A DNA stretch of 6,686 nt from positions 1 through 6,686 of the forward strand of contig WJIO01000140.1 of assembly GCA_014730235.1 (NCBI GenBank). The letters are read 5' to 3'. Under the pieces are notes generated by a model. It was not told where the DNA came from. It did no database searches and was given only the letters and a program-made list of their open reading frames with translations. This DNA is from Candidatus Poribacteria bacterium. GTDB taxonomy: Bacteria > Poribacteria > DTPJ01 > WJIO01. This document shows, in pieces, positions 1 through 6,686 of the stretch (its first letter is position 1; the number at the start of each line of letters is the position of its first letter). The position numbers and the translations under genes were made by a program.

Positions 1-2
1 CT

Positions 3-728
3 GATGAAATGCAAATGAAATATTTTCAAGAAATAGCAAAATCCATCCAGAACCAGATTGAGGAAAAGCAGTTAATTGTAACAGGAAACTGTGGTGGATT
101 TGGGGATTACGCCGCCTGGTTGATGGGGATTACAAACCTCATGATGGCAGTTATGGATAAGCCCGATTTTATTCATAAACTCCTGGATACTATCCTGAAA
201 TGGGAATTGCGAGGTATAAAGTATCTAATAGATTCCGGTGTTGTTGACGTTTTCATCCATCGGGGGTGGTATGAGTGTTCGGATTTTTGGTCTCCGGTTC
301 TCTATGATGAGTTTATTGCTCCTCGTCTGTTAAAAAAGATTAAAATGGTTCACCAGGCAGGAAAGAAGTTTGGCTATATTATGAGCACTGGTATTATGCC
401 ACTTCTGGATATATTCCGAAAGCTTGATTTTGATATTTTGATTCATGTTGATCCTATTCAGGGTGGAGCGGATTTACCCCGGCTTAAAAGAGAATTGGGT
501 GATAGGATATGTTTCTGGGGAGGTGTAAATTCCGCGATAACCCTGGGTAGAGGAAGCAAAGAAGAGATAAGGAACGCAGTTGATTTTGCTGTATCAAATC
601 TAGCACTAGGGGGAGGATTGATTTTATCTGCCGCTGATAGTCTTTTTAATGATACCCCATGGGAAAATGTGAAAACCATGATAGAAAGATGGCGGGAAAT
701 TGGGTCATATCCTATACTAATTCCTTAA
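3..728 (+). CDS. URO-D superfamily protein (uroporphyrinogen decarboxylase / corrinoid methyltransferase-like), 5' partial
   Basis: The frame is open to the left edge of the window (codons for Asp-Glu precede the ATG at 9), so this is the C-terminal ~240 residues of a protein whose family is usually about 340-380 residues. Numbering from that Met, family features are a TIM-barrel pattern with GWYECSDFWSP (86-96), HVDP (146-149), GGVN (171-174, the usual GG(I/V)(N/D) strand) and a C-terminal GGGLILSAAD...TPWENV segment (201-221). The superfamily holds haem-pathway HemE and MtaA/CmuA-type methylcobamide:thiol methyltransferases, all cytoplasmic. The HxCG zinc motif of MtaA-like enzymes is not present: the equivalent position reads YIMSTG (123-128). 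True HemE is unlikely, but the decisive N-terminus lies outside the window. Substrate unknown. The family call is firm; the reaction is not. Confidence 0.85.
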   Translation, partial: DEMQMKYFQEIAKSIQNQIEEKQLIVTGNCGGFGDYAAWLMGITNLMMAVMDKPDFIHKLLDTILKWELRGIKYLIDSGVVDVFIHRGWYECSDFWSPVLYDEFIAPRLLKKIKMVHQAGKKFGYIMSTGIMPLLDIFRKLDFDILIHVDPIQGGADLPRLKRELGDRICFWGGVNSAITLGRGSKEEIRNAVDFAVSNLALGGGLILSAADSLFNDTPWENVKTMIERWREIGSYPILIP

Positions 729-735
729 TTTTAAT

Positions 736-765
736 TTGACATATTATGTATAATTGCTATATATT
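736..765 (+). promoter_or_regulatory. Candidate sigma-A-type promoter upstream of the permease gene
   Basis: A perfect TTGACA (736-741) is followed after 18 bp by TATATT (760-765), a 5/6 match to TATAAT. It starts 8 bp after the URO-D stop codon and points toward the permease gene. The stretch is very AT-rich, so other -10-like words overlap (TATAAT at 749-754 and 765-770, both badly spaced from the -35). A transcript from here would carry the whole 807-932 element in its leader. Confidence 0.4.
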
Positions 766-806
766 ATAATTGTTTTTATAAGTCAGTAGCATTTTACTTT
801 TAGTAT

Positions 807-932
807 TGTAATCGTTAAAAAATGGATATAATTTAGTTGTCATTCCTGCTTTCGCAGGAATGACAAATTTTGTAATTTACCATTATTATAAAGGTATTTT
901 CTAAACATATTTTTCATTTTTTAACGATTACA
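807..932. mobile_element. MITE-like non-coding element with perfect terminal inverted repeats
   Basis: The 126-bp element starts with TGTAATCGTTAAAAAATG (807-824) and ends with its exact reverse complement (915-932), an 18-bp perfect inverted repeat. GTAT lies immediately outside both ends (803-806 and 933-936), as expected of a 4-bp target-site duplication. Inside is a second palindrome (837-866). There is no room for a transposase, so it would be a non-autonomous element moved in trans; the mobilising family is not identifiable here. It sits between a promoter-like sequence and the permease start, 44 bp upstream of the ATG. An alternative is a structured regulatory leader, but the flanking direct repeats favour insertion. 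Confidence 0.7.
815..866. repeat. Palindromic repeat, copy 1 (13-bp stem)
   Basis: The arms TTGTCATTCCTGC (837-849) and GCAGGAATGACAA (854-866) are exact reverse complements around a TTTC loop. With its left flank (TTAAAAAATGGATATAA, 815-831) it matches a second copy at 4802-4854 at nearly every position; differences are limited to the loop and the 5-6 bases before the stem. The stem resembles the GTCATTCC...GGAATGAC palindromes dispersed between genes in many bacterial genomes. It lies inside the 807-932 element. As RNA it would form a stable hairpin on either strand, but no clean T-run follows it, so it is a poor intrinsic terminator. Confidence 0.85.
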
Positions 933-976
933 GTATTCAGTTTATTCTATCAAATAACAGCCAAAACCAACAACTC

Positions 977-2698
977 ATGCCCAAAAAATTAAGAAATATA
1001 TATATAAACATCCGGCGGAATTCAGGAACTATACTCCTGCTTTTGCCAGTGCTTTTTGTTCTGTTTGGATATGTTTTGTATCCCAGTATAAGGGTATTAT
1101 GGCAAAGCTTCAGGATAAAGCCCGGGGAGATAACTCTTGATAATTACCGGGAATTTTTTAACCTTGGTCAAAGGGCAAATCTTGAGGCATTATTTAACAG
1201 CCTTTTCATATCTGTAGGCAGTGTTATCTTATCCGCGTTGGTAGGTGTACCTCTTGCTTTTATTTTTACCAGATACCGTTTTCCGGGACGGGATATTTTT
1301 GCATCCCTGGCTATACTTCCCCTGGTTTTACCGCCGCTGGTTGGGGTTATTTCATTTATGTTTCTTTACGGCGAAACGGGCATAATTCCCAGGAGTATTC
1401 AATCCCTTTTTAATCTGGAAAAACCTCCCTTTGCTGTTGATGGAGTTCCGGCTATATTTCTTGTGCATACATATACCATGTATGTATTCTTTTACATTTT
1501 TGTATCTGCTGCTTTAAATAAAATAGATACATCGGTTATCGAAGCGGCATATAACCTGGGTGCATCCAGGTGGACGGTAATCCGACGTATAATACTGCCG
1601 TTGTTGACTCCGGCTCTTGTGGCGGCTTCTCTGCTGGTTTTTATGACATCTATGGCATCCTTCAGCGCGGCGTTTTTATTTGCCCCCAGCTACAGGGTTT
1701 TAAGCCTGCAAATATACTTCTCGAAGGTTAATAACGATTTAAATATGGCTGCAACCCAGTCGGTTATTTTATCCTTCATATCCATAAGCTTTTTGTTGAT
1801 TATGCGCTGGTATTCGGGACGGCGACAGTATGTAATTATCAGTAAAGGTGTTTCAGCCTATGAGACAGAAATAAAAGGTCGTTTAACAAGATATATCATG
1901 GGCGCATTGGGTACTCTTATTGTACTTATATTACTTTTACCCCACATGACGGTTATCCTTATGTCCTTTGTCAGGGACGGCTCGTGGACTTACCAGATTT
2001 TGCCGCCTGAGTATACATACAAAAATTATGTAAAAATTTTCAGCAATACAAGGGTTCTAAAGCCCATAGTAAATAGCCTGAAGATGGCATCTTTGGCCAC
2101 TGCCGGTAACCTGATCTTCGGTGTTCTGGCGGCATATCTGCTGGCTAAACGTCGTTTCTTTGGTCGGGGGTTGGTGGATATTCTGGTGATGATCCCCTGG
2201 GCTTTACCGGGAACTGTGGTGGCCATGAATTTGTTGTTTGCTTTTAACCGACCTACTGTATTTTCCGCCAATCAGATCATCGCCAGTACCTTTTGGATTT
2301 TACCCCTGGCCTATTTTGTCCGAAATATACCCCTGGTTTTCAGGTCAACCTATGCGTCTTTACAGCAGTTGGATGATTCCCTGGAAGAATCGGCCCGGAA
2401 TCTTGGCGCATCCCGGTTCTATGCTTTTAGAAAGGTTATAATGCCCCTGGTTATGCCCGGTGTGCTGGCCGGGGTTTTGCTGGCCTTTGTTACTGCACTG
2501 GGTGAGTTTGTGGCATCTATACTCCTTTATATACCCACTAACAAGCCCATATCCGTTGAAATATATTCCCAGTTGGACAGATTGTCGAATTTCGGAACAG
2601 CATCGGCTTACAGCGTGCTTCTGATAATATTAATATCCACTGTGTTGACATTTTCCAATCGAGTTTTAAAGATCAGCACGACTCGATCTATGGTGTAG
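977..2698 (+). CDS. ABC transporter permease, fused two-domain type (FbpB/AfuB/ThiP-like)
   Basis: This 573-residue inner-membrane protein carries two binding-protein-dependent permease domains in tandem, about 12 predicted membrane helices in all (the first at ~17-37, the second half starting at ~307). Each half has the cytoplasmic EAA loop that docks the ATPase: EAAYNLGAS...ILP at 189-208 and EESARNLGAS...IMP at 470-490. Length and fused layout are those of the ferric iron / thiamine / phosphonate permease class, where one chain forms the whole channel. The substrate cannot be read from the permease alone. No binding protein or ATPase gene is visible; they would have to lie outside the window. 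The start gives a sensible short basic N-terminus before helix 1, but no Shine-Dalgarno sequence precedes the ATG. The frame is open back to 905, into the neighbouring repeat element, with no better start. It ends in tandem TAG stops (2696-2701). Confidence 0.9.
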   Translation: MPKKLRNIYINIRRNSGTILLLLPVLFVLFGYVLYPSIRVLWQSFRIKPGEITLDNYREFFNLGQRANLEALFNSLFISVGSVILSALVGVPLAFIFTRYRFPGRDIFASLAILPLVLPPLVGVISFMFLYGETGIIPRSIQSLFNLEKPPFAVDGVPAIFLVHTYTMYVFFYIFVSAALNKIDTSVIEAAYNLGASRWTVIRRIILPLLTPALVAASLLVFMTSMASFSAAFLFAPSYRVLSLQIYFSKVNNDLNMAATQSVILSFISISFLLIMRWYSGRRQYVIISKGVSAYETEIKGRLTRYIMGALGTLIVLILLLPHMTVILMSFVRDGSWTYQILPPEYTYKNYVKIFSNTRVLKPIVNSLKMASLATAGNLIFGVLAAYLLAKRRFFGRGLVDILVMIPWALPGTVVAMNLLFAFNRPTVFSANQIIASTFWILPLAYFVRNIPLVFRSTYASLQQLDDSLEESARNLGASRFYAFRKVIMPLVMPGVLAGVLLAFVTALGEFVASILLYIPTNKPISVEIYSQLDRLSNFGTASAYSVLLIILISTVLTFSNRVLKISTTRSMV

Positions 2699-2777
2699 TA
2701 GAAGGTGCTGACTTTAAGGAAATTTTGAGAAAATATTTATTGATCAAAATCCCACAAACTCCCTTATAAGTAATCGT

Positions 2778-2786
2778 AAAGGAAGG
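2778..2786 (+). promoter_or_regulatory. Ribosome binding site deciding a TTG start
   Basis: AAAGGAAGG ends 9 bases before the TTG at 2796. It is the only good Shine-Dalgarno match in the 97-bp gap, and the next in-frame ATG is at residue 29, inside the first membrane helix. This supports TTG as the true start of the membrane protein. Confidence 0.7.
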
Positions 2787-2795
2787 AAAACAAAA

Positions 2796-4643
2796 TTGAG
2801 GCAGAGCCTCAAATATTTGACCCTCAGTATACGAAATTTCTTAAAGGAAAACGGTTCACTTATATTAGCCTGTGTGCTAATGGGCGCGCTGCATTTGCTT
2901 TATCAGGGCTATAACTTCGGTAGTGGTAACCACTCCATTCAAATTCCTATCCTTAAAAGCTATTTTCACCCTGATCTATATCCCGGCGATAGGATGATCG
3001 CCACCAGATCCCACTTCATCACCTTTTATTTCATGTTCCTGGGTCTGCTGGATCGAATTTTTGGACATCTAGAATTCATATTTTTCACATCACAGCTTTT
3101 AACAGAAATACTCATCTTCTTTACTGCATATCATTTTGCCTATGCCCTATTTAAAGATAAAAAGATCGCCATAATGCCGATGATATTATTTTTTACAAAT
3201 AAACCCGTATTAGGTGGAGCCATAATCCACTGGAATTATCACACCCACACTTACGCAGTGCTTCCCCTTATACTGGTTGCTTTTGCCCTCTATGTTTATG
3301 GATATAGAAAAGCAGCCTATGGATTACTGGGCTTTGCCGCTAATATTAATATCCAGTCGGTATCATTTGTCCTGCCTATGTTCATGCTGTTTTCCCTGAT
3401 AAAGGCCTATGAATCAGGAAAAGAAAACAACTGGCTGAGTGCGGGGTTGAATCTGGCGAAAGAATATGGTTTTTTTATTGTATTCAGCCTGCCATGTCTT
3501 ATATGGGCTTTTTCAAAGGCCGGTGGGAATCTTACAGAGGACTGGTTCAAGCAGTTGTGGGAAAGATCCAGACACCACAGCTATCCCTTTACATGGGAAA
3601 AGAAGCACTTTACCGACAATTTGCTTTTCTTTACCCTTGGTATATTAACATGGTCTATAGCTTTAAAAAATTCAGAAAGAAAAAACGTGCATGGGATGAT
3701 TGGGTGGTTTAGTTTTGTGGTTTTGCTTTTATGCAGTGCCGGGGTTGTATTTGCTGAGTATATTCCATTGAAGATCGTATTAAGAGCCCAGTTGTTCCGA
3801 AGTACTAAATTCCTTTCTATCTTTGTTCTTTTGTATGTAAGTTATGCCGCTAAATACCTTTGGGATAAAGGTAATTTCCACAGAATTCTGGCTATCGCTA
3901 CATTTATACCTGTGTTGATAACGGATTACTTGATCTTTATACCCCTGATAATACTGATATACCAGATAACCGAAAGAAAAGACATGTATTGGTGGACTAC
4001 TCCGGTAGTTGCTTCCGTTTTGATTCTGAGGGTATATGTACCTCATACCGGATTTCCATCGGGATTTGACTCAAGCAAGATGATTGGCTTTATCAGACCA
4101 TTTTTTGAAGATAAAATCCGAGTCCAGTTGTCTGTTGCGCTTTTGTTGTGGTTATCTGTAATCAGCATAACATCAAACAGATGGCTAAAGTCCGGAGTTG
4201 CTCTTATAATACTGCTGTTTTTCTCCATCAAGATTTATCCGGTCATGTATCACAGTAAAGTAACAACAGTGGAAAATCGTGGAACATGGGTTGATGTGCA
4301 GTTATGGGCAAAGGAAAATACCCCAAAGTCAGCAATGTTCCTTACACCACCTTATAATCATTATTTCAGGGTATATTCGGAGCGAAGCACAGTGGGAGAG
4401 TGGAAAGACGGCACTCAGCAGTATTTTGATACGGAATATTCCTATGAATGGTGGTCAAGAATGATGGATATTGGTAAAAATGAAGCAGAATATGATAACC
4501 TGAAACCGGAAAGGTTAAAAGAACTCAGCGAAAAATATAGTGTTTCATATATAGTTTTCCGGGCGAATAAACCTTTACCTTTTGATGAAGTATATAAAAA
4601 TAAAGATTATATCGTTTATAAAATATACAAGCATAAAATTTAA
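2796..4643 (+). CDS. Polytopic membrane protein, GT-C-like with a DUF6798-type C-terminal region
   Basis: The 615-residue protein has a first hydrophobic helix at ~21-37, then a polar loop with SIQIPILKSYFHPDLYPGD (47-65), then roughly ten more membrane segments spread to ~480, and a soluble C-terminal domain (~490-615). That layout (first extracytoplasmic loop with acidic residues, many helices, C-terminal extracytoplasmic domain) is typical of GT-C lipid-linked sugar transferases. The C-terminal pattern WAKENTPKSAMFLTPP...FRVYSERSTV...WK (504-537) resembles what I recall of DUF6798 proteins, which often carry W..ENTP...FL.PP...FR..S.R. The actual reaction is unknown; transfer of a sugar from a polyprenyl-phosphate donor is only an inference from fold. 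It starts with TTG behind a good ribosome binding site, 97 bp after the permease, so co-transcription is possible but a functional link is not evident. Confidence 0.7.
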   Translation: MRQSLKYLTLSIRNFLKENGSLILACVLMGALHLLYQGYNFGSGNHSIQIPILKSYFHPDLYPGDRMIATRSHFITFYFMFLGLLDRIFGHLEFIFFTSQLLTEILIFFTAYHFAYALFKDKKIAIMPMILFFTNKPVLGGAIIHWNYHTHTYAVLPLILVAFALYVYGYRKAAYGLLGFAANINIQSVSFVLPMFMLFSLIKAYESGKENNWLSAGLNLAKEYGFFIVFSLPCLIWAFSKAGGNLTEDWFKQLWERSRHHSYPFTWEKKHFTDNLLFFTLGILTWSIALKNSERKNVHGMIGWFSFVVLLLCSAGVVFAEYIPLKIVLRAQLFRSTKFLSIFVLLYVSYAAKYLWDKGNFHRILAIATFIPVLITDYLIFIPLIILIYQITERKDMYWWTTPVVASVLILRVYVPHTGFPSGFDSSKMIGFIRPFFEDKIRVQLSVALLLWLSVISITSNRWLKSGVALIILLFFSIKIYPVMYHSKVTTVENRGTWVDVQLWAKENTPKSAMFLTPPYNHYFRVYSERSTVGEWKDGTQQYFDTEYSYEWWSRMMDIGKNEAEYDNLKPERLKELSEKYSVSYIVFRANKPLPFDEVYKNKDYIVYKIYKHKI

Positions 4644-4657
4644 GTCCGCATAACGTT

Positions 4658-4801
4658 TTAAGCGGCTTTGTATCTCTCCCAGAAGTCATTCCACTTGCAG
4701 TTGAGCACCATAATACGCATGTTCTCAACAGCATCAGCACTTTCTCTGCTCCAGTTCATTCTACGGGTTTCATCCTGTGACAAATGACTATATACCCGGC
4801 T
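4658..4801 (-). pseudogene. Transposase C-terminal remnant
   Basis: On the minus strand an open frame of 47 codons ends at a TAA (4658-4660). It includes RRMNWSRESADAVENMRIM and then LNCKWNDFWERYKAA at the C-terminus. The pattern R(W/M)xWSxxxADAVxxxRxxxLNxxWxxFW is like the C-terminal tail of several transposase families (ISKra4-like, also UPF0236/ISLre2-like); I cannot decide between them. There is no start codon with a ribosome binding site and no catalytic region, so it is a truncated relic. Its upstream side stops exactly where the palindromic repeat at 4802 begins. On the other side it may extend to about 4644, next to the stop codon of the membrane-protein gene. Confidence 0.55.
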
Positions 4802-4854
4802 TTAAAAAATGGATATAACTTATATTGTCATTCCTGCGTTCGCAGGAATGACAA
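4802..4854. repeat. Palindromic repeat, copy 2 (13-bp stem)
   Basis: The arms TTGTCATTCCTGC (4825-4837) and GCAGGAATGACAA (4842-4854) flank a GTTC loop. The left flank TTAAAAAATGGATATAA (4802-4818) is identical to that of copy 1; the join before the stem is one base longer (CTTATA against TTTAG). No matching right-hand inverted repeat and no flanking direct repeat are seen, so this is a shorter or decayed copy. It lies between two converging genes and could fold in both transcripts, but no T-run directly follows the stem on either strand. Confidence 0.85.
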
Positions 4855-4906
4855 GCTGAGGGAATTTTCAATTATAATCACACTAAATCCAGAAGAATCA
4901 GATTTC

Positions 4907-6553
4907 TTAACCGTTTAAGTTTGCTTCTAAATCTTCCTGAACAGTTGATATAGGGGTAAGGTTAAATTTTTCCACCAAAACATCCAGAACCGGTTTTGTT
5001 ACAAAAGCTGGAAGACTTGGACCAAGGTGAATGTTTTTTATTCCCAGATGAAGCAAAGTCAGGAGTATTGCAACAGCTTTTTGCTCATACCAGGAACATA
5101 TAATGGAAAGGGGTAAGCCGTTTACGTCTGTATCAAAAGCATTGGCCAGAGCCAGGGCTATCTGTATGGCTGAATATGCGTCATTACATTGACCAACATC
5201 CAGTAGTCGCGGTATACCCTCTATATCGCCAAACTCCAGCTTATTAAAGCGATATTTACCGCAGGCCAGGGTAAGTATTACCGAATCCTGAGGAACTGAT
5301 TGAGCAAAATCAGTGTAATAATTACGTCCACTTTTTGCGCCATCACAGCCACCGATAAGGAAGAAATGCTTTATCTTCCCCTGTTTAACACCTTCAATGA
5401 CTTTATCGGCAACGCTCATAACTGCATTATGTCCAAAGCCTACCATTATTGTCCTGTCTGCTCCATCTTCTTTGAAACCCTCGGCTTCCAGAGCCGCCTG
5501 GATTACAGGTGTAAAATCCCTGTCGCTTATGTGAGTTACATCAGGCCAGGCTACAAGACCGCTGGTGAAAATTCTATCTATATAATCTTTTCTGGGCTTC
5601 TGGATGCAATTGGTAGTCATAAGAATTGCGCCGGGAAATTCGTTGAATTCCTTACGTTGATCCTGCCATGCCCCGCCGTAGTTGCCCACCAGATGATCGT
5701 ATTTGTTTAGCTCAGGATAACCATGAGCTGGTAGCATTTCACCGTGAGTATATATATTAATATCCTTACCTTCGGTCTGTTTCAGTAGCTCCTCCAGGTC
5801 TTTCAAATCATGACCTGAAATTAGTATGGCTTTACCTTTTACCGGTTCAATCCGCACCGGTGTTGGTTCGGGATGACCATAAGTTTCAGTGTTGGCCTTA
5901 TCCAGGAGTTCCATAGCTCTGAGGTTGATACTACCCACTTCCATAGCTGTAGCTGTTAATTTATCCAGATCATGCGGTTCATCAGCCAGAAAGCTTAAAA
6001 CCTTGTGAACCATGGCATATAAATCTTCGTCCTCATGTTCCAATATATGGGCATGGTCAGCATATGCGGCCGCGCCTTTTAAACCGTATGTTATTAATTC
6101 CTGCAAACCTGTTACATCTTCTCCCTGGGATGATTTTCTCTGAAGTATACCAATCATTTCAGCTTGCTTGAGAAGTCCTTCAATGTCATCTGCGGGAGAC
6201 CATTCAGCCGGCCCTTTTAAATCTTCAGGTGTTTCACCAGCTTTTTTACATGTTTCTTCATAAAGTTTCTTAGCTTTATCCTTTATTTTTTCCGCTTTAA
6301 TTAACAATTCCTGAAGTCTCTCAGGATCAAAATTCACGTTGGTTACTGTTGAAAAGAGGGCTTCCAACACAAATACATCAATTTCTCTGTCTGCCACTCC
6401 AAGTAATTTGGCGCGATGGGCATACATGGATATACCTTTTGTGGCATAGACCAGCAAATCCTGTAAATATGCTGTTTCCTGATCTTTACCACATACACCT
6501 CTTATTGTGCATCCTGTACCTTTTGATGTCTGTTCGCATTGATAACAAAACAT
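4907..6553 (-). CDS. hcp: Hybrid cluster protein (Hcp, prismane protein; annotated hydroxylamine reductase), class I
   Basis: A complete 548-residue cytoplasmic iron-sulfur protein. The N-terminal cysteines C3, C6, C15 and C21 (CX2C-X8-C-X5-C) are the class I arrangement, which binds a [4Fe-4S] cluster in strict anaerobes such as Desulfovibrio. All ligands expected for the hybrid Fe-S-O cluster are visible: H248, E272, C316, C403, C431, C456 and E490, in the contexts SGHD, HGEM, TTNC, GGCDGAKSGR, LACGKYRF, VGQCND and WYEQKA. Hcp is known to reduce hydroxylamine in vitro and nitric oxide, and is linked to nitrosative stress defence; the NO role is the better supported one. The ATG at 6553 has a strong ribosome binding site. 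The next gene upstream ends 27 bp before the start, so it is probably the second or later gene of an operon whose promoter is outside the window. No dedicated Hcr reductase is visible. Confidence 0.97.
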   Translation of the reverse strand: MFCYQCEQTSKGTGCTIRGVCGKDQETAYLQDLLVYATKGISMYAHRAKLLGVADREIDVFVLEALFSTVTNVNFDPERLQELLIKAEKIKDKAKKLYEETCKKAGETPEDLKGPAEWSPADDIEGLLKQAEMIGILQRKSSQGEDVTGLQELITYGLKGAAAYADHAHILEHEDEDLYAMVHKVLSFLADEPHDLDKLTATAMEVGSINLRAMELLDKANTETYGHPEPTPVRIEPVKGKAILISGHDLKDLEELLKQTEGKDINIYTHGEMLPAHGYPELNKYDHLVGNYGGAWQDQRKEFNEFPGAILMTTNCIQKPRKDYIDRIFTSGLVAWPDVTHISDRDFTPVIQAALEAEGFKEDGADRTIMVGFGHNAVMSVADKVIEGVKQGKIKHFFLIGGCDGAKSGRNYYTDFAQSVPQDSVILTLACGKYRFNKLEFGDIEGIPRLLDVGQCNDAYSAIQIALALANAFDTDVNGLPLSIICSWYEQKAVAILLTLLHLGIKNIHLGPSLPAFVTKPVLDVLVEKFNLTPISTVQEDLEANLNG

Positions 6554-6559
6554 ATAAAT

Positions 6560-6566
6560 CCTCCTT
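6560..6566 (-). promoter_or_regulatory. Ribosome binding site of hcp
   Basis: Read on the minus strand, AAGGAGG lies 6 bases before the hcp ATG. It is a near-perfect Shine-Dalgarno sequence that fixes the hcp start and contrasts with the permease gene, which has none. Confidence 0.85.
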
Positions 6567-6580
6567 GTATTTCCTGCCGT

Positions 6581-6686
6581 TTATTTTGTAATTTCAATTT
6601 TCTGTGATTTTAAGACTGATCCATCAATAGCAACTTTGTAATCATAGATCGGTATAACTTTTCCAGATTCAGTTACAGCCCTGGAA
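6581..6686 (-). CDS. Unidentified protein, C-terminal 34 codons only
   Basis: A minus-strand frame runs in from the right edge of the window and stops with TAA at 6581-6583, 27 bp before the hcp start. The visible residues include VTESGKVIPIYDYKVAIDG and end KSQKIEITK. There are no cysteines or other recognisable motif in this tail, so I cannot name it. Its tight spacing and shared strand with hcp suggest one operon. That it is coding is supported by position and by the ribosome binding site placed between it and hcp, but only a short tail can be seen. Confidence 0.55.
   Translation of the reverse strand, partial: SRAVTESGKVIPIYDYKVAIDGSVLKSQKIEITK

Follow-up and report, generated by a model that had tools for sequence, protein, structure and literature searches.

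A 124-bp miniature transposable element with a REP palindrome as proposed cargo, a likely transposase source and hybrid elements in a Candidatus Poribacteria genome

The source of the transposase is missing from the descriptions of many bacterial MITEs, and MITEs frequently survive longer than their parent element. BOX elements of Streptococcus pneumoniae are modular miniature repeats made up of exchangeable parts. Bacterial MITEs such as Correia/NEMIS, Chunjie, MITEAba12 and QMITEs are short and non-coding, possess TIRs and duplications, and occur in many intergenic copies (PMC10969869). REPs of the CGTC-1 type, which include dRS3 of Neisseria and RPE-6 of Rickettsia, consist of a CGTC or TGTC tag, an 8-bp stem starting with AT, a 4-nt loop and a CCA tail (PMC3733652). 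CGTC REPs have been reported without a dedicated transposase, and the origin proposed for them is either the loss of such a transposase or movement by a wide range of transposases (PMC3733652). IS1272, a member of the IS1182 family, inserts by replacing inverted repeats and leaves no duplication (PMC5678879).

The window analysed here is a stretch of 6,686 nucleotides from a Candidatus Poribacteria bacterium (contig WJIO01000140.1 of assembly GCA_014730235.1). At 808-931 it holds a 124-bp element, MITE-1, the ends of which (TIR1, GTAATCGTTAAAAAATG) are complementary over 17/17 bp, with the left copy at 808-824 on the + strand and its perfect complement at 915-931 on the - strand. Arm A (GATATAATTTAGT, 825-837, + strand) connects the left TIR1 to a palindromic REP core (TGTCATTCCTGC-TTTC-GCAGGAATGACA, 838-865), and arm B (AATTTTGTAATTTACCATTATTATAAAGGT...TTTTT, 866-914, + strand) connects the core to the right TIR1; both arms recur in AB-type copies. 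The element is flanked by exactly matching AGTATT target-site duplications (802-807 and 932-937, + strand). An earlier note, made from the window alone, had described an 18-bp inverted repeat with GTAT duplicated on both outer sides. The repeat itself is there, but comparison with other copies shortens it to 17 bp, because the apparent 18th base is formed by T807 and A932, the last and first bases of the left and right duplications, respectively. Likewise, GTAT is present on both sides but represents the inside of the 6-bp AGTATT rather than the duplication as such. The nested 13-bp palindrome described in the same note was found at 837-849 / 854-866, and the block is indeed non-coding, with no ORF of at least 60 aa within it. 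MITE-1 is a non-autonomous DNA transposon, ordinary in kind as a MITE.

The host assembly is fragmented (5.53 Mb in 451 contigs), and the relatives used for comparison are not close strains; the survey combined genome searches with an unselected sample of 763 kb (contigs C1-C81), representing 14% of the genome, in which end-paired elements, cores and hybrids were counted. The further full-length copies that the earlier note had suggested looking for turned out to be many: searching the host genome with 780-960 recovered about 30 near-full-length copies of 85-98% identity together with partial ones. TIR1 had 295 genome matches with at most 2 mismatches vs 2 for a reversed-pattern control, and the 16 end-paired elements of the 763-kb sample give about 116 per genome by extrapolation; overall, end-paired copies number roughly 100. 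The main size classes of MITE-1 are 123-125 bp, 91 bp, 134 bp and, with a long core, 171-183 bp, the 91-bp class being the 124-bp form minus 33 bp between two ATT triplets, with the palindrome gone. Copies are typically 91-93% identical (median 91% among 26 full-length copies), while the closest relative of the window copy shows 97.6% identity. The recent movement proposed from the perfect ends and intact direct repeats gains moderate support from these identities; they would suggest that MITE-1 activity is not ancient, and do not necessarily imply current activity. Outside the host, no MITE-1 copy was found in 57 relatives, and the TIR1 pair was absent from the 84,980 species genomes of genome_contigs in one exact-pattern scan from which the host's record was possibly excluded. 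A TIR-pair scan of viral_contigs, with the host's own record again possibly excluded, returned zero. No Rfam family matched the element at gathering score, the weak matches of 16-24 bits being far under the cut-offs. The block is therefore neither a lone copy in its host nor conserved among the 57 relatives, the two findings that the earlier note had named as speaking against a mobile element.

Exact flanking repeats were present in 38/47 TIR1-ended elements, with lengths of 5 bp (24), 6 bp (13) and 7 bp (1), compared with a mean of 1.4 and a maximum of 7 when the flanks were re-paired randomly. The MITE-1 duplication is not constant in length, most examples being of 5 or 6 bp. For three elements, the host genome also contains a paralogous empty site that has the target only once: L020 sits inside an arm of MITE-2, a second family described below, L014 sits in another multicopy sequence, and L030 sits inside a TIR1 element of other type, the uninterrupted version existing elsewhere in the genome in each case. 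These sites bear out the expectation that loci free of the element carry a single target. At L026, a MITE-2 is inserted in the TIR of a MITE-1 with an 8-bp duplication (TCATTTTT). As for location, 42/45 elements with enough flank lie outside ORFs of at least 120 aa, whereas 82% of random positions fall inside ORFs. On insertion, MITE-1 would duplicate 5-6 bp of its target, which is A+T-rich DNA lying mostly between genes.

A transposase gene flanked by the ends of the element, which had been proposed as a target for searching, was found on contig C228. The IS at C228:12327-13637 (1311 bp) possesses two ends identical to TIR1 over 17/17 bp, shares 22 bp at one end with the arm-B end of MITE-1, and carries an intact 402-aa ORF. 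The encoded protein contains a DDE_Tnp_1 domain (31.4 bits vs the Pfam cut-off of 23), and its D, D and E positions align with those of an Alicyclobacillus transposase. Its best NCBIfam model is IS1182, with 46 bits (E 3e-12) vs a curated cut-off of 270. Given that this score is below the cut-off and that IS1272 replaces inverted repeats without duplication, we do not claim membership of the IS1182 family and regard the transposase, judging from its sequence, as distantly IS1182/IS5-type. The sole relative found is on a plasmid record of Alicyclobacillus (28% identity). Searches of genome_contigs, viral_contigs and 83 further genomes from the phylum gave none, and no solved structure matches the transposase by sequence. 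In this IS, a terminator-like hairpin (GCCACTTTTCTTAGCAAAGTGGC, L076:1828-1900) overlaps the transposase gene at its end. The identity of the ends points to the C228 IS as the likely source of transposase for MITE-1, the DDE transposase of which would recognise the 17-bp TIR1 in trans.

The 28-bp inner palindrome of MITE-1 is, by its sequence features, a CGTC/TGTC-type REP. In the window the core reads TGTC ATTCCTGC TTTC GCAGGAAT, corresponding to the tag, the 8-bp AT-initial stem and the 4-nt loop of a CGTC-1 REP. Cores take the form of either one collapsed 28-bp hairpin, as in the window, or a 72-78-bp inverted REP dimer with the tags outermost (TGTCATTCCTGCGAAAGCAGGAATCCAG...CTGGATTCCTGCTTTCGCAGGAATGACA), and this long core fits the CGTC-1 REP definition (PMC3733652). 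The CCA tail is found in the long (dimer) cores and not in the short core, including the window copy. The host contains 378 copies of the short core, TGTCATTCCTGC-NNNN-GCAGGAATGACA, and 83 other genomes of the phylum contain none, allowing up to 2 mismatches. The commonest loops of this short core are GAAA and TTTC, and we infer that it represents the long core after deletion between the GCAGGAAT repeats (loop GAAA) or the ATTCCTGC repeats (loop TTTC). When cores were counted, 23 loose matches without arms were dropped, mostly as chance matches in other sequence; one exception (L126:3685) is a genuine core, the flank of which is damaged and resembles arm D. A text search of the literature for the REP sequence gave unrelated matches only. 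The REP would spread as MITE cargo and not by means of a dedicated transposase; the naturally occurring 91-bp class, which has no core, likewise suggests a cargo role.

The core recurs in MITE-2, which has different ends (TIR2, GGYTCTTCCGGGTTNAGTGTGG, 731 matches in all) and different arms (C and D). Among 43 MITE-2 elements, exact duplications of 8 bp were present in 20 and of 7 bp in 4. Because both the ends and the duplication lengths differ, MITE-1 and MITE-2 would be moved by separate transposases, and the inverted ends and 8-bp duplication of MITE-2 suggest a transposase of the DDE type. Neither the places listed nor the 763-kb sample yielded an autonomous partner IS for MITE-2. An alternative MITE-2 core, CTTCAAGCTTTTT(G/C)AAAAAGCTTGAAG, occurs within the same TGTCATTCCTG outer parts (L142:2987-3035 and other copies), and 113-bp MITE-2 composites combine both core types, indicating that cores are exchanged too.

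In hybrid elements, the core is flanked by one TIR1 arm and one TIR2 arm. With arms labelled by approximate matching to reference arms that we picked, and with counts made in 763 kb of a fragmented assembly in which some junctions could be assembly errors, target duplications were found in 0/13 mixed-end vs 33/54 same-end elements (Fisher p = 6e-5). This lack of target duplication argues that hybrids result from the joining of two elements at the core and not from a single insertion. Since the core is present in several hundred copies, the arms of different elements would become joined when cores recombine with one another or when replication slips from one core to another. One such hybrid lies in the window itself: an arm A remnant with TIR1 cut off at TTTAAAAAATGG (4801-4825, + strand) is followed by a REP core with the loop GTTC (4826-4853) and by MITE-2 arm C, the TIR2 of which (CACACTAAATCCAGAAGAATC) is degenerate (4854-4899, + strand). 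This hybrid stops 8 bp short of the end of a hybrid-cluster protein (prismane) gene on the - strand. A further composite, L082:2896-3099, has TIR1 at both ends and a GTAAT duplication with MITE-2 arm D within, and probably arose in two steps, insertion of a MITE-2 into one end of a MITE-1 and then deletion between both cores.

Canonical REPs of CGTC type are also present in the relatives G001 and G003. In G003, which belongs to another family of the phylum, 4/15 inspected REP loci (L189, L193, L205 and L207, at about 1425-1610, with a REP monomer) lie in a different repeated element, the ends of which (CTACAGGCGATGAT / ATCATCGCCTATAG) are inverted; this may be a third family of MITEs with a CGTC REP inside. 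At four G001 loci (L200, L202, L208 and L212, at about 1390-1525, at contig ends), the REP lies inside a repeated element with the left arm CTGAGAATTCTGAAAACCAGTTAAATCC.... We treat both repeated elements as leads on REP carriage. The pattern may extend to the phylum as a whole, since REPs of two other genera lie inside repeated elements too (with inverted ends in one genus). That CGTC REPs spread as cargo of DDE-type MITEs, with the palindrome serving as an exchange joint that mixes the ends of unrelated families, perhaps phylum-wide, is a proposal that we find plausible but that falls somewhat short of being probable.

Taken together, we consider it highly probable that the locus is explained by a 124-bp MITE-1 moved most likely by the C228 transposase, with the REP as cargo and with hybrids formed by core joining. 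Parts of this explanation have competitors. Parents of MITEs are often lost before the MITEs themselves, and a different transposase, now lost or unassembled, could move MITE-1, in which case the C228 IS would share its ends by descent only. The C228 IS is a single copy in the 451-contig assembly, has no target duplication, and is unlike MITE-1 beyond the 17-22-bp ends, so that the link between transposase and MITE is one of ends; in addition, IS1272 makes no duplication (PMC5678879), as against 5-6 bp for MITE-1. Against this, identity covers 17/17 bp at both ends and extends to 22 bp on one side, the ORF is intact, and TIR1 was absent from the other IS1182-like transposase loci of the host that were inspected. 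We thus regard another transposase as unlikely. Even less likely is an independently mobile REP hairpin that entered MITE-1 and MITE-2 separately and left mixed-end elements as chance neighbours. It would fit the differing flanks around REPs in G003 and the difference in dimer spacers between MITE-1 and MITE-2. Against it, 94/94 strict cores of the 763-kb sample adjoin a MITE arm, 80 of them being flanked by arms left and right and 14 on a single side, and zero stand without one; moreover, the arms of mixed elements, one per family, directly abut the core, and dimer spacers of MITE-2 type occur within TIR1-ended or mixed elements (L142, L148).

The position of the MITE-1 copy raises the alternative that the block is not mobile at all but serves the downstream ABC permease gene as a conserved regulatory leader or terminator. 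The copy lies between co-directional genes, with the upstream stop at 728 and the ABC permease start at 977, the transcribed 802-937 is predicted to fold very strongly (-51.9 kcal/mol, z = -12.6), and the core was scored as terminator-like on the + strand. This alternative is nevertheless extremely improbable, given roughly 100 copies near unrelated genes, with duplications and empty sites, and the absence of the block from 57 relatives; the dispersed copies with their duplications refute the idea that the block is primarily a leader or terminator. A strong sigma-70-like promoter match lies at 736-765 (TTGACA, 18 nt, TATATT, 11/12), although the regional count of such matches is not above chance. 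With this match upstream of the element, the ABC permease mRNA may have the MITE-1 copy in its leader. A transcript of the element would fold into a strong hairpin between the two co-directional genes on either side, and may have a side effect on termination and an influence on these neighbouring genes. Overall, the evidence mostly favours a selfish element that is tolerated in intergenic DNA. Beside the ABC permease and prismane genes, 2796-4643 encodes a 615-aa membrane protein with DUF6798 as its sole Pfam match.

As is presumed for the bacterial MITEs described above (PMC10969869), MITE-1 would be mobilised in trans by a related IS. It differs from them in that TIR1 was absent from one exact-pattern scan of public genomes, that its REP core is common to a second family, and that hybrids are formed through the core. 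One genome here combines a MITE, a candidate transposase source, target duplications and empty sites. The IS1182 family, e.g. IS1272, resembles the candidate transposase in its DDE type, its TIRs of 16-17 bp and its rank as best NCBIfam match; MITE-1 insertions duplicate 5-6 bp, unlike those of IS1272, a difference that is not decisive because the family is heterogeneous. The cores share with CGTC-1 REPs (PMC3733652) the tag, stem and loop and, in the long form, the CCA tail and inverted dimers, but in the host sample they always stand beside MITE arms, and the common short form is symmetrical and collapsed and has no CCA tail. That every sampled core stands beside an arm of one of two MITE families, both probably of the DDE type, supports the proposal that a wide range of transposases moves these REPs (PMC3733652) and makes it testable. 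What is less ordinary here is a REP cargo common to two MITE families, plus hybrids, which illustrate how small elements exchange parts via a shared palindrome. Host MITEs and BOX elements are both modular and are likened by build only, not by sequence; unlike in BOX, the exchange point here is a REP palindrome, and the arms come from two transposition systems.
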